Shown one piece after another: positions 1 to 64,000 of a DNA stretch of 64,000 nt (the stretch's first letter is position 1; every line of letters begins with the position of its first letter). A program made the translations under genes and the position numbers. This stretch comes from Meghimatium bilineatum (taxonomy: Eukaryota > Mollusca > Gastropoda > Stylommatophora > Philomycidae). Location: NCBI GenBank assembly GCA_034231615.1, contig CM067316.1, positions 27,580,093-27,644,092 of the forward strand. Direction: 5' to 3'. The notes under the pieces were generated by a model that saw nothing but the letters and a program-made list of their open reading frames with translations, did no database searches and was not told where the DNA came from.

Positions 1-724
1 ACATTGTAAAAATGCACAAAACGTTTTTAATGAACACAATTTTTCGACACATTTTAAACACATGCAGAATAGCATACAAATCATGTATGATTTTGAAAGT
101 TTCATATTATGATCCATCAAAAAAAACAACATCTGGCTTTAAAGCGAAACAACTTTCAAAATTATGAACACAAAAGGACCAAGATATACGATTGTAATCG
201 GTTCAATGTCAAATTAAAAAAAATACACCGTGTAAGTATACGATATAATATAACGATCTTGGTTGTCTCTTATCCATCGTCGTCTTGTGCTTCCTTTACC
301 CACGTTACCAGCAACCATACCTCAATTATTAATTTCCCAATGATGTTATGTATCTTTATATGACTAAAACATCCGTCGTCTGGTTACAGCAAGGGAAGGA
401 TGTCACAGGCTAGGGAAACTCATCCAAATTAAAAGCATTATGAAAACGGATGAGATGGACCGTAAGGCGCAAAATAGCACAGCACCGCTGTGAAACTGGC
501 ATGACAACGTACTACACGCTCACCGGTCGAAATCACGAAATCTCCTGTTGGTTATCAGAGAGCGAACGCAAAAGAAGAATATGGCTAAAATACATGAGGT
601 TTATGTTCATAATGTTTACGAGCGTTTAATGCTATCACTTCTTAATTCGTCTTTCGCCATATGGCAACCGAATCCAGCACTTCTAGTGCAGGGTGCAAAT
701 AATAGCGTCGTCTTCTTTCCAGAA
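1..724. other. No gene recognised
   Basis: AT-rich sequence with only short, uncharacterised open frames. No domain, repeat unit or tRNA-like motif was recognised. Confidence 0.5.
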
Positions 725-1065
725 ATGTAGTAAGAGGCGACTAAGGAAAGTTGGGTGATAAGCTGACAACTTGTAACCCGTGAAACAGTCACATTGTCAT
801 ATCTTGTCTCAATTTCGTACTTGTTCCTTCTATCAAATAATCCTATTAGATGGCGAAGAGATGCAGGGCAGCAGACATTGCAACTTTGTCCTTTTGTGGC
901 ATACTCCTAGGTGACGGGGAATGCTAGAGGTGCTTCAATGCGGATGGGTCAAGACATCTTAACAAAAGAATGAATTACTTGACCCAGCAGTGTGGTAATC
1001 CAGTGATACTGGGCACTTGAATGTCTTCATTTGGAAATTAAAGGCATCCATAACTCTTTACATAT
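700..1065 (+). repeat. Dispersed repeat family S, copy 1
   Basis: This stretch aligns by eye with 26,395-27,170 on the same strand. The shared order is a GCGACTAA-like box, TGACAAC, CATTGTC, GTCTCAATTTC, TATCAAATAA, GATGCAGG near GCAG, then a block ending GTGATACTG. The second copy is split by a fold-back insertion. There is no coding potential and no tRNA-like head, so the class is unknown. It could be part of a larger transposon or a retroelement untranslated region. What is seen is the pairwise similarity; the family status is inferred. Confidence 0.55.
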
Positions 1066-1069
1066 TGTT

Positions 1070-2480
1070 ATGTTAGTTTGTTAACTAGTGGACTTGTCTT
1101 ATATGGCCGAGTCTCGCTTCTTTCAACTTTGGAATACATTTCTACTTGGTTATATCAGAACGTCCCTTTACACATCGATACCTTTGAGAACTTATATGAG
1201 TATGTCGTGTCACCCAGTTACACAACTAAGAACTTGAAAGAAAGGCAATGGGCTGTCAAGATCTACCTGCTCAAATCAAATGAGATTATTGCATCATCAT
1301 CAAATTCTATTTCTCCTCGTCTGCAGCATCTTGTATCAGAGGCAGTAATTCTATTTCCTACGGATTGATTTATTGTCCATGATTCACAGCCGTAAATTTC
1401 TACTTATATTGGTTATTATATGTAATAGAAAAGAATAAGAGAAAAAAAGAAAGATATGTGGACGTGATGAGAGTTACTGAGGCTTAAATCAAGTTGTAAG
1501 TAGGAGCTCTGGTCGATAAGATGCATACAAAAGGAGACGAAGTAAACTGCAAGTATAGCTAATATGTATGGCACCCGTGGTGAATCTAATAGTTAAGCGC
1601 CCCCTGTCGTCATGCGCAAGTGGGGGGGGGGGCCTTAGAAAAGTCGTCACTGTACTTTCGTGATAAACAATTTTGGTAACCTAGTGATTTAGGCGTCCTG
1701 TAAGCTGGACTTCCGGGGCATATGACCTTCACTACGCATCTTGAAAAAATGTCACCAATATTAATGAATGTTATGGCTCGGGATGATGGGGAAAAAAGAA
1801 GTGTCTCAGGAGTGTTCAATCACAACTCAATCTTTGAGATCATTTGATAACCAAGTACCTCTACATTACATATACTGCTACTACACACATGGAAGATGTT
1901 CTGTAGCTATGGTAACAATATTACACAACAGATAGGAATTGAAAAAAAAATAATGACTTTCTAAAGACAAGATAACTAGGTCAATGAACCCAGGTTGCTC
2001 AATGCTCAAATTTCGCTGTTCTGTTTTATTGATGGTTATTAGAAGCATGTGTCTTTGTACCATTCACTTCAGTTCACTGACTTAACAAAGATGAACGCCA
2101 CAGAACTACGTTTCATGGCGTCGCCCTGTCTTTGATCTCCATGTGGGCGGAGCGAGTGTCAGGTGCCGGTGACAGATAGTCAGAAACCCAGTTGCATTGT
2201 TCACAATAACAGGTATGGGATTTTGTAGACACGGAAGAAAGACGTTGCAGTTCCCCCCCCCCCCCCCACTTCTTTTTTTTTAAAAATACAAAATTTAATT
2301 TTATTAAAAAAACATCTTCACTTTCAAAACACGTACAGAAGATGGTAAACATCCAAGTCTTTTTTTAACGACAATACTATTGAAAATGTCATATCCCCTC
2401 TTCTCTAACATATATCGACCACATCTGTAAATCAACAAGCACTAACAAAAATAACATGATCGACAAATTGAACGAACTTC
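1070..2480. other. No gene recognised; poly(G) and poly(C) tracts
   Basis: No coding or repeat family was recognised. There is an 11-base G run at 1,622-1,632 and a 15-base C run at 2,253-2,267 that may be hard to sequence exactly. Confidence 0.45.
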
Positions 2481-2499
2481 TCTCAGCACACGACCAAGT

Positions 2500-3115
2500 T
2501 ACTAATAGCGACATCAGAAGACAAATTGCAAGAACACACGAACAGACTCCACACAACATGTCAAAAATTCAAACATGAAGATTAATATTGAAAAGACCGA
2601 AATAACGGCAATAGCAAAGAAAGAAAGAAATATACTATCTCCATCGATAATTAAACACATTAAACAGGTAACCGAGTTCTCAGGAAGCATTATAACGAGT
2701 GAAGGGAAAAACAGTAAAGAGATACAAAATAGATGCAACAAAACATACCAGATCCAAGGACAGATGACACGTATATTTTTACGAACAAAAATGTAAACAT
2801 AGACACTAAAGTTGCATTATACAAGACTATTATTATCCCATCACTGTGCTACCGGTGCTAAAACTGGACAACGACAGCACAAGACAAAAGAAAAATAGTG
2901 ACAGCAGAAATGGCACGTCTAGAAATGACAAGAATACTAGGAGTGTCATTAAGAGATAGAATTAGAAACAATAACATCAGATAACCACAACAATACCATT
3001 ATTGGAACACATCAACAAACAACAGATCAAGTGGTTTTCACACACTTCCAATGGACCAACACGGCTATAAAGCCAGAGGTTGACCATATAAATGAGGACC
3101 ACATAATTCACATAA
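2500..3115 (+). mobile_element. Degenerate LINE fragment, post-RT region (RTE-like)
   Basis: Translated plus-strand pieces resemble the region after the reverse transcriptase in RTE-like LINEs. They read, in order, an INIEKTEI-like segment, FSGSIITSEGKNSKEIQNR, then VALYKTIIIPSLCYRCKTW, ARLEMTRILGV and RDRIRNNNI. Each has a recognisable counterpart (KTE, YLGS, LLYGCETW, RRILG, RDRIRN) in such elements. The frame shifts at least once and stops are present, so it is dead. It is diverged from family A in this window and is probably a separate family. No 3' tail or target duplication was seen. Confidence 0.6.
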
Positions 3116-3462
3116 GCCACAGTGACATGCTTACAAACATCACACAAGAAGGACATCTCTAATGAACTCTTATACCTCCCCCCCCCTGGGGCCGCAAGGC
3201 AAACAATGGCCAAAGCGTATAGATAGGTAGAATAATACTGAATATAGTGTCCCCCCCCCCTTTTCCAACCAATTTTTTTTTTACAGGCGACAAAAAATAA
3301 ATATCTTTAAAACTGAAAAGAACGTTCATGAGGAACTCCATCTCTTTCGAGTGGGGTACAGTTTATCTACGAATTAACAGTTTGTCTGCGGTGGGATTTA
3401 TCTTCTCCTTCTTAGTACTTTTCCCCTTCTAAAACACTCTGTACCACCCAGCCACAGAGCCG

Positions 3463-3600
3463 GACTAAACACCACAAGTCTATAAATCGCGTAATTAATT
3501 TCATAATATTGGACTACACACCACCAAGAAAATAAATCGCGTAATTAATTTCATAATGCTGGACTACACACCACCAAGTCTATAAATCGGGTAATTTCAT
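3463..3600. repeat. Short tandem repeat, about 50-bp unit
   Basis: About 2.7 units carry the shared blocks CACCACAAGTCTATAAATCG and GTAATTAATTTCATAAT. The middle unit replaces part of the first block with AGAAAATAAATCG. No function is suggested. Confidence 0.7.
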
Positions 3601-4560
3601 GTTATCATTCTGATCAAAAAATGCTCTTTAAAAATCTGGCAACTACGGTATAAGTCTTCACTGTGGTCTTTGTTCTAGTTTCGAGATATTACCTAACCTT
3701 TGCAGCGTGATTAGTAGAATTTGTATTTGAAATTAAGGTATAATAATTAAAACGGAATATTAATTTCCTATTAGTATTTACATTCGGGATGGGGGGTAAG
3801 GGTTAGGATCAGTTATAAATGAAAAAAATAAATTAGTTATTAAAATTATAAGTGTGCTTGATGTCGTTTGTTTCTGTAGATGTGACGTCACGGCAGCCAT
3901 TACTTTCGATAATTTTATTGATGTTACACGGACATCCGTCTGCTACTTAAAAATGTAAACAAAATGTAAACAATGTGTGCTATTTATAACACAGTGAAGA
4001 CTTATTCCGTAGTTTAACCAAAATCTGCTATTAAACAGCACTTTTATGGCGACCCTATCCCATTTAGGCATATTTACCAACTAATGAAAACATCATGTCC
4101 AAAGCTCTGCCTACCCGTCACAGAAAGTAATTCGAATTGAAAGTGTTCAACGAAGCTCAATATACAAGATAAGAAATGCTGACTAGGTACGCACTACTCA
4201 TGCAACACTGGAAACGTGCACCACTACTTGACAATAGAGATCAACACCAACTTACCACAGACTTCCGTATTTGTGACACGGGAGGTATGTGTACATCCAT
4301 CATGACACTAGTCCAAGTACAGCTATGACTGCGGAACACAATACCACTACAGCCAGCTATTTACACGTAGGAATAAACACACGTAATGTTACAGTAAACA
4401 CAAGCATGTCCAATTGTAACCCACCAAACTCTAAAGTCAACGACGGACACAAAGGTGCCACCTGTCCCTAGGACAACACAAAGTCACAGTAGGTCATAGC
4501 ACATTTTATGAAGGTTGTGGCCAGGTCAAGACTCATGTATGTTATATATAGTAATTTATA
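3601..4560. other. No gene recognised
   Basis: AT-rich sequence. No open frame in this stretch shows a domain, and no repeat was recognised. Confidence 0.45.
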
Positions 4561-4561
4561 T

Positions 4562-5300
4562 ATCATCAAGTCTCATCTCCGCAACGAAGGTTGGCTGCAA
4601 CAGCCCTCTAACATCCTATGTCTCTTGTTTTGGTGGTGCACTCTGCTAGACTATAACCTGTCCATCATGTTACCCTCCCACTTATATTTCTGCGTACCTA
4701 ACAATGTGCAATGTCTTTTAATGTGTCCAACATATTTTATTTGCCAGATCTTTATTTCTCTTAATATTTATTTATTCATATTAAGTGTTGTTAGAACCTC
4801 TTTGTTTTAGATCTCCATAGCGTTAGTGGTTAAGCTGTTCGCTTTGTATTCAAGAGGACATGAGTTCGAACCCGGCTCATGTCGCCTTGTTTACAGAATG
4901 GATTTTTTAGATCCCTGTGGATTATCACTTGAAGCTACGGAGTTACGTGCAATGAGTGATACTATCGACAGGCGGCGTGCTTCTTCGTTGCATGTGACGG
5001 AGTGCATATGGGAAACCGAGTACAGTAAAGTCAATCCTCTAAGACTGAATACTTTTTTAACTTTGTTTTATCTCTTTTCATGAATATCTCACTATTATTC
5101 TATATATGTACATTTCAAAGCCATCAATTCTGTCTTCTAACTATTTGTTTAGTGTCCATGCTTCTGATCTATACATTAATATAGAATAGATGTAGCATTT
5201 TATAATTCTCAGTTTTTAACTTCTTTGTAATAGTTTAGTAATAATTTTTTTAAATACATTTTTGTAATAATTTGTTTAGATGTTAATATTCCAAATATGA
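4562..5300 (-). mobile_element. RTE-like LINE family A, 3' portion, split by a SINE
   Basis: The minus strand carries the family A 3' end. A short ATC tail at 4,562 is followed by the conserved block CAACGAAGGTTGGCTGCAA and then the C-terminal coding region. Compared with the intact copy at 33,144-33,880, the sequence stops at 4,799-4,809, skips a tRNA-derived SINE, and resumes at 5,071 as if nothing were missing. It runs to about 5,300, where a second family A copy begins. It is much more diverged than the 33-kb copy and is therefore older. The SINE insertion post-dates it. Confidence 0.85.
4810..5060 (+). mobile_element. tRNA-derived SINE (family B), inserted in LINE
   Basis: A tRNA-like head contains the A-box-like AGCGTTAGTGGTTAAG and the B-box GAGTTCGAACC. 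It is followed by a body with GAAGCTACGGAGTTACGTGC and a 3' part with CAATCCTCTAA. Exact 10-bp target duplications CTTTGTTTTA flank it at 4,800-4,809 and 5,061-5,070. A second copy lies on the minus strand at 27,262-27,515. SINEs of this kind are transcribed by RNA polymerase III and moved by LINE proteins; which LINE served as partner is not visible here. Confidence 0.85.
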
Positions 5301-6362
5301 CACTTGTATCTATGTCTACCTATTACTCGCTTCCCTTCAACTTTATCATTGAGTAAGGTCTTCAACAAGGTGTCATGTCTTTTAATGCTTCAAAAATATT
5401 TTATATGCTTGATCTTTGTTTCCCTTAATAATTCTTTCTCTGTATTATTTCCCTTAATAATTCTTTGTCTGTATTAAGTGTTGTTAGAACATCTCTGTTT
5501 TCTTCTCTTTCCATGATGTTATCTTTATATGCATCAATTCTGTCTTCTAATTGTTTTTTTAGTGTTCATGTTTCTGAACCATAAATTCATATAGAATAGA
5601 TGTAGCATTTTATCATTTTCATTGTTAACTTTATCAGTAACTTGTTTAGATGTTTATTATTAAACATATTAATACACATTAATATTTTCCTCATGTCATT
5701 AATTAAGATACTTTTAGCCATTTCCTATTCTTCTTTTAACTTCTTTTTCACATCTGCAGCCGTTTGTGATTATTTGTCCAAGATATTGATAATTTTCTAT
5801 TTGTTGTTTCTCTCCACGTATGTTTATGTTTAGATTTTGTTCTTCTGTGACTTTGCTGATTATTATGGGTTTTTTTCTGGATATTTCTATCCAGTCCATA
5901 TTATTTACTTTAGTTATGGACTTGACCTATTAATCTTTGCAGTTCGTGTTCACTTTCTGCTAAAAGAACAGTGTATTCTGCATATCTCTAGTTGTTTATT
6001 ATTTTCCCATTGATCTTGAGTCCTGACATTCAGTTTATGTTTGAAAGATATTCTCTGTGTATATATTAAATAGGCTTGGTGATAAAATGCATCATTGTCT
6101 TAACCATTTTCTTATTTCTACGTTTGATGAGTAGCTGTTTTCACACCTTATTAATGTTATGTTCCCAACATACTTTTTCTAATCAGTCTGATGCCTTTTT
6201 CTATGCCTATTTCTTGAAGACATTTGATTAATTTTTTTATGTTGAACTCTTTCAAAGGCCTTGCTGTAGTCTATGAAGCAAATATAGATACATTTTTTTT
6301 ACTCCTACATATGTATCTATCACTAGTCGGATACTAAGTATAGCTTCTCTGGTTTCTTTGTG
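5296..6362 (-). mobile_element. RTE-like LINE family A, RT and C-terminal part, degenerate
   Basis: A second minus-strand family A copy begins at about 5,296, head-to-tail after the first. It lacks the last part of the 3' end and the ATG tail. It extends further 5' than the first copy. The coding strand covers the segment after the RT, the RT catalytic region (around 5,960-6,000) and the conserved stretch corresponding to FDKVQHEKLIK at about 6,240-6,290. It contains a short internal tandem duplication near 5,420-5,475. Many stops and frameshifts are present, so it is not functional. Confidence 0.8.
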
Positions 6363-6444
6363 CCATAAAATAAACTCCCCAGTATGTTGCCAACCAGAAA
6401 AGGGGGAGGGGCAAAGAACAGCGACACTTTTAACTGCCAAGCAT

Positions 6445-6621
6445 GTCACAATAACGACTAAGAAGTTTTGGGGTGAAGATGGCTGTCCTATCTAATAGGA
6501 TCAAAGTGAGCTAGGCGTGTTCAAGTCGGATGTATCAGACCGAAGGTGCAGATATCACTGCTAAGCTGTAAACCATGACACGAAGCATTCCGTTATCCGG
6601 ACTTCATCCTGCTGATTTGAG
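6445..6621 (-). repeat. Dispersed repeat family R, copy 1
   Basis: Read on the minus strand this matches 10,856-11,025, 19,343-19,610 and 38,108-38,320. Shared blocks in order are GTCCGGATAACGGAATG, GGTTTACAGCTTAGC, GATATCTGCACC, ACATCCGACTT, CACTTTGATC, GACAGCC, and ACCCCAAAAC followed by CTTAGTCGT. No tRNA-like promoter or open reading frame is seen. It could be a MITE, a SINE of unknown head, or a piece of a larger element. Confidence 0.7.
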
Positions 6622-7845
6622 TAGTTTCATAACGTATGCAGAAGAATAAGATGAAGTGTTAGCACCACAGCAACACGGTGTGTTGTGTTGATACATCATC
6701 GACTAAGTAAATTGGTTTAACACTCGATGGACTGATTGAATGATGTTAAGCTATTTCATTAGAATTATTATTAGTCTTCTTCTGTTGTTACCATCACTTA
6801 TTTCAAACTGAATTCTCAGATTTTGTTTTTAATGTCTTGTCTGTTTTATGATTTAAATGTGCACTACATCATTTATATACGCTGATGGAAATTATGTTAC
6901 TCCGCATGTCAACATGCAGTTTTCACAGAGTACCTGAGATGGTGCCAGTGTTCGTAAGGAAAACATTTACTTATGTGTCCGTCATTTACTTATCTTTTTG
7001 TTCGTTTCGTTTCCACATATATTTACGTCTTTTATGTACTCTGGCCTTCCGGCATATCATTTCCATATTTCTGTTGGATGTTGTGATAATTTTTCCATTC
7101 GTCGTCTTTTGATGTTTTGTTTGTGCAACATGATTTGTTTGTGAAAAACATGATAAAGACCTTTTTGTTGAAACGTTGAATGTGATTTGTGTATTGTAAT
7201 TTTTATGATTTCTTGTGTGTTTATCATTACCTAATAGTTTTAGCTGTAGTCTGTCGTGTCCCATTGAAACGAAATATAAACCTGTGTCTAAGGAAAACAC
7301 ACAATAACAACATTGTGTCCAGCTACACATGTTGTATGATGTAGTGGACTGATCCATCTCATACATGAAATTGACCCAAAATATGCAAAAATCGGATATT
7401 TCATGATCAAAGCAAGAATCAGAGAAATAACACATCTTTTATGTGGTTCTCTTGAGATTTAGAATATTCACGATGAATCATAACTTGATGTTACATAAGT
7501 TCAGCCTAGGATTTTAGAAGATATCACGAACATTTGTGCTGTTATAATCAGACTATTATTACAACACGCAAGAATATGTCCAAACGTCATCAGAAAACGC
7601 AGATAGAAATACATCGATCACGTTTTAAGACTAGATGAAAACATAATAAACCAACAAGCCCTTATGTGGACACTTGAGGGTAAAGAAAACGATAAAGGAC
7701 TAAAGCAACCATAAAAAACAAGGTACAGAAGGGGAAATAACAGGCTACAAAACCATACAAAACTAAAGTCTGGTAGCAGGACATCAGCGGATAGCAGAGA
7801 ACCATCATTATTAAGTTTTACATTTAAATAAGGAACAAAGAAAGA
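6622..7845. other. No gene recognised
   Basis: No coding region was recognised; the open frames here show no domain. One hammerhead-like core is listed separately at 7,149-7,178. Confidence 0.4.
7149..7178 (+). other. Degenerate hammerhead-like core
   Basis: CATGATA, then AGACC, a T-rich loop, a partial complement, and GAAACGTTG. The order resembles a hammerhead core (CTGATGA, stem II, GAAA) as found in Penelope-like retroelement terminal repeats. Two core bases differ from consensus, so it is at best a relic. It resembles the motifs at 43,524-43,553 (minus) and 58,669-58,698. Confidence 0.3.
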
Positions 7846-8267
7846 TGCATCATCATAAGGTGTCATGCCAGCTGGCGTAGGCGATCATGCATCTTCACAT
7901 CTCTCTATCTCCAGCATTATGTAATCACGATCATTGCTGTTTCCCTGTCGTGACAAGTTGTCAAACTGTCTAATATTTTCTCACGTTGTCGCCCTCTGTC
8001 TCTGTTGCCTTCAACCTTGCCTGTTGTGACTATGTTCTCCAATCCTCCATGCCCCAATAAGTGGCCAAAAAATGAAGATTGTCTTTTTCTTATATTATTG
8101 ATTAAGGTACGTTTCGCATTTGACTCTTTCAACACATCCAGATTAGTTTTTCTGGCAGTCCACGGTATTCTCAGCATTATTATATGATAATACGGTAATA
8201 AAGACAGATTACCAGTACATAAAGCAGACTTGAATTTATGTTTCGATAAAATATCTTTTTTTTTCAA
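7846..8267 (-). mobile_element. RTE LINE tail (family B), 5'-truncated
   Basis: A 116-residue minus-strand frame (7,917-8,267) reads RIPWTARKTNLDVLKE, FFGHLLGHGGLENIVTTGK and RGRQREKILDSLT. These are hallmarks of the region after the reverse transcriptase in RTE elements ('IPWTAKKTN..VL', 'FFGH..R..GLE..VTTGK..G.R.RGRQR'). The 3' end runs to a short ATG repeat at 7,846-7,855, as expected for this group. The start of the frame is an accident of 5' truncation and not a true initiator. It is non-functional because the catalytic domains are absent. Confidence 0.85.
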
Positions 8268-8279
8268 GAAAATAAACTA

Positions 8280-10100
8280 ATAAAAAATAATCTTACACGT
8301 GGACTAGACCATAACTTTCTAACCATACTCAAAAGCGACCCCATTTTCTAGAAAAAAAGTGACCCATAACCCAGATACCCTATTAATGTGGGTCAGAAAA
8401 AGCAGAAAATGTGTGTATTAGTAAAATATAATGCAATATAATTTTCACTTACGACACATTTAATGCGGACATTGAAACACTGTAACTTGTTCAAATGCTT
8501 CAAAACTCGCGGCTCATACTAGTAATGCCGACAACATATTTTGACCTTTTAATGTTTTAGTGTTAAAATGAAGAAACGTATGGGTTTAAAATTCGAAAGA
8601 AAATTGTTTTAATATCAATAAAACATATATTTTCTTCTATGAGTCAGTGGACACACCTCCCCCCCCCCGCCCGCCTCTTTTCGAATCTTCTGGGAACCTG
8701 GAGTATGGTATGCGGTATGTTGATTAATCCGCATCGTACACAGGCGTGACGTCCATAGGTGCTGGGGTCTCAACTTTAGTGAATCTCTCAGGGTATCTCG
8801 GCTGATCGTTTCGATTCTGAAAGAAACGACTTATGAAGTATCATCCATATAGGCCTAAGTATACCTGCAGTGTTCATATGACCAAAACACTCCACATAGC
8901 AATATAGATAATTTATAGCAATAGCACGCACGGCTTTCCAAACACCCAGACCATTAGGTCACATTTAGATAAAAGCTAATACGGCCTGATATAACCAAAA
9001 TAGACTTCTGATTTAGGTTGAAAGAATCGTGCCTGAGCTAAGAGGCTTTAATCCCCAATTTAACAAACAATATGACCAATACAGAATGTACTAATCATAG
9101 TTGTTTTTTTTTCCTCCTTGGCATTCGCATTGTTGAAGTTAGAAATGGTTGGAAGACTGCGAATCCAATGCAAGCCTGATGCAGAGAATTCGTTTTCTGG
9201 ATATGAACTGTGGATACGACACATTTGTTACGTAGAAGTCATAACAGCTTGATACTACACACAATGAGCAGACACATTTAATTCATGCAGGAATTTTGCA
9301 TTTAATATGTCTCTTAATAATAGAAGAGAATCATACACAAGAGACAACAAAATCGCGTTCAAAGGGCAAACAAACGCTGAGTAAAACAAGGCCGGCAACA
9401 AGTGGTGTGTTTGCCTTCGTTAGACAAACACATGGCCCTGTCCGATAACAATATGTGTGTACACCGCCCTGACGTGAGGCCATGCTGTAACACAAACAAT
9501 GGTGGGGGGTGCGCAATGTGGGGCTTGTACTTATGAAATTTGCAGCCACCAAACTTTCTGCCTGCTGTGAGTGTTATGAATGCCACGCCAATGTTTTTAT
9601 ATTCTACAACTGTAGTTGTCGGTGTATGGGATCTCGCGGTGTGGTATTCAAGTTGCCTGTGTTTACAAGATTCCAAATCGGCTGGTTCCAAATCGGCTAG
9701 TTGAACAGTGCGATTATTTTCAGATACCCTTGGTGATTATCGCGGGGGTTACGGAGTTACATATTCTTAAGCGATACTCTCAACCAGCAGATTGTTGTCT
9801 CAGAAAGCAACAGCGTGCATATTGGGAGTACATATGAAAATACCGCGGGGGGGGGGGGGGCGTGGCGGTGGTACAGACCTGGAGCGTCCACAGATGACGG
9901 ATAGTCGAACAGCCTCTAGATACAGAGGCCACCAGCGAAATAAGCATATGTGGGCGAATCCACATAAGAACTGTGTAAGTCGTTCACCAAGCTGGTGTAG
10001 CTGCCTACGAGAACAGGGAGGGATATTAGGCGGCGCTGATATTCACACTGAAATACCCCAGTGTGTCCAGTGACAGTCATTATTAAGCCAGTATAAGCCG
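8280..10100. other. No gene recognised
   Basis: Only short uncharacterised frames occur. There is a 10-base C run at 8,659-8,668 and a 14-base G run at 9,847-9,860. Confidence 0.45.
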
Positions 10101-10129
10101 CTATAAGTTGAAGTTGATGGAGTAGGGTC

Positions 10130-10845
10130 ACTGACAGTCTTCAACAAACAAGGACTACCACGACAAAAGACGATAGCTATATTCACAGATTGCATATCCC
10201 TGCTGGAGTAAATCCAGAGCAACAGAAATGAAAGCCTTCTGCACAACATCAGACATGAACTAAGTCATACAAAAATCATCAGCTACTGCCCTTCAATAAA
10301 TAACATCACACCGTGGAATCATGACAAAGCAGATGCGGATGGAACAACTGTCCTACAGAGAAGCAGAAACAACATTCCAGAACGCATACACATCAAAGTG
10401 GAAGAAACAGATGGAAGTGGAAGACAAACATGATGCAATACAACACCTTCAAAGATATCAATAGACCACACTATTTACATTAAAACAGACCATAGCAGAC
10501 TGCTGGGTCACATTTACCGATTGAGGATCTCATGCACTGATGAATGTCCATGTGGATCCGGAAACCAGACTCCTGAACACATACTTCAGGACTGCCCAAC
10601 ATACAAAGAGCAGAGACAGCAGACCCTGTCCAGATGATACAGACTTGAGGCAAAAGCTATGGGGCAGCCGCTCTGACATGGAGAAGACAGTGGACTTCGT
10701 CTTGACGACAGGCCTGACAATATAGCATGACCACAGATGCAGAACGCAGAACAAGAAGAAGACTATTTCTAGCAGAATGTAGACCAAAGATTGGAGATGC
10801 GTTAGTTCTCAAACTGATGCTCATTAACAAGATATATCTCAAATA
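10130..10845 (+). mobile_element. C-terminal end of an RNase H LINE (I group), degenerate
   Basis: Plus-strand pieces read IFTDCISLLE (an RNase H core relic), MEQLSYREAETTFQNAY, LLGHIYRLRISC, and the zinc-knuckle-like CPCGSGNQTPEHILQDC, then TYKEQRQQTL. The CxC-x8-H-x4-C pattern with an 'EHILQDC' core closes the ORF2 of LINEs that carry RNase H after the RT. The same tail occurs at 18,810-19,070, 46,895-47,065 and 58,790-59,190. Stops and frame changes make it dead. Confidence 0.8.
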
Positions 10846-10855
10846 ACATATGCAT

Positions 10856-11025
10856 CGTGTCTTGGTTTACAGCGTAGCTGTCATTTATGATACTTTCGGC
10901 CAGAAACATCCGACTTCTTAATCACCGAACTTTTATGGGATTGGTCGCATCTTATGATATGAATGGCAAGTCACAGTGTTACTAGATACTAGTCTTTTCT
11001 TACCTGTCGAGCCCCCTCAACATGC
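10856..11025 (+). repeat. Dispersed repeat family R, copy 2
   Basis: GGTTTACAGCGTAGCTGTCA, TTTCGGCC, ACATCCGACTTC and GATTGGTCGCATCTTATGAT appear in the order seen in the other R copies. The continuation at ACTAGTCTT and the nearby CGAGCCCCCTCAA resembles the end of the copy at 19,343. It directly follows the LINE tail ending near 10,845. Confidence 0.55.
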
Positions 11026-12109
11026 ACAGGCGGAAATATTTTTTTTAATGGTGGAAATAACGAAATTGAATGATTGTTAATAAAAATAAGAGCGGGATTC
11101 AGCAACACACAGAAATAAGAATTCACAGATTAACCAGTGGGGATGACCAGAGTGATGGCAGAAAGTGTAAACTATCCAGACAGAACCGAATATCACAAAA
11201 TCACCACCTCACTGGGAAAATGAGTCTGCATACTCTTGGATGGTTGCTGGAACGGAGAGAGCGGAGCACTTATGGGAAAGTACCGTGCATAGTAATGCTG
11301 GTCTCTACTCAAAATTCAAGACAGACTCAGTACAACACAGACAGAATATGTCAAACGAACACATCAGACGTTGTACGACAATAAAGAATGACACGACATA
11401 CATTTTAAGACAGAATACACAAGGCACAGACTGTGTATGGCAGAGTAAACAACTAAAAACTCTGTTAAGACACACTTGACAAGATAAAGTCTGTGTAAGA
11501 GACACTGTAAAGAACAAAGACTGTAAAACGCAATGGACACATACTTGACTAATATGTTGTCGTGCACGCGCTTATCAAACTATACAAATGTAAACTACTC
11601 TTGAAATGGAACTAGAATTCACTTACGTCAGTAGTTGCGTAAGTGTGCGTGGAGTGCTAAATTTCATGCGCACACGCATCTAGAAAAGTTCGCTGCCACG
11701 CAGTTTAAAATGAACTTTGGCGGATATTTAATCTTAGAATCCACTCTTACAAATTAAAATACACAGTATTATTAAACAAACATGTTAAAATATTATACTG
11801 AACCGTTTCGCTGTGTTTTAAATGGGACCTATAAGCAATGGTATATTGGTTAACCCGACATTGCATATACACACACATCAGACATGTATGCATGACGGGG
11901 TACGGGTATGTCATGAGATGCAATTGAAATCTGCATTAGAACACAGTTCTTAAATGATCTCATTGTAATCATATATGCGGTTGACTAACTAGTGGAACAG
12001 CAAAAGTATCAGCTTATGTACTCGTCAACAAAGTATTTAAGATCTACCGACCCCGCCATCTGTAATACATATAGTCATTGTTCACTGGTAGTATCTATTG
12101 AAGGGTCGT
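11026..12109. other. No gene recognised
   Basis: Short frames show no domain. A weak, irregular repetition of AGACACA and AAAGACTGTG-like words occurs at about 11,390-11,530. Confidence 0.4.
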
Positions 12110-12120
12110 ATATATGATTT

Positions 12121-12596
12121 ATATATGATAGACACAGACGACGGTGAACAGCAACTCGGTTTTAGGAAAAAACAACGGGACCAGAGAAGCTATACTTAGT
12201 ATACCACTGTTGATAGATGCATATATAGAAGTCAAAAACAAGTATCTATATTTGCATCACAGACTATAGCAAGGCCTTTGACAGAGTCCAACATGAAAAA
12301 TTAATCAAATGTCTTCACGAAATAGGCATAGATAGAAAAGACATCAGACATATATATATTGGAAACAGACTGCATCAATAAGGTGTGAAAACAGCTACTC
12401 ATCATACATAGAAATAAGAAGAGGGGTGAGGCAAGGATGTGTTATATCACCAAGCCTATTTAATATCTACACAGAGAATATCTTTACACCATGTAGAAGA
12501 CTAGAAGACTCAAGATCAATGGAAAAATAATAAACAACCTGAGATATGCAGATGACACTGTTCTTTTAGCAGAAAGTGAAACGGCACTTGATGATG
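12121..12596 (+). mobile_element. Internally deleted RTE family A copy with TSDs
   Basis: This 476-bp insert is flanked by 11-bp direct repeats ATATATGATTT at 12,110-12,120 and 12,597-12,607. It contains the reverse transcriptase core: TDYSKAFDRVQHEKLIK, a GVRQGC-like block, SLFNIYTENIF, and RYADDTVLLAE at about 12,541-12,575. Directly after that, at about 12,577-12,582, it jumps to the extreme 3' end (CGGCACTTGATGATGAT). All of the post-RT coding region found in the 29.5-kb copy is missing. Further frameshifts and stops are present. Because the duplications bracket the deleted form, it may have inserted already deleted, although a later deletion is also possible. Confidence 0.8.
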
Positions 12597-12607
12597 ATAT
12601 ATGATTT

Positions 12608-13233
12608 GGTATGAGCGAGAATTTACCACACACACACAACTAATCGATTCTTATAATTAAAAAAAGTTACCCTACAATGTTCATGATTTTTAATAACAAA
12701 ATAGAGTGTTCTATTTACCTAGGTGAATGGGGCTGGACAACCTCTAATTCCCTTCCACTTTATCTACGGGGCTGATCTAATGGTTTTATGCATTTACGAA
12801 TCGTGAAGGTATATTAGGAGCGTTATTCATAAGGACATTGATATAGACATACAATATATATTATATATAAAACAAAACCTATATCTAAATGGAAACAGAA
12901 TGTTGTTTGTACCATTCTGCTCCATTCCAATAAACGGAATGGTGTTTGTAACACGCCATTCCATCACCCCTAAACAAAATGATGTTTGTACCATCCTGTT
13001 CCATCACCCCTAAACAGAATGATGTTTATTACACTCCGCTCCATTTTCTTCCACCGAGATTCTGAAGAAAGAGGCTGGAAGCAATACAATGTGATATCAC
13101 CTGGTGACACCAAATATTGGTGTGACTTAGAGGAATCAGTTTTGAAGTTTTAAATTGCTTGACTGTTTTACAGTGTTGTCACCGTTTAGCGGGGAGATCT
13201 ACAGTATCATTTCACATGATGCGTGTTAATTTA
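12608..13233. other. No gene recognised; short tandem similarity
   Basis: About three loose copies of a 60-bp unit containing AAACAGAATGATGTTTGTACC occur around 12,880-13,045. Nothing else was recognised. Confidence 0.5.
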
Positions 13234-13989
13234 GGCTAGATTATGCTGTCATGCCCTGGGCTAGATTATGCTGTCATGCCCTGGGCTAGATTATGCTGTC
13301 CTGCCCTGGGCTAGATTATGCTGTCCTGCCCTGGGCTAGATTATGCTGTCCTGCCCTGGGCTAGATTATGCTGTCCTGCCCTGGGCTAGATTATGCTGTC
13401 CTGCCCTGGGCTAGATTATGCTGTCCTGCCCTGGGCTAGATTATGCTGTCATGCCCTGGGCTAGATTATGCTGTCACGCCATGGGCTAGATTATGCTGTC
13501 ACGCCCTGTGCTAGATTATGCTGTCATGCCCTGGGCTAGATTATGATGTCATGCCCTGGGCTAGATTATGCTGTCATGCCCTTGGCTAGATTATGCTGTC
13601 ATGCCTAGATTATGCTGTCATGCCTAGATTATGCTGTCATGCCTAGATTATGCTGTCATGCCTAGATTATGCTGTCATGCCATGGGCTAGATTATGCTGT
13701 CATGCCCTGGGCTAGATTATGCTGTCATGTCTAGATTATGCTGTCATGCCTAGACTATGCTGTCATGCCTAGATTATGCTGTCATGCCTAGGTTATGCTG
13801 TCATGCCTAGATTACTCTGTCATGCCTAGATTACTCTGTCATGCCTAGATTACTCTGTCATGCCTAGATTATGCTGTCATGCCTAGATTATGCTGTCATG
13901 CCTAGATTATGCTGTCATGCCTAGATTATGCTGTCATGCCTAGATTATGCTATCATGCCCTGGGCTAGGTTATGTTGTCATGCGTTGGG
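13234..13989. repeat. Minisatellite with 25-bp and 19-bp nested units
   Basis: About 33 units. The first half is built on a 25-bp unit (TTATGCTGTCATGCCCTGGG plus CTAGA). From about 13,590 most units are a 19-bp variant (TTATGCTGTCATGCCTAGA) that lacks six bases of the longer form. Blocks of long and short units alternate near 13,680-13,730. Variants such as GTCCTG are clustered in the early part, suggesting local expansion of sub-blocks. Confidence 0.95.
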
Positions 13990-15285
13990 TTGCATTATTC
14001 ATGTTATCTGCTGTATTTAGTGGAATGCTTCAAAAACATTGTATTTCTTGTGTCCAGCTATGAACTATGTGAGGTTCTTTCGGACTTTGCCTGTTCATTT
14101 ACTTCCACAGTCTAAGAAATATGTTAGGAAATTCTGATATCCTGCGTTCGTTCTTAAACTCCTGCTATTGGCAGGATGTAATCTGAAGAGCGAACCGTGA
14201 AACTTTCGACTTCAGCATAGTTCTCGGATGACTTTCACCTGTAGATGCGGTTGTCAATTCTACCAGTAAACTGCTTAGTCACATCTTACATGTATGGAAG
14301 GTTAGAACGGTGCTAATCTTTGCTCCACGTCCTGCCCCCAACAAGACACGGACTTTACTAAATCAATTTGTCCATTTCATTGTGTCCAATTTTATGACCA
14401 GCTACACACCTAAACGTATCTGACAATAACAATCTTTAGTAGTTAGTGTGACATAGGACAGGTGAGATAACAGCAGATGGTATCGGCTCATTTCGATAAA
14501 CCTGGCTTCTCTCTCACACACACACACGCTAGACGTAGAGTAATATAAATACATGGTAACTTGTAATCCACGGATAAGAGAATAAGAATAACTACATTTT
14601 CCGAGATATTTCTGGATGACATTGACTGTATTGAATTTTGAATCAGCTCTGCGGTGATTAATAAATCAGCTCTGCGGTGATTAATAAATCAGCTCTGCGG
14701 TGATTAATATTTTAACTTTGCACCAACACATCAAGGAGTCGAAATATGAATGACTTCCGGTCAAAAAGGCGTAAAATAACAGCTGTGTATTTTTCTTCTT
14801 ACCGATAAGCCAAGTTTCGGAGAGGAGTTGGGCGCCACCGACTAAAATTATGTCCATAGAAATGCTACACTGGAGTAACGGTACAAATGACAAATGAATC
14901 AGTCGTGAAACGAATTAAACTTTTTTGTTTTCAACACGTAACGAAACACGCCTAACTTTCTACAATTATTTTGCAATGATGAAGGAGAAGAGAATATCCG
15001 GGAATGATAACATTAAGGAACGGTCTATGTGTGATTTGTTTGTATACTTTGAATGGATGAGGATAGTATTTGGAGAGATTTTTGTTTTGTGTTGACGCAT
15101 ACAGAGTGGCACGCCAATACCGTAACGGGTTATGGGTATTATTATTATTCTTATTATTATTATATCAAACTATCTGCACCCAATGACACACATATGTACA
15201 GTGCCATCCAGTTAGATAGTGTTGACTTACAAAATTGAATCGACTAGAACTTCTAACCGCAACCACAATTTTAAACCAGGAATTT
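13990..15285. other. No gene recognised
   Basis: A 23-bp unit (AATCAGCTCTGCGGTGATT plus AATA) is repeated three times at 14,642-14,710. A weak family R-like stretch lies at 14,148-14,290, and a TTA-rich microsatellite at 15,136-15,165. No coding region was seen. Confidence 0.5.
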
Positions 15286-15289
15286 CCAA

Positions 15290-15625
15290 CTGGGTCATCA
15301 TCATGTGACATATTCTTTTCAGAACATGGTCTTCCTTATGGATTCTCCGAACACTCTGCGATTCTGGGCGAATTGACCTGCCGCAGCTAGAGACATATTT
15401 AAACAATATGGTTTATCACTGAAGCATCTTCGTCTTAGGCGCCCTTTTCACCTGTTGTGGTTAACTCTTCCTTCAGCTATTAATCTTTCCTTGCTTTTAT
15501 GTCTTTTTATATGACCAAAAACATCAGCTTTCTTGTTAAGATGTTAAGGAGCCAGCCATCTTCGACGTTTATTGATCTTAACACTTCTTGATTTCTCTTT
15601 TCTTTTTAGCTGTCCATGGCATACG
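15290..15625 (-). mobile_element. RTE LINE tail, degenerate
   Basis: The minus strand carries RMPWTAKKKRE at about 15,590-15,625, a relic of the IPWTAKKTN box, and then an FFGHIKRH-like stretch. Near the end is RSFGESIRKTMF, which parallels RIIQEINRKDYVLESICHL in the copy at 45,635-46,081. A short ATC repeat (ATG on the coding strand) at 15,297-15,306 marks the 3' end. Many stops are present. Confidence 0.65.
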
Positions 15626-15629
15626 TAAA

Positions 15630-16099
15630 TTTCTTCTGCAGAATCTCTTTTCGAAAGCAGCTATTCCTTTTGCTACTGTTTTATTTAATATCTATGTCTC
15701 ACAAACGTATATTGTCACTGGAAATACGCATGTTAGGATCATACATGTTCTGGCTATGATGTTGATACCGTGCCAAAGATTTTTCACCTGGGAAAGTTTC
15801 AATGTCACCAGTGCACCTGGGGTACAATAGGGACTCCACAGTGACTCATTGACTATCAGGAATTGCTTGAGGCAAGTATAGATACAAGTGATGGTTTATA
15901 ATTATATGATGGCAAACGTTACATGACAGGCTGTGAAATGTGTGCACCATCTTACACATTTATGTTTCACAAATTGTACTCTCTGGATGTTGTTTGATTC
16001 TAGTCAAGTCCATTACGTGTTCCGTTATAAGCTGTATATAAATCATTGACATGGCATTTGGGGACATGTTGAGTTATGACGTTCTTCAAGGCTAACTTT
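15630..16099. other. No gene recognised
   Basis: Nothing was recognised in this stretch. Confidence 0.4.
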
Positions 16100-16325
16100 T
16101 TATGGCATAGCATTATAATAACGTCCAACTCTGCAGTCGCGCGGTACAGAACGCGTCTGTGGCGGACACGGTACCGAGTTCGAATCCCCGGCACAGAAAA
16201 TGTGCACCCGGTCTGTTCAGAAAAAAATGGCAAACTACTGAGCGTATTCATATTGCCTAGAAAATCACTACATCCAATAAATGCTGCGTTAATAGCTATG
16301 CCCTGAATAGGATACGCTACAATTG
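16100..16325 (+). mobile_element. tRNA-derived SINE (family C), copy 1
   Basis: The tRNA-like head has CGCGCGGTACAGAACGCGTC and the B-box GAGTTCGAATCC. The body contains ATGGCAAACTACT and ATTGCCT. The 3' end reads AAATGCTGCGTTAATAGCTA, then CCTGAATAGGATACG. The copies at 25,450-25,660 and 20,645-20,855 on the minus strand share all these parts in the same order. A functional tRNA is excluded because no acceptor stem closes. Confidence 0.8.
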
Positions 16326-16499
16326 ATCACTTGGAAATATTTTCGACTAAAAACCGCTTAAAGATCGGCACAGCCTGAAGAAATGAGTTTCATATCACCT
16401 GGAAAAGTAATAGAAGTAGGTGCTGTGCTTATCACATCAACCTTGATGTGCTATCAAAAAATGTGGGCTCAACACCGTATTCTGCAATCACCTCACCAG

Positions 16500-16805
16500 T
16501 GTATGACAACTGTATTCCACATTCGCTTCGGGGCTAAAAACCATATTCCACATTCATCTCATCGGGGCTAAAATCATATTCCACATTCATCTAATCGGGG
16601 ATAAAACCATATTCGACATTCATCTCATGGGGGCTAAAATCATATTCCACATTCATCTAATCGGGGCTAAAACCATATTCCACATTCATCTCATGGGGGC
16701 TAAAATCATATTCCACATTCATCTAATCGGGGCTAAAACCATATTCCACATTCATCTAATCGGGGCTAAAACCATATTTCATATTCATCTAATCGTGGCT
16801 AAATG
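16500..16805. repeat. 33-bp minisatellite
   Basis: About nine units contain GGGCTAAAACCATATTCCAC and ATTCATCTAATCG. Two variants (AACC and AATC; CTAATCG and CTCATGG) alternate, giving a weak 66-bp higher-order period. Confidence 0.9.
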
Positions 16806-17682
16806 AGACCACTTACTATGTGCTGTCATGTAGATATATCAAACTGTGAACGAGAAGAAGAAAGTGCTCATCAACCATTTACTTTTCTATGAGACACGTT
16901 GACCCATTCACTTAGGATGGGCTGACTAGAAGTCACTGGTAAATATTAACATGACCTTCTCCAATAAATACCTTTCAACAGAATATTAATCAGGACCCAA
17001 TTCGTGAGATTTTTTATTATTGTTTGAATTTCTATTCGTCACCTATTTACATACTTGGAATCGCATGCCAAAAATAGTCAAGGTATCTTGAAGTATATAA
17101 ATAGTCAGCAATCAAAAGCCAAACAATAGTCAAAACGTCACGTATGAGGTTCTAATTAATTATGTTGGAAGGTCTTCTATTTAGTCAGAGGTCACGGTTT
17201 TAAAATGTCCCTTGTTGAACTGAAAATTGAATTTCGAATACCGATATATCCTGAATATATAAGTATTGACTTACAATTGTGCAGAAACTCTAAAATAGCC
17301 AGGTAGACAGACTTATGCAATTGTGGATTGAATCCATAGAGTGCAAAACACATCCCTTTTGTCAGTCATATCCACCAAGACGAAAGAAAATACTGCCTGC
17401 TGAGATATTATTACTTTCGTAACTGAGTGACTTTGTGGATGACTTGATGCGGGTCACACAGTTCATTACGGTTCCTGGTTCTGTGACGTGATAACTGTCA
17501 GGAAAACATCTCAAATAAGCATATACTATAGATAACACATATTTCTCATGTCCTAAATGTCACACGTTATATGGCATATAACATATAGAATTTGTTAATC
17601 AATCACTATTCCGTGACTACAACTGTGCCTGTTAATGGCCTCAAGACGCCGTGTGCGGAGAGTAATAATACCTGAGCGCTTC
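16806..17682. other. No gene recognised
   Basis: Nothing was recognised in this stretch. Confidence 0.4.
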
Positions 17683-18000
17683 ACTTAACCCGATGTAACT
17701 CAATGAAGAATAAGACATGTGCCCATCACTTAACCCGATGTAACTCAATGAGAAATAAGAAATGTGCCCATCACTTAACCCGTTGTAACTCAATGAGAAA
17801 TAAGACATGAGCCCATCACTTAACCCGTTGTAACTCAATGAGGAATAAGACATGAGTCCATCACTTAACCCGTTGTAACTCAATGAGGAATAAGACAGGA
17901 GCCCATTACTTAACCCGTAATATCTCTGAGGAAGATGACATGAGCCTATCACTTAACCCGTTATACCTCAGTGAGAATACGACATGAAGTCATCACTTAG
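17683..18000. repeat. 45-bp minisatellite
   Basis: About seven units of CTTAACCCGTTGTAACTCAA, TGAGGAATAAGACATGAGCC and CATCA. The unit is a multiple of three, so the minus strand stays open (repeating SYNGLSDG), but this is a by-product of the repeat and does not support a gene. Confidence 0.92.
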
Positions 18001-18192
18001 TCCGGTGCAGCTCAATGGTCAGTGAAATGGCTTCCTAGTCCGGTGATCCACGATTCAAATTCCAGTACGTGAACTAGACATGTAAATCGGCCACTTGGCC
18101 AACACAGCATTAGGGGATTGTGTACCAGGTTTTCTGAGAAATTAAATAAACGGTCATAATGCTGACTACACCATTCCTGGGTAGTTCTTATG

Positions 18193-18330
18193 CGTTCATT
18201 CTCAAACTCCTGCAAAGTCCGGAGAACGGAATGCGTTGACATGGTTTACAGCATTGCTTTGGGACACTGACCCTATATGAGATGGGACAGTCAACTCCAT
18301 CCCATAACCTCCTGAGTATGACATTGATCA
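18193..18330 (+). repeat. Dispersed repeat family R, copy 3
   Basis: The copy begins GCGTTCATTCTCAAACTCC and continues AAAGTCCGGAGAACGGAATG, GGTTTACAGC and GGGACAGTCAACTCCATCCC. The first word is shared exactly with 50,652, and near matches start the copies at 14,148, 19,343 and 38,108, which suggests a true 5' end. The middle block is reduced. Confidence 0.65.
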
Positions 18331-18805
18331 ACGGAGAATACCGGTCTAACAGAGTATTTCTGAATAATATACAAGAATGGTTTAAACGTGACTTACTCTG
18401 ACTGAAAGATTATTCCGGTTAGTGTTATGCACATGTCAATCAGACTTTCAATGGCAACTACAGCCTGTAATTGGAAGCATTGAATGAAATGTTGTTTCAA
18501 TGATGCCCCCACTGACGTGATAAATAGATAATTATAAAATACGAAGCTAGAATAATATCATTTGAATTTGCATTATTTGGAAAAGCGGTGGGATATCCTA
18601 CACCACATAGTGACAGAATGGGAGGATTTAAAATAGCATAACCAACGTAGACGCCTCACTGGCAACCATGTCAATAAAGCTACGCCTTAGGTTGCAATCC
18701 CATTTCTGGGCAAGAACATTAAAGTATAGTATGGCACAGACAACTCAGATGAGAGGTACATTCAACAACACGAAATCTACAAATATCTCGTATCAAAGAA
18801 AAAAT
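18331..18805. other. No gene recognised
   Basis: Nothing was recognised in this stretch. Confidence 0.4.
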
Positions 18806-18809
18806 ACAT

Positions 18810-19072
18810 TTCATGTTTAATACATATTCTTCTTCTGTTCACATGTCTATATCTGTAATTCTGTCTCCTGAATAAAACTCACTGTCTTTTGTAGTTCATA
18901 CAGTGGCCCCGCCCCCATAGAGCTTTGATTCCAGTTTTGTTTCCTCTGGCCAATATGTCTGCCTCAGCGTTTAATGCGCAGAACACTCTTGGAGTATATG
19001 TTTGGTACTATGTGCTGCCTGTCCACATGTACACATGGCCGTGTTGCCAATCTTGAATTTTGAAACAGACCG
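18810..19072 (-). mobile_element. C-terminal tail of an RNase H LINE
   Basis: Minus-strand residues FKIGNTAMCTCGQAAHSTKH and ILQEC form the CxC-H-C knuckle seen at 10.6 kb and 58.98 kb. In another frame, YWPEETKLESKLYG and TVSFIQETELQI continue the tail typical of these elements (compare WPQETDLKVKLWG at about 46,975). There is at least one frameshift and stops. Confidence 0.72.
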
Positions 19073-19074
19073 AT

Positions 19075-19250
19075 TTCTAATACACAAGGAACGGACGGAC
19101 ATACGCCAATTATAGGACACGGACAAATTTCTAATACACAAGAAACGGACGGATATACGCCAATTATAGGACACGGACAAATTTCTAATACACAAGGAAC
19201 GGACGGATATACGCCAATTATAGGACACGAACAAATTTCTAATAATAAAG
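19075..19250. repeat. 54-bp minisatellite
   Basis: About three units containing GGAACGGACGGATATACGCC, AATTATAGGACACGGAC and AAATTTCTAATACACAA. It abuts the LINE tail at 19,072 directly. Confidence 0.9.
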
Positions 19251-19342
19251 AGGAAACAAGCAAATGTCTGACATTCAAGAGGAAGAAGACAAGTATCCCA
19301 TATTAAATAGGAAACGGACAAATGTCATCCACTTCTCATTTT

Positions 19343-19610
19343 ACATTCGTTCTCATACTCCCAAAGATTAGCAGAATGTATTCCAGTGAACGGAGATGTT
19401 CCATTGTTTACAGCTTAGCCGTGATATCTGCACCTTTCGGCCTGACACATCAGACTTCAGAATGAACACGGCCACTTTGATCTTCAAGGAATGGGGCAGA
19501 CAACTCCACCCACAAAACATTCGTAGTCGTCTGGCAGGTCAGAATGACACTAGTCTCTGTTCCCCTCAAGCCCCGGCCTGACAGGTAAGAGACACTGGTC
19601 TCTTTAACCA
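19343..19610 (+). repeat. Dispersed repeat family R, copy 4 (longest)
   Basis: TTCGTTCTCATACTCCCAAA begins the copy. It continues GTTTACAGCTTAGCCGTGAT, ATCTGCACCTTTCGGCCTGA, CACATCAGACTTCAGAATG, CACTTTGATC, GGGGCAGACAACTCCACCC, GTAGTCGTCTGGCAGGTCAG and AATGACACTAGTCTCTGTTC. The last 60 bases (CTCAAGCC..GCCTGA..AGGTAA) are roughly repeated twice more up to 19,680. Confidence 0.7.
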
Positions 19611-19952
19611 TCAAGCCGCGGCCTGGTAGGTAATAGTAACACTAGTCTATGCTCCCTTCAAACCCCGACAAGACACAGGAGGATACGTCTAACAAAAAAG
19701 AGGAAGTGGACAATTTTCAAAAATTAGAGACCAACAGACACAAAAATCGGACAAATACATAGCAATAAAAAATGATATTGTCTAACAGTGTAAAAGAAAG
19801 AGGCAAATTTTGAGCTCATATAGGATGCTACTGAAACCTGGCCAGATCATTTCAAACTAAATCAGATGGCAGTAAATTCGATTTGAAACGGAAATTGTTC
19901 GTTTAGCTGGCATCTATTCGCCTCGCAACTTGAGTCATCACGTTTTTTCCCC

Positions 19953-20095
19953 ACAGTATCGGTAAACCACACAGTATCGGTAAACCACACAGTATCGGTA
20001 AACCACACAGTATCGGTAAACCCCACAGTATCGGTAAACCCCACAGTATCGGTAAACCACACAGTATCGGTAAACCACACAGTATCGGTAAATCT
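19953..20095. repeat. 18-bp minisatellite
   Basis: Eight near-identical units of CAGTATCGGTAAACCACA, with a CCCC variant in two neighbours. The open frames of FTDTVW-type on the minus strand are artefacts of the unit length. Confidence 0.95.
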
Positions 20096-20317
20096 GACAA
20101 TTATGAAGCATACTCATGATCTCAAACTCCGATTTTCAGAGTCCAACTTTTTAGGTGATCAATGGCTACTTCTTCACATTTCTGCATTCCACATCCAACT
20201 GTGTATCCTGCATATATTGTGTTCTCCTCGTAGGATTCAATAGATTCTGATTGTTTCAGTAAGTCTTGATTATAAGTACTGTTCTGTCATCCGCTTTCTG
20301 AGAGAACAATGATCAAT

Positions 20318-20530
20318 AATGTCTGATTTTAGTTTCAAAATAATCACAAAACTATTTCTCAGTGTCAAAATAATCACAGAACTATTGCTTAGTTTTAAAA
20401 AAAAATCATATCTATTTCTCAGTTCGACAATAATCACACATCTATTGTCCACTTTCAAAATAATGACATACCTATTGCCCAGTTTCAAAATAACCACATA
20501 TGTATTGCCAATTTTCAATATAATCACAAA
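20318..20530. repeat. 30-bp minisatellite
   Basis: About seven diverged units of TTTCAAAATAATCACAAAAC and TATTGCTCAG. The divergence between units suggests an old array. Confidence 0.88.
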
Positions 20531-20644
20531 CACCACGCACAACAAACCATATACTGCATTTAATTCACTGTATCCAAACGGTGGCCAGTGAAAGAGTGAC
20601 TAGGTCGGCTAATTCCTCTTCGTCAGTTAGTATTAAATACAACA

Positions 20645-20855
20645 ACAACAATTTTTTTTAAATATAAATGGTAGAGTGTACTATTGGACGCAGCTATATT
20701 TGCTATAGCGATTCCCAGGCAATAAAAATACGGCTGTAGTTTGCCATTGCTTTCTGAACGATCCGGATTTACAATTGCCTGTGGCGGAGATCGAACTCGG
20801 TATCTTGGTCGTCACAGACGCGACCTGTGCCACTCCGACAGTTTGTTAGTAACTT
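20645..20855 (-). mobile_element. tRNA-derived SINE (family C), copy 2
   Basis: On the minus strand: GTGGCACAGGTCGCGTCTGT, B-box-like GAGTTCGATCT, AATCCGGATCGTTCAGAAAG, CAATGGCAAACTAC and ATTGCCTGGGAATC. It ends in a (TTG)n-like tail at 20,640-20,655. The order matches the copy at 16,100. Some base changes lie in the B-box. Confidence 0.78.
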
Positions 20856-20924
20856 ATTACTTTGTATAGGCACATTTAATATCTGGGAAAACTGCATGGT
20901 TCAAATCAATAGTAGCATGGTCGT

Positions 20925-21235
20925 TACCCTATCTTGCCACAACAATATCTACATATGGTCGTCACAGTATCTTGTCTCAACAATATTTACAAAACAAATA
21001 CCAGTGTGTTCCACGCCGTCTTGTCTCAACAATATCTACAACACAAATACCAGTGTGTTCCTCGCACGATCTTGTCTCAACAATATCTACAACACAAATA
21101 CCAGTATGTTCCTCGCACCATGTTGTCTCAACAATATCTACAACACAAATACCAGTATGTCCTCGCACCATCTTGTCTCAACAACATCTAGAACACAAAT
21201 ACCAGTATGTTCCTCGCACCATCTTGTCTCAAAAT
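20925..21235. repeat. 51-bp minisatellite
   Basis: About six units of TCTTGTCTCAACAATATCTA, CAACACAAATACCAGTATGT and TCCTCGCACCA. The 185-residue plus frame that spans it (20,827-21,384) is a consequence of the in-frame unit and shows no domain; I do not call it a gene. Confidence 0.92.
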
Positions 21236-21239
21236 CACT

Positions 21240-21805
21240 ATTTCACTTTTCTGTGATTGATAAAGCACAACTATTTGCCTACCGACACCCCTGCTCTCCC
21301 AGGCTTAAATTAAACCCTTTCTCTCGGCATCTGTTATCGGTCAATTTGGCTGATGTCAGGGTCAGCTTGTCCGGTAATAATTAACAAGGGCGGCGAGTTC
21401 AGATAATGTAGTGAAATGACTGAATGATGTGTTACGTGTGGCAGTGTATGATAAGTGAATGAGGGACGCAGTGATAAGCAAACATGAAACTACTTGCAAC
21501 GAGGAAAATAAAAGCAACGGAACAAAATAGAGAGAAGAAATACATGAATATGTGTAGTTATATGTTTGTTGTGATGTAACACTTGAGTTCGCTATATACA
21601 CATAGTAGTTATTGTAGTTGATTGTACACATATATTTCTGGGCTGTGAACACGCCAATTGGGCGCCAAGACTGGCCCAAAAAGACAATTTTCAAAATAAG
21701 TTCATTCGATCTACTCAACTGTATGTACAGAGACAGAGATTTGAATCTGTTCAGTTATGAAGACGACAGCTTACATATATCTAATCCGATTCCTTGTCAG
21801 AAACA
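21240..21805. other. No gene recognised
   Basis: Nothing was recognised. The minus frame at 21,362-21,718 shows hydrophobic stretches but no family. Confidence 0.4.
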
Positions 21806-21809
21806 ATAC

Positions 21810-22015
21810 TGCAGGGAACTGTCGAGGGGAAGAAGCAGAGGAGGACAAATAAAGACATGGACAGACAACATCAAGGAATGGACAGGGCAAGATATTTCTA
21901 CACTCATCCGCATCGCTGAGGATAGAATTCGCTGGAGGACTCTGTGTGCTGAAGCATCCAATGTGGTACTCCTACAACCCTGAAGGGTTACGGGTTTATT
22001 GATTGATTGATATAT
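21810..22015 (+). mobile_element. RTE LINE extreme C-terminus with TGAT tail
   Basis: The plus frame ends ELSRGRSRGGQIKTWTDNIK, EWTGQDISTLIRIAEDRIRW, RTLCAEAS. This is the classic 'GRGRPRKTWIDNIKEWTG...A.DR.RWR' C-terminus of RTE-type ORFs. After the stop the sequence runs CCTGAAGGGTTACGGGTTTA and ends in a (TTGA)n microsatellite at 22,000-22,010, the expected 3' end. A single open frame covers the tail, so this piece is comparatively young. Confidence 0.85.
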
Positions 22016-22019
22016 CTAA

Positions 22020-22630
22020 TCCAAACTAACATTTCCCTTACTTGATGTCTGTGCGCATGTACTTTCTTTATTTGCTAGTTTATACACATACATATTTGTG
22101 ACTTTCACATGTGTATACATACACGCGTGCCACTGTCACTCGTATATTTAAGAACACTTAAAGTAGGTGTCAGAACAAAACTCATGTATGCCTGTGTAAC
22201 TACACAGACCACATACTTCTACTATCTAACCTTATAGCCCACCTATCTGCCTATCCGTCTGTTGAAATGGCGTATACTATCTAACAATATTAACGTGACT
22301 TTCCTAAGAAATTTATTTTCAATTCCTTATCCAGAGCTTTTTTTTTTAACCTCCCTGCTTTCAAAACATATTACGGCAAATACTACATACGAGTTCAACC
22401 GTGACCTTCTACTAGTTGGAAGTCTTAGTCCTGTTCATGAAATAGCATATTGATGTTTGTTAGTTGTTTGACTGCATTGGTGGATGAAGCAACTAAACAA
22501 TTTATTATTCTTTAGCTCCATTCGTGTCAATTTCCAATCAGGAAAATGTGTTAATAGTACAACATAAGTCAGTGATAAATTGGTATTTTAGACACTTGCA
22601 TATAATAATATATTTCCCTTCAGAAGCTCA
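22020..22630. other. No gene recognised
   Basis: Nothing was recognised in this stretch. Confidence 0.4.
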
Positions 22631-22632
22631 TT

Positions 22633-22955
22633 ATCATCATCATCATCAAGTGCCGTCTCCGCAACGAAGGTTGGCTGCAACGTATCTCCAACATCTCCTG
22701 TCTTGGTGGTGCACTCTGCTAGACTGTAACCTGTCCATCGTGTAATGTTACTCTCCCAACCTCTTGTTCGCTTCCCTTTGACTTTACCCTCAAGTAAGGT
22801 GTCATGTCTTTTAATGTGCCCAAAGTATTTTATTTGCCTGATCTTTATTTTCTTAGTAGTTCTTTCTTCATATTAAGTGTCTTTAGCACCTCTTTATTTC
22901 TCTTAGTAGTTCTTTTTTCATATTAAGTGTCTTTAGCATACTCTCATACTCTTTC
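22633..22955 (-). mobile_element. RTE-like LINE family A, short 3' end
   Basis: It starts with (ATC)n at 22,633-22,648, followed by the block CAACGAAGGTTGGCTGCAAC and TGCACTCTGCTAGACTGTAA, matching 33,150 onward. Near its 5' end a 47-bp stretch (CTTTATTTCTCTTAGTAGTT plus TTCATATTAAGTGTCTTTAG) is duplicated in tandem. It covers only the last part of ORF2. Confidence 0.85.
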
Positions 22956-24230
22956 ATTTATGACAATCATCTCCCTCCACCGGGAAATTATAACAGGGCA
23001 TCTAGTACGTGGAATCGAGCATATCCTGGGTAATATTTTCATTCTTTTTTAAAGAAAGATCAAATTTAGGATTGTTGATTAGAAAAAAAGAATCACAGCA
23101 TTCGGGGCATTCCCATAAGTGCTCTGCTCTCGTTTCAGCAGCCATTCGAGTGTATGTAGATTCAAAGTTCTAGTCAGGTGTTCATTAAGTAGAATTATAA
23201 AATATATATATATATATATATAAGTGATTTTTTGTGTACGAATGACCCCCCTCCACCCCTCCTCTACTTTTTTTTTTAAATTAAAGGTGCATATACAATT
23301 ATGTTTTCATTACTCCTCTGAGTAGGATTGTTCTCAAAGCATTGCACTGCTGAAAGTTGAACCTTTCTCGGTACAAAATACAGCTCTGGGGAAATCTGCT
23401 CAATTGCACAAACGGATACAAGATATCTATTACTTGTAGTACCTGGGATTTGTAACAAACTTCACATCTGATGTTAGATAGGTCGTTGGTTGGTTAGTTA
23501 GTTCTCGTTCGCAGTTTGACATGTCTACACAGCAAGTTCAGTTTTCTTAATGTATATTGCATTTGAGAGCTGTTCATTGCTCCGATACAGTTTTCTATGG
23601 ATATACTTCTCTGTGGAGAAGTGTTTCTTCCTTGACCGGTTTAGTATAATGCAGTCCTACAAGGATATGTAGGATATTCCACTGTCCACAGAGGTGATGG
23701 AACCAGTCTTAGTCTATTTACGGCGACTGTTTAGATTGTTGTCTCCAGTTCTGATGTGGAAGATAATAACCTTAGGCTCTGTTAAGATATTGACTGCTGC
23801 CTTTTGGGTGGTCGACTTTCCTGATAACTTTGATGAGGGTCCTCTTTTCTTAGTAGATGATTTGTTGGACTATTTGTTTCTGTTTTGCTCCATGCTGTAT
23901 CAACATATCTCCCTATTCATTTCCTGATATGCCATAGTGGGATAGTATCTAATGTAGTACTACCCTTCTCTTGATGCTAACTTCTTGTATGGCTTCCCTC
24001 AGGTCTGGCAGTTGTTCGCTGTCAAAGGTTTGTTGGACAGACATTGCATCACTAAAAGCACAACCTGTTGACATTGCCTTGTTGTCTTTTAAATTATTTC
24101 TGTAGTAATGTTTAGGGCATGTACTTCTGCAGAGTAGTTGGAGCAGAAGATTCCAGTTGGTGAACATTTGGATTCATTTTATTTTTCTGGTTTATTTTTT
24201 TTTTAATCGTTTGTGCACCGGTGGGGTTTC
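22956..24230. other. No gene recognised; (AT)n tract
   Basis: An (AT)n microsatellite lies at 23,202-23,222. The plus frame at 23,694-23,927 is rich in hydrophobic residues but has no recognisable family. Confidence 0.4.
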
Positions 24231-24235
24231 TCGAG

Positions 24236-24600
24236 AGTTTTCATGCCCAGGAAATTGTACAATTCCAACATTAGATTATATCTCATAAATACGCATGCAG
24301 TTGCGTCTGTGGGTCTCGTTGTCATCAATGGCCCGCTAGACAAATCACCTATGCAACAGAAAACCTTAGTAGACGACATGCTGTTATATTGATGCTCTCT
24401 CATGGAAGGTTTATAGCATGTTATTCATACAAATATAGATCTCATCTGTAGAACGCTCCTTCAATAGGAATTGCACTAACCCGAAAGCTGGTCTCTTGTG
24501 TATCAAAGAAAGCTCAGAAAAATCACACCACTGCACATAGGAAGTAATAGCCAATCGCTCGTAATTCATGGGATTCTCAAACAAACACACAAACAAATCT
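24236..24600 (+). repeat. Dispersed repeat family T, longest copy
   Basis: Blocks GTTGCGTCTGTGGGTCTC, GCAACAGAAAACCTTAGTAG, GACATGCTGTTATATTGATG, TCAATAGGAATTGCACTAAC, CACTGCACATAGGAAGTAAT and CGCTCGTAATTCATGGGATT occur in this order. The first half recurs at 28,222-28,375 and the second half at 27,672-27,765 and 60,910-61,055, all on the same strand. No protein is encoded in common except an accidental NPMNYER frame. Class unknown. Confidence 0.7.
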
Positions 24601-24609
24601 CATAAATAT

Positions 24610-25330
24610 GTTTGCAAAAACACAGTATATTTAGCCATTTGTACACCATTTGACGTTTTTTAAAAATAAAAATCACCGTATTCTCTATCTCCAACACACC
24701 TCAATGGCGTGAAAACGGGAAACTTGACTTACATTACAGTAACTGACACAGAGAGGTAGAAATGGCTATTCTTTTTTTTTTGCACCCAGTGAGGAACAGA
24801 ATAATAGCGGTTTAGGAAATGATACAAGTTAAGTACATATCTCGATATTGCTGATGTCTATAAGAGATAACCACACTGTATAAAGAACACTTTTTAAAGA
24901 AAAGAAAATCTATTGCCGCGTTAAGTCCGCAAAGTCAGAAACAAGCTATATTAAGAAATGGGACGCGGCGACATTCAAACCAGTGTGTCGCATCAACTAT
25001 TGCAAAATACTTTCTTCACAGCGCTAGAACAGAGCAATAAAGTCACCGTAAAAGTGTTCTCTGTGTTCCTTCATGGAACAATGGTAGCTCTAATAAACAA
25101 CTGGTCGAGTCACTGTGCCGGAGATTTGAGTCAGAGAAATGTGTGTGAGCCAGAGGGGATACACAATAACAACCCTGAGAGACAGAGAGAGAGAGAGAAA
25201 TAGACATGACTGATAGCGGTCTGTGTCGTGTCAACCATACCAGAGATTTTCACCTATTTTGCAGTGTCATTCTTCTTTGTTGTTCGCTATATTAGGGTCA
25301 TTCATAAGAGCTTCGGAAACATTACTAACG
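24610..25330. other. No gene recognised
   Basis: A short (GA)n run lies at 25,180-25,200. Nothing else was recognised. Confidence 0.4.
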
Positions 25331-25334
25331 CCAC

Positions 25335-25422
25335 TCACACATGTCAATATACTTACACATGTCCATATACCACACATGTCCATATACTCACACATGTCCA
25401 TATACTCACACATGTCCATATC
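25335..25422. repeat. 17-18-bp minisatellite
   Basis: About five units of CACACATGTCCATATACT. ACATGT and ATAT words make the array partly palindromic. Confidence 0.9.
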
Positions 25423-25449
25423 TAACGCGGAGTGCACACTGTAAACACA

Positions 25450-25660
25450 CTCTCTTTAATTTGGTAACGTATCCTATTCAGGACGTAGCCATCAACCCAG
25501 CATTTTTGGGCTGTAGAGATTTACAAGGTAATATAACTACGACAGTAGTTTGCCATTGCTTTATGTTAGATCCGGATGCACAATTGCCTACTGGGGATTC
25601 AAACCCAGTGCATTGGCCATCACAGGCGCGCTCTGTACCACGACGGCACTGAGCCGGATA
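25450..25660 (-). mobile_element. tRNA-derived SINE (family C), copy 3
   Basis: Read on the minus strand: GTGGTACAGAGCGCGCCTGT, a GGTTTGAATCC B-box, GCAATGGCAAACTACTGTCG, AAATGCTGGGTTGATGGCTA and CCTGAATAGGATACG. Every block is present in the copy at 16,100-16,325. The closing GGATACG block is shared exactly, which fixes the 3' end near 25,450-25,465. Confidence 0.82.
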
Positions 25661-25769
25661 TTTTTTAGCTCATTCTATTTACTATAAATACTGGTATTTC
25701 TTTGATGACATACGCCAGAGTACCTGGTTCTGTTGTTATACAGCGCAACGTTCAAGATACCCGGTCCTG

Positions 25770-26220
25770 TTCAACAGTGATGGTTGACCTCTCAAGACAA
25801 ATATCATGATTGAGCTCTCAAGACAAATATCATGATGATTGAGCTCTCTGACACAGAAATATCTTGATGGTTGAGCTCTCTGACAAAGAATTATCGTGAC
25901 GGTTGAGCTCTCTGGCACATAAATATCGTGACAGTTGAGCTATGTGACACATAAATATCGTGACGGTTGAGCTCTGTGACACATAAATATCGTGACGGTT
26001 GAGCTCTGTGACACAGAACTTTCGAGATGGCTGGTCTCTCTGACAGAAATATTGAGATGTTTGTTTTCTCTGGCAAAGAGCTATCGATATGGCTGAGCTT
26101 TCTGACACAGAACTATCGAGATAGGAATGAGTTCTTTGACACAGAATCATCGAGATTGCTTGTTTATCACAAAACTATTGAGATGACTAAGCTATCTATC
26201 ACAGAACTGTCATGATAGAT
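25770..26220. repeat. 32-bp minisatellite
   Basis: About 13 units of GTTGAGCTCTGTGACACATA and AATATCGTGACG. The central units (25,900-26,010) are nearly identical and the flanks are more diverged, a pattern expected of expansion from the middle. The minus-strand open frames are repeat artefacts. Confidence 0.92.
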
Positions 26221-26394
26221 GAGACCTACGCTACAGAAATATTTTGCATTACATTATAAGCATTTGTTTTTTTTTTTTCGTGAGAGGGTTAGAATTCATT
26301 TTTCGTTATGTTTACATACTTCATTTCTAGTTCAGTCAATGATGTAGCAACAGGGACTTGAACGTCTAGTTTAGTATGCAAAGAATAAGGCTGA

Positions 26395-27170
26395 TGTTTT
26401 CTTTCCATGCATGTCGTAGGAGACAACTAAGAAGAGTTTGGAATAGACTGACAACCAGTAAAAAAATCATCATTGTCTCCGCATATAAATAACCCAAATA
26501 TCGGAGGATGACCGACAAAAAAGAAGTGCCGCAGTAACCATACAGATAGAGGTAAATGCAAATAAAGTAAATAGGTTACTATATCAATATAAAATAATAA
26601 AATATAGAAAATAACAATAAATAAAAGGAACACACACAACAGTCAACGTGTCGATCCAATTGGGACCTTTAAAGACAACAAAAACAGTTAAGAACAAAAG
26701 ACCATAACGAATAAAAACAAAATGGATCTCTCCCACCAGGAAATAACAAAAAGCCAAATGTTTAAAGGTCCCAATTGGATCGACACGTTGACTGTTGTGT
26801 ATGTTCCTTTTATTTATTGTTATTTTCTATATTTTATTATTTTATATTGATATAGTAACCTATTTACTTTTATTTGCATTTGTCTCGGCATTTCGTGTCT
26901 CAATTTCTTCATTCTTATTCTATCAAATAAACATTATGGATTGAAGAAATGCAGGCCAGCCGAAAACGCATCTTTCTTCTTTTGTTGCAGACTTCTGGAC
27001 GGCGGAGGAAGCTAGTTGTGCCATTACTACGGATGTGTCAACAAATCTAACAGAAGAATGATAACCGGCCCAGAAGTGTACGCTGCACTCCTGGCGAGAC
27101 GTGATGTTATTGTGATACTGCTTCGTTGGAATGCCTCCTTGCGGAGACTAAACATGCATCCGCCTACCAT
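26395..27170 (+). repeat. Dispersed repeat family S, copy 2, interrupted
   Basis: Matches 700-1,065: GAGACAACTAAG, TGACAACCAG and CATTGTCTC on the left; GTGTCTCAATTTC, TATCAAATAA, AATGCAGG, GATGTGTCAACA and GTGATACTG on the right. The two halves are separated by about 400 bp containing the inverted repeat at 26,554-26,881. TTGTCTCCGCAT on the left and TTGTCTCGGCAT on the right may be a slightly mutated target duplication. Confidence 0.6.
26554..26881. mobile_element. Fold-back element: 120-bp near-perfect inverted repeat
   Basis: The left arm at 26,554-26,673 and right arm at 26,761-26,881 are reverse complements with one substitution and one single-base indel seen by eye. They are separated by an 87-bp spacer. 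The arms hold GGTCCCAATTGGATCGACAC and TATTGATATAGTAACC in inverted form. There is no coding potential. The arms would fold into a long hairpin. The element lies inside a family S copy, so it is younger than that copy. It may be a fold-back or MITE-type DNA element, or a one-off inverted duplication. Confidence 0.85.
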
Positions 27171-27261
27171 AGCACAACCATATATTTGAGACAACAAATC
27201 TTATACGAGTCAGGGTGTCGCCTTAGTCACTAAACTAAGGACGTCCTGTGCTTCACTCAGA

Positions 27262-27515
27262 AAGACTAAAAGGCGAAAAGTTTCAAAAGTTTAGAGGACT
27301 GAATTCATTGCACTCGAATTACCGCATACGTCCTTCTCAACGAAGCGGCACTCTTCGTGTCTGGAGTACCACACATAACATGTACTCCGTAGCTACAATA
27401 AATAATCCGCAGAGATTCGCCGAAGAAATCTACTTTATTCACAAGACTGTGCGAGCTGGATTTGAACCCGGGAACTTTAGAGCACGAAGCGAACGTATTA
27501 ACCCAATATGAATGA
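27262..27515 (-). mobile_element. tRNA-derived SINE (family B), copy 2
   Basis: On the minus strand: TGGGTTAATACGTTCGCTTC, the B-box-like GGGTTCAAATCC, GAATCTCTGCGGATTATT, TAGCTACGGAGTACATG, GCCGCTTCGTTGAG and CAGTCCTCTAA. The body blocks and their order match 4,810-5,060. Together the two copies define a SINE of roughly 250 bp. Confidence 0.78.
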
Positions 27516-27519
27516 TTTC

Positions 27520-28130
27520 ATCAGCCACAGTTTGTTGATTTTTCTACTACCTACATAGTAATACTAAACTGATTGATCATATTTGACTATTACCTACAGA
27601 GTAATACTAAACGGATTGGTCATATTTGTAGGATATGTAATATACGTTACAGCAGGTATTACATACTTTGAAGTCGCTTGGGTATGAAAGCTCATAGAAA
27701 CCACTCCACTGAGGAAGTAAGTGGAAGTTGCTCGCAATTCCTAGGGATATCAAACAACAACATACTTTGAATATAGAACACTACATGAAATTCAAAAGGG
27801 ACAAAGACGAAAGGAGAACTTTTCCTTTGACTCTACCAGATAAATTTCAGTTTCAATCTCATTGTATCATGTTTTTCGAGTCATATTTGACTTCTCAGCT
27901 AGGTTCTGGCTCACACTCACTCACCATCACGAACTAGTTATACCAAGCTCATCTTCAGAAGGACTAACATCATACGAATTCATGAAACAATTGCGCATAT
28001 TCGAAAGAAAAAAATTTATTATGTATTTTCATACTTCTTTTTAGAAACATACAAGTATTGTCCACACAAAATGTACACAGTCTGTATTCGGTTATAAGCG
28101 TAACATAGAAATTAGTTTGGTTTATGTGTG
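27520..28130. other. No gene; family T fragment at 27,672-27,765
   Basis: TATGAAAGCTCATAGAAACC, CACTCCACTGAGGAAGTAAG and GCTCGCAATTC correspond to the second half of family T. A 50-bp duplication (CTACCTACATAGTAATACTA) lies at about 27,542-27,625. Nothing else was seen. Confidence 0.45.
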
Positions 28131-28133
28131 TAA

Positions 28134-28156
28134 GACAGACAGACAGACAGACAGAC

Positions 28157-28211
<55 letters not shown>

Positions 28212-28215
28212 GAGA
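28134..28215. repeat. Compound (ACAG)n(ATAG)n microsatellite
   Basis: An uninterrupted run changes from ACAG to ATAG near 28,159 and ends in GAGAGAGA. Confidence 0.95.
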
Positions 28216-28221
28216 GAACTA

Positions 28222-28375
28222 TTGGTCTCAATGTTATCTCTGATCGAAATGTTTTAACACGCATGTGGTTGCGTCTGTGGGTCTCACCAATACCATCCAT
28301 GCAACAGAAAACCTTAGTGGATGACATGCCGTTATATTGAGGTTATCTTCTTATAGAAGCTTCATGGTATGTCAT
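28222..28375 (+). repeat. Dispersed repeat family T, first half
   Basis: GGTTGCGTCTGTGGGTCTCA, GCAACAGAAAACCTTAGTGG and ATGACATGCCGTTATATTGA match 24,290-24,395. The insertion-deletion between the first two blocks differs from the longer copy. Confidence 0.72.
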
Positions 28376-28949
28376 CTATACAGTTATCATTTTGTTTTGT
28401 TGTTGAAATGTTTTTCATGTTTGCCTGAATATATATGTATGCACCCTCTGTGGTTGGGAGGGAGCCAGAGATGTACTGTGCAGAACTGGGGAGGAGGAAA
28501 CTGACATCACTGTTTTTCCTATGGCTGAGGCCCATCATAGAGGCACAGTGACTCAGAATGTGACAATCCTTTTGACTTGAACATTTGGTTGCATGCCTGG
28601 AGCTATAGAGAAGTTTGGCATAACCAGTAGTCATTTGGTGGCGGGGAATGAGCACAGTGAACCCTATCTTGGCTACAGTGGCTAGGAGCAGTGCATAGGT
28701 TGAAACCTACCTTCCTGGAGGTGTGATAGTTATTCCCTGGCTCTGTCCCGGGGTGGGCCGAAAATCCACAGACTTCCCAGCAATATAATGCCATCTAATG
28801 GCATTAAGTCACAGGGCATGAGCCCATGGACCGCTGGATTAGCAACCAACCAACCACCTGTTTTAACAACTGACTCCGTCTCAGTTGCCAAGCACTTAAT
28901 TGTACACGCGCTCAAGTTAACGCCCATTTATTTTATACAACGCCACAAG

Positions 28950-29350
28950 AATGTTGGATGTATGTACAATCAAACAACAGTAGTTGGATGTATGCACTCT
29001 ATCAAAGACAAGGAGTTGGATGTATGCACTCTATCAAAGACAAGGAATTGGATGTATGCACTCAATCAAAAAACCAGGTGGTGGATGTATGCACTCAATC
29101 AAAGACAAGAAGTTGGATGTATGCACCCTATCAAAGACCACGAATTGGATGTATGCACTATAAAAAAATCAGGTGTTGGATGTATGCACTCAATCAAAGA
29201 CCAGGAGTTGGATGTATGCATTCTATCAAAAGATCAGGTGTTGGATGTATGCACTCAATCAAAGACAAGAAGTTGGATGTATGCACTATAAAAAAAATCA
29301 GGTGTTGGACGTATGCACTCAATCAAAGACAAGGAGTTGGATGTATCCAA
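28950..29350. repeat. 32-bp minisatellite
   Basis: About twelve units of GGAGTTGGATGTATGCACTC and AATCAAAGACAA. Two unit types (CAAAGACAAGNA and an AAAAAATCAGGT variant) alternate irregularly, so larger duplicated blocks can be followed. Plus-strand frames of 167 and 173 residues span the array but are repeat-driven and contain no domain. Confidence 0.93.
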
Positions 29351-29519
29351 TTTGATTGCATCAGAACTTTTAACCATCAAAATAATGGAGGATGTGCGTC
29401 GACGAATTACAATCTCCAAGAATGTGGTACTACTTCGTCACATTTGAATATTAAACCAAACATTAAACTGCCTCACTAAGCATAATATTGTCCAAACCCT
29501 GGAATGACACTGTTGGTAA

Positions 29520-31317
29520 TGTAGAGTGCACTTTCTAGATCACAGACTGACTGTGTCAAAATTCAACCTCCACATCAGGCCACAAATATGTCACCTGTGT
29601 ACAGAAACCGATAACAACAAAGAAAAACTAAACATCGACAAATTGAAAAGATCAACAGATACTTTCTTTAATAAACACTATATCAGGTATAAAGATAAAA
29701 ATGGTAAAATAATATTTGATAAAACAGAAGCACTTACAATATGGGAGATTATGTAAAAGAACTGTTTGACGACCAACGGAACAAAAAACCAACAATACAC
29801 AACAATGATGGACCAGCAATACTGTAATCAGAAGTAGAACATACAATAAATTCTATAAACTGTGGAAAGGTTGCAGGCTCGGACAACATAACAGCAGACA
29901 TAATAAAAACTCTAAATGAGTTTGGTGTAGATACTATCACAGAAATTTGTAATGACATATACGAAACAGGCCATATACCTAAAGACCTAACATCATCAAT
30001 ATTCATACCACTACCTAAGAATCCCAGGGTTGTGGACTGTACAGAATATAGAACAATAAGACTAATGAGCTATCTAACTAAAATACTTCTCAAGATAATA
30101 CATGAAAGAATTAAGAACAAGATAGACATGGAGGTCGGTGAAGAACAATTCGGTTTTTAGGAAAAACAAAGGAACCAGAGAAACTATACTGAGTATCCGG
30201 CTAGTGATAGATAAATATATAGAAGTCCAAAAAGTATCTATATTTGCTTCATAGACTACAGCACGGCCTTTGACAAAGTCCAACATGAAAAATTAATCAA
30301 ATGTCTTCACGAAATAGGTATAGATAGAAAAGACATCAGACATATATATATTGGGAACAGACTGCATCAATAAGGTGTGAAAACAGCTACTATCCATACC
30401 TAGAAATAAGAAGAGGGGTAAGACAAGGCACGGATGCATTTTATCACCAAGCCTATTTAATATCTACACAGAGAATATCTTTTAAAATATAGAAGAAATA
30501 CCAGGACTCAAGATAAATGGGAAAATAATAAACAACATTAGATATGCAGATGACACTGTTCTTTTGGCAGACGGTGAACATGAACTACAAAGACTAATAG
30601 ATCAAGTCAATAAATCAAGAAATGAATATTGACTGAATATAAATATCCAAAAAACAAAAACCATGATAATCAGCAGACACAGAAGAACAGGAGGTAAACA
30701 TAAACATACATGGAGAGAAACTACAACAGCTAAAACAGTATCAATATCTTGGACACATAGTCACAAATGATGGCAGATGTGAAACAGAAGTTAAAACAAG
30801 AATAGGAATCGCTAAAAGTACCTTCAATGACATGAGGAAATTATTAATATCTAAACAAATTAAAAACAAGTTAAAAATGAGAATTATAAAATGCTACATC
30901 TATTCCATATTAATGTATGGCTCAGAAACATGGACAGTAAATAAACAATTAGAAAACAAAATTGATGCCTTTGAGATGTGGGTATATAGAAGAATAGGGA
31001 GAACATCATGGAAAGAGAAGAACACAAATAAAGAGATACTAAAAACACTTAATATGAAGAAAGAACTACTAAGAGAAATAATGATCAGGCAAATAAAATA
31101 TTTTGGACACATTAAAAGACCTTATTGAAGACCTTACTTGAGGGTAAAGTCAAAGGGAAGTGAGCAAGAGGTAGGCAGATACAAGTGGGAGAGTAACATC
31201 ACACGATGGACAGGTTACAGTCTAGCAGAGTGCACCACCAAGACAAGAGAGGAGATGGAGATACGTTGCAGCCAAACTTCGTTGCGGAGACGGCACTTAA
31301 TAATGATGATGATGATT
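29520..31317 (+). mobile_element. RTE-like LINE family A, longest copy
   Basis: The plus-strand coding relic runs from the linker (KNGKIIFDKTEALTIWE, about 29,697-29,753) through RT. RT pieces include KVAGSDNITADIIKTL (about 29,868), IPKDLTSSIFIPLPKNP, CFIDYSTAFDKVQHEKLIK (about 30,240-30,300), SLFNIYTENI and RYADDTVLLAD (30,541-30,573). The post-RT domain follows with LMYGSETWTVNKQLENKIDA, and the tail WESNITRWTGYSLAECTTKT. It ends GACGGCACTTAATAATGATG in an (ATG)n tail at 31,300-31,315. The endonuclease domain is absent. Several frameshifts and stops occur, so it is a pseudogene; a 98-residue open stretch remains at 30,832-31,128. Confidence 0.9.
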
Positions 31318-31329
31318 TCAGGTACACAT

Positions 31330-31990
31330 TTTTGTTCTTTACTAAATAACATTCAAAGAATATGTTTTATTTTATAAAATTACAATGTCAACATTTCACG
31401 CTCTCTTTCTCTCCTTCTTCCCCCCCCCCCCCCCCGTTCTTCCCTAAAAACAGTAAACATGAAGTTTTAAAATGAAATTAATATCCTCTGTTTATCTTGG
31501 TGAGATGAGCATTTCACTTGAAAAACATGTCTTTATTTCATTTATTGTGTACCTTATTGACATTAATCTTTTGATAAGGTATATAGGAAGTCATATGGGA
31601 AAACTAAATGTGAATACGAAAGTCCAGTCAATTCAGCACATTTCATCCTATAATGTTCTTGGTGATACTCCATTTCAAACATTACCTTACAGTTTCCAGA
31701 TGTATACAAACTAATTCCGGGCGAGTAACAAACTCTCCAAATATTGACAGATTCAGAAACAACATACAATTGTACTTATATAATTACTGAAACGAACTTG
31801 ATGAATTATTTCCAACCAGAACATGCTGTCGGCATAAAAATTGTGTTGATCTTGACTGCACTTTGGCTGTCAGGATAAAATCGGCTCTGATTACACGGTT
31901 TTATCACATGATATGAATATTGATGTTACACTGATATTTAACATATTGCAAGCGATTCAGATTAGCAGGCGGAAGTAAGCATAAACAAAT
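31330..31990. other. No gene recognised; poly(C) run
   Basis: A 16-base C run at 31,420-31,435 follows a CT-rich stretch. No coding region was recognised. Confidence 0.4.
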
Positions 31991-31994
31991 AAAT

Positions 31995-32128
31995 AATTAG
32001 TAAATATAAATGTACTGCAGAACTAGAACATTTATCAAACAAGTAGTAAATATATATTAAATATGTATTGCAGAACTAGAACAAAAAACTACAACATTTA
32101 TCAAACAAGTAGTCAATATAGATTAGAT
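31995..32128. repeat. 66-bp satellite, left part
   Basis: Two units of TATGTATTGCAGAACTAGAA, CAAAAAACTAGAACATTTAT and CAAACAAGTAGTAAATATAG plus ATTAGA. The same unit continues at 34,033-34,262, so the array was split by the insert at 32,129-34,032. Confidence 0.92.
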
Positions 32129-33108
32129 GTCTTCTGCGCGTTCACTCTCTGATAATCACAACGAATAAATAGTGTGATTTACACTGGTGGGGCAATAGTA
32201 CGTTGTGTTGCTAGTTTCATAGTAGAACTGTGTTATTTGGACCGTGGTTGGTTCACACTGTGGCCCGGAATCCAAGGCCCAGCACATCCGTTTTCGCCAT
32301 GTCTGTAATTCGGGTAGTGGGCTTCATTAGCCTGTTACAGCCTGCCTATCTGTCGACAGGCGGCTGGTGTGTAATGTAATGTAACTGTAAGGTAATGACT
32401 CTTTGTCGAGACGATTGCCGTTCACGTCTATCTCGCACGAGGTGTTCCACAGTCAGTGAACTTGCCTCCTGTAATTAGACCTTTTGTGCCTGTGTCCCTC
32501 GAGTACTGAACCTTTTCTAATCCACGAGCCCGGTTCTGGTTTACGAAGAACTCGACAGAAGAGTGAGACCCGAACTCTTTCGCCTTCTAAGCCGAAGAAT
32601 GAAAGCATAGATATCGAGAACCCCTGATCCGTCCAGGTCTGAGTCACATCACGTACTTTGGAGCAAAGCGTATTCTCGACTTGGTCCCATTTATGCCTGA
32701 GCCCATCAGGTACTGAACTCTTTCTCTCCGCGAGGTAGTTTTCGGAATAGGAAAGCTGGACTGTGGAGTTAGATCAGGGCTGCTTTCTTTGCGGAACGTC
32801 CACGATTGGGTCTCTGCCCGTAAGGAGCACCGGCAACTAGGATCTTATCTCGAGCTGACAGAACGTGTAGTTCTGATTTCCTTTGAACGCTTTCCCTTTC
32901 TAATTTATACGTGGCGCAGGCCTCTGGAGCTGTGCTGCCCTCTTATTGTACTCCGTATGTTATGTTTTCGTTTCTTTTCATTCCTTTTCGTATCAATTTC
33001 ATTGATGCGGAAACCCCCCCCCCCCAAAATGCTCGGACCAGACTGACTAGCGTCACTGCTTGTGTTGGCGCATAGGTATCGGAGATATTGACACTCTTTT
33101 GCAGTCAA

Positions 33109-33900
33109 TTATACTTCCATCTGTTCCTCCACATTCATGTACATCATCATCATCAAGTGTCGTCTCAAACGAAGGTTGGCTGCAACGTATCTCCAACATC
33201 TCCTGTCACTTGTCTTGGTGGTGCACTCTGCTAGACTGTAACCTGTCCATCGTGTAATGTTACTCTCCCACTTGCATCTCTGCCTACCTCTTGCTCGCTT
33301 CCCTTTGACTTTACCCTCAAGTAAGGTCTTCAATAGGGTGTCATGTCTTTTAATGTGTCCAAAGTATTTTATCTGCCTGATCTTTATTTCTCTTAGTAGT
33401 TCTTTCTTCATATTAAGTGTTTTTAGCACCTCTTTATTTGTTTTCTTCTCTTTCCATGATGTTCTCCCTATTCTTCTATATACCCACATCTCAAAGGCAT
33501 CAATTTTGTTTTCTAATTGTTTATTTAGTGTCCATGTTTCTGAGCCATACATTAATATGGAATAGATGTAGCATTTTATAATTCTCATTTTTAACTTGTT
33601 TGTAATTTGTTTAGATATTAATAATTTCCTCATGTCATTGAAGGTACTTTTAGCCATTCCTATTCTCCTTTTAACTTCTGTTTCACATCTGCCATCATTT
33701 GTGACTATGTGTCCAAGATATTGATACTGTTTTACTTGTAGTTTCTCTCCCTGTATGTTTATGTTTACCTCCTGTTCTTCTGTATTTTTGCTGATTATCA
33801 TGGTTTTTGTTTTTTGAATGTTTATATCCAGTCCATATTCATTACTTGATTTATTGACTTGATCTATTAGTCTTTGTAGTTTCATGTACACGATCTCCAA
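33109..33900 (-). CDS. Open frame in family A LINE: post-RT region, 263 aa
   Basis: The frame has the order NIQKTKTMIISKNTEEQEVN (about residues 27-46), YQYLGHIVTNDGRC, GMAKSTFNDMRKLLIS, CYIYSILMYGSETWTLNK, DAFEMWVYRRIGRTSWKEKK, IRQIKYFGHIKRHD, GRQRCKWESNITRWTGYSLA. These follow the RT palm in RTE-type elements. The reading frame starts and ends in host flanks: the first two or so and last dozen residues lie outside the insert, so neither terminus is authentic. No catalytic YADD remains. It is open but has no expected activity. It serves as the reference for older copies. Confidence 0.85.
   Translation of the reverse strand: MEIVYMKLQRLIDQVNKSSNEYGLDINIQKTKTMIISKNTEEQEVNINIQGEKLQVKQYQYLGHIVTNDGRCETEVKRRIGMAKSTFNDMRKLLISKQITNKLKMRIIKCYIYSILMYGSETWTLNKQLENKIDAFEMWVYRRIGRTSWKEKKTNKEVLKTLNMKKELLREIKIRQIKYFGHIKRHDTLLKTLLEGKVKGKRARGRQRCKWESNITRWTGYSLAECTTKTSDRRCWRYVAANLRLRRHLMMMMYMNVEEQMEV
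33144..33880 (-). mobile_element. RTE-like LINE family A, young 5'-truncated copy
   Basis: Exact 10-bp target duplications TTCATGTACA lie at 33,134-33,143 and 33,881-33,890. The insert begins on its 3' side with (ATC)n and the conserved 3' block. The whole retained coding region is open, which makes it the youngest family A copy here. It contains only the post-RT region (thumb and C-terminus), so it cannot move by itself. Confidence 0.92.
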
Positions 33901-34032
33901 AAGTTTTAGCCAGAACCAGCACGAGCAGCAGTATTTCTATTTTCAGTGTGCACCACGACAATGTACTTTTGAGATCTTGGTTATGTGCTAATCTTGGGTA
34001 GGCCGAAAGCAGTGTCGTATCCTTTGCACCCC

Positions 34033-34262
34033 AGATTAGATATGTATTGCAGAATTAGAATAAAAAACTAGAATATTTATCAAACAAGTAGTAAATATAG
34101 ATTAGATATGTATTGCTGAACTAGAATAAAAAACTAGAACATTTATTAAACAAGTAGTAAATATAGATTAGATATGTATTGCAGAACTAAAAAAAATAAC
34201 TCTAGAATATTTATCAAACAAGTAGAAAATATAGATTAGACATGTATCACAGAACATTAAAA
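34033..34262. repeat. 66-bp satellite, right part
   Basis: About 3.5 units with the same consensus as 31,995-32,128. Small differences (AATAAAAAAC and AAAAAATAAC) distinguish units. Confidence 0.92.
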
Positions 34263-34299
34263 TAAAACACTTAATCCAGGATTAGCCAACATTTTATTC

Positions 34300-34625
34300 A
34301 TATGCCATGATTTACATGCGCTAAATTGTTCACACTTAGTTCAAACATGACAATTTGTTCACTCCGACTCAAATATGACACTTTGTTCACAAGCACGTTC
34401 AAATACGCCAATTTTTTCACACTCCAGTTCAAATATTCCACTTTTTTCACACTCCAGCTCAAATACTCCACTTTGTTCACACTCCAGTTCAAATACGCCA
34501 ATTTGTTTACACTCTAGTTCAAAAACACACATTTGTTCACACTCTTTTAAAACACGCCAATTTGCTCACGCTCTAACTCACATGCGCCAATGTGCTCACG
34601 CCCTAGTTCACATGCGCCAACCGAC
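34300..34625. repeat. 30-bp minisatellite
   Basis: About eleven units of TTGTTCACACTCCAGTTCAA and ATACGCCAAT. The right-hand units are diverged (CTCACGC and CACATGCGCC). The open frames on both strands follow from the 30-bp period. Confidence 0.92.
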
Positions 34626-36935
34626 GCATATCCCCACATTCCGATATTAAGAAAAAAACAACACACACATATGGACATTATTGTAAACTAATAACATCTA
34701 TGATACCCTTTGGTTTGGGACGTTTGGAGGAAAGGAGACAACCCTAGCTGCATTTCCCACCTCGGACTGGTATACAGAAATGTTAATATTATACGTTTGT
34801 CGTGTTTATAATTTCTTTGATAAAATATTTTGAAATAACACAATAGTCCAGAGAAATTATATTTCCTTGCAATAGTTGAATATTGTTTGAATACTTAAAA
34901 TTGTTGACAAAAGGATTGGGGAGAAAAATTCAATTTCCTTGCATAATTGAATATTGTTTGGGTGGAGAGATAAATTATATTTCCGTGCATAATTGAATAT
35001 TGTATGGATTACTTAAAATTACTGAACAGTCAATATTTTGTATATGACTAGGTTATTTTAAATTATTATTATTAGCACTTGGATCAATGCATCATGGGCT
35101 TGCCACCTCTGACTTAATAAAACAAATGATAAGCAGGATTTAGTAAAACAAAAATGGAAAGATAGTTTGAATAGAAACAAATATTTCTTATGTGTAAATA
35201 TAAGGTGGCAGCATAAATGTATAGATAAACCAAGCCTATGTTTTTTGACTGTACTAATTTTATGGCAATAGTTATTGTACCAGTGTTGCCACTGCCATTA
35301 TGGACACTCCGTGGAATTAAAATCAGAAAATGTATATGAACTGTGAAATTAACACTCAAATAAATGACACAAATATGAACATTAAAACCAATACACAAAA
35401 TAAACAATGAATCATAAAATATTTCATGGCTCAGAAACGAAACAAAAAACAACAACAGCTAGAATGTTTGGGTTTTATGGTCATAGCAATTCAAAGATTG
35501 GCGGTAAAAGGAGAAAAACCTCAGTGATTAAAAATATAAAACAAAACAAGGTTTAAAGCTGGAATACAAAACTAAAGCCATGGATATTTACACAATAATT
35601 AAACGCACTCAATGAACACGGGAATAAATACATAACTAACATCCAAAAGATGCAAATGATGTGGGGAATTTTTTTCTTGGAGTGGAAACATAAAAAGGCA
35701 ATTGTGTTCGTTAAATCACTTATTCTATGAACGTGGTTGTGGAACATGAGCGTGAAGTTAATGTAATCATATCGCACATAATGACGCATTAGTGTCGCGC
35801 TGGAGATAGCACAGTACTACGTAAAAGGTATTGAAAGTAATTTTACCAAAGATCAGCTCATGAAATGCCCAGGGTATCTAGAAATCAGTCCAAAACCTGT
35901 GAGATATCAACATAAATGATGGGATCCGAGTGCTGAATGAAGAAAGACAGAGCAAGTCAGACATCCAGACCGTCACATATGTCTGTGGATAATTTCACTC
36001 ATAGTCTGGTTGGGAACAATGTCTAGCTGAGAAAGTATAGCAGAGTTTAATGTATATATGGAAAGAAAGACATTGATGTTAGTTGTATAATGTAGTATCA
36101 ATATATTATATTATTCTGAGCCAGGAGCCAGTGGAAATAGCAATTTCTAATAAGTTTGGCGTAGCAGTAAAAATGGCTTCTCGTGCCGAATGTAACCCCG
36201 GGTCGCGTTTCTCGCACCTCTGATATATGTGTACAATGTTTAAAGCGGCGCCCCCCCCCCTAGTCTCAATCAGAATTTTTCTTTAAAAATATTCATTATA
36301 ACAGTAGGCCTTATTTCAGACCAACGCATTGCCGTAGGTATAATTTCACGAGAAATAGATGCGGAGGGGGTTACTTTTTCCCTAATTTTAAAAAAAAAAA
36401 GCTCTTCGCTCAGTTTAGAAGGACTTTTTGCAAATTTAAAAAAAAACACTATTTTCTTTTTAGTGAATCAGCCGTAATGGAGTAGAGGGGACAAACAAGT
36501 AGTGAACATTTTCTACCATGTTCTAATTATCCACTGAAGTTACTACGTGCTGGGGAATCATGTTTTCTTTGAACTAAATGTACTATTCTCCCTATATACA
36601 CCAATTCCATGAATTCCTCCCTCTTCTTTTATCATGGATGTTTACCGATGATGAATAAACACATAAAAATGTATGTGATATGGTAGTCTTTCTTTAAACG
36701 TAGTGAAGTATTATTTCCTGACTAATCACTGTGACAATAATGTGAACGTGGTCCAAGAAGGCAGAAAGTTGGCAATGAAATGAATGTTCTAAGTGAGTTA
36801 CAAAACATGCTAATCAAGTCACCAGACAATGGTGTCTACCTACATTCGTCATTTATTGTTCACAGTTCGTGAATATATGTATAATTTTAATTATAAATAT
36901 ATATAGCCCTGTGGTTATTGCATTGAGTTCCTGGC
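34626..36935. other. No gene recognised
   Basis: AT-rich, without a recognisable coding or repeat family. A 52-64-bp stretch with TGCATAATTGAATATTGT is loosely repeated at 34,868-35,010. A C run lies at 36,251-36,260. Confidence 0.45.
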
Positions 36936-36937
36936 AC

Positions 36938-37192
36938 TGTATGTAAGTGAATTGCGTAGTAAGTAAAGTAACCCATAGCATTTATTAATGCCGTAGGGGT
37001 GTGAGAATTTAGCGATCTCACATTTCAGAGGCTCGGCAAATGAGGGCGGTAGCCATCTCTTCTCCCTCGCAGTCTTTACTTCCCGGATTAATCCGGTACC
37101 CATTTCCAACATTTCCGCCTCAACTGAGGAATGAACCCAGGACCACTCATATGAGAAGCCAGTGCGCTAACCACTGAGCTACGCGGCTCCCG
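36938..37192 (-). mobile_element. tRNA-derived SINE (family D)
   Basis: The minus strand starts with a very well preserved tRNA-like head: GAGCCGCGTAGCTCAGTGGT, TAGCGCACTGGCTTCTC and GGTCCTGGGTTCATTCC. The body follows with GGTACCGGATTAATCCGGGA and AGTAAAGACTGCGAGGGAG, then a 3' part rich in simple words. The A and B boxes are intact by eye. The 3' side does not fold into a TΨC/acceptor closure as in a true tRNA, so a SINE is preferred over a tRNA gene. Only one copy is in the window. Confidence 0.72.
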
Positions 37193-37655
37193 TGTGTATT
37201 GTGTAGAACACAAGCTGGTTCTTGGTCGACTCATCCTCATGAAGTTGGCACCAGGTCAAATTTAACAATGTAAAGTTGACTGTCGTGGTATCAAAGATAG
37301 CTGGTGAGTTATCCACGAAACAATACGGACCAAACGTAAAATAAATCCTACTTCTTAACAGTAGGATACAGAAGTTTACATTTGACATTTATCTACGATT
37401 TGTCTACCTGCCGGCATGGAGCATGATGATGATGTTGCTAATAGATAACAACGGATCGCTGACAGACAACAAGGGATAACTTTTTACTGAGAGGGATTTC
37501 CAATTTCTATTCCACATTCAGAGGCAGTAAGATTCACAGTTATCAACCGTGTGAATGTGTCCGCATGTGTATGTGAGATTGAATGAATATTCAGGTTGCT
37601 TCCATGTGTTTTTATCTTCTATCTTTTTACATTTGTGAAATATGAAATTCTTACT
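37193..37655. other. No gene recognised
   Basis: Nothing was recognised in this stretch. Confidence 0.4.
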
Positions 37656-37659
37656 TAAG

Positions 37660-37945
37660 TTTTAGTTATAAATGGCGAGCATGATTGAATGTTGTTTATT
37701 TATAAATGACGAGAATGATTGAATGTTGTGTTATTTATAAATGGCGAGCATGATTGAATGTTGTGTTAGTTATAAATGGCGAGCATGATTGAATGTTGTT
37801 TAGTGATAAATGACGAGAATGATTGAATGTTGTGTTAGTGATAAATGACGAGAATGATTGAATGTTGTGTTAGTAAGAAATAGCGAGCATGATTGAATGT
37901 TGTTTAGTGATAAATTATGAGCATGATTGATTGTTGTTTCTTCTA
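37660..37945. repeat. 34-36-bp minisatellite
   Basis: About eight units of ATAAATGGCGAGCATGATTG and AATGTTGT plus a variable TTAGT-type spacer. Unit length varies through the spacer. Confidence 0.9.
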
Positions 37946-38107
37946 TATCTACTAATGTGCGTGTATTCTGCGTGTCTTTCTTCAATTCTGTGAATTCTAA
38001 ACTACAAGAAAAGATTTCATCCGATTTCAAAAGCAATGAACTAGATATGTGAACTGTGCTGAGTTTTTGATAGTCTATTCCCTAAACTACAGACATATTC
38101 TTCTGTA

Positions 38108-38320
38108 TGTGTTCTCAAACACCTGTCAGTTTCGAAAACACGAAAGTTATGTGTTCTGGTTTACAGCTTGGCTGCAATATGCGCGTCTTTCGATATGATA
38201 CGTCCGACTTCAGCAAGGCTTATGTGTTACTTTGATCTATGATATGAGACAGCCAACTTCACCCCCAAACTATCTTAGTCGTTTCTTACCACATGCATGG
38301 TATGTTACTGTGATACTATC
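38108..38320 (+). repeat. Dispersed repeat family R, copy 5
   Basis: TGTTCTCAAACACCTG, GGTTTACAGCTTGGCTGCAA, GATACGTCCGACTTCAG, TTACTTTGATCTATGATATG, GACAGCCAACTTCACCC and TCTTAGTCGTTTCTTACC match the R consensus order. The 5' word differs slightly from copies 3 and 4. Confidence 0.68.
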
Positions 38321-39600
38321 ACTTGCTGTCCTTTCGCATTTCGGCAACACAGAGACCTACACAGGTAAAAATCTTCGTCTTATCTGTTGTCACCGACGTG
38401 TATGTATCCTGTATTGTTGGATAAATGATGAAAATGAGTTATGTGGTGAGTGTACAACATGGCTATTCAACTATATTTACTCGGGGGCCAAAATGTAGAA
38501 AATGGGTATCATCACGGGCCAGATTTATATAAAACACATTGAATGATTTCATACATTTAGTTTTTTTATAACTTTATTTCACTTTCTTAGCAATGATCCA
38601 CGGGCCACTTACTAGGCCTCTGCGGACCACATCCAGTTCTGAATTTGAATAGCCCTGGTGTACACGTTGACCGACATAAGTTTTCTATATTTCTGCTAGT
38701 ACTCTTATACCCTTCATGGATATCCTTTTGATGTAATATATGTGGAATTTATTCTACACACATGATTTATTGTCTTACGGGTAACCAAGTTACGGTTTTA
38801 TCGGATGTACCGAATTCTTAATACATGTAACAATAGAAACTTGTGTCAAATGACATGGGCCCAGGGATGATAATACTTGTTCATGTTTAGATTGTATTCT
38901 ATATTACATGGAGAGTATTTTATTAAATGCATTTCTAATTGAGATCAACATATTATATCTTTCTACATTGTTAAAGATAACAAAATATAGAAATTTCAAA
39001 GCTAATCATGGTAAAATATTACACAGATCCTCAACATAAACATACGTCATACAATCTTGAACTTATATCATTGAAGAATATCATGGTATAGTTAGTGTAG
39101 CAGACATTTCTTTGTTTACCACTTCAGCAAGGTTTAAACACCGCTCATAAGTTCAGTAGTATTTTCACAGTTGTTTGAATTTCGAGCTATGTCACGCCAG
39201 TTGGTACTGTGATACTTTTCTACTATGTCACGCCAGTTGGTATTGTGATACCACTGTGAAACAATAACTTGTTTGTGATACTTTTCTACTAAACCAAGCC
39301 ATATGGTATTCGGAGACTTCCTACTACACATTCAGGGACTGTCACAGAAGTTGCTTGTAAAGAAAATGTGTTTGTTTTTCGATTTCCGTGAAATACGGGC
39401 GATGACGCTTTTGTTTCTCATGTTCAATGGGAGGTGGAGTTGTTTTCAAAGCTCTCTGTCATGATCAGAAGAATTCAGCTCTCATCGATATGCAATTAAT
39501 TGAGAAAACTCCTACCACAGAAAGAACAATGTGCGTACATCTATGTAATATGCCTTCCCAGCAATCTGTAAGTATACACAATATAACTAGCAAACATTCA
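38321..39600. other. No gene recognised
   Basis: A loose duplication (TGTCACGCCAGTTGGTACTG and TGTCACGCCAGTTGGTATTG) lies at 39,190-39,250. No gene was recognised. Confidence 0.4.
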
Positions 39601-39630
39601 ACATCATCATCAGGTGCCGTCTCAGCAAAC
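39601..39630 (-). mobile_element. Tiny RTE family A 3' terminus
   Basis: CATCATCATCAGGTGCCGTC and TCAGCAAACATTAGG match the outermost end of family A. It is either an extremely short 5'-truncated insertion or a decayed one. Confidence 0.5.
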
Positions 39631-42600
39631 ATTAGGTTACATCAAATCAATGTCCTTTTGATCACATATTATATGACTACGTGGCCGACCCACAGCTAAA
39701 ACATTGATATTGCACGCATTGAAGAAATATTGCTGCTTGCTCACATTGAAGAAACATTGCATACACTGAAAATATACTGCACACATTTAAGAAATATTGC
39801 TGCACGCATCGAAGAATATTGTCGCAAATACACACCGCCACGCCCCCCCCCCTTTTTTTCTGCCAACACTGGTTTTTCTTCTTCAACAGTGGACCCTAGC
39901 TCTTGTGGATCTCCATCTATGTTACTTTCTCCCCAATCTTCTTCCCTGTACTCTTCTGTAATCTATTTTCTGAGACCTCTTTTAGCAGCCCAGTGTTGTC
40001 TATTTCTTCTAATGGTTTCCATCATCGATGTGTTGTTGCTTTTGATATTCTGCTTCTGCGTCCGTGCTCAAACAATGTGTTAGATTGGGATTAGCCTAGC
40101 TGCGAACATTTAGTTGGTCTGCTCAAACAGTCTATTTAAAGTGACAATAAATATGTAAATAAACGGTGACAATTGAAATAGCAATGAAAATACTACATGC
40201 ACATTCACACTGGAAAGATAACAAATTGGAAGATACATTCAAAACATCACTCTTGAATTTGAAATATTCTACAAAATTACAGGATAGAAATAAAAGAAAT
40301 AAGTAATGGAAAATTTGAGATGTCCAAAGTTTCAGTTTAAAATTGAATGATCAAATACAAGTGTAAAATAGGAACATATATTCAGAACATACTTTTATAA
40401 TGGAAAGATATGTTCGCAATATTTTTCACACTTTCTCTCTGCAGAAAATACCACTTTCAAAATATACGCTGAAAATATCACTTTAAAATATATGCTGAAA
40501 ATATAGCTAAAAATATCACTTAACAAATATCTGCTGAAAATATAACTAAAAAATATCTGCTGACAATATTACTAAAATATATATGCTGAAAGCACACCTT
40601 AAAATTAACACTGATAAGCTCGAATCTATTCGAAATAACAGCGAGATAAATGAACAGAAAAAAAATATAGAAATATTTCCAACTTTCAAGACAAAATGAA
40701 GTCACAAGCAGCTACATAAATAGCGACGCCCTGTCAAAGCCCACTTTACCAGAGAAGATCAGCCGTAAGGGATCATCATAGAGGATTTAGCTGTGTCACG
40801 GCATATACTATACATAAACAGTGAAGATATATCCATAATTAATGTAAACATGTAGATCTTCCACCGCCATAAACATTTTAAAAATGGTTTTGGCGATACT
40901 GTCAAATTCACCATAAACGGCAACGCTCTATCACATGTTATTGTCACAAACGGCTAAGCTCTTGTCACTATGTCATCGTCACAAAAAGCAACGTTCTTTC
41001 ATATTGCATCGTCATAAACGGAATAGCTCTGTCCCGTGCATCCTTCCCCATAAACGGCGAAGATATTTTTAAATATAAAGCTTCGATGAAGTATAATGAA
41101 AATCAGAAGATTCAGCTAATTACAAATCACAAGATTCCAACTAAATACGTCCATTGAGTACTAACAAATCAGAAACGATTGCAACATTAATAAAGATATG
41201 ATTTTAACACCGACAATTGTTCAATCATCAAATAAAGTATAAGAAAACTATCCTGGATTGTTAGTCCTAATTAAACATATGAAATATTAATGACAACACA
41301 AGGAGAGTTATGATCGCATTTTACACACTGCATTACACACTGCACACCGGTTACATTACTGTGTGCTCTATGCTAATACAAACTGAGTGGCAGACCTATA
41401 TGTACACAACAAAGTGTTCTATGACACAGAAACGTGACTGAAAACTGGTTATATTAATACACAATGAGAAATACTCTATAATGATAATACAAACTTAACT
41501 GAAAATTGTTCTATGATTTTTCGACTAATAATTGTTCTAGGCCTATAGCTGACAAACTGATCTAGGAATTGTTCTATAACAATATAAACTAATATGAAAG
41601 TTGTTATATGATAACTTGATAGAGAATTGTATATATAACATATAAATTGTTCTATTAAAACTTAACTGCAAATTGTTCTACGATAACTTGTTTTAGAATT
41701 GTTATATAATACAAACTTGATAACTATGATAACCAACAGCTAAGATATACTCTATCCAAAGTGAGTGTTCCTTGACAAATGTTATGCTTGTTTGTGATAC
41801 TAAACTGATACTATACATTACTGCCGACAACCTCATCTGCTACACTAAAGTTTCAGTCTGTGACTAGCACCGTTCACAAAGGATCACATATTGGGATGAA
41901 ATATGCCAATATATATATATGAGATTAGAGGTGAATATATTTATTGATAGAGATAACTAAAAAAAAAATTGTTTAACTACTCACCTTGAACAGATATTAA
42001 GTCCATAAAGATATCATTTCTGTTCATAAGTCCAAAATTAGTCCCAGGTTACGTTAATCCAATTTACGAAAAATGCTTAATAAGTTCTTCACAGGTAATA
42101 CGGATAGGTCCTTCTAGTTAGATATTTTTTAAACACGAGGATACTGCATGGCTTAATGATACAAACACAAGTTCACACAAACACCACTGACCCACTCTAG
42201 TTCAGATTGTTGTTGACGATGGCTAAGATTTCGAAGTACCGTGGTATCAAAATAGCAATACCATAGAAACCAGTGGAGTCGCTATACACCTGTAAGACAA
42301 ACCTGGTCGGAGATGTGATACCGGTCTAGGTGCTTGCTAACTATTTGGATAACTTGGATAGCGAAAGGGCCGAGCCACATTTCACATTTTATTAAAGGCG
42401 GGAAATGGACTGATGTTGATGGTGGCGAGTATACAACTAGAGGGGTTGAACCACTAGTGCTGACTCAACGTCAGAACAGACATCGCGAACGGTAGCGGAT
42501 ACCGGTAGAACGGTAGCCCAGCTAGTGTGACTGGTCAGACAATCGATGGCAGCGAATTGGCTTCTTGCCTATCAACTACACGAACACGTTGAGGGGCGTG

Positions 42601-43850
42601 GTTTAATGCAAAACTGACGTCATTAGGCGTGGTTAGGGCGGGTATTTGATTTGCGTGATGGATGACAGAAAATGTAGACGACACAAAACAAAACTCAACA
42701 GGGAAAGGTAAAGAGAAAGTCTATGGCTGTATAGTTGTTGTTTTAGCAGTTTGGAATTCAGCCATGCAACGAGCAGAATCCCATATGACATGACAGGAAG
42801 GGTATTGGCCCACTGACAGACAAGCGTAGACAGATGCTACCAGTACATAGCATTTGGCATTCTATGTCTACGGCGCGATATTCATTTCTTACACAGGGAA
42901 ATTGTGTCCTAGCAATGAGACAACAATAAAAACAAATATGTCCGAGATTAATGTAGAATAAATGGCATCGGAATAATGAGTAAGTACTTCAACTGAGCAA
43001 CAAGATGTGTGGAAGAAGACTTAGCCAATTTAATGATGAGTATGGTCCATAAAACCTTCATCTTTCATCTACAAATTGGCACGATGTAATGCTTGCAAAA
43101 GTTGAAACTCGCAGAATTAAAAGTGTACATTATCATTCATCATTATCCATCATGTCGGCTGTCGTACGCAGTCAGGACTCTATAGAATGGTATGTTCCTA
43201 CATCTCCGATAGTGTCAACTTACCGTGTCATGAAATTAAACTGTCTAATGTTATCTTCATATCGGTGTCTGAGACATACAATGTGGAGCAAACGATACAG
43301 CGATGCAAGAGACGTCTGCATCACTTAGACCTATGGAAGTCATGAACGATTTCTGGTCTTCATCGTTTCCCAGTTGCTTATTTATGTAGTCGATAATGGA
43401 TTAGGCATCTTTAAGCTTTCACATTAACATTGGAACGTTCGCAGAATGAATTGCGAAACTTGAAGACACTGGGTGATGACGTTCTGAGAATCACACTGCA
43501 AACGCTCATGAAAACACAAATATCGACGTTTCGACCGAAAGGTCTTTCTCGTGCACATTAAACGTTAAGAAGGACGCTGATAGTGATCACATCAAAGAGT
43601 TAAATGGAAACTCTCATAGTGAAAAGGTATACATTCTAGCGGCGAAATGCTCAAATCAACATACGCTGGGGGATTCTCACTACTCGCTCTCTTACAAAAC
43701 TAAAGCACATATGTGTCTCAGGCCAGAGACGTCTACTGCACCAACAGAATAGTCATGATTAATGAAAACAACACTTCACAATCTACCTCGTATGGTCAAA
43801 ACCCTTCTTTCAACCGCGGATATTAGTCTACTGCAATTATATCAATTCTT
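39631..43850. other. No gene recognised; irregular A-rich repetition
   Basis: Irregular repetition of CTGAAAATATCACT-like words occurs at 40,465-40,600, and of AATTGTTCTAT and AACTTGA words at 41,500-41,720. A C run lies at 39,843-39,852. No domain was found in the open frames on either strand. Confidence 0.45.
43524..43553 (-). other. Degenerate hammerhead-like core
   Basis: On the minus strand: CACGAGA, AGACC, TTTC, GGTC and GAAACGTCG. Stem II is complementary (GACC with GGTC) and GAAAC is intact, but the first core box differs from CTGATGA. Confidence 0.35.
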
Positions 43851-44137
43851 GAGACTAACGGGAATTGAACAAGATCCGTTCTAGCGGCACCAAATCGTCT
43901 TGCAACTTAAATAAAAGGTGTTTTCCGTACTTAACTGTTCGTTGTTGTTGTTGCAGTAGTTCTTGTCTCGATTGATCCTCCTTTCTCAGTGACTTGAGTA
44001 TACAGTTTGAATATCTTGACAAAACCGCATCTTTTTGGGGGATGTGATTAGTCAAGTACGGAAAAAACCCCGTTTACTTAAGTTGTAAAGCGATTCGGTG
44101 CCGCTAGAATTGACCTGTTTCAATTCCCGTTAGTCTC
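43851..44137. mobile_element. MITE-like element with about 85-bp terminal inverted repeats
   Basis: The left arm at 43,851-43,935 and right arm at 44,052-44,137 are inverted copies. Both begin GAGACTAACGGGAATTGAA, contain TCTAGCGGCACC and AATCG, and end TTTTCCGTACTT. They differ at roughly one base in seven by eye. The internal 116 bp holds a short (GTT)n run and no open frame of note. This fits a non-autonomous DNA transposon. A target duplication could not be set with confidence, and the superfamily is unknown. Confidence 0.8.
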
Positions 44138-44329
44138 ATGAATATTGAATTTATCCTCTTGCTTCTTACTTGAATTTATTTGTGGTTATATCAGAGCTTT
44201 AACACATATCGGGACATATGATGATGTTAAAATAATCTCTTTAGGTGTGAGGGGTTAGCTCTTGACAGCCTTTCTGACAAAAATACATGTACTTCTCAGC
44301 TTTGCAACAGAGACGACACCTGGACTCAT

Positions 44330-44650
44330 ATGCGTGTTGTTCGTCCATCACAAATGATGATGACCATTTGTTACATTCACTTTTCAAAATTCAGTTAGAA
44401 TTATGTCCGTGCCTAATAGTTCGTAGATGGCTAATGAGCCCTATTCGAGCTAAAAAAAAAGGCCTTAGACAGTTCAGACATAGAATGACCACTGTAGAAG
44501 GATTTTGTTCTATCCGTGACTTTCTAGCTACTCTCTGCTGTAGAATTGCTGCATTTCTTGTCTTTTCACAAGATGATGCACTCTCTTTGACTGTGTAGCG
44601 CCACGTAGATCTATTTTGTGCAAATTCTTCACATGTATCTTGGTCTATTT
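44330..44650 (-). mobile_element. LINE C-terminal tail with zinc-finger-like end
   Basis: The minus frame reads DTCEEFAQNRSTWRYTVKES, SSCEKTRNAAILQQRVARKS, then CLNCLRPFFLARIGLISHLR. This is the 'A.DRS.WR...C...R' helix followed by 'C..C.R.F.ARIGL.SHLR.H', a tail found at the end of LINE ORFs in several invertebrates. After the stop come GTCATCATCATTTGTGATGG and the closing bases. The final finger histidine is present but spacing is altered (HLRTIRH). A related fragment is at 57,040-57,310. Confidence 0.72.
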
Positions 44651-44659
44651 TAATATACG

Positions 44660-45185
44660 AGATACAAGATATATAAGTTAGATTCCAATAAGATGTTATA
44701 TGAGGCTGTGTCACAGGCATGATTGAGTGAAAAGAGGGAGGGGGCAGGTTATGAGCGAATTTCAAGTAATTCTAGTGCGTCAGTATCCCTGGATCATCAC
44801 GACTTGTCAGGAGCACAGCACACAATTCTGGGGCAACTATCTCATCCATCAGATTTGTTGACGGATGAGTGATATGGTGATGCAGTAATGACATACCCAG
44901 CATTTCCCGCAATCTACTATAAAAGGCCAAAGGTGCAACGCTAGCCGACACGCATTACTTCGCCATCCATGGAGATTATTTGATAGAAGACCAAAGTAAG
45001 AAATTGAGACAAAATGTGAAATGATTTTTTGCACAGCTTATTCTCTAACTTTCTTTAGTTGCCTCATACGTCATGCGTGGAGACCCTGTTGCCACACGGG
45101 CGGATATCGCTGGGGATATGAGTGGATCACAGTTGATGGCATATATAGCTAGCTACTTCGATCATCCCTAGTACTATTAATCAAT
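44660..45185. other. No gene recognised
   Basis: Nothing was recognised in this stretch. Confidence 0.4.
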
Positions 45186-45189
45186 TGCC

Positions 45190-45545
45190 ATACCTAGTGA
45201 CGTAGGCGATTATGTTTCTGCACCACTCTCTGTTTCTTGTGTTGTTCACAAGTTCAGTTGGTGACATCTTTTTGTGCCACAGTGATAACCAATCCAGAGA
45301 GTTCTCTCCTTGTCGTCATCTGTCTCGTCGCCCCATGATCTTTCCGATTGTTGTTCCGATTAAATGTTCAAGTTTTGCTTATTTTATCAGGCGCCCTAAA
45401 AAAACTTGAGTAATTTCTAATAATTTTTACCAAAATGTGTCGTTTTACTCCAGCTTCTCTAAGACTTTTACATTATTTTCTTGGCTGTCCATGAAATTCT
45501 CATTATTCTTCTTAACAACCACATCTTAGGAGCTTCCATCTTATC
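45190..45545 (-). mobile_element. RTE LINE post-RT region, degenerate (third family)
   Basis: The minus strand reads APKMWLLRRIMRISWTAKK at about 45,475-45,530. In shifted frames it continues with a GRRDR-like stretch and ends SPTELVNNTRNREWCRNIIA, then YVTRYGN. This matches the RTE order 'E.W..RR.L.ISWT.K' to 'ELV.NTRNRE.WR..IA...R.G'. Stops and frameshifts are frequent. It lies next to another RTE tail at 45,640-46,081 on the same strand. Confidence 0.72.
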
Positions 45546-45637
45546 TTAGGCGCTTCCATCTTATCTTTGGGCACTTTTATGTATCATCGATGCTTCGCAT
45601 ACATAAAGAAGGATTGGCTCAATATAACATTATATTA

Positions 45638-46081
45638 CTCTAGTTCGCGTATCATCATCAGGTGACATATACTTTCCAGAACGTAGTCTTTCCTATTAAT
45701 CTCTTGAATTATCCGCGGTCTTGAGAAAGTTGTCCTGCCTCTTCCAGTGACATGCGCAGGCATTCCTGAATGTCTTTTATCCAACGGCGTCTTGGGCGGC
45801 CTTTGCCCCTGTTGCCTTCTATCATCCTTTCCAGTAACACTCTCACCATGGCGTCGTGTCGTACTAATGTGACCGAAAAAAACTAGCTTTTTCTTTAATA
45901 TGGTGTTCAGAAGCCAGCCTTCATGGACGTTACTTGTTCGTAACACCTGGTTTGTTTTCCTTGCTGTCCATGGTATTTTCAAAACTCTCCTACGCATTAT
46001 TACGCAACTACATAAAATAATTCTCATTTTTTGAAATGTTGACTTGGCTGTGTCTTTAGATCTCATTAGAGCTCCAGCCAT
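45638..46081 (-). mobile_element. RTE LINE tail, 148-aa open frame
   Basis: The frame contains KDTAKSTFQKMRIILCS, RRVLKIPWTARKTNQVLRTS, KKKLVFFGHISTTRRHGESV, and GQRPPKTPLDKRHSGMP near the end, followed by EINRKDYVLESICHLMMI. The boxes IPWTARKTN and FFGH are intact. A short ATC run at 45,649-45,657 closes the 3' end. The frame is open but lacks RT, so it is a 5'-truncated relic. Confidence 0.82.
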
Positions 46082-46169
46082 CTGATGTTAAAATAGTGCT
46101 GAGTTACTTGACTTTATCCATTTGATTTCATTTTGCATCATTGATGTTAATATTGTATTTTGGTGCTAC

Positions 46170-46415
46170 TTAAAAAAAAATTTTGACACATTAAAAGACA
46201 TGACACCTTGTTGGAGACCTTACGTGAAGGTAAAGTCGAAGGTATGCAAGCAAAAGGTAGGCAGATATACAAGTGGGAGAATAACATCACACGATGGACA
46301 GGTTACAGTCTAGTATTGTGCACCACCAAAACAAGAGACATGGGATGTTGGGGATTTGTTGCAACCAACAATCCAACCTTCGTTGATGAGACGGCATTAG
46401 ATGATGATGAATATT
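46170..46415 (+). mobile_element. RTE-like LINE family A, 3' end
   Basis: The coding strand reads TLLETLREGKVEG-type residues, KWENNITRWTGYSLVLCTTK and GCWGFVATN. It ends GAGACGGCATTAGATGATGA. It matches 31,110-31,317. The second aspartate-rich end is the ATG tail read in frame. Confidence 0.82.
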
Positions 46416-46436
46416 ACCTGGTCCAGTAAATTTATT

Positions 46437-46880
46437 GTATCTCAAGCGGTGCATAGCCTATATCACCTCTGTAAATAATGTACGGAGACCTTCGTTGTTG
46501 TACTGTATGTCTGTTTCTTTTCTACTAACTTTGTAAATTTCTTTAATGTATTCTTCCCATCTGTACATGATTTCATTTTCTGCTATTAACATATGCCCTT
46601 GCTTTGACTTCAGTCAGCCAAACTTGCGAATTTGCCTACCACCTGTTAATTCATGTATTTGTTTATGTGTATAACGTGTATGTCCATTATCATATTGAGC
46701 TATTTTACAGAATTTTTCATTTAACCATTCCTCTTTGGCTGTATTGCATTTATATTTAATAACTTTGTTTATCTTGTTATATTCTGTAATGTTAGCCTTC
46801 AGCTTTTTTATTTGTTCCTCAACTTTCAGGTATTTTCTGTGATCCTTTTCTTCTTCTTCTGCGATCAGTTTCCTATGCTC
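46437..46880 (-). mobile_element. RTE LINE linker between EN and RT
   Basis: The minus strand is nearly open: LIAEEEEKDHRKYLKVEEQI, KYKCNTAKEEWLNEKFCKI, HKQIHELTGGRQIRKFG, a stop, then KQGHMLIAENEIMYRWEEYI and KEIYKV. In RTE elements this region follows the endonuclease and precedes the RT ('EA KEEWLN.KC.EIE...K.I.E.TG.R..RK.G.IK...G.ILF...EI..RWEEYI.EL'). No RT follows; instead the family A tail on the opposite strand lies just beyond 46,415. Its upstream part is cut by the I-group LINE. Confidence 0.75.
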
Positions 46881-47254
46881 ATAACTCTATACAGGAAGGT
46901 GGGCCGCCTCCATTAATTCAGTCGTCAGCAGGAGGTCCTCACGGTTGCCCCACAGCTTCACCTTCAGATCTGTCTCTTGGGGCCATATTTTGGTTCTCAC
47001 GTCATCAAAGAGTGGGCATGTCTGCAGAATATGTTCTGGGGTCTGGGGACCCTTTTGACATGGGCATTGGTCAGTTTGGGCAGCCTTAATTTTGTGGAGA
47101 TGTGCTTGTAGTCTGCAGTGTCCTGTGCGAAGTATAAAAATTGTGGTTTGTTGTGACCTGTTTAGCTTTAGAATAGTGTCCTGTCGAAAGTTACTGCCTG
47201 TTCTCTGGCTCCATGTATGTTTGTATTTTCCTTTGATGAGGGTTTTTGCTTCAG

Positions 47255-47755
47255 TCAGTGATATTCTGTGCTGGAATTGTTCCTTTTTTTACCTGCTTTT
47301 GCCAGTCTGTCTGCTCCTTCATTTCCTGCTATTCCACGCTGTGCAGGGATCCACTGCAGCACAACTTTATTGTTGGCAGATAGTTGATTTAGAAGTTCTA
47401 CAGTTGTTTTTGTTAGGAGATCTTTAGGTTCCTTTTGGATGGTTTGGAGTACTGGCATGCAGTCACACAAGAAAACTATGTTAGCTCCTTTGAGCCTCCG
47501 TTCCTCTAGAGCCTTTGATGCTTCCAAGATTGCTTGTAGCTCTGCCCTGTAATTTGTTGATAATTTGCCAGTAGCGATTGAGAGTTCTAGTTTTGGGGTG
47601 TTTGGTATGAGTATTAGTATCCCAGCTCCCCCTTTCTTTACTGCACCCTCTGTTGATCCATCTGTGAAGACATGAATCCACTGTGAGGTAGGGTATTGGG
47701 TGATCAAGTGTTTTTGCCTTAAGGGCAGTAGGGGTTTCCATAGTTTTGCTCTCAA
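47255..47755 (-). pseudogene. RNase H domain of the I-group LINE
   Basis: RNase H removes the RNA template during second-strand synthesis. HVFTDGSTEG (Asp32), NYRAELQAI (Glu72), FLCDCMPVL (Asp98) and GNEGADRLAK (Asp149) supply the four acidic residues. The usual histidine before RGIAGNE is glutamine here (PAQRGIAGNE, position 139), which would be expected to weaken catalysis. A second odd point is CDC where CDS is usual. The frame ends at residue 166, about 190 bases before the zinc knuckle, implying a frameshift at the end of the domain. Confidence 0.88.
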
Positions 47756-48499
47756 TGCCTGGTATTGTAAGTTTTGCAGTATATATGGGTGAAGTGTTTG
47801 TGATGTTGCAATATGCTTCTAGCTGTTCCCATTCATCCGGATTGTTGCTGGTTACTTATTTATTGGCTTTCATAAGTTTTTTTGATAGGTGATTGAAGCT
47901 TGGTCTTTTCAGTCTTTTTTTTGTTAGTTCTTTTGTTTTTTCATGCATAGGGTGATGTTTCAGGCGTCAAAATTTTTCTGTCATTATTGCGATTTTCTCA
48001 TCCCTGCGGTCTGTTAGGTTTTGTAATCCTGGCGTTGCTTCCATTGATGTTATAGGTGTGCTCCTTAGTCCTCCTGTTATGATTCGGAGACCTGCATTTT
48101 GAATTTTGTCCAGCTTTTGAAGATTGGTATTTTCTGCTGTTGCATATGTGGTCAATCCATATTCCAGAGTTGGACGAATGTGACCTACATAGACTTGTCT
48201 TATAGTTTTTACGTTGGCTCCCAGATAGTTTTTTCATTATTTGTAGTCTGCGTGTGGCTTTATTTTCTGTCTCTTCAATGTGTGATCCCCAAGTAAGTCT
48301 TTTGTCAAATTTTAGCCCCAGGTAGACGGGGTGTTTTCTTTTGGGAGTGGGGTATTGTCTAGAGTGAGAGTATAATTTTCAGGCTTTGTGGAGAGGGTGA
48401 AAAGTGTAGTAACGGTCTTACTTTTGTTTATTTGAACACCCCAGGTTTTTGCCCACTCTTCAACTTTGTTTATTGCCTCCTGCATTCTAACTTTTGCAA

Positions 48500-49209
48500 C
48501 TCCAATGTATTCTGATTGGGTCTAAATAGCAAGATCGTCTGCATGGAGAGCTCTATGTACACATGGTGTGAATAGTTTTGGCAGATCGTCTATAAAAACT
48601 ATAAAGAGTGTGGGGGACAGAATTCCTCACTGTGGGACACTTTCTGTTATGTTGACCATTTTACTTTTCATTCCCTGGAGTTTGGCTCTTGCATGTCTGC
48701 CTCGTAGGAAGCTTTTTATCCACTGAAACATTTTGCCTCTGATTCCTTTCTGGGCAAGTTTTAGCAATATCCCCTCTTTCCAGACTTTGTCAAAGGCCTT
48801 TGTGAGGTCAAAGAAGGTGGCTAGGAGTTTTTTTTCTTTTCTGGAAAGCATCTTATATTTCCTGGGCAAGGTATGTTGTTTGATCTTCAGTGCATCTGTG
48901 TTTTCTGAAGCCTGATTGGCAGTCATCTAGAAGATTGTTTTCCTCCAGGTAGTTTAAGAGTCTGTTATTCACCATTTTTTCCATGACCTTTCCTAAGCAA
49001 CTAAGTAGACTGATAGGGCTGTAACTTGTTTTGTTGGTTTTTGGTTTTCCTTTCTTGGCAATTGGAATTATTTCTGCCTCTTTCCATTCTTCTGGGAAGA
49101 TCCCTTGCGCCCATGATTCATTAAAAAGGTCTAGGATTCTGCTTCTACCCACAGGACCTAGGTGTTGGAGCATTTCATTTGTGATTCCATCGGGTCCAGG
49201 GGCTTTCAT
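48500..49209 (-). pseudogene. Reverse transcriptase domain of the I-group LINE, broken
   Basis: Pieces in order: KAPGPDGITNEMLQHLG, EAEIIPIAKKGKPK, SYSPISLLSCLGKVMEKMV, QSGFRKHRCTEDQ (to 48,853), then FFDLTKAFDKVWKEGILLKL and RGKMFQWIKSFLRGRHA (48,926-48,627). A stop replaces the first glycine of the PQGG box (about 48,633). The strand continues ILSPTLFIVFIDDLPKLF and HADDLAI, followed at once by another stop (about 48,522). The catalytic aspartates FD and ADD are kept. A frameshift lies between the two long open pieces around 48,855-48,925. Confidence 0.88.
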
Positions 49210-50633
49210 TTTTTTAGATTTTGAATTGCCATGTTAAGTTCTGATTTGTGAAAAGGTGAGGTCATTGTGCCTGGGCAAGGTTCATGTTTATTAACAAGGC
49301 TTTTTGTCTCTCGTCTTACTTCAGCAGTTCTTGTTTTAGTTATCTTAATTTTGCTTTCTTCAGCATAGGAGTCTGCTAGAATATTTGCAGCTTGTGTGCC
49401 AGTGTAGGACTTCCCCTTGTCTTCTATGATGATACTACTTTGGGGGTTGTTTTCTTCATTGAGACACTTGATAAGTTTCCACATTTTTATTGAGTCTTTT
49501 TCCATGTTGAGTGTTGCTGTTTTTTCTTTCCAGCTGGATCTAATGATGTTTAGCTTTTCTTTCCTGAAAATTGCTTGCAGTCTATTGTGTTCAATGATAT
49601 TGGTTTCTGTTGGTCTAGTTTCCATCTTGGATCTTGCAGCAGAGGCTTCATTATGCATAGCCTGGAGTTTTTTGTTCCAGAAGGGTTTGTAGTTTTGTCT
49701 TCTTCCTCTAGGTATACTGTTGTTGGCAGCTTCCAGGATTATTCCTGTTATTAATTTTGCATCTTTCCGTATATTTCTTGCTGTAAGATGTGTTAGTAGT
49801 TTTTCCTCTGTACGGCGTTGGTAAGTGTCCCAGTTAGCCTTTTTGTAGTTCCAGCTAGCGATTTTGTGTTGTTGCTTTTCTATCTTGTGGTTCCCTTTTA
49901 TTGTTAATATTACGGGCTTGTGGTCACTCCCACCAAGCTGTTGTGCCACTACTCTTTCTGTCACACGTTGGATGTCCTCTGTTGCAATGGCAAGATCTGG
50001 AGTGCTCTGAGATTTCCATCGTCTGGAGTAAAAGGTTGGCTCTGATAGATGTTCATTTATAAGGATTAGCCTATTTTCTATCTTCCAGTCTTCAATTTCT
50101 TCTCCTCTCAAGTCCATAGTTGGGTAACCCCAGCTTGGGGAATGACTGTTGAAATCTCCAACTATAATATGATTTGATGATGTGAGAGGTATTGTCCTGA
50201 GGTGTAATTTTTTGTTGTTTGGGCAGTTGAAATTTGTGATAAAAAGTGGTTCTGGGGTTGTATGTAATTTAATGGTGAGATGTTCTGAGTCCTCTGGGTT
50301 ACGTGCGATTTCTGTAGTAGGTATGTTGTTTCGTACCATTGTGATGATCCCTCCTTTGTGGCCTAATCTATCTAATATGAAGCATTCAAAGCCTCTGATG
50401 GAGAATCTGTTGCTGTCATTAAGATGTGTCTCCTGAATGCACAAGACATCAATCTTTTGCTTTTGAAGGAAATTCTGCAGTTCTAGTTTCTTCTTAGCCA
50501 CACCCTCACTGTTCCACTGCATAATTTTGATTGTGTTTTTGTTGTCATGATTGGTTTGGCCGGTTGGTCTACTCTGTTTAATCCCGGGTCCCCGATACAC
50601 AGAGTCATCATCAGTAGCTTTTGGTGGACCCAT
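49206..50633 (-). CDS. LINE ORF2 N-terminal part: AP endonuclease, 475 aa
   Basis: The endonuclease nicks target DNA to prime reverse transcription. Visible motifs are MQWNSEG (residues 38-44, Asn41), IQETHL (66-71, Glu68), VGDFNSHSPSWG (158-169, Asp160, Asn162, His164) and GGSDHKPVI (234-242, Asp237, His238). These match the AP-endonuclease catalytic set. TPDLAIAT (211-218) is the usual DLA motif. The C-terminal half is a charged linker. The frame ends at ...SELNMAIQNLKK, just before KAPGPDGI of the RT in an overlapping frame, so a single frameshift near 49,206 separates EN from RT. The first Met may not be the true start, as the element appears 5'-truncated. Confidence 0.9.
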   Translation of the reverse strand: MGPPKATDDDSVYRGPGIKQSRPTGQTNHDNKNTIKIMQWNSEGVAKKKLELQNFLQKQKIDVLCIQETHLNDSNRFSIRGFECFILDRLGHKGGIITMVRNNIPTTEIARNPEDSEHLTIKLHTTPEPLFITNFNCPNNKKLHLRTIPLTSSNHIIVGDFNSHSPSWGYPTMDLRGEEIEDWKIENRLILINEHLSEPTFYSRRWKSQSTPDLAIATEDIQRVTERVVAQQLGGSDHKPVILTIKGNHKIEKQQHKIASWNYKKANWDTYQRRTEEKLLTHLTARNIRKDAKLITGIILEAANNSIPRGRRQNYKPFWNKKLQAMHNEASAARSKMETRPTETNIIEHNRLQAIFRKEKLNIIRSSWKEKTATLNMEKDSIKMWKLIKCLNEENNPQSSIIIEDKGKSYTGTQAANILADSYAEESKIKITKTRTAEVRRETKSLVNKHEPCPGTMTSPFHKSELNMAIQNLKK

Positions 50634-50651
50634 TCTTCTTCTTCTTCTTCA

Positions 50652-50810
50652 GCGTTCATTCTCAAACTCCCACTGGATTTCTCTTGTAACAGGACAATGA
50701 TCCTACAAGATTTCAAGTTGAATGTAGTCCAGAGAATGGAAAAGCGTTGTGTTGCCGTTTTATTTGCGCCAATGGCCCAACACATCCGTCTTCGGCGGAA
50801 CGATGGACCC
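50652..50810 (+). repeat. Dispersed repeat family R, copy 6
   Basis: It begins GCGTTCATTCTCAAACTCCC, continues TAGTCCAGAGAATGGAAAAG and GGCCCAACACATCCGTCTTC. The first word is identical to that at 18,193. It abuts a (TTC)n run at 50,637-50,650 at the 5' end of the I-group LINE. The rest to about 51,140 is unassigned and could be 5' sequence of that LINE. Confidence 0.5.
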
Positions 50811-51139
50811 ATTCGAGGCTGGGGGTCCGGAGCTCCTCCTGCCTGGCGATGAACCACAGGGGCAGCCCAATTTCGTGTAACGAATCCGAGCATAGTCATT
50901 AACTGTATAATGCGTACATGTCCCATTTCCATTGCTGGGTACCCACGCCTATTCAGGCTGACATGTTCCGTCTTTGGTGAGGGAAGTTATGGAGTCTTCC
51001 TATCCATTTTCTTGGACATCCTAGCACTGCCCGCAAGTCATCGTAGGTTTGTGGAGTGGCCTTCTCCTATTTTACTGTCAGGGTTGTCTCCCATAGCCTT
51101 TCCATCTCCCGATGGTACTGCAAGGCAGCAATTTTAGGA

Positions 51140-51785
51140 GAAAAAAAATCCCCCCCTTCCCCAACGCGCTCCTGGTATGGAGTTGATAACTCCACGCCAG
51201 CAGCGTGAGCTTATAGCGGCGCATACTCGCTTCTGTGATCCAATGTTTGTTTGCAAGATGTTTCTTAGTTGGTAAGATCTCTGCAGATGTTTGCTGTATA
51301 TATTTTGTTATATTAACCTAGGCTTAAAAAGTCTGTTTGCGGCGAAATACTCGGAAGAAGCTGGCAGGTAACTCAACGGGTACATAGGCGCTAACAGCAG
51401 AGCTGTGTGGACAGCATAGGGCACAGTTAGACACATAGTACGCTCTAGCCATCCACTGCACCTGATTTTCTCCCAGTTGTCTCGACTTTGTCTTGCCACT
51501 GGACCAAGATAAAACTCAAAAATGTTTATTTCGAAAGAGTGTGGTTGACGATTAGCGCAACTCTTCCACACTATAAACCAGCTTCAGCGCTAGTCATTTC
51601 TTACCCTCTATTGTTGTCAATTCTGTAAAAGGACATTTTGTGCGCGCATTTGACTTGCTAGTCATTTAAAAACGCACTATTAACTTTTATTATTTTTATT
51701 ATTTATTGTTATTATTATTATTATTATGGTTGAGTTTTTGGTCATCGTCGATCACGACGGACGAACATCATCATATTCTTTTAAC
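51140..51785. other. No gene recognised
   Basis: A (TTA)n run lies at 51,700-51,727 and a small palindromic stretch CGTCGATCACGACG near 51,748. Otherwise nothing was recognised. Confidence 0.4.
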
Positions 51786-51789
51786 ATCA

Positions 51790-52640
51790 TCAACTGTTCG
51801 TCAGTGGTTTCTATTTTCTATATGGCACTGTACCTATTTTATATGGTATATTGTACCGTGCTTGTAAATCTTTGATCTTTGTTAATAGATTTGTATCTGG
51901 TGTAGTATCTTTTCCGATATTTCTTAACTTCCCCACCAGTTCCATAAACATGTTCGCTGTTGCAGTCTGCACTTGGGTGTGTTTAGATAGACCTCAACGA
52001 GTTATTTTAAATCTTATATTATCATAATATGGTCTATCTGATTGTGAGTCTTGTTTTCTGGGCTTCTTCATGTCCATAGTCGTCTAGAATGTTGATGGAA
52101 CCATGCATTTCCTGCTGTCATGTTATTACTTCTGAACCAGTCCACTAATAGTTCACCTCTACCATTTCTGATTTCTAAGCCAAATCTACCAGTGACATCA
52201 AATATCTTGCTCTTGCCCTACCTTAGCGTTAAATCACATCTTAGAGAGCGCTAACAGCACAATGTTTACCTCATGATGATTGCACCGTTTCAAAGCTGTG
52301 TAGGATTGCTGTATGTCTTAATCTGAACTTTCTGATGTTGGTGCGTATACTTGAATAATATTTATGTTAATGGGCTAATTTAACTAGTAGAATTCTTATA
52401 TATTTCAGAAGCCCCCTTTACATATCTTTTTGTCTTCTTGTCTAAAATTACGATGTTGGTCTCCTGCCGAGTATATTATTTTGAAATCTTTCGATACTAT
52501 ACTACTTGCTCTCAACCATATCATTTCACATAGTCCAAGTATGTTGATCTCCACTCTCCTCAATGCGGATTACACTGTTACAGTATTATCATTACCGTAG
52601 CTATATATCATAGAACTTATTAATGATATACGTGTGCTGC
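51790..52640 (-). mobile_element. RTE LINE endonuclease remnant
   Basis: Minus-strand pieces, in more than one frame, follow the RTE endonuclease: a DQHTWTM/IDILGLCEMRW start (about 52,540), SIVSKDFKIIYSAGDQH, PINININ-like leading to QVYAPTSES (about 52,340), HHEVNIVLLALSK, NAKVGQEQD (about 52,215), a GRFGLEIRNGRGELLVDW-like stretch, HHSRRLWTWK and IDHIM-like residues. The last recognised segment reads KLRNIGKDTTPDTNLLTKIK. The catalytic Asp in IVLxD and many others are lost. Divergence is heavy, so it is old. It may be the upstream half of the linker fragment at 46,437-46,880. Confidence 0.72.
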
Positions 52641-52644
52641 CTAT

Positions 52645-53070
52645 ATTTCATAGATCACTTCATCTGTCAATCTGCAGTGCGCACGAGTGCGTCGAATTTA
52701 GTTATGGCCATTTTTTGCCGTTGTAAATCCATAACCTTTTATGTCCCTTAATGCTTCTACAAGCCTATAACTGTATCCTGCAAGAGTGCTGACATACAGT
52801 CGTGTTGTGTAGTATTCCCGAACGACATCGGGTTTTTTACCTTTAATTGTTGATTCTTGGTGACTCTTGGAATCTGTGTACAAGCTACTTTTATTCCTGA
52901 CAAATTTCTTTGTTTATATCATCTCTATAGCAAATATGTAGCATCTGTCTATATCATTCATGTTGAAATATCTTAATAATCTCCCTAGATCTGTCATGGG
53001 TTTCCAACTCTCGAATCTACATAGCATGATATATAACGTTACTAATGTGTATAATGTGACATTAATTCCA
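52645..53070. other. No gene recognised
   Basis: The minus frames at 52,698-52,883 and 52,914-53,147 show no motif that can be assigned. Left flank of the LTR element. Confidence 0.4.
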
Positions 53071-53824
53071 GAACCTACGGTCAAAATGTTTAATGGCAAC
53101 AAGCGATACAAAAGACGGTGACATGCAGATTTGTATCTCGCGGTCACCTGAATGTTGACCAGTGAAATAAGGAAACGTTAGAGAACGGCAGATTAGAGAC
53201 TACAGAACCTTTTAACGATACGTATTGAAATAAATAGTTTGTGACTGTGTGATGTTGAATGAACGGACAGATTGAATACAGATAATTATGGGACTCACCT
53301 AAATGTTGAAAGAGTAAGAATTGTGGGAAAATAAGGAGAGGTTTTAGTGGGAAGGAGTTAGTTTGGTTTTGGATGAGTTAGAGCTTGGAATTCGAGCTGG
53401 ACAGACGTGTCCAGGAAAGACAGTTTCGAACCTGTCCAGTGGTTCGGAGTTAGAGCATAGTTTCAGACTTGAGAGTCTGGAAACACTGAGTTGTTTAGGA
53501 GTTGGATTATACTATCGTATACTGGAGTTCAGTTACATACATATAATTGATTGCAGAATATTGGATACTCTATTTATCAAATTGATGTTGTAATTTGATG
53601 TTGTACCTTCTGGACATTTTGAACCAATATAATAAAGTTACCAGATATATGTGAACACGCTGAAGTCGCAGTGAGTTATTCAGCCTTTATGTATAACCTT
53701 GATGTTGTGGAATAGTTACGCTACAATAACGACACGGCCCACATAGTTACCACACATATATACCACGACCATATATGCACCACAGAAGAAGCTCAGCCGT
53801 ATACTGACACTTTATACTGTCATA
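53071..53824 (+). repeat. 5' LTR, 754 bp
   Basis: Begins GAACCTACGGTCAAAATG and ends ATACTGTCATA. It shows the polyadenylation hexamer AATAAA near 53,630 and TATTTA-rich sequence upstream. The repeat may start a few bases earlier (TTCC at 53,066 is shared with the other LTR). The usual TG...CA ends are not plain. Confidence 0.9.
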
Positions 53825-54699
53825 AGTGGTGCATTGACCAGGATCTCGCGGCACATGAAGTACTAACCATTATATTGATCTACGCCAAACCAGAGTCCAG
53901 TACCGGCCGCAGGTAGAAAATTTCAAAGAATTCAGGAAATATTTACCTATCGCGTGTGAAATAAATGTATGTTAAAATATTCATGGATTCGTTATAAATT
54001 CCGACAAGTGCACAAGAAGATATTTGCATTGTGAGTATTAAAATATTGACAATATTACGCTAGCTGCATAGAACAAAGAACAGTTATGTTTAAGAAGGAA
54101 CAAGTTGTTTACAGATAAGTGTGGGAACATTGGATTAGTTATTTGACAATGAACATTTGTGTATAAGATATATCTAGAAGGAACAATTTAGAACCAGAAA
54201 CTTAAGAAGAATAATGATTCAGTTATCTGTAAATATTAATTGTGTGTGATAATAGATACGTTTTTTTATCCATAGGAAAATTAGATTAGGTGATATGATT
54301 AGTTATAACTTCAATTATTACTTGCAAACAGTGTTCAGCTACATATATAATTAAGTCCACAGGGTCACCATGATGTTTATATAAATAAGTAACCGTATTA
54401 TTTTATGACATTGTGGTTGCAGTATTGCAGACGCACTGATTTTTAATTTTATTTTGTTACGATTTAAGGATAAATACAATTTTTGCAGATATGAAGTAAG
54501 AAGTTAAGAGAAATATGGAAGGTAACAGATTCGCATATAGCAGACCAGATGAGAGATGCAGGGCGCAGTGGGCGAAGACAGGAGGAATTGATAAGAGGAA
54601 AGTCTGCAGAAGACAATAGAAGTGGGCGATGTTTCAATTGTGGACAGAACGGGCATCTCGCAAGAGAATGCAGAACGTGGGAAGAATCGAGTCGAGGCT

Positions 54700-54965
54700 G
54701 TGGTGAGAAAAAGAGAAAATGCAGGCGAGTCAAGAAAAGTGTTCATGGCCAGACTAAGAAATAAAAATTCGATCCATGAAGTGAGAAAAATAATTAACAG
54801 ATTCGGACGCCTCGAACATATAGTGATCCCTTGGGACCGAGTAAGAGATCGAAAAAGTACGTTTGCTTTCATCACCTTCTCTAATGACGCAGGAAAGAGG
54901 AGATGTTTGGAGGCAGCTCGCCGTTTGTTCGACACCCATAGAGTGGTGGTGGAAGAGACTAGGCG
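54700..54965 (+). other. RRM-like segment in the LTR element interior
   Basis: Residues read KVFMARL (RNP2-like), a helix EVRKIINRFGRLEHIVIPW, then RKSTFAFITFS (RNP1-like, with aromatics at the expected places), and the second helix GKRRCLEAARRLF. The spacing agrees with a single RNA recognition motif of about 70 residues. RRMs are usual in LINE-1 ORF1p and in host splicing factors, but not in LTR-element Gag proteins. The CCHC knuckle lies just before it. Origin by capture of a host gene is inference. Confidence 0.6.
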
Positions 54966-55083
54966 GGCGACTGAGAAGGTAGACATAAGAAGATAGAAGG
55001 GTAATAGACAGCCGACATAGAGAGACAAGCCCGATACGAGAAAAGAGGGTCATTCGAAAACAGTAAGAATTCAGGCATTTCAG

Positions 55084-55450
55084 TTGGCACGACATCAGGG
55101 AACACGGAGAATGGAAAAGAGATCGGAACAGGCCAACAATGAGGCAGCAGAACCAGAGATAGATAGCAGAAATTGGCAGATAAACGCACTGAGAACCCGC
55201 AAGAAAAATAGAAAGGATGCCCCCGACAGCACAGAAGAATATGCAAGATTGCTAACAGAAGTAGAAGCAAGCCTTCAGGGAAGAATTACGGCAGGCCGTA
55301 AATGAGAGACAGACACCAGAGGAACGAATGAAGGCACTTCATTCAGAATTGAGAGCTCTGTGTGACACAGCGCGCACAACGGAGCAGACCAAAGAGATCC
55401 AGGATCTGCAAGAAAAATTACTGATCGCACGACATGAAACCGGAAACTCG
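55084..55450 (+). other. Charged, coiled-coil-like segment in the LTR element
   Basis: Glu-, Lys- and Arg-rich sequence includes ARLLTEVEASLQGRI at the end of one piece and LHSELRALCDTARTTEQTKE, IQDLQEKLLIARHE in another. The heptad-like spacing of leucines suggests a coiled coil, a plausible multimerisation part of a Gag-like protein. No named family was recognised. Confidence 0.45.
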
Positions 55451-56006
55451 CCCAAGCCCTGTTAGTAGAACACGGAGAAGATATACACGGCGAGATTAGT
55501 GCACGCTAGAGAAGATGCATTGGCACTAGCCTGAAGGGTCGTAGCGAGAGCCGTCATCAACTAATTTCGAAAAGAAGAATAGTATAGAAATCAACATTGG
55601 ATTTTTCTTCATTAAGTATTTACATCATATTGTGTGCATATTCTTGGTTGTAAAAGATGTTTATGATTGTTGTACGAATTTCTTTTATTCAGGACTGTTG
55701 TAAGAAAATGTTATTATTTTCTTCCCTTGTTTCCTACACATGGTAGAAAGTGAAGGGGTCAGGAGTCAGACACGCTAGATGAGGAGTAAGAGTAGTGAAG
55801 ATTTGACGGATAAAAATCTTGAAAAATAGAAGCACAGGAGGGAATGTGGCCGTATACCACCGGCCATACTAGTAATTTAGTTGCATAACCATCTCTAGCT
55901 ATCGTACGGAATACAGGTGTCAGCTATTATACAACGGAGTAGTTTCTTGGCCAGACTAAGATCGTATCAGTCAAAGGAGAGATCTATCAGTTAAAAATGG
56001 GTTCCT

Positions 56007-56760
56007 GAACCTACGGTCAAAATGTTTAATGGCAACAAGCGATACAAAAGACGGTGACATGCAGATTTGTATCTCGCGGTCACCTGAATGTTGACCAGTG
56101 AAATAAGGAAACGGTAGAGATCGGCAGATTAGAGACTACAGACACTTTTAACGATACGTATTGAAATAAATAGTTTGTGACTGTGTGATGTTGAATGAAC
56201 GGATAGATTGAATACAGATAATTATGGGACTCACCTAAATGTTGAAAGAGTAAGAATTGTGGGATATGAATGAGAGGTTTTAGTTGGAAGGAGTTAGTTT
56301 GGTTTTGGATGAGTTAGAGCTTGGAATTCGTGCTGGACAGACGTGTCCAGGAAAGATAATCTCGAACCAGTCCAGTGGTTCGGAGTTAGAGCATAGTTTC
56401 AGACTTGATAGTCTGGAAACACTGAGTTGTTTAAGAGTTGGATTATACTATCGTATACTGGAGTTCAGTTACATACATATAATTGATTGCAGAATATTGG
56501 ATACTCTATTTATCAAATTGATGTTGTAATTTGATGTTGTACCTTCTGGACACTTTGAACCAATATAATAAAGTTACCAGATATATGTGAACACGCTGAA
56601 GTTGCAGTGAGTTATTCAGCCTTTATGTATCACCTTGATGTTGTGGAATAGTTACGCTACAATAACGGCACGGCCCACATAGTTACCACACATATATACC
56701 ACGACCATATATGCACCACATAAGAAGCTCAGCCGTATACTGACACCTTATACTGTCATA
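56007..56760 (+). repeat. 3' LTR, 754 bp
   Basis: The same length as the 5' LTR and about 97% identical by eye count, with differences spread along it apart from one short cluster near 56,265-56,275. It is preceded by a purine-rich AGTTAAAAATGGG at 55,989-56,001 that may be a polypurine tract. Confidence 0.9.
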
Positions 56761-57039
56761 GTAACACTTCGCCACATAATCGGACCAGAATTTCGAAATC
56801 TTAACAGTCGCCAAAACTGCCTCTAATTGGAACTGAACTTCTTTGATGGATCGTCAGTCAGTGCTTAAGTATGGTCATATGCATTTAAATGCTCTCAGTT
56901 CCTCCCTCTCAGTTCCCCCCAGCCCTAAGAACCTCCCTGCCCTCCTTAACAGGAAAACACGCAGTAATGAAAAAAAAGTTCCCCCCTCTACTTCCGTTCG
57001 CTCTACCATATATGATATGCAGTTAAGAAAATATTATAT

Positions 57040-57315
57040 GGGAAGCTGTGTGATGGTAAACGTTCAAGCAGAGGGCAGAAAAAGCGTATCAAGTATCACC
57101 TCAAGAACTCTCTCCAGCACTGCAGCATCGATCCTAGCTCCTGGGAGACTACAGGTCTTTATCGCTCAGCCTGGCACCCCCAGATCACTGCTGGCATCAC
57201 TCAATTTGAAAAAGAGAAAACACTGCGGGAAATTTACAAGCGACGGAAGCGGAAGGACAAATCAAAATTCTCCTACTCAAGACCCTCTGCACTCCTTCAT
57301 GCACTGCAATAGAAC
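57040..57315 (+). mobile_element. LINE C-terminal fragment (zinc-finger-tailed group)
   Basis: One plus frame reads LCDGKRSSRGQKKRIKYHLK, NSLQHCSIDPSSWETTGLYR, SAWHPQITAGITQFEKEKTL and REIYKRRKRKDKSK. This parallels 'L..GKR..GGQ.KR..D.LK..L..C.I...TWE..A.DRS.WR....G....E..R' of LINE ORF ends, upstream of the finger seen at 44.4 kb. The terminal finger itself is missing. The 161-residue frame at 56,843-57,328 is a different frame over the same DNA and is not supported as a gene. Confidence 0.75.
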
Positions 57316-57329
57316 TTTCCTGACATGAA

Positions 57330-57995
57330 TCTGATATCTACGAACTCACAAACCGAAACCAAATTAGACAATCACAAATGTGTTGTTTTTCTTTTCATTC
57401 ACCACATTTTTATTGTTTTTCATATCATGCTCATCTTCGCTTGCGAAGCAGGAACATCATCATGATATGCAGTAGTTGACGGTGCTGACGGAGTTGACAT
57501 ACCTGCAATCGAATGCATCTGTAGCCAGCACGTTGACGATGGATACGATGAGCACGATCATAAAGCTGCTTAGCGAGCGCCTGCAGGACAGACATCGCAA
57601 TTGATGACATGGTATAGTATGTAGCTTCGATAATAACTGCAGACACGTGTGTGGTTGGAAGCATGAAGGGGAGAAATAAGTAAGAAATGTGTTCAATCAG
57701 CAAGCCACGAAAATCTCAGCTTCCCGATTTTCTTTTCCCTGTGGTTTCCATGTCAGTGAATTTCTACATTTTTCTGCCATTCTTAGAGTGTGTCCAATCT
57801 TGATGTTTTAGTGTGTTGCAGAGCTCTTTGGCTGATACGTCCGAGAACTGATGATCTTACTGGTATATTTTCTATCAACATGCATACGTAGCATATTCGT
57901 AGCATTATATACAAGATTATAAGGAAATTATAACCAACAATCACATCCCAAATGTAAATTAATATTTCAAGATTCAACTCATTCTCCATTACATA
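57330..57995. other. No gene recognised
   Basis: The minus frame at 57,431-57,703 is basic and Gln/Arg-rich but was not assigned. A perfect small palindrome CTTCGCTTGCGAAG lies at about 57,435. Confidence 0.4.
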
Positions 57996-57997
57996 CT

Positions 57998-58172
57998 TAA
58001 AAGATTCAACTAGAAATTCATTACTTGGAAGATTCAACTAGAAATTCATTACTTAGATGATTTAACTAGAAATTCATTAATTAGATGATTTAACTAGAAA
58101 TTCATTATTTTGAAAATTCAGCTAGAAATTCATTATTTTGAAGATTCGGCTAGAAATTCATTATTTAGTAGA
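57998..58172. repeat. 28-bp minisatellite
   Basis: About six units of GATTCAACTAGAAATTCATT and ACTTAGAT. The adjacent ATATTTCAAGATTCAACTCA at about 57,960 looks like a decayed unit. Confidence 0.9.
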
Positions 58173-58179
58173 TTAAACA

Positions 58180-58660
58180 CATTAAGATGAGTGAAAAATG
58201 CGCTTCAAGAAAAGAGGTCAGTATTCATAAGATATTGCTTCTCATCGCTGCAGGCTGTCTGATTTGAACCAAACTTGGCATAGCTAGCAACTAACTACAT
58301 GACGTCCTCTGTGATAAATACTGCCGATGACCCGTGCTTAGACTGCTTGGCTATGATTAACACTTCATCTGTAGCACGACGTGACCTGAGGTTGTAAGAA
58401 ATAAGAAGCTAATTTCCAACTTAAGTAGAAAACTGACAGTTTGAGGCATTGCATAATACTCCTTAATAAAGTCCATGCGATCTTGAGCAGTGCCTGTTGG
58501 TCTTTCCCTTTCATCAGGTGGTCATGCGTGTGGTCCACTATGGATTCAAAATCTTCACTCTATAACGATCGCTATGTGATCGACTGGAATGTGTGCAGAA
58601 AGGGATGCGTTTTGCCCTCGGTCGCACTATGTTCAGTATGTTGTTTATTGCTTTTGTTAC
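58180..58660. other. No gene recognised
   Basis: The plus frame at 58,441-58,746 is hydrophobic near its end but has no family. It may be the 5' part of the element carrying the hammerhead-like motif. Confidence 0.4.
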
Positions 58661-58668
58661 CTTTCGTC

Positions 58669-58698
58669 CTGATGAAGACTTGTAGTCGAAACGTCGTC
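58669..58698 (+). ncRNA. Hammerhead-ribozyme-like core (Penelope-type relic)
   Basis: CTGATGA at 58,669-58,675, then A, GACT, loop TGT, AGTC (a complementary stem II), GAAA at 58,688-58,691, C, and GTC ending at 58,698. This order is the catalytic core of a type I hammerhead with a very short stem III, as known from Penelope-like elements. C58,692 can pair G58,696. Stem I pairing between 58,660-58,668 and 58,699-58,708 is poor, so activity is doubtful. Confidence 0.5.
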
Positions 58699-58789
58699 TG
58701 TCACTGTGTCTCGCTGTTATTTTGCTATATTAACTTATATTGGTAACACTTATACCTATTTCTATTCATTTTGAGATTTGTTTATCGAA

Positions 58790-59190
58790 AGCGCAAAAGA
58801 TTTAAGCATATCAGCATATATTAAAGGCAACTATAACAAAACATGGAAAGAAAACCACCCCATATATCGTGCAGATGATGGATATTAGCAACTATCCAGA
58901 AGTGACCAGGTTATCCTACTGCGTATCAGAACTAGTCACAACAAAATGAGACATTACCTGTACACCAAATTCAAAATAGGTACAACTGGCCTTTGCCATT
59001 GCAGCCGTGCGAATATGACAGCAGAACATATCTTACAATAATGTCCCCAGTATGCAGACCTGAGAAACATGGCCCACCCCAATCAGCGCCAAAAAGAAAC
59101 TGTATGGCACAGTGGATACTCTAAAACAGACAGTAGCCTATATCATAAAATCCGGAGTCGCAACCTGACTGAGTGAAGATCGCCGAAGAA
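58790..59190 (+). mobile_element. C-terminal tail of an RNase H LINE
   Basis: The plus frame reads DQVILLRIRTSHNKMRHYLY, TKFKIGTTGLCHC, MTAEHILQ, a stop, CPQYADLRNMAHP. The CxC-H-C knuckle and the 'LR.GH..LR.YLY..' motif before it define the end of I-group ORF2. Only the terminal part is kept. Confidence 0.8.
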
Positions 59191-59389
59191 TTTATGTGAG
59201 AAACTATTTATATTATTCCCTTTTCTTTTCTTTACGTGAAATAACTATGCATAATATAATAAGGTACATAACCCGTCAGGGTGGTAGGATTGACACACAG
59301 GATACATCAGTACAAGACCTCAAACGAACTCTGTCGATCATTCAGAGATGTATAGAAAAATCACGCCCAGACCATTGTTTGATGTTATA

Positions 59390-59757
59390 AATCCAGGATT
59401 TTCTCTGTCCTCTTCTTCTTCTAACTCTACCATTCCTTGCAAAATAATTTTAGAGAGCAAGCCGTGTCTCATTGCATGTGCAAACTAAACAAGTTTATGA
59501 AATTCCACCACTGCCAAAAGTGGTTCTTGATAACATGCAAATTTGTTTAATTGTTGTCGGACAAATGTATATGTCTTGTGTTCTATATAACTCTTTTTTA
59601 ACAAACGTTTGCAGCACTTGTTTTCGAAAACCTGAATCCTTCTTTCTATGTCTGCATTGAGTGTCCAACTTTCACATCGGTATACAAGTATACTTTGACT
59701 GGGGTGCAAATGGTCTCGCATTGCTCTCGTCCGAATCCAGGGTTGGCAGATAACCAA
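59390..59757 (-). mobile_element. RTE/BovB-like LINE post-RT fragment
   Basis: The minus frame contains LVYRCESWTLNADIERRIQV, FENKCCKRLLKKSYIEHKTY and FVRQQLNKFACYQEPLLAVV. It is followed, after a frame change, by LSKIILQGM and a RRRRGQRKSWI-like stretch. This matches 'YGCESWTL.ADIERRIQ.FE.KC.RRLL.ISY.EHKTN.FVRQQI....G..EPLL..VKRRKL' in BovB-type RTE ORFs. The IEHKTY box differs from the SWKEKK and IPWTARK boxes of the other RTE families here, so it is a separate lineage. Confidence 0.82.
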
Positions 59758-59759
59758 GA

Positions 59760-60905
59760 TCCTAAAAGTACCTCCTCGTGGTGTAGCCTGGAAACAGAAA
59801 TAAAGACGCTCTTGTTGTATTCCTGGCGAAAACGTTTAAGTAGTGCCCGTCCATATGGAGGCTGTAGATTGAATGAGAATTGCCTGCAAAGAGACAGGCA
59901 ATATCTACACAACCACTACCCTACCACATTCAACAGCACTGTCGGAACACGGTAAGGTATGTGTGCATTCTGTCTAGGTCAGCTAAAAAAGCATAAACAT
60001 TGGAGCGGTGGCCAATGTCAAAATCCCAATTATAGGTAGATCTTGCTAAGATACAGTGATCCTATGAGCACACACCGAATCTGGAAAAGGTAACACGCGG
60101 TAGAGGGCAGCGTTGTGTATGTGAATCGATATAGTGGCAACGAAGCTACAATCTTCCAGCACGAGACCGACAAGGGAAGTGTTGTTCACGCTCGAGAACA
60201 CGCAGAAGCTGACATGGCCCACCACTATAGATTTCATTGAAGTGTCTCGGGTACTGGATACGTTAACTCGAACATGTACCCTTGTCCCCATTGCACACAT
60301 GACAAGCATTGAACAAATGTCAGGGAGCACATTGTTCAAAGTTCTGACCGAAGCAGTGTTGAGACTTGGGCTCTGAGTACAGGGGGGGGGGGGGGGCTGA
60401 AAGTCATTAACGAGAGTGAAAACCTAGCCCATCTCGACTGACTCCAACATGGCTCATACAGAGAGAATTGGATTCAGTAACCAAGAATAAAATGCGAAGC
60501 TCGTTGTCCGAGATAGACGTACTCTACCCACTTATGTGGGTAACATGCGCAATTGTTAAGAGTCAAATTACACAAGCCGCGCCTGGCGATTGATTGGAAT
60601 GCCATCACAGCCGGACGAAGCGAGTGCGTAAAAAATGCACATGTCCACAACTCCCATCATGTCTGGAAAAGCAGCACCTCGTCTAGGAAGGTGTTTCAAC
60701 CCTGAGACTTATTCGACTGTCGAAGTTACCCAATACGGTTCATACAGAATATATTAGGAATGGGACATAGGGACAGAAAATATGGTGATGAAATGGTCTT
60801 CCTACACGACGAACATCTCGTTGGCTGTGAAACGCCTCGTCGGAGTAAAGACACACAACTGGTGACCTAAGCAAACTACCATCTCGTCTCGTAACATGTG
60901 CCCGC
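59760..60905. other. Unassigned sequence, less AT-rich
   Basis: Plus frame 60,134-60,376 and minus frame 60,046-60,339 are open over the same DNA. Neither shows a domain I can name. There is a 15-base G run at 60,382-60,396. It could hold a decayed gene or element, but this is not supported. Confidence 0.35.
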
Positions 60906-60909
60906 TCTG

Positions 60910-61055
60910 AGTAGAAGACTCCTCCAATAGGCATTGCACCAAGTCGAAAACTGAAGTATTCTGGGTATGAATGAAAGCTCTGAGAAAACTCCCACTGCAC
61001 ATAGGAAGCAAGATATAATCGCTCGTAATTCATGGGGTTCGAGAACAAACAAATA
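60910..61055 (+). repeat. Dispersed repeat family T, second half
   Basis: CTCCTCCAATAGGCATTGCA, GTATGAATGAAAGCTCTGAG, CCACTGCACATAGGAAGCAA and TCGCTCGTAATTCATGGGGT match 24,450-24,575. Confidence 0.72.
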
Positions 61056-61059
61056 ATCA

Positions 61060-61455
61060 ACGTAGCACTAGCGATCTGAATAGATTGATCTTAACTCGAA
61101 TACTGATCTTACTTCTCCAAATCATATTCAACCTCGCCATGGTAGCCTTTAGTCTTGTATCTCTACTATACCTATCTCCCGAACATGATTAGAGAAGTGA
61201 ATGGAACTAGCTACATTTGTGGGGGAGGGGGAAGTGAGGGAGCGGTTCATAGTAATACAAGTACAAGGTTGGAAAACTGTATGCAGGTGATAATAATTGA
61301 CAATTTTTGGGCGTACGTGTTTCTAGTTCATGGAGATTACGTGATGTACAAGAGTCTTCCAACTGCGGGGGATCATTAAGTGTCGACATATGCGACATTT
61401 TGATGAACACGTACTCATATACAAAATGTCACGCACAGTGACGCATTATAATAGA
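61060..61455. other. No gene recognised
   Basis: A G-rich stretch (GGGGGAGGGGGAAGTGAGGG) lies at about 61,220. Nothing else was recognised. Confidence 0.4.
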
Positions 61456-61464
61456 ACTGGTTTC

Positions 61465-61588
61465 AGACCACGTACGTGCATACTCCAAGACAGCGGTTCT
61501 CAGACCGGCATCTCCTAGTACGTGCATACTCCAAGACAGCGGTTCTCAGACAGGGCATCTCCAAGTACGTGCATACTCCAAGACAGCG
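61465..61588. repeat. 46-bp tandem repeat
   Basis: Nearly three units of GTACGTGCATACTCCAAGAC, AGCGGTTCTCAGAC and GGCATCTCC. Copies are almost identical. Confidence 0.9.
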
Positions 61589-61734
61589 GTTGTCAATCGA
61601 TTTGTTTTATTTATTGATATTGTTGTGATTTATGGGATAGTAAGAAAGTATGTTTCTGTGATAAATGGCAAGATATGGAGTGAAGTGGTCAACATCACCT
61701 GAGTTGTTCCGTTCTATATTGATTCTGGAACTAA

Positions 61735-61865
61735 TTATATGAGGCTTGCTCGAGCCGATAATTGATTCTCGCCTTAACTGGAAAATCGAACCACGTACCA
61801 CGAAACTAGAAAGCGGGAGCTCTATCCACTGAACTACTACGGTTGTCTCGGTAAACTTAACCAAT
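61735..61865 (-). mobile_element. tRNA-like sequence, probable SINE head or tRNA pseudogene
   Basis: On the minus strand: ACCGTAGTAGTTCAGTGGAT, AGAGCTCCCGCTTTCTAGTT, and a B-box-like GTGGTTCGATTTTCC. The arrangement of A box and B box is right for a pol III promoter. The anticodon arm is disturbed by extra bases and the acceptor stem does not close, so a functional tRNA is unlikely. Confidence 0.55.
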
Positions 61866-61869
61866 GCAA

Positions 61870-62155
61870 CCTTCAGGAGTCAACTCTCACATTCTAGAGA
61901 ACTATTTGATTGGTTAGTAAGCTTGTCATTCTTCTACTCCCGAGTTGACTTGATCGTGACCGTTACAACAATGTAATACTGCTAAAGATAAACAATTGAT
62001 TATGTACAAGAAGTCAAGACGTAACTAAAACACGCATCCCCACAGATCACATCAGTCATGACCGTCTTTTACGACTTTTTATACGACTTATTGGCTAATG
62101 GGAAACCCAGCCTTCTAAAACTATTCATTTTATTATTTCCTTGATTTTCATTGAC
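61870..62155. other. No feature recognised
   Basis: Nothing was recognised between the tRNA-like sequence and the minisatellite. Confidence 0.4.
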
Positions 62156-62156
62156 T

Positions 62157-62432
62157 GTCATACAAAGTATAGTCATAGTGACCACACAAAGTAGTGACCA
62201 GACAAAGTATAGTCATAGTGACCACACAAAGTATAGTCATAGTGACCACACAAAGTATAGTCATAGTGACCACACAAAGTAGTGACCAGACAAAGTAGTC
62301 ATAGTGACCACACAAAGTATAGTCATAGTAACCACACAAAGTATAGTCATAGTGACCACACAAAGTATAGTCATAGTGACCACACAAAGTATAGTCATAG
62401 CGACCACACAAAGGATAGTTATAGTGACCACG
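62157..62432. repeat. 24-bp minisatellite
   Basis: About eleven units of AGTATAGTCATAGTGACCAC plus ACAA, with two partial units reading GTAGTGACCAGACAA. The minus-strand frame (repeating YDYTLCGH) is a repeat artefact. Confidence 0.93.
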
Positions 62433-62518
62433 GAGAATTACGGAAATAGTCAAATTAGTCGTTTAGAATGAATGATTTATCTAGTAGATATTATATTGTC
62501 CACGGTCATGTTATTATA

Positions 62519-62575
62519 GGGGGGGGGGTGTTTGTTGATGATTGTTGATGATTGTTGATGATTGTGATGATTGAA
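62519..62575. repeat. Poly(G) followed by (GTTGATGATT)n
   Basis: A 10-base G run at 62,519-62,528, then about four units of TTGTTGATGA. Confidence 0.85.
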
Positions 62576-62579
62576 GAGC

Positions 62580-64000
62580 TGTGTTACCTAATGATGATGT
62601 CTATGTATTCATCATTGGCTTGGTTCTTCACTGTGTATTTATTCTTCACTAGCAGCACCTGTAGTAACTCTGTCTAACTATATCTAACTTGTATAAGTGG
62701 TTGTAACTCGTCAATAAATCCTCTTCACGTATACCAAGTTTATTACATTAATATATGTCTTCACCATCATTGGTTACGGCATCTAGCAATTCATAAGATA
62801 AAAACGTATGTATCAGTGTCAATGCAATATTCACTGAATTTCAATAACAGTTCTTCTTTCTTATTCTACTTCTTTAGCTAACTTCGTATCTATGACTTTG
62901 CATTTATTTCTGCTATCAGACCACATCTAGAATATTATTTTAATAGCTAAACCCATATTCTATGTTATATTCTAGTTCTTCAACCGTTTTAAATCGTCAT
63001 AGAAAATTCAATGGTTGAAGTTTGCAACTCACTCGGTTCTCTCTCTAGCCACTATATTGCGAACAGTAAGTAATATCTCCTAGTTTGGTCTATCCATGAC
63101 CTGTGAGACGTTACATTCCCTTTTTGGGTGCTCAGTCTCTCACAGCCCAAGACTTGGTTCTACTCTCTTCTGGACAGTCTCACTCTCCCAGACTGTAGGC
63201 TCTCCTAAAGCTCTGAGCTCCTCTCATCCTAACTGGACTAAATCTCGAAATCCTTCTATGCTACAATTCATATACTCTCTGGTACAATGCATCAGTCCTT
63301 GATTCAGTAGACCTGTGTTGCAGTCTTTTCATGATTCATACAAAAAAACGTTGCAATAATGTAAAGACTCCACGTGGATGATAATTGTTGAATTACATTT
63401 CATTTGTAATTATCTATGACTTTGTTTTATTATGTCAATTAGGATGAGATTCAAGGCCGAACGAATCACTATTTTGGCCGGCATTTAAGCCAGAAAAGAT
63501 ATTGCTTCAACTCTCTGTTCATCGTAATATTAACAGAGATGGATGTGATCTTCACGCTGAAGAAGACGCATGAAGAGGCATGTCTCGAATGCGGGGAAGG
63601 AATCAACCCTTTCACAGGTAAAATCACCGCTATCGACAGGAAAGGCACACGATAAGAATGAAAACAAGCCTTCATATTGGATGATATGTGATCATTTCTG
63701 AAAGCCATGATTTTTATGGTCACTACAGATATACTTAGTGTCGCTTGCCAACGCCGACCAACGAACTGCACGGAGATAATTGAAGACGTGACGAATAATG
63801 CTATAAGTTTCGTGCAAACGTATAAGTCACGTCCAAAAAAGTAACTGTTTGATACAAAGAATGTTCAGAGCTTAGCATCTCCAAAGCAACATTAAACTGT
63901 TATCTGGGGCGTTAATAAATATATTTGAAAACTAGCAAATTATTGCCTCTTTCCCTGTCAAAGTATTGCTATAATTTGTACCCTTATGGCCCCGTTAATA
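62580..64000. other. No gene recognised; possible terminal-repeat relic
   Basis: CTGAAGAAGACGCATGAAGA with GGCATGTCTCGAA at 63,557-63,589 resembles the Penelope-type hairpin motif. No coding region was recognised in this end of the window. Confidence 0.35.

What the first reader, a model, noticed from the sequence alone, without database searches (positions are those of the whole stretch)
54490..55460. LTR element interior encodes a zinc knuckle, an RRM-like domain and a coiled coil but no pol
The sequence shows 754-bp LTRs and a CCHC box (CFNCGQNGHLAREC). It also shows an RNP2/RNP1-like pair (KVFMARL ... KSTFAFITF) and a charged helical segment, with no RT or integrase. RRMs are established for LINE-1 ORF1p and splicing factors but are not a standard part of LTR-element Gag. 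This may be a non-autonomous family that took up an RNA-binding host domain, or a Gag lineage with an unrecognised RRM. Age from LTR divergence is a few million years by inference.
Basis: partly seen in the sequence, partly recalled or inferred. Interest (0 to 1): 0.7.

Follow-up and report, generated by a model that had tools for sequence, protein, structure and literature searches.

The report
Multi-part LTR retrotransposon carrying RRM domains
The window holds a worn-out piece of a jumping-gene family whose coat, copying enzyme and inserting enzyme appear to be spread over separate elements that share the same ends, like a virus with a segmented genome, and several of these pieces carry a real RNA-binding (RRM) domain.

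Summary
The window has an LTR element with a zinc knuckle (Pfam E 2.5e-7) and a genuine RRM (above Pfam's cut-off, PDB-sequence hits to hnRNPs near 1e-8, RRM fold in a model); no pol domain was found. The copy is broken by a frame change and a stop.

Its relatives in the same 1.6-Gb genome are more surprising. A young subfamily consists of four kinds of element with related LTRs, 3' tail and polypurine tract: (A) Gag-RRM-PR-RT-RNaseH, no integrase; (B) Gag-RRM-integrase, no PR/RT; (G) Gag with zinc knuckle only; (C) knuckle-RRM-coiled coil. The copy of each that was examined has LTRs 99.65-100% identical; those of A, B and G have perfect 4-bp target duplications. Of 28 RT places (>=70% identity) none has integrase within 10 kb on its strand; of 68 integrase places (>=64%) none has RT; 6 of 20 more distant RT places do. 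RT/RNaseH show purifying selection (dN/dS 0.03-0.05, dS near saturation).

Best reading: a Ty3/gypsy lineage whose pol is split over separate, mutually dependent elements, i.e. a multipartite LTR retrotransposon. The window element is a decayed pol-less member of an older subfamily with the same split. Mutual dependence is inferred, not shown.

The parts
53070..53824 (+). 5' LTR, about 755 bp
   Evidence: 96.8% identical to the 3' LTR over 759 ungapped nt that include 4 nt of probable flank
53825..53848 (+). primer-binding site position; a decayed match to the tRNA-His 3' end
   Evidence: only the first 6 nt match the complement of this genome's tRNA-His exactly, against 35 in L019; tRNA-His called by ARAGORN
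53825..54494 (+). leader shared with RT-type, integrase-type and pol-less relatives of the subfamily
   Evidence: 75-92% in pieces to relatives of the same subfamily, 70-94% in pieces to A, B and C of the young subfamily
54495..54764 (+). open piece with the CCHC zinc knuckle (motif about 54630-54671)
   Evidence: Pfam zf-CCHC E 2.5e-7
54730..54996 (+). RRM domain (Pfam span about 54742-54921), in another frame than the knuckle, ended by a stop
   Evidence: Pfam RRM_1 above cut-off; PDB phmmer 1e-8; model and fold search; dN/dS 0.28 and 0.34 in the two pairs computed with this copy
55017..55141 (+). spacer similar to that of integrase-type elements
   Evidence: matches 7 of 7 loci that labels integrase-type (one of them, L026, shows no integrase), the short L014, and L027 of the 9 labelled RT-type
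55141..55485 (+). charged helical / coiled-coil segment, like that after RNaseH in RT-type elements
   Evidence: 78-88% to 7 of 9 loci labelled RT-type, L027 in part only, L019 none; weak piece in integrase-type L021; weaker match to Gag-only elements
55503..55790 (+). 3' tail, closest to integrase-type L018 and L017
55990..56005 (+). position of the polypurine tract before the 3' LTR, not clearly preserved
   Evidence: by comparison with AAGGGGGCGAG|TGTGATAG in A, B, C and G
56006..56760 (+). 3' LTR

Best explanation
The window element is a decayed, pol-less member of a Ty3/gypsy lineage that has divided its genome over several separately integrated elements with related ends. In the youngest subfamily one element (A) encodes a Gag-RRM-protease-RT-RNaseH fusion, a second (B) a Gag-RRM-integrase fusion, a third (G) Gag alone with the zinc knuckle, and a fourth (C) a knuckle-RRM-coiled-coil protein. 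Shown: the anatomy; RT and integrase never on one element among the close matches scored; related LTRs, 3' tail and polypurine tract in all four, and a shared leader in A, B and C; near-identical LTR pairs; 4-bp target duplications in A, B and G; purifying selection on RT and RNaseH. Inferred: the RNAs are co-packaged in particles built mainly from G's Gag; A and B proteins enter through their Gag parts and supply copying, processing and insertion in trans; the RRM helps to recognise element RNA; separate elements, rather than frameshifting, set the ratio of Gag to Gag-enzyme.
For: No co-occurrence: 0 of 28 RT places at >=70% identity have integrase within 10 kb on their strand; 0 of 68 integrase places at >=64% have RT; 0 of the 8 RT places at 60-69% but 6 of 20 at <60% do (places from 96 and 130 rows, further pieces of the same place left out). 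Of loci L009-L028, 8 hold RT, 6 integrase, 0 both, 6 neither. No room for the other half: RRM to integrase 508-755 bp in the 30 of 42 integrase places listed that could be paired with an RRM match; RRM to RT 1059-1133 bp in 11 of 11; LTR probe 226-227 bp after the RT-type query end in the 3 A elements paired. A and B share 1410 nt of Gag+RRM at 97.1% DNA identity. Leader shared by A, B, C; tail and LTR by all four. LTR pairs, one copy each: A 99.7%, C 99.65%, B 100% over 1625 nt seen, G 99.75%. TSDs ACTC (A), CTAC (B), TCTC (G). Open frames: A 1291, B 1062 seen of 1115, C 690, G 601-611 in 5 of 6 sampled. dN/dS RT 0.04, RNaseH 0.03 and 0.05. RRM type follows subfamily, not enzyme: young A versus B 92-94% aa, young versus window subfamily 24-28%, while RT of L009-L012 is 72-89%. 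RT nearest to Ty3's, 8.6e-76.
Against: No expression, particle or mobilisation data. An unrelated autonomous family could supply either enzyme. Only the best candidates were scored (120 of 228 for integrase; 87 of 203 for RT; 40 of 929 for the LTR probe), so a rare complete element could be missed. G's leader is not the one of A, B and C: only 36 nt match, to B. G's Gag is 50% identical to A's over 212 aa and its capsid stays below Pfam's cut-offs, so co-assembly is uncertain. In L030 the Gag part is out of frame with RRM-integrase; other copies with 856-aa frames may be alike. C's target flanks differ at one of four bases (ACAT/ATAT). Primer-binding sites differ among A/C, B and G; only B's L030 and L019 fit tRNA-His well. 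dS is near saturation for RT (2.2) and could not be computed for integrase; A versus B RRM has dN/dS 0.69 over few changes. One RT and one integrase piece lie about 9 kb apart on opposite strands of C25.
Confidence: 0.7

Rival explanations
1. A, B, C and G are ordinary non-autonomous derivatives of one complete Ty3/gypsy master element with the same LTRs, which is rare, recently lost, or missing from the assembly.
For: LTR elements mobilised in trans are known: Tos17 lacks gag, and BARE-2 is cited as using another element's Gag (PMC3977881, passages). More distant relatives with RT next to integrase exist in this genome, and L040 shows the order RT-RNaseH-linker-integrase.
Against: No complete copy among 28 RT and 68 integrase places of the clade. 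The split is also seen in the older window subfamily, so a master would have stayed unseen through at least two subfamilies. RT shows purifying selection although its element has no integrase. C has its own 503-aa unit that a deletion does not explain.
Confidence: 0.19
2. A and B are each mobilised by unrelated autonomous elements, so the complementarity is accidental.
For: Other Ty3/gypsy elements are present.
Against: 97.1% identical Gag+RRM DNA between A and B and an RRM type shared within a subfamily point to exchange between the two. The six nearest conventional relatives lie in short or broken frames.
Confidence: 0.07
3. The window copy itself is a chance internal deletion or recombination product, not a coding type of its own (compatible with the best explanation).
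For: It lacks the capsid region and pol; it joins a spacer typical of integrase-type loci to a helical segment typical of RT-type loci and a tail closest to integrase-type loci.
Against: L014 shares the spacer to coiled-coil join (83% aa over 83 residues); L013 aligns across the place of the missing capsid region. So parts of this layout propagated.
Confidence: 0.4

Closest known systems
Ty3/gypsy LTR retrotransposons (Metaviridae)
   Same: Gag capsid, zinc knuckle, aspartic protease, RT-RNaseH nearest to Ty3, integrase with zinc-binding and core domains, LTRs, short target duplication.
   Different: Integrase is on another element than RT; an RRM follows the capsid region; no CCHC motif was found before the RRM in A or B (scans).
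Trans-mobilised LTR elements such as BARE-2, Tos17, TR-GAG
   Same: Elements missing essential genes that transpose with help (Tos17 and BARE-2: passages of PMC3977881; TR-GAG: recalled and seen in a search listing only).
   Different: There an autonomous helper is thought to supply what is missing; here no complete helper was found and two enzyme-bearing elements lack complementary halves.
LINE ORF1 proteins (Jockey-type with RRM and CCHC; L1 with coiled coil and RRM)
   Same: RRM, CCHC and coiled coil in a retroelement RNA-binding protein (passages of PMC4120745).
   Different: In type I LINE ORF1 the RRM is upstream of the knuckle; here it is downstream, in LTR elements. L1 ORF1p is not among the 60 PDB hits shown for either RRM.
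Multipartite and segmented RNA viruses
   Same: Separate segments with common ends and different coding cores, none complete.
   Different: These are integrated LTR elements; how, and whether, they are packaged is unknown.

Membership tests
RRM (PF00076) | profile match above the curated cut-off (20.7 bits) | tested here: met
   window 22.6; L016 32.1, L015 25.2; L026 26.1; A 44.9, B 41.0, C 45.6. Not met by three decayed or partial pieces: L024 13.6, none for L018 and L019
RRM (PF00076) | RRM fold | tested here: met
   model pLDDT 83.6, Foldseek to RRM structures
RRM (PF00076) | RNA binding | not testable with these tools
   no assay
Ty3/gypsy | RT/RNaseH closest to Ty3 | tested here: met
   4ol8 8.6e-76, first of 17 PDB sequences at E<=1e-10
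Ty3/gypsy | PR-RT-RNaseH-integrase on one element | tested here: not met
   0 of 28 and 0 of 68; RT and integrase adjacent only in 6 distant relatives such as L040
Ty3/gypsy | LTRs with TG...CA ends and short target duplication | tested here: met
   A, B, G with 4-bp TSD, one copy each; C imperfect; window copy none
Ty3/gypsy | tRNA primer-binding site | tested here: inconclusive
   tRNA-His, 18 nt in B L030 and 35 nt in L019; A, C, G and B L041 depart from it
Trans-mobilised non-autonomous LTR element | a complete autonomous partner of the same family | tested here: not met
   none among the places scored; search not exhaustive
Multipartite genome | shared termini, different essential genes per segment | tested here: met
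   LTR, tail and polypurine tract in all four; leader in A, B, C only; genes
Multipartite genome | segments need each other to replicate | not testable with these tools
   inferred only
LINE | LINE-type RT, no LTR | tested here: not met
   LTRs present, Ty3-type RT in A

The most novel reading that the evidence does not exclude
An LTR retrotransposon with a truly multipartite genome: four kinds of separately integrated segment (Gag; Gag-RRM-PR-RT-RNaseH; Gag-RRM-integrase; knuckle-RRM-coiled coil) share LTRs and 3' tail, none can replicate alone, and they are co-packaged, with RRM domains as part of the RNA-sorting device. The arrangement has persisted through at least two subfamilies.
Probability: 0.6. 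Interest if true: 0.95.

Novelty: new variant of a known kind. Interest (0 to 1): 0.85.

Why it matters
LTR retroelements and retroviruses are thought of as having one genomic RNA that carries gag and pol. A lineage that keeps RT and integrase on different elements, both with intact frames and both recently inserted, would be a natural case of how a single genome divides into dependent segments. It would also show a way of setting the ratio of shell to enzyme without frameshifting, and a new place for the RRM, in Gag. It makes the question of how multipartite genomes arise testable on integrated copies that can be dated and counted.

Tried and rejected
Rejected: the RRM as a low-complexity basic stretch. 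Rejected: the element as a LINE. Rejected as the sole account: 'lost its pol by deletion', since close relatives have either RT or integrase, not both, among those scored. Corrected on checking: I had taken the leader to be common to all four types; a direct comparison shows G shares only 36 nt of it, with B. For that I lowered the best explanation from 0.72 to 0.70 and the novel case from 0.62 to 0.60, and raised the master-element rival from 0.17 to 0.19.

Led nowhere: megablast against phage records; viral contigs with the integrase, 5 pattern matches, no relative; the stretches upstream of RT in two conventional relatives, L046 and L047, showed no readable Gag, so whether those had an RRM is open; TTAGG repeats as a hint to the host group (hits listed lie inside contigs, and the reversed control is also high). 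One dN/dS row (B L041 versus L030 integrase) was read in a wrong frame and is not used. Not done: a tree of the RRM with host splicing factors, since about 80 residues at 25-40% identity would hardly resolve.

Literature: ten searches of the open-access library (two of them held no paper) listed nothing, by title and start of abstract, on an RRM in Ty3/gypsy Gag or on a bipartite or multipartite LTR retrotransposon. In some searches only 12 of 14 and 15 of 140 papers were listed. Subscription papers and preprints are not covered. Two papers were seen as passages only, the others as listings.

Full report
1. Observation. The two LTRs at 53066-53824 and 56002-56760 align without gaps at 96.8%. 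Between them lie a CCHC zinc knuckle and an RRM, both above Pfam's cut-offs, in different frames, the RRM frame ended by a stop. The RRM matches hnRNP RRMs in the PDB by sequence, folds as an RRM in an AlphaFold2 model made from an alignment of 12 sequences, and finds RRM structures by Foldseek. The four interior ORF pieces searched show no pol domain.

2. Relatives. A DNA search of the whole genome gave 46 matches. Relatives carry extra sequence where the window has none: about 640-670 bp of Gag (L017, L019, L020), about 140 bp between knuckle and RRM, and about 2.3 kb between window positions 55017 and 55141 in the four RT-type loci L009-L012. Pfam finds capsid, knuckle, RRM, protease, RT and RNaseH in some relatives and integrase in others. 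Of the 20 loci L009-L028, 8 hold RT, 6 hold integrase, none holds both, and 6 hold neither.

3. A young subfamily. A protein search with the window RRM led to long open frames. Type A (L029) is one 1291-codon frame, Gag-RRM-protease-RT-RNaseH-coiled coil. Type B (L041, L030) is Gag-RRM-integrase; L041 has it in one frame, L030 in several. Type C (L031) is a 690-codon frame with knuckle, RRM and coiled coil; its RRM scores 45.6 bits, its knuckle 19.9 against a cut-off of 20.8. Type G was found by asking what lies before the shared 3' tail and LTR start: of 40 scored places out of 929 candidates, 3 were A, 2 B, 12 C and 23 none of these. Of the 23, 21 are Gag-only elements by coordinates, 6 of which were fetched (5 with a 601-611-codon frame, one broken); one (L043) is a deletion derivative with a 100-codon Gag stub; one was not resolved. 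G has 50% identity to A's capsid region over 212 aa though its own capsid scores stay below Pfam's cut-offs, a knuckle above cut-off, and no RRM or pol hit in the pieces searched.

4. Copy counts (lower bounds, best candidates only). RT-type: 11 places cover the full 492-aa query at 92-100% identity, 7 of 11 without a stop. Integrase-type: the first 29 rows cover at least 324 of 334 aa, 24 of 29 without a stop. C: the first 25 rows cover the full 503 aa at 96-100%, 23 of 25 without a stop. G: 36 places cover the full 267 aa, 33 of 36 without a stop, 30 of them in frames of at least 584 codons (which took the first 35). Of 47 G places taken from the 122 rows none has an RT place of the clade within 6 kb; of 35 none has one of 42 integrase places within 6 kb.

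5. Shared ends. A and B share 1410 nt of Gag and RRM at 97.1%, the leader at 87-96% in pieces and the tail at 98%; C shares the leader (95% in part), tail (88-94%) and LTR (80%). G shares the LTR (79-88% to A and C, 80-93% in pieces to B) and the tail (85-86%), but of the leader only 36 nt, with B. All four have the same GACAAGGGGGCGAG|TGTGATAG junction at the 3' LTR. In the one copy of each type examined the LTR pair is 99.7% (A), 99.65% (C), 100% over 1625 nt seen (B) and 99.75% (G) identical. Four-base target duplications are perfect in A, B and G and imperfect in C. So an element without integrase and an element without RT have both been inserted recently, as judged from LTR identity.

6. 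RT and integrase do not meet. From the tables I took 93 integrase places (of 130 rows) and 56 RT places (of 96 rows), leaving out further pieces of the same place. None of 28 RT places at 70% identity or more has an integrase place within 10 kb on its strand; none of 8 at 60-69%; 6 of 20 under 60% do. None of 68 integrase places at 64% or more has RT. One pair lies about 9 kb apart on opposite strands. The distance from RRM to integrase is 508-755 bp in the 30 of 42 integrase places that could be paired with an RRM match; from RRM to RT it is 1059-1133 bp in 11 of 11. The conventional relative L040 has RT-RNaseH, a linker and integrase in the usual order. Reading its linker against A and B, the split lies in that linker (my reading, not a scored test).

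7. Selection and exchange. RT has dN/dS 0.04 and RNaseH 0.03 and 0.05 between subfamilies, with dS near saturation. Integrase is 79% identical over 318 codons between subfamilies; its dS could not be computed. Among window-subfamily RRMs dN/dS is 0.23-0.36 in four pairs and 0.97 in one close pair; A versus B RRM is 0.69 over few changes, A versus B Gag before the RRM 0.38. Between subfamilies the RRM is only 24-28% identical while the RT of L009-L012 is 72-89%; within a subfamily RT-type and integrase-type share the same RRM. This fits exchange of the Gag-RRM part between partners.

8. The window copy. Its spacer at 55017-55141 matches the 7 loci that labels integrase-type (L026 among them shows no integrase), L014 and L027, not the other loci labelled RT-type; its helical segment at 55141-55485 matches RT-type loci; its tail is closest to L018 and L017. 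L014 shares the spacer-helix join and L013 aligns across the missing capsid region. I read it as a decayed pol-less member of the older subfamily, partly mosaic. A deletion from an L027-like RT element is not excluded for the join at 55141.

9. How it would work (inference). G makes most of the shell; A and B bring RT/protease and integrase in as Gag fusions; protease from A would process B; the RNAs would be recognised through shared LTR or tail sequence, and in A, B and C also the leader, by RRM and knuckle proteins. Primer-binding sites vary: B (L030) fits tRNA-His over 18 nt and L019 over 35 nt, while A, C, G and L041 depart from it. This is unexplained.

10. Status. Membership of the Ty3/gypsy group is clear for RT and fits for integrase, whose best PDB hit is the foamy virus enzyme with Ty3 behind it; the usual single complete pol is not met here. 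The literature searches listed nothing like it; subscription papers were not searchable. I keep the label 'new variant of a known kind', because mutual dependence is not shown, and give the multipartite reading as the novel case.

Noticed in passing
G000 C23:72501846-72517967, C22:40143328-40152172, C16:48123082-48135084, C2:47222607-47230901, C10:321773-330731: Elements of types C, G and B occur as head-to-tail arrays with constant spacing (4871, 4010, about 5558, 3735 and 3935 bp), suggesting units that share LTRs.
   Followed up: no
G000 C1:94006343-94090856: Five integrase-type copies at 20.7-21.1 kb spacing, probably a segmental array.
   Followed up: no
L021:642-1837 (-): A second element at this locus pairs young-type capsid and RRM (93% and 92%) with a stretch like G's coiled coil (89% over 76 aa): perhaps a further pol-less kind.
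   Followed up: no
L019, primer-binding site after the 5' LTR: The primer-binding site matches tRNA-His over 35 nt, far beyond the usual 18 (18 is recalled).
   Followed up: partly
L029:557-610, L034, L036, L041, L054: Primer-binding sites differ between segment types of the same young subfamily, and between two B copies.
   Followed up: partly
L034 1-1600: Tandem arrays in leader (83-bp unit, 6.5 copies) and LTR (128-bp unit, 4.5 copies) of type B; A and C have fewer units by self-comparison, none reported by TRF for A.
   Followed up: partly
window 42491-42578 (-): tRNA-Gly (gcc) predicted by ARAGORN.
   Followed up: no
window 30723-31120 and 33345-33742: Inverted repeat, 398-nt arms, 96% complementary; related repeats elsewhere in the window.
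   Followed up: no
window 13159-14017, 16471-16833, 25793-26142, 37659-37970, 62168-62463: Minisatellite arrays with units of 19-35 bp.
   Followed up: no
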